From the NCBI GenBank assembly GCA_030630935.1, contig DAOVMD010000129.1:1-7870 (forward strand): a stretch of DNA of 7,870 nt, written 5' to 3'. Both the position numbers and the translations under genes were made by a program. Under the pieces are notes generated by a model. It saw nothing but the letters and a program-made list of their open reading frames with translations, ran no database searches and was not told the origin of the DNA. Positions 1-7,870 of the stretch are shown here, piece by piece (the first letter of the stretch is position 1; the number at the start of each line of letters is the position of its first letter). Origin of the DNA: Candidatus Mcinerneyibacteriota bacterium (lineage in GTDB: Bacteria; AUK180; JAQVHJ01).

Positions 1-642
1 AGCTGACCAGGTTATATTATAATTGAATTCATCCACTTTTTTAACTTCAATTCCTTCATGATACGATTCAATCTTTTGAATGGGAATCTCTGAATGAAAC
101 TTTGCACTTATTGAGATATTCTCAATCTTTTCAGAGCTCTCTTTTGATACTAATCCAAAACGGTAATTAATTTGATTAGAATCAATCTTAAGAAGCTGAG
201 TGTATTCAATTTCTAATCTCTTTGTTCCATAAGCAGGGATAGGTGCTAATCTTGCAGAGAATTCGTTTGTGCGCCTGTGTTCAAGTAACCCGGGATCAAT
301 TGCACGCCTGACCAATGATTCATAAATCTCTCTTGCGCGCCGTTTTTCAAAGATCACTCCCTTTAAACGCTTGCCGTTATCCCAGACTGCAAAGTTCGAA
401 ATCTCAGAGCCTTCTTCAATCGGAAAGATATATTCTCCTTCCAAAACACGGTTGGAGTTACTGGCAAAAATCTGCTTTACCCTCGTAATAGCGTAGTTAT
501 TTGTAATATCAATCTCAATCACCTGGTCTTTTATGTATAATGATTTATGACCATCAACATGAAAAACATTTATTAAACCGTTCCCCCAGGCAACTGAGAA
601 TAATAAGGATATTATAAATGAACTTAAAATTATTTTCTTCAT
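1..642 (-). CDS. VIT-domain secreted protein, 5' part only
   Basis: The minus strand reads open from an ATG at 642-640 to the left edge: 214 codons with no stop, so the C-terminal part lies outside the window. Residues 1-20 look like a Sec signal peptide (MKK, a hydrophobic run, then AWG before N21). Residues about 23-145 match the VIT domain (vault protein / inter-alpha-trypsin inhibitor type). Key positions are N62-R65, the FPIEEG block at 73-78, a G near 90, the K100-Y107 helix with ARxIY, and DPGLLE at 116-121, followed by the P-x-G-x-x-x-x-x-x-Y pattern near 141-150. In this family the VIT domain is usually followed by a von Willebrand A domain with a metal-binding site; that part is not visible, so it is inference. 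The role is probably an extracytoplasmic adhesion or scaffold function, but the substrate is unknown. An AGGT at 651-654, 8 nt before the ATG, is a plausible ribosome binding site. Confidence 0.85.
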   Translation of the reverse strand, partial: MKKIILSSFIISLLFSVAWGNGLINVFHVDGHKSLYIKDQVIEIDITNNYAITRVKQIFASNSNRVLEGEYIFPIEEGSEISNFAVWDNGKRLKGVIFEKRRAREIYESLVRRAIDPGLLEHRRTNEFSARLAPIPAYGTKRLEIEYTQLLKIDSNQINYRFGLVSKESSEKIENISISAKFHSEIPIQKIESYHEGIEVKKVDEFNYNITWSA

Positions 643-682
643 AAAAATTTACCTGTTAATTTTTCCAAAACCTTTATGACAT

Positions 683-711
683 ATTATATCATTGAAAAAT
701 TATATTGTCAA
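683..711 (-). promoter_or_regulatory. Consensus sigma70 promoter of the VIT-domain gene
   Basis: On the minus strand there is a perfect TTGACA (711-706) and a perfect TATAAT (688-683), separated by exactly 17 bp. The predicted start of transcription is near 676, giving a leader of about 35 nt. The match to consensus suggests strong constitutive transcription unless a repressor acts. No clear operator is visible. Confidence 0.85.
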
Positions 712-763
712 CATTTTTTTAAGCAGAATTTACTCCGGATTGTTTACGAGAGTAATCCGTAAT

Positions 764-777
764 GGGACTGAAGTCCC
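764..777. repeat. Compact hairpin GGGACTGAAGTCCC
   Basis: Perfect inverted repeat GGGAC with TGAA at the tip. It is followed by TCTATTTTT, so on the plus strand it could act as a weak terminator. A hairpin of the same design (AGAGCTGAAGCTCT) lies at 864-877, which suggests a repeat family rather than gene-specific signals. The rest of the divergent gap 643-1077 holds only repeats and the two promoters. Confidence 0.5.
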
Positions 778-807
778 TCTATTTTTCTCAATCTTATTCC
801 CCGGAGA

Positions 808-841
808 GATTGACGCGTCCTCTGCGAGGACTCGCAATGAC
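808..841. repeat. Dispersed palindromic element, ATTG...CGCAATGAC type
   Basis: Starts GATTGACGCGTC and ends CTCGCAATGAC. Its core is a perfect stem GTCCTC-TGC-GAGGAC (817-831), and the outer ATTG/CAAT arms (809-812 and 835-838) can also pair. Degenerate copies of the same start occur at 898 (GATTGCCGCGTCGC), 2399 (GATTGCCGCGTCCTC), 4321 and 4425. This is a multi-copy intergenic palindromic repeat. No function can be assigned. Confidence 0.65.
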
Positions 842-863
842 ATTACCCGGGGCTCTACGCATT

Positions 864-877
864 AGAGCTGAAGCTCT
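864..877. repeat. Compact hairpin AGAGCTGAAGCTCT
   Basis: Second short hairpin with the same TGAA tip as the one at 764-777, followed by TTTT. The stem is 5-6 bp. It may be a remnant of the same repeat family or a weak terminator. Confidence 0.45.
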
Positions 878-897
878 TTTCAAATCAATCTGGGTTT

Positions 898-935
898 GAT
901 TGCCGCGTCGCATCACTTCGGACGCAAGCTATATC
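898..935. repeat. Degenerate copy of the GATTGCCGCGTC element
   Basis: Begins GATTGCCGCGTCGCATCACTT and continues with CGGACGCAAGC, so the ATTGC start and a GCAA further on keep the outline of the palindromic element at 808-841. The 3' half is decayed. Confidence 0.45.
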
Positions 936-983
936 TTCGATACGCTCCATATAAAAAACACATACTTCAAACATTATGCAAGA

Positions 984-1036
984 AAAAAGGTACTGTTATC
1001 GTAAACACACAGACATGGGTTAAAAAGGTACTGTTA
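984..1036 (+). repeat. Direct repeat AAAAAGGTACTGTTA, two copies, 38-bp period
   Basis: Identical 15-mers lie at 984-998 and 1022-1036, separated by a 23-nt spacer containing CACACAGACATGGG. The second copy ends 4 nt before the -35 box of the next gene. It could be a paired operator or the end of a decayed repeat element; the sequence alone does not decide. Confidence 0.6.
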
Positions 1037-1040
1037 GAGC

Positions 1041-1069
1041 TTGACAAATGTTTTTTAATATGATAAAAT
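1041..1069 (+). promoter_or_regulatory. Sigma70 promoter of the glycosyltransferase gene
   Basis: TTGACA (1041-1046) and TAAAAT (1064-1069) with a 17-bp spacer. Transcription should begin near 1075-1077, that is 1-6 nt before the GTG (1078) or ATG (1081) start codon. The transcript would therefore be leaderless or nearly so. Confidence 0.75.
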
Positions 1070-1077
1070 GAGAAAAA

Positions 1078-2121
1078 GTGATGAATGATTTGAAAAGATA
1101 TTTTATTGCATTTACCCCGTATCATCTTCTGCTTAGTATGCTTATCTCCCTCGATTTCGAGGAGAGGGATGATGTTATCATTATAGATAAAGATAATATT
1201 AATAATGCTAATAACATTGTTCAGAGATTAACTGAATATTTTCCTCAAATTATTTTTAAAATAATTGAGGAGAGATCTGCTTCAAAAAAATTCTTCAAGA
1301 GTTCAAATCTTATCAAGGTATATAAAACAATAACTATTCGTAAATGGTATCCAAAAAAGTATCAGGATAATGCAAAGATTTTCTCGGATAAAGGGGAGGT
1401 ATTTATATTTAATGAAGCACGGTTAATATCCAGATATTTATTAAATAAATTTAAGAAGAATATTATCTTAATTGAGGATGGATTGTCAAACTATACTCGT
1501 TATAAAATAAAATTTAAAGATAAGATAAAAAAGTTGTTTGGTATATATCCACCATTTGGCCGCAATCCGTGTATTAAAAAAATTATCGTTCAAAATCCTG
1601 AAAAATTACCCGATGATATTAGAGAAAAGGGTGAATACCTTAATTTGAAACAGTTGGTAGATAGATTAACTGAAGAAAATAAAGATAAAATTATTAAAGC
1701 CTTCCTGAATAGAAATTTACTGAAATCTTTTCTTAATTTAAACCAGGGAAAAAGGATATTGCTTCTTACACAACCATTTTCTGAAAATAAGGCGATTACA
1801 GAAACTCAGAAGATTACCCTATATAAAAATATCATAGATAAATATTTAGATAATGATGAATTATTAATAATAAAACCCCATCCTGCTGAGAAAACTGATT
1901 ATACCAAACTTTCTCTTTATAAAAACCTGGTCCAACTTCCAAGAGAATTTCCCATCGAACTTATTAATATAATGCCTAAATTTAATATTACGAAAGCCAT
2001 TACTTTATTTTCATCAGCAATTGATAATATAGATGTTCCCCAAAAAATAACAATTTGTCCAAATCCATTCGATTGTCCCGAACTTATATTTCCTTCCGGA
2101 AACAACAGTATCAAGAGCTAG
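1078..2121 (+). CDS. GT52/sialyltransferase-like glycosyltransferase
   Basis: A 347-residue cytoplasmic protein if GTG at 1078 is used, or 346 from the adjacent ATG at 1081. I could not separate the two starts, since neither has a good ribosome binding site. The N-terminus has the TPYHLLLS motif (13-20) typical of GT-B enzymes of the GT52/polysialyltransferase type. Both motifs described for bacterial sialyltransferases are present: (D/E)(D/E)G as E133-D134-G135 within EDGLSNY, and HP as H268-P269 within IIKPHPAE. A serine pair S312-S313 (LFSSA) follows, as expected for nucleotide-sugar contacts. The family moves sialic acid or related sugars from CMP-sugar donors to lipooligosaccharide or capsule; donor and acceptor here are inferred and could differ. 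There are no membrane segments. No other sugar gene is adjacent, so it is not in a visible glycan cluster. A repeat element begins about 6 nt after its stop, so a slightly altered C-terminus is possible. Confidence 0.75.
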   Translation: MMNDLKRYFIAFTPYHLLLSMLISLDFEERDDVIIIDKDNINNANNIVQRLTEYFPQIIFKIIEERSASKKFFKSSNLIKVYKTITIRKWYPKKYQDNAKIFSDKGEVFIFNEARLISRYLLNKFKKNIILIEDGLSNYTRYKIKFKDKIKKLFGIYPPFGRNPCIKKIIVQNPEKLPDDIREKGEYLNLKQLVDRLTEENKDKIIKAFLNRNLLKSFLNLNQGKRILLLTQPFSENKAITETQKITLYKNIIDKYLDNDELLIIKPHPAEKTDYTKLSLYKNLVQLPREFPIELINIMPKFNITKAITLFSSAIDNIDVPQKITICPNPFDCPELIFPSGNNSIKS

Positions 2122-2126
2122 ATGCT

Positions 2127-2296
2127 AAATCTATATAATGGCGCATATATATCATCATTAAAAAACATTATTTTCAGTTGCACGATTGGTCAATTGACCA
2201 ATCGTGCAACTGACATGAATAATAATTATACAGAATACTTTTTTTTGCAATGATAAAAAACAATAATATTGAAAGACTTATGCGCAGATATATAGA
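2127..2296. mobile_element. MITE-like element 1 with imperfect terminal inverted repeats
   Basis: About 170 bp bounded by related inverted ends. The left end at 2127-2148 contains ATCTATATAA and CGCATAT. The right end at 2279-2296, read on the minus strand, is TCTATATATCTGCGCATA. Inside the left end, TCATT, an A run and ATTATTTT follow; the same order is found inside the right end of the element at 2765-3072. The centre carries a 40-bp perfect palindrome. No transposase is encoded. The 27-codon frame at 2250-2333 has no support as a gene. No clean target-site duplication is visible here. The element starts just after the glycosyltransferase stop codon. Confidence 0.5.
2174..2213. repeat. 40-bp perfect palindrome
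   Basis: Two 20-nt arms, TCAGTTGCACGATTGGTCAA and its exact complement, meet without a spacer. As RNA this would be a very stable hairpin. It lies 53 nt after the glycosyltransferase stop and could end transcription from either side, but no U-run follows directly. It forms the centre of MITE-like element 1. Confidence 0.9.
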
Positions 2297-2301
2297 CACT
2301 A

Positions 2302-2381
2302 CTAAATGCTTACAATACTTAGTCTCAATCTGAGATTTACCTTGGTTTATCTCTGTTTATGGTTATTATGAAAACAATAAA
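2302..2381 (+). repeat. Dispersed repeat unit B, copy 1
   Basis: Contains in order TAAATGCTTACAATACTT (2303-2320), TCTCAATCTGA (2323-2333) and GTTTATGGTTATTATGAAAA (2355-2374). The first and third blocks recur in the same order on the opposite strand at 4281-4264 and 4140-4121, the third being identical over 20 bp. The second and third blocks recur in direct orientation at 3070-3129. This is evidently a multi-copy intergenic unit. Confidence 0.7.
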
Positions 2382-2382
2382 T

Positions 2383-2433
2383 CTTTGCTTCGCTCTGAGA
2401 TTGCCGCGTCCTCTGCTCGTGATTGGAGCAAAG
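2383..2433. repeat. Degenerate GATTGCCGCGTC palindromic element
   Basis: CTTTGC (2383-2388) pairs with GCAAAG (2428-2433), enclosing GATTGCCGCGTCCTCTGCTC and an inner stem TGCTC/GAGCA (2414-2418 and 2426-2430). It belongs to the family seen at 808-841. Confidence 0.5.
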
Positions 2434-2443
2434 CGTAAGTCAT

Positions 2444-2459
2444 CCCGATGTCCATCGGG
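2444..2459. repeat. Hairpin CCCGATGTCCATCGGG
   Basis: Perfect 7-bp arms CCCGATG and CATCGGG with only TC between them. It is directly followed by CAATGAC and the CCCAGAACC hairpin, so it forms one module of the composite repeat cluster at 2383-2592. Confidence 0.65.
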
Positions 2460-2466
2460 TCAATGA

Positions 2467-2498
2467 CCCAGAACCACTTGCTTCGCTTGGATTCTGGG
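2467..2498. repeat. CCCAGAACC hairpin repeat, copy 1
   Basis: CCCAGAACC (2467-2475) faces GGATTCTGGG (2489-2498) with CTTCG in the loop; the stem has one extra base. It is preceded by CAATGA and followed by a CGCAAAT block. Related copies lie at 2542-2592 (opposite orientation) and 4353-4384. Confidence 0.7.
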
Positions 2499-2541
2499 CA
2501 CGCAAATAATGCTTATTCCGGAAATCAAGTAAACAGTTTAC

Positions 2542-2592
2542 AATGAACCCTAACGTGCTGAGCCCAGCATCCAAGTGGTGCTGGGGTTCATT
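2542..2592. repeat. Nested hairpin, inverted relative of the CCCAGAACC repeat
   Basis: Outer arms AATGAACCC (2542-2550) and GGGTTCATT (2584-2592) overlap an inner stem CCCAGCA (2563-2569) / TGCTGGG (2579-2585), so the two are alternatives. Read on the minus strand it gives AATGAACCCCAGCACCACTT, closely matching the forward copy at 2462-2480, so the family occurs in both orientations. Confidence 0.65.
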
Positions 2593-2640
2593 ACTTGTCC
2601 TTCCATCGTTTGCTTTTGCAAACAACCTTTTGTGTAATCA

Positions 2641-2696
2641 GTTTGTGTTTGCTCCCCTAAGGGGAGTGTCTTACAAATAATGTCTCAAACACAAAC
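2641..2696. repeat. Stacked inverted repeats
   Basis: GTTTGTGTTTG (2641-2651) is the exact complement of CAAACACAAAC (2686-2696). Immediately inside the left arm is a second hairpin CTCCCC-TAA-GGGGAG (2652-2666). A short run of GAACCC units follows at 2700-2714, and a GTTCC-TGA-GGAAC hairpin at 2736-2748. No gene is visible here. Confidence 0.65.
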
Positions 2697-2764
2697 ACGA
2701 ACCCGAACCCGAACAGAATAATTAAAATAAATTAAGTTCCTGAGGAACACAACCTTCTCAATCT

Positions 2765-3072
2765 AGATCTATATAACTACGCATATTATTTTCGAAACGA
2801 CTATTTTTATAATTGTTAAAATAATAATTGTTCTTATATATTTTACTATGAAATTGTTATATTAATATTTTTAATTCAGATACACAGTCACTTTAATAAA
2901 CCTATTTTGTTTGTGCCTGTCGTACTAATTACTTCTTATAGTAAAAAGTATTTCCTAAAATTATTAATAATGTCAGATGCACGAGTTCGTATATACGAAC
3001 TCGTGATATCGTGAAAATAGATTAAAATAATATTTTGAATGACGAATTATATATGCATAGTTATCTAGATCT
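2765..3072. mobile_element. MITE-like element 2 with terminal inverted repeats
   Basis: About 308 bp. The 22-nt ends (2765-2786 and the complement of 3051-3072) agree at 20 positions; the shared core of the left end is ATCTATATAACTACGCATAT. The ends match those of element 1 more loosely. CAATCT follows the right end (3073-3078) and precedes the left end (2759-2764); the direct repeat can be extended to TCTCAATCT, 9 bp, if the end is trimmed by 3 nt. This fits a 6-9 bp target-site duplication. The interior is very AT-rich, has no credible gene, and holds a 26-bp perfect palindrome at 2980-3005. Any transposition would need an enzyme supplied from elsewhere. Confidence 0.55.
2980..3005. repeat. 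26-bp perfect palindrome
   Basis: Arms CACGAGTTCGTAT and ATACGAACTCGTG meet without a spacer. The left flank TGCACGA is shared with the palindrome in element 1. A dimeric regulator could bind such a site, but its place inside a MITE-like element makes a structural role at least as likely. Confidence 0.9.
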
Positions 3073-3129
3073 CAATCTGAAATTCGCCTTTGGTGAATTT
3101 TTATTTAGGGTTGTTATGAAAACAATAAA
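3070..3129 (+). repeat. Repeat unit B, copy 2 (3' part)
   Basis: Matches 2323-2380 with small gaps: both start TCTCAATCTGA, carry ATT and CTTTGGT/CTTGGT blocks, and end TTATGAAAACAATAAA. Its 5' part is interrupted by MITE-like element 2. The copy stops 5 nt before the -35 box of the next gene. Confidence 0.65.
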
Positions 3130-3133
3130 ACAT

Positions 3134-3162
3134 TTGAAATTGAATTCAAAGTATGCTATAAT
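3134..3162 (+). promoter_or_regulatory. Sigma70 promoter of the outer-membrane protein gene
   Basis: TTGAAA (3134-3139), a 17-bp spacer and a perfect TATAAT (3157-3162) preceded by TGC, an extended -10. The predicted start is near 3169, leaving a leader of about 20 nt that contains AAAGGAGG (3176-3183), an almost ideal ribosome binding site 5 nt before the ATG. High expression is expected. Confidence 0.85.
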
Positions 3163-3188
3163 TAACTTAAATGTAAAAGGAGGTTTTT

Positions 3189-3899
3189 ATGAAGAAAATC
3201 CTAATTATAATAGTTGGGATATTTTTATTACTTTCAGTAACTTCAACTTCGGCAATTGGCCCGAGCACCAGGTTATACTATTCATTTTATGAACCTGATG
3301 TAACAGAGTTCTCAAGAGCTCTTGGTGATGATGTTAATCTTAAGCAAAAGACGAATATTGGTATGCAGCTTGAAATAGGTCTCCCAAAGGGACTTTCAGT
3401 TGTAGGTTCAATTTCAGCTTATTTTGGTGAAGCTTCTTCTGTAATTGAACAAGATATGGGTATTCTTGGAATGATGGAGTTTCCATTGAACCATCAGCTA
3501 TTTATTCTTCCTTTTGATTTGATGTTAAAGTATAAATTCATCAAATTTCCAATGGGAGCTGTTTATGGAATGGGTGGATGGAGTTGGGTATATTCTATAT
3601 ATAGAATGGAAATTGGCGGGACCTATGCAACTTTAATGACAGGCGGCTTGAACTCAACACTTGCAAGAGGATGGACTAATAGTGGTTTTGTATTAGGTGC
3701 AGGAGTTGAAGTAAAGATTGCTATTATAAGTGCTTTTGTTGAAGTGGTTAGTAGAAATGGCAAGATTGATTCATATAGATATTTCGACACAGGTTTTACA
3801 GATTTAGATGGAAAACTTATTACTGATGATGACGGGAATAAAGTTGGTGTTGATTTGAATGGAATTGAATTCAGAGTTGGATTTGCAATAGGATTTTAA
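3189..3899 (+). CDS. Putative outer-membrane beta-barrel protein
   Basis: A 236-residue protein with a clear signal peptide: MKK, a hydrophobic stretch at 4-17, and likely cleavage after STSA at A22. The mature part alternates short amphipathic strands with turns (for example around 55-82, 100-130, 165-190), is rich in G, Y and F, and ends in FRVGFAIGF. A C-terminal F is the usual outer-membrane assembly signal. A loop near 205-225 has DLDG...DDDGNK...DLNG, which resembles calcium-binding D/N/G-rich loops; this may simply be a surface loop. I do not recognise a specific family, and function and ligand are unknown. The start is fixed by AAAGGAGG 5 nt upstream. It is a single-gene unit with its own promoter and terminator, set between two repeat-filled gaps that carry inverted copies of the same unit. 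Confidence 0.7.
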   Translation: MKKILIIIVGIFLLLSVTSTSAIGPSTRLYYSFYEPDVTEFSRALGDDVNLKQKTNIGMQLEIGLPKGLSVVGSISAYFGEASSVIEQDMGILGMMEFPLNHQLFILPFDLMLKYKFIKFPMGAVYGMGGWSWVYSIYRMEIGGTYATLMTGGLNSTLARGWTNSGFVLGAGVEVKIAIISAFVEVVSRNGKIDSYRYFDTGFTDLDGKLITDDDGNKVGVDLNGIEFRVGFAIGF

Positions 3900-3933
3900 A
3901 TTAAGTAATTAATTTCATTATTTTATATTTATG

Positions 3934-3969
3934 ATCCCAGCCCTTATTCAAGGGCTGGGATTTTTTTTT
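3934..3969 (+). terminator. Rho-independent terminator after the outer-membrane gene
   Basis: A perfect 12-bp stem ATCCCAGCCCTT / AAGGGCTGGGAT with an ATTC loop, followed by a run of eight further T (nine in all). It lies 35 nt after the stop codon and is the strongest terminator in the window. Confidence 0.95.
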
Positions 3970-4057
3970 AAGGAATTCTTCTATTGTTTGCTATTTCCTT
4001 TCTTTGATTTTACATTAATTTCTTAATAATTAACGGGATACTTGATTCATACGATAA

Positions 4058-4076
4058 GGGTCAAGGCCCTTGACCC
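4058..4076. repeat. Hairpin GGGTCAAGGCCCTTGACCC
   Basis: Arms GGGTCAAG and CTTGACCC are perfect, with a GCC tip. There is no T-run. It is probably another intergenic hairpin repeat. Nothing else is visible in the stretch 3970-4120. Confidence 0.6.
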
Positions 4077-4120
4077 CTACTTTGTTTGGGAAACAATTCT
4101 TTTGTTTTTAAATGAGTACT

Positions 4121-4281
4121 TTTTCATAATAACCATAAACGATTTAAAAAAGAAAAAATTTATTTTATTTTTTCCGTTTGGGTTTCCCGATTAAATTTCA
4201 TATTACTGAAATTTAATCGGGATCACTGCACTTCGTTTGTGACGCGCTTAAGAATTTGATATAAAGTATTGTAAGCATTTA
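4121..4281 (-). repeat. Repeat unit B, inverted copy with an inserted hairpin
   Basis: Read on the minus strand it has TAAATGCTTACAATACTT (4281-4264) and then GTTTATGGTTATTATGAAAA (4140-4121), the same order as copy 1 at 2303-2374. The two blocks are separated by about 123 nt here instead of 34. The extra DNA includes a 16-bp perfect stem (4185-4200 with 4207-4222), starting TCCCGATTAAATTTCA, around a 6-nt loop. Confidence 0.65.
4185..4222. repeat. 16-bp stem hairpin TCCCGATTAAATTTCA
   Basis: Perfect inverted repeat with loop TATTAC. It is flanked by TTT on the left and TCACTGCACTTCG on the right and has no U-run on either side. It lies inside the inverted copy of repeat unit B and looks like an inserted hairpin module. 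Confidence 0.75.
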
Positions 4282-4320
4282 ATACTATATAGACCTGTTG
4301 TTTCTGAGAGGAAAAAATTA

Positions 4321-4469
4321 GATTGCCGGAGGCACAGCCTCTTTGACAATGACCCAGAACCACGCACTTCGTTAGGGTTCTGGGCGCAGCAAATGCTATT
4401 CTTATAAAAGGGAGCAAGCTTACAGATTGCCGGATGCACAGCCTCTTTGAAATTTCTCTCGCAATGACA
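4321..4469. repeat. Composite repeat: GATTGCCGG pair plus CCCAGAACC hairpin
   Basis: Two 26-nt direct repeats, GATTGCCGGA(G/T)GCACAGCC and onward to TTTGA, lie at 4321-4346 and 4425-4450 and differ at one base. Each keeps the GATTGC start of the 808-841 family; the second closes with CTCGCAATGACA at 4458-4469. The first contains a GAGGC-ACA-GCCTC stem, and in the second the changed base breaks this stem. Between them is a perfect CCCAGAACC/GGTTCTGGG hairpin (4353-4361 and 4376-4384), a copy of the one at 2467-2498. No gene is present. Confidence 0.7.
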
Positions 4470-4561
4470 AAATGCGTGTATCTGAGATTCTTAATATTAT
4501 CTACTAAATTACCTGTCAATTACACAGTAAAAAAGCGCTTATTTTGTATTAATTGATGTAT

Positions 4562-4588
4562 TACTTTAAGTTTTACTGATACTTTAAG
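4562..4588 (+). repeat. Direct repeat TACTTTAAG upstream of the pheT promoter
   Basis: Two identical 9-mers start 18 bp apart (4562-4570 and 4580-4588), about 50-75 bp before the -35 box. The position would suit an activator or UP-like element, but AT-rich DNA produces such pairs by chance. Confidence 0.3.
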
Positions 4589-4637
4589 GTAATTTAAAGA
4601 AATCTTATTATATTGGAGTAAAATATAAAAAATAAAC

Positions 4638-4666
4638 TTGACACCCCAGAAAAAATGTGTTATACT
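4638..4666 (+). promoter_or_regulatory. Sigma70 promoter of the pheT-zapB-zapA operon
   Basis: Perfect TTGACA (4638-4643), a 17-bp spacer and TATACT (4661-4666). The predicted start is near 4673, with a leader of about 54 nt. The leader has only a 4-bp stem (AGAG/CTCT, 4680-4693). No T-box, leader peptide or attenuator is visible. Confidence 0.85.
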
Positions 4667-4726
4667 CATAAAGAGTTTAAGAGTTATATCTCTATTCTTA
4701 TTTTATTGTATTCTATGAGGTATTAG

Positions 4727-7111
4727 ATGAAGATTAGCCTGAATTGGTTAAATGATTATATTCCTATCAGTAAGATTGACTATCCGGAAATTGAAAGTAA
4801 GATGAATATGTTTGGATTTGAGGATACGGAGATCAAACCGATTTTTGAGAACCTTGATAAAGTAGTTATCGGTAAGATTCTAAAAATTGAGAAGCATCCC
4901 AATGCCGATAAGCTGTCTTATTGTAAGGTAGAATCCGGTACTGGTGAGTTTAATATTGTTTGTGGTGCAGCAAACATTAAAGAAGGGGACATTGTTCCCC
5001 TGGCGCTTGTTGGTGCAGTTCTACCAAATGGTTTAAAGCTCAAGCGCACAAAGATCAGAGGGGTTGAATCAGAAGGGATGATGTGTTCCCAGAAGGAATT
5101 GAATTATGGTCCTGATTCAGATGGAATTTTTATATTACCTACCGATTGGGAAGTTGGAAAGAACCTTGTAGATTATCTGAATGATCATATTATTTCTTAT
5201 GAAGTAAAATCAAATCGCCCCGATCTTCTTAATCATATTGGAGTTGCCCGGGATCTATCTGCATTATTAGAAATTCCCCTTACTCTTCCCGAGTTAAAGG
5301 ATCGTTCCGAATCAACAACATCGATTGAAATTGAAATAGAGAATCCCGAAGATTGCGGTAGATACATAGGTAAAGTTATAGAAGGGGTTGAAGTAAAAGA
5401 GTCAGAATTATTCATGAAATTCAGGATGAATGCCCTCGATTTAAATACCAGGAATAACCTTGTAGATATTTCCAATTATGTTTTATTTGAATATGGTCAT
5501 CCTGTTCATATATTTGACCTTAATAAAATTGAAGGTGGCAAGATAATCATTCGCCGTGCAAGATCAGGAGAGAAACTTTTAGCATTAGATGGCAATACTT
5601 ATGAGTTAACAGGAGAGATGTTGGTAATTGCAGATACTGTAAAGCCGATTGCGATTGCAGGTGTGATTGGAGGTGAGGAAAGTGCAGTTACGGAAACAAC
5701 GAAGAATATCCTGATTGAGTCAGCGTACTTTCACCCTATTTTAATAAGGCGTACTGCAAAGAAACTTGGAATTTTAACTGATTCCTCTTACAGATTTGAA
5801 AGGGGGACCGATATCAAGTGTGTTGGTTTTATTGCCAATAGGGTTGCTGACCTGGTATCTCAGTATGCCGGCGGCACCGTTGGGGTTAATAAGGATGTTT
5901 TCCCCTTGGAAGTTGAAGCCGAGCGGGTTGTTACTATTCGGGCTCAAAGAGTAAATCAAGTTCTTGGGATTACAATCAATAAAAATGAGATTATTTCTTA
6001 TCTTAAAAAGCTTCAGTTTAAGTTAAAAACCGAAGATGCTGATACCCTGACCTTTATAATTCCTTCCTTCAGGAATGATGTTTACCGTGAGGTAGATCTT
6101 ATTGAAGAAGTAGGGAAATTATATGGCTATAATAACATCAAGACTACTCTTCCCAGGTTTGGAATGAAGGAACGCATCCCAAATCCGCTTATTAAATTTT
6201 CTAATGATTTACGTTCGAGTTTAGTGGGTTTTGGTTTAGTTGAAGCAATCAATATTTCGATATTTACAGAAGAGAACTTGAAGTATTACTCGAAACCGGA
6301 AAAAGAAATTATAATTAGGAATCCGGTCGGGCAATTTTTAAATAGGTTAAGACCTACCTTGATTCCGGGTCTAGTTCGAAATCTTAAGAGGAACAAGAAC
6401 AAGGGTGAAGAAGTCATTAAATTATTTGAGCTTGGAAAAGTTTTTTCAAAATCTGATTCCGGAGATGAGCTGGAGCATGAATCACTTGCAATACTTTTAA
6501 GTGGCGGCATCAGGGAAGGTTCCTGGAAGGAGGGTAGCCGCTCATCGAGTTTCTTTGATTTAAAAGGAATAGTTGAGAGTTTATGTAAAAAATTAAATAT
6601 TAAGAATTTTAAATTACTTACCTTAAAAGCCGGGGACTATAATTATATTGAAGGAGATGTTGGTTTTTCAATTTATTCCGGGGAAAAGTTATTAGGACTT
6701 GGTGGGATGTTATCTAAATCACTTTTAAAAGAAGATTCAATTGAGCAATCAGTATTTATTTGTGAATTAAATGTTGAATTACTACGGAAATCATCAAAGA
6801 AATTGCAAAAATTCCAACCTTACAGTCGATTTCCATCTATCCGACGGGATTTATCTTTAGTATTTAATCAAAGCGTAAGAGGACAGGATATTCTTGACAC
6901 AATCAGTTCCTCATCAAGGAAGCTAATTAAGCAGATTGAAATATTTGATGTTTATAAAGGAGATAAGATTCCTGAAGGTTCGATAAGTTATAGTTTTTCA
7001 ATTAAGTTTCAAGCACTTGAGAAAACCTTAAAAGATTCAGATGTCGAGAAGATAATTAACAAGCTTTTACAGACTCTGGAGAAGGATTATGGAGCAAAAT
7101 TACGAGAATAA
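4727..7111 (+). CDS. pheT: Phenylalanyl-tRNA synthetase beta subunit
   Basis: At 794 residues this is the normal length for the bacterial beta subunit, which joins PheS in the alpha2beta2 enzyme that charges tRNA-Phe in the cytoplasm. Domains in order: an N-terminal MKISLNWLNDYI start; an OB-fold tRNA-binding domain at about 45-150 (HPNADKL, IVCGAAN, GVESEGMMCS); the B3/B4 editing region at about 210-385, with GHPVHIFD at 257-264 and the later IAGVIGG, IESA and SSYRFERG blocks; B5 at about 398-470 (IPSFRNDV, DLIEEVGKLYGY); a catalytic-like fold at about 480-680; and a C-terminal ferredoxin-like anticodon-binding domain at about 697-793 (YSRFPSIRRDLSLVF, ending YGAKLRE). All blocks are present, so it looks intact. 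GAGGT 5 nt before the ATG sets the start. pheS is not upstream: the gene has its own promoter after a repeat-filled gap. Its 3' end overlaps the next gene by 23 nt. Confidence 0.98.
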   Translation: MKISLNWLNDYIPISKIDYPEIESKMNMFGFEDTEIKPIFENLDKVVIGKILKIEKHPNADKLSYCKVESGTGEFNIVCGAANIKEGDIVPLALVGAVLPNGLKLKRTKIRGVESEGMMCSQKELNYGPDSDGIFILPTDWEVGKNLVDYLNDHIISYEVKSNRPDLLNHIGVARDLSALLEIPLTLPELKDRSESTTSIEIEIENPEDCGRYIGKVIEGVEVKESELFMKFRMNALDLNTRNNLVDISNYVLFEYGHPVHIFDLNKIEGGKIIIRRARSGEKLLALDGNTYELTGEMLVIADTVKPIAIAGVIGGEESAVTETTKNILIESAYFHPILIRRTAKKLGILTDSSYRFERGTDIKCVGFIANRVADLVSQYAGGTVGVNKDVFPLEVEAERVVTIRAQRVNQVLGITINKNEIISYLKKLQFKLKTEDADTLTFIIPSFRNDVYREVDLIEEVGKLYGYNNIKTTLPRFGMKERIPNPLIKFSNDLRSSLVGFGLVEAINISIFTEENLKYYSKPEKEIIIRNPVGQFLNRLRPTLIPGLVRNLKRNKNKGEEVIKLFELGKVFSKSDSGDELEHESLAILLSGGIREGSWKEGSRSSSFFDLKGIVESLCKKLNIKNFKLLTLKAGDYNYIEGDVGFSIYSGEKLLGLGGMLSKSLLKEDSIEQSVFICELNVELLRKSSKKLQKFQPYSRFPSIRRDLSLVFNQSVRGQDILDTISSSSRKLIKQIEIFDVYKGDKIPEGSISYSFSIKFQALEKTLKDSDVEKIINKLLQTLEKDYGAKLRE

Positions 7112-7301
7112 TAACCACGGGGTAGTTGATCAGCCAGGTGAGTTATTAATTGAATTGGAAAAGAGAATAGATTTGTTAATTGAGAAGAGGAAGGAATTAG
7201 AGATTGAGAATTTTGATTATCGCGAGAAGTTACTGGAGGTCTCTGGTAAGTTGAAGGAGATTTTAACAGAACTGAAAAATTTAAAATCTCAAAGAGGGTA
7301 G
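7089..7301 (+). CDS. Small coiled-coil protein, ZapB-like
   Basis: 70 residues, with no signal peptide or membrane segment. Residues about 17-65 form one long heptad-patterned coiled coil rich in L, E and K (LIELEKRIDLLIEKRKEL, then LEIENFDYREKLLEV). This matches the size and architecture of ZapB-type cell-division proteins, which associate with ZapA and the FtsZ ring; assignment by composition and position only. The start at 7089 lies inside the end of pheT, with GGAGAAGG (7078-7085) as ribosome binding site. The stop is 3 nt before the zapA start, so the three genes are probably translationally coupled. It could equally be an unnamed ZapA-linked coiled-coil protein. Confidence 0.7.
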   Translation: MEQNYENNNHGVVDQPGELLIELEKRIDLLIEKRKELEIENFDYREKLLEVSGKLKEILTELKNLKSQRG

Positions 7302-7304
7302 AAT

Positions 7305-7601
7305 ATGAACGATAAGGTCACAAAATTTATTGTAAATATCTATGGTAGTAACTATACGATAAAAGGCGATATTGACCAGGAATATATTAAGAAGTTAGCG
7401 GATTATGTAGATAATAATATGCGTGAGATTGCTGATCAAACGAAAATGGCTTCGACTCAGCGTTTAGCTGTTTTAACAGCATTATATATTGCTGATGAAT
7501 TGTTTCAAGCCAAAGATAAAAAGTCTAATGCAGATTTTTCCGAAATCAATAAAAGTCTAAAAGATATCATCCGCAAAATCGATATTGATTTAGAAATTTA
7601 A
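7305..7601 (+). CDS. zapA: Cell division protein ZapA
   Basis: 98 residues, the usual length. The N-terminal globular domain shows the family pattern: FIVNIYGSNYTIKGD (8-22), then EYIKKLADYVDNNMREI (26-42), then QRLAVLTALYIADELF (52-67). The C-terminal third is a coiled coil expected to make the antiparallel tetramer. ZapA binds FtsZ in the cytoplasm and bundles protofilaments at the division site. The start is supported by AAAGAGGG (7291-7298), 6 nt upstream. It is the last gene of the pheT operon, and a 6S RNA gene follows after about 55 nt, an arrangement also known from gammaproteobacteria. No terminator is visible between zapA and the 6S promoter, so some readthrough into 6S is likely. 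Confidence 0.93.
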   Translation: MNDKVTKFIVNIYGSNYTIKGDIDQEYIKKLADYVDNNMREIADQTKMASTQRLAVLTALYIADELFQAKDKKSNADFSEINKSLKDIIRKIDIDLEI

Positions 7602-7620
7602 TAGCTCTTTAATTAAAAAC

Positions 7621-7649
7621 TTGTAAAAAAGCAAAAAATATGTTATAAT
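7621..7649 (+). promoter_or_regulatory. Promoter of the 6S RNA gene
   Basis: TTGTAA (7621-7626), 17 bp, then a perfect TATAAT (7644-7649). The predicted start at 7655-7657 falls 2-4 nt before the closing stem of the 6S RNA, as expected for a mature 5' end set by transcription. Confidence 0.85.
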
Positions 7650-7655
7650 AACTAT

Positions 7656-7838
7656 GTAGGATTTCCTGCTGTGCTGGTAATGAACTGGTAGATTTTGAGC
7701 GACACTATATTACTGGGAGTCAGTTTGACTTCGTTTTTACTCCGAACGATGTTTAGGAGCATAAAACTTAGTCTAAGATGCCCACTTGAACTTAAGGTTC
7801 AAAAATATCTGGACATACGGCATAGCGGGAAATCCCTT
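7656..7838 (+). ncRNA. ssrS: 6S RNA
   Basis: About 183 nt that fold like 6S RNA, the sigma70-RNA polymerase inhibitor that imitates an open promoter. A 16-bp closing stem pairs 7659-7674 (GGATTTCCTGCTGTGC) with 7820-7835 (GCATAGCGGGAAATCC), with two G-U pairs. A large bubble follows: 5' side about 7675-7713, 3' side about 7785-7819, and the 3' side contains a small hairpin TTGAAC/GTTCAA (7786-7802) as in several known 6S RNAs. A terminal arm includes TGGG/CCCA (7714-7717 with 7781-7784), GACT/AGTC (7727-7730 with 7770-7773) and an apical stem GTTTT...CTCC / GGAG...AAAAC (7733-7767). Length, architecture, own promoter and position after zapA all agree. The 3' end is estimated; no U-run marks it, so processing from a longer transcript is likely. 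Confidence 0.88.
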
Positions 7839-7860
7839 AGCTCTCTTAATTTGAGGAAAG

Positions 7861-7870
7861 ATGAAGAAAA
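7861..7870 (+). CDS. Possible start of the next gene
   Basis: ATGAAGAAAA at the very end of the window, preceded by TTGAGGAAAG, gives a usable ribosome binding site (GAGG, 4 nt before the ATG) and an MKK start typical of secreted proteins. Only three codons are visible. It would be cotranscribed with the 6S RNA. Confidence 0.35.

Follow-up and report, generated by a model that had tools for sequence, protein, structure and literature searches.

Two short elements in the window, by which we mean the whole 7,870-nucleotide stretch of DNA analysed here, are almost certainly MITEs of an IS630-family element, and we propose, with a probability of roughly 0.6 for both parts taken jointly, that these MITEs carry an ArsR-type operator in the form of a long, perfect palindrome. 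The window is contig C433 of the host genome (G000), a 3.16 Mb MAG of 471 contigs that is about 80% complete. The elements have the following features:

2132..2133 (no strand): left TA target-site duplication of element 1, target C-TA-G, compared with the empty site GATGCTAGAGCTAGACAGTATTAAATGC at G000:C223:9629
2134..2292 (+): element 1, a 159-bp IS630-type MITE of subfamily U1, with own-genome copies that are 81-93% identical and have the same boundaries
2134..2149 (+): left terminal inverted repeat of element 1, TATAATGGCGCATATA, from the end-pattern search and copy delimitation
2174..2213 (no strand): perfect 40-bp palindrome of element 1 with type A core (TCAGTTGCACGATTGGTCAATTGACCAATCGTGCAACTGA), from class-wide relatives and pair preservation
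2277..2292 (-): right terminal inverted repeat of element 1, corresponding to the transposase 3' end of the parent IS
2293..2294 (no strand): right TA target-site duplication of element 1, from the empty-site comparison
2770..2771 (no strand): left TA duplication of element 2, the CTAG target being presumed by analogy
2772..3065 (-): element 2, a 294-bp IS630-type MITE of subfamily U2, oriented opposite to element 1
2772..2787 (+): left terminal inverted repeat of element 2, corresponding to the transposase 3' end of the parent IS
2980..3005 (no strand): perfect 26-bp palindrome of element 2 with type B core (CACGAGTTCGTATATACGAACTCGTG), the core matching ArsR-flanking palindromes, e.g. CGTATGTTCGTATATACGAACATACG
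3050..3065 (-): right terminal inverted repeat of element 2, from the end-pattern search and copy delimitation
3066..3067 (no strand): right TA duplication of element 2, from copy delimitation

The elements and their family in the host genome

The initial annotation had described four related end motifs arranged as two units with inverted ends, and all of these were recovered: CTATATAATGGCGCATATA at 2131(+) with its inverted partner at 2277-2295(-) in unit 1, and CTATATAACTACGCATATT at 2769(+) with CTAGATAACTATGCATATA at 3050-3068(-) in unit 2. The pairing stands, while the sizes of about 170 and 308 bp had to be trimmed to 159 and 294 bp, the edge CTA/TAG being target plus target-site duplication. 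Each unit also contains the long perfect palindrome ascribed to it (40 bp and 26 bp, respectively); however, this is off-centre, at about 40-60 bp from one end, and is better described as a subterminal, operator-like module than as a "central palindrome". It is located at the homologous end of both units, i.e. on the left in unit 1 and on the right in unit 2. When reverse-complemented, the right end of U2 proves homologous to the U1 left end and, thus, the two window elements are oppositely oriented.

A search of their own genome recovered 63 matching pieces for unit 1 and 27 for unit 2. The 18-bp end pattern, allowing at most one mismatch, has 33 matches in the genome as against 3 for a reversed-pattern control, indicating that it is not a product of chance. 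We could delimit 17 two-ended copies in the host genome, with sizes of about 117-301 bp, and found at least 10 more that are partial or truncated. Beyond the contigs from which copies were delimited, copy numbers come from the searches with the two units and the end pattern. Two subfamilies are seen, namely U1 of about 160 bp (typified by element 1) and U2 of about 295 bp (typified by element 2), along with deletion copies of 123-129 bp on C349, C458 and C337. No copy overlaps an ORF of at least 150 aa by more than 30 bp, making the copies essentially intergenic. Thus, many further copies have boundaries coinciding with the inverted ends, the very observation on which the initial annotation had staked its suggestion of a family of non-autonomous elements. 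That suggestion is borne out: the elements are short, non-coding (indeed too short to code), multi-copy and dispersed between genes, with terminal inverted repeats, common boundaries and known empty sites, all of which are typical of MITEs. In the class relatives that were searched, matches to the palindromes were found but the element itself was absent, and the viral contigs had no matches to either the ends or the palindrome.

The MITEs sit inside or beside other interspersed repeats (TACTAAATGCTTACAATACTTAGTCTCAA; GTTTATGGTTATTATGAAAACAAT), which in the window occupy 2293-2386, 3070-3134, 4121-4140 and 4256-4291, some of them with CTAG. REP-like repeats with GATTGCCGCGTC, CAATGACCCAGAACCAC and similar sequences are present in several of the spacers, at 806-960, 2397-2520 and 4320-4460. 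A polysialyltransferase-like protein (PF07388, E 1e-15) is encoded at 1078-2121, directly before element 1, and a 6S RNA (Rfam RF00013, 64.1 bits) at 7660-7835, downstream of pheT and zapA.

Target site and parent transposase

Three paralogous empty sites display insertion into C^TA^G with duplication of the TA, as is characteristic of the IS630 family, a target-site duplication being also typical of MITEs: GCAAG-CTAG-ATCTTCG (C130), GCAAG-CTAG-ATCTC (C220) and GAG-CTAG-ACAG (C223). The corresponding empty-site sequences, obtained from genomic repeats, are GACGCAAGCTAGATCTTCG, GACGCAAGCTAGATCTC and GATGCTAGAGCTAGACAGTATTAAATGC, and filled-site counterparts read ...GCTA / TATAACTGCG...CGCAGTTATA / TAGATCT... 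and ...TCTA / TATAATGG... / TAGACACTACTAAATGC. The TA duplication at the empty sites thereby establishes the true element ends as TATAACTGCGCATA; no consistent duplication of 3-12 bp was found outside the ends among the delimited copies.

Only one DDE_3 gene was found in the host genome, a relic at C22:5290-about 6200(-) (DDE_3 E=5e-25). Its pieces score with DDE_3 and HTH_33, and also with NF033545 (IS630 family transposase) at values below the whole-protein cut-off of that model. The relic is decayed, with stops and frameshifts, and lacks the N-terminus and the 5' end. Directly after its stop codon is an element end, CTATGTAACTGCGCATAATTTATTCGACATAA, which is 28/32 identical to a U2 end, and the same end at C22:5290 was listed independently by the end-pattern search. 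The transposase gene flanked by the same termini, for which the initial annotation advised a search, was found in part: a relic with the same 3' terminus is present, but its 5' terminus is missing, with no second terminus found on that side, which abuts another transposase-like ORF. No intact autonomous copy was found in the host genome, and a full parent with the palindrome was thus not seen. As the 3' terminus of the relic is an element end, the right end of U1 and the left end of U2 represent the transposase 3' end; the palindrome-bearing end should then correspond to the parent's 5' end. The closest named relatives, from the plasmid collection, are IS630 transposases of the ISSpu2 group, at 31%; a search of 386 genomes for closer ones gave only two distant matches, and one of viral contigs gave no transposase relatives.

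Taken together, the insertion into the TA of CTAG and a relic sharing the terminus identify these as IS630/Tc1-mariner MITEs, replacing the earlier description of a family that the initial annotation did not recognise. Their predicted mobility by an IS630 transposase is well supported by these sequence comparisons. They are comparable to IS630 and ISY100 of the IS630-Tc1/mariner superfamily in the DDE_3 transposase with HTH_33, the TA duplication and the preference for TA in CTAG, and differ from them in that the host transposase is a decayed relic distant from the ISSpu2 group, and in having the ends TATAACTGCGCATA. TA targeting is described for ISY100 (PMC2170065), and the CTAG preference for TA insertion is attributed to Tenzen & Ohtsubo 1991 as cited in the same article. 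Precedents for such short non-autonomous IS630-derived MITEs, with which we group the window elements, are RUP of Streptococcus pneumoniae (IS630-Spn1) and Nezha of cyanobacteria (ISNpu3-like), each proposed to depend for its movement on a trans-acting IS that has the same ends (PMC3049150). These are unrelated in sequence to the elements described here and no ArsR-operator-like palindrome is reported for them in the sources covered.

The palindrome as a candidate ArsR-type operator

Both subfamilies have the palindrome at one homologous position, where its core is exchangeable, being either of type A (TTGCACGATTGGTCAATTGACCAATCGTGCAA) or of type B (for instance TCGCGATTTCGTATATACGAAATCGCGA). 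The copies on C4 and C130 are hybrids of 277-279 bp that combine the U2 length with a U1-type palindrome, and that on C20 has a type-B-like core followed by a U1-type flank. In 15 U1-type palindromes, 25 substitutions break only 3 pairs, where 24.3 would be expected (never fewer than 19 in 20,000 trials), four or more different pairs are altered on both arms, and divergence is 6.7% inside the palindrome vs 19.5-23% in the flanks. Such symmetric arm changes are, however, also expected from hairpin-templated correction or a structural requirement. Solo palindromes without terminal inverted repeats also occur in the host genome, and 8/10 of these are followed by a start codon within 100 bp, compared with 20.5% of random intergenic positions (p=9.5e-5); the MITE copies themselves resemble random intergenic positions in this regard (6/23, p=0.45). 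Type-A-like palindromes without the element are found in five genomes of the same class, with 1-3 in each. The stretches preceding two host solo palindromes (L060 on C454, 2830-2898; L059 on C220, 4548-4600) resemble the last codons of an arsR gene of the palindrome-flanked kind described below (EKIFGRE/A stop), as if a regulator gene had been lost beside its operator.

In the class relatives, where ArsR-type genes were assigned by HTH_5 and NF033788, palindromes with at least 12 paired arm positions have the following distribution: 11 occur in 5,400 bp of ArsR-gene flanks, vs 0 in 47,317 bp elsewhere in the ArsR loci and 0 in 89,439 bp of control transposase loci. Likewise, a best palindrome score of at least 12/14 is reached at 10/18 ArsR loci vs 1/150 control stretches. 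Thus, these relatives display an inverted repeat beside a regulator gene that recurs at paralogs, as would be expected of an operator. The ArsR paralogs differ in their palindromes, and several have palindromes on both sides of the gene. The cores match those of the MITEs: GCACGATTTCGTAATTGAGAAATCGTGC (type A) is found at locus L173 and nearly so at L174, and GTTCGTATATACGAAC (the type B of the window) at L178. These belong to a subfamily of small ArsR-type genes (L173-L190, in G002-G006) with long, perfect, paralog-specific palindromes, often on both sides, as at L177, where TCGTATCTTCGTATATACGAAGATACGA is seen on either side of the gene. ArsR divergence and palindrome divergence were not significantly correlated in a Mantel test from which redundant pairs had been removed (r=0.24, p=0.16, n=9).

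In the host genome (80% complete) we found no palindrome-linked ArsR subfamily that could furnish the cognate regulator; only three HTH_5 genes were detected, none of them palindrome-flanked except through a MITE. Two of these three (on C109 and C223) have a MITE copy upstream, at a distance of no more than about 700 bp.

We infer that the palindrome is, more probably than not, an ArsR/SmtB-type operator. Like known operators of this family, it is an inverted repeat of the kind found beside the regulator's own gene; in contrast to them, the palindromes here are unusually long and perfect (26-44 bp) and are present on a mobile element, and the regulator genes are often flanked on both sides. 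A precedent for a MITE with a host-protein binding site is offered by the Correia elements of Neisseria, which bear an IHF site and promoter sequences affecting nearby genes (reviewed in PMC10969869). The candidate site in the window elements differs in being a long, perfect, ArsR-linked palindrome with two core types within a single element family.

Alternative readings and proposed mechanism

The evidence for MITE mobility is complete without any role for the palindrome, and the palindrome could be no more than a structural or chance passenger of plain IS630 MITEs, i.e. a hairpin kept symmetric by arm-to-arm correction and devoid of a regulatory role. Templated correction of quasi-palindromes yields paired arm changes such as those seen, and the MITE copies are not promoter-near. 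We nevertheless consider this unlikely, as element-free palindromes are promoter-proximal in the host and adjacent to ArsR genes in the relatives, and as a single homologous position accommodates two cores that can replace each other and correspond to two core types linked to ArsR. The palindrome might instead act as RNA, forming a 5'UTR hairpin that influences stability or translation and that the MITEs insert into transcripts; this would suit the perfect stem with its 4-nt loop, the compensatory arm changes and the position of the 8/10 solo copies 22-99 bp upstream of start codons, sometimes right after a TATAAT-like box (e.g. on C386). The linkage to both sides of regulator genes, even just past stop codons, fits a DNA operator instead and, together with the lack of any Rfam RNA family at the palindrome, renders an RNA role distinctly improbable.

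Near-identical palindromes on both sides of ArsR genes at L177, L178, L181 and L188, type A occurring twice on G004:C6, and the arsR-3'-end-like stretches before two host solo copies might suggest that the palindromes are the ends or scars of a separate mobile palindrome-arsR-palindrome cassette that recombined with the MITE. This is very improbable, since neither target duplications nor a recombinase nor dispersed identical cassettes were seen, and two-sided operators can also be explained by autoregulation combined with control of the downstream gene. Y1_Tnp genes are found in 7/7 class genomes, and we accordingly considered REP/BIME-type hairpins mobilised by a RAYT (Y1) transposase. However, Y1 transposases are not known to produce inverted ends accompanied by TA duplication, such as the elements have, making this explanation close to negligible; a RAYT/REP origin of the palindromes was also rejected because 0/30 Y1_Tnp loci have such a palindrome nearby.

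Returning to the operator-bearing MITEs, we propose that an IS630 transposase, acting in trans, would excise the MITE at TATAACTGCGCATA...TATGCGCAGTTATA and insert it into the TA of CTAG, in the manner demonstrated for IS630 and ISY100. The palindrome, about 45 bp inside the presumed 5' (promoter) end of the parent, would bind a small ArsR/SmtB-type repressor; this location suggests that its probable origin is the region controlling the parent transposase gene. A host-type repressor bound at the palindrome would hold transposition down, and the spread of the MITEs would carry the operator to new intergenic sites. As a tentative extension, the transposon may have brought its transposase under the control of a host ArsR-type repressor through possession of that repressor's operator, swapping cores in keeping with particular ArsR paralogs, with the MITEs then seeding operators genome-wide.

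While IS630 MITEs are already known, the new aspect here is an ArsR-operator-like module at a fixed place with core exchange, for which we found no precedent in the open-access papers searched. The ArsR genes with long paralog-specific palindromes across the class constitute a ready-made system for studying co-change of repressor and operator. These elements may be dispersing regulatory switches through the genome and, if this is true, they would offer a direct example of mobile DNA spreading bacterial repressor sites, i.e. the spread of a regulon by a mobile operator.
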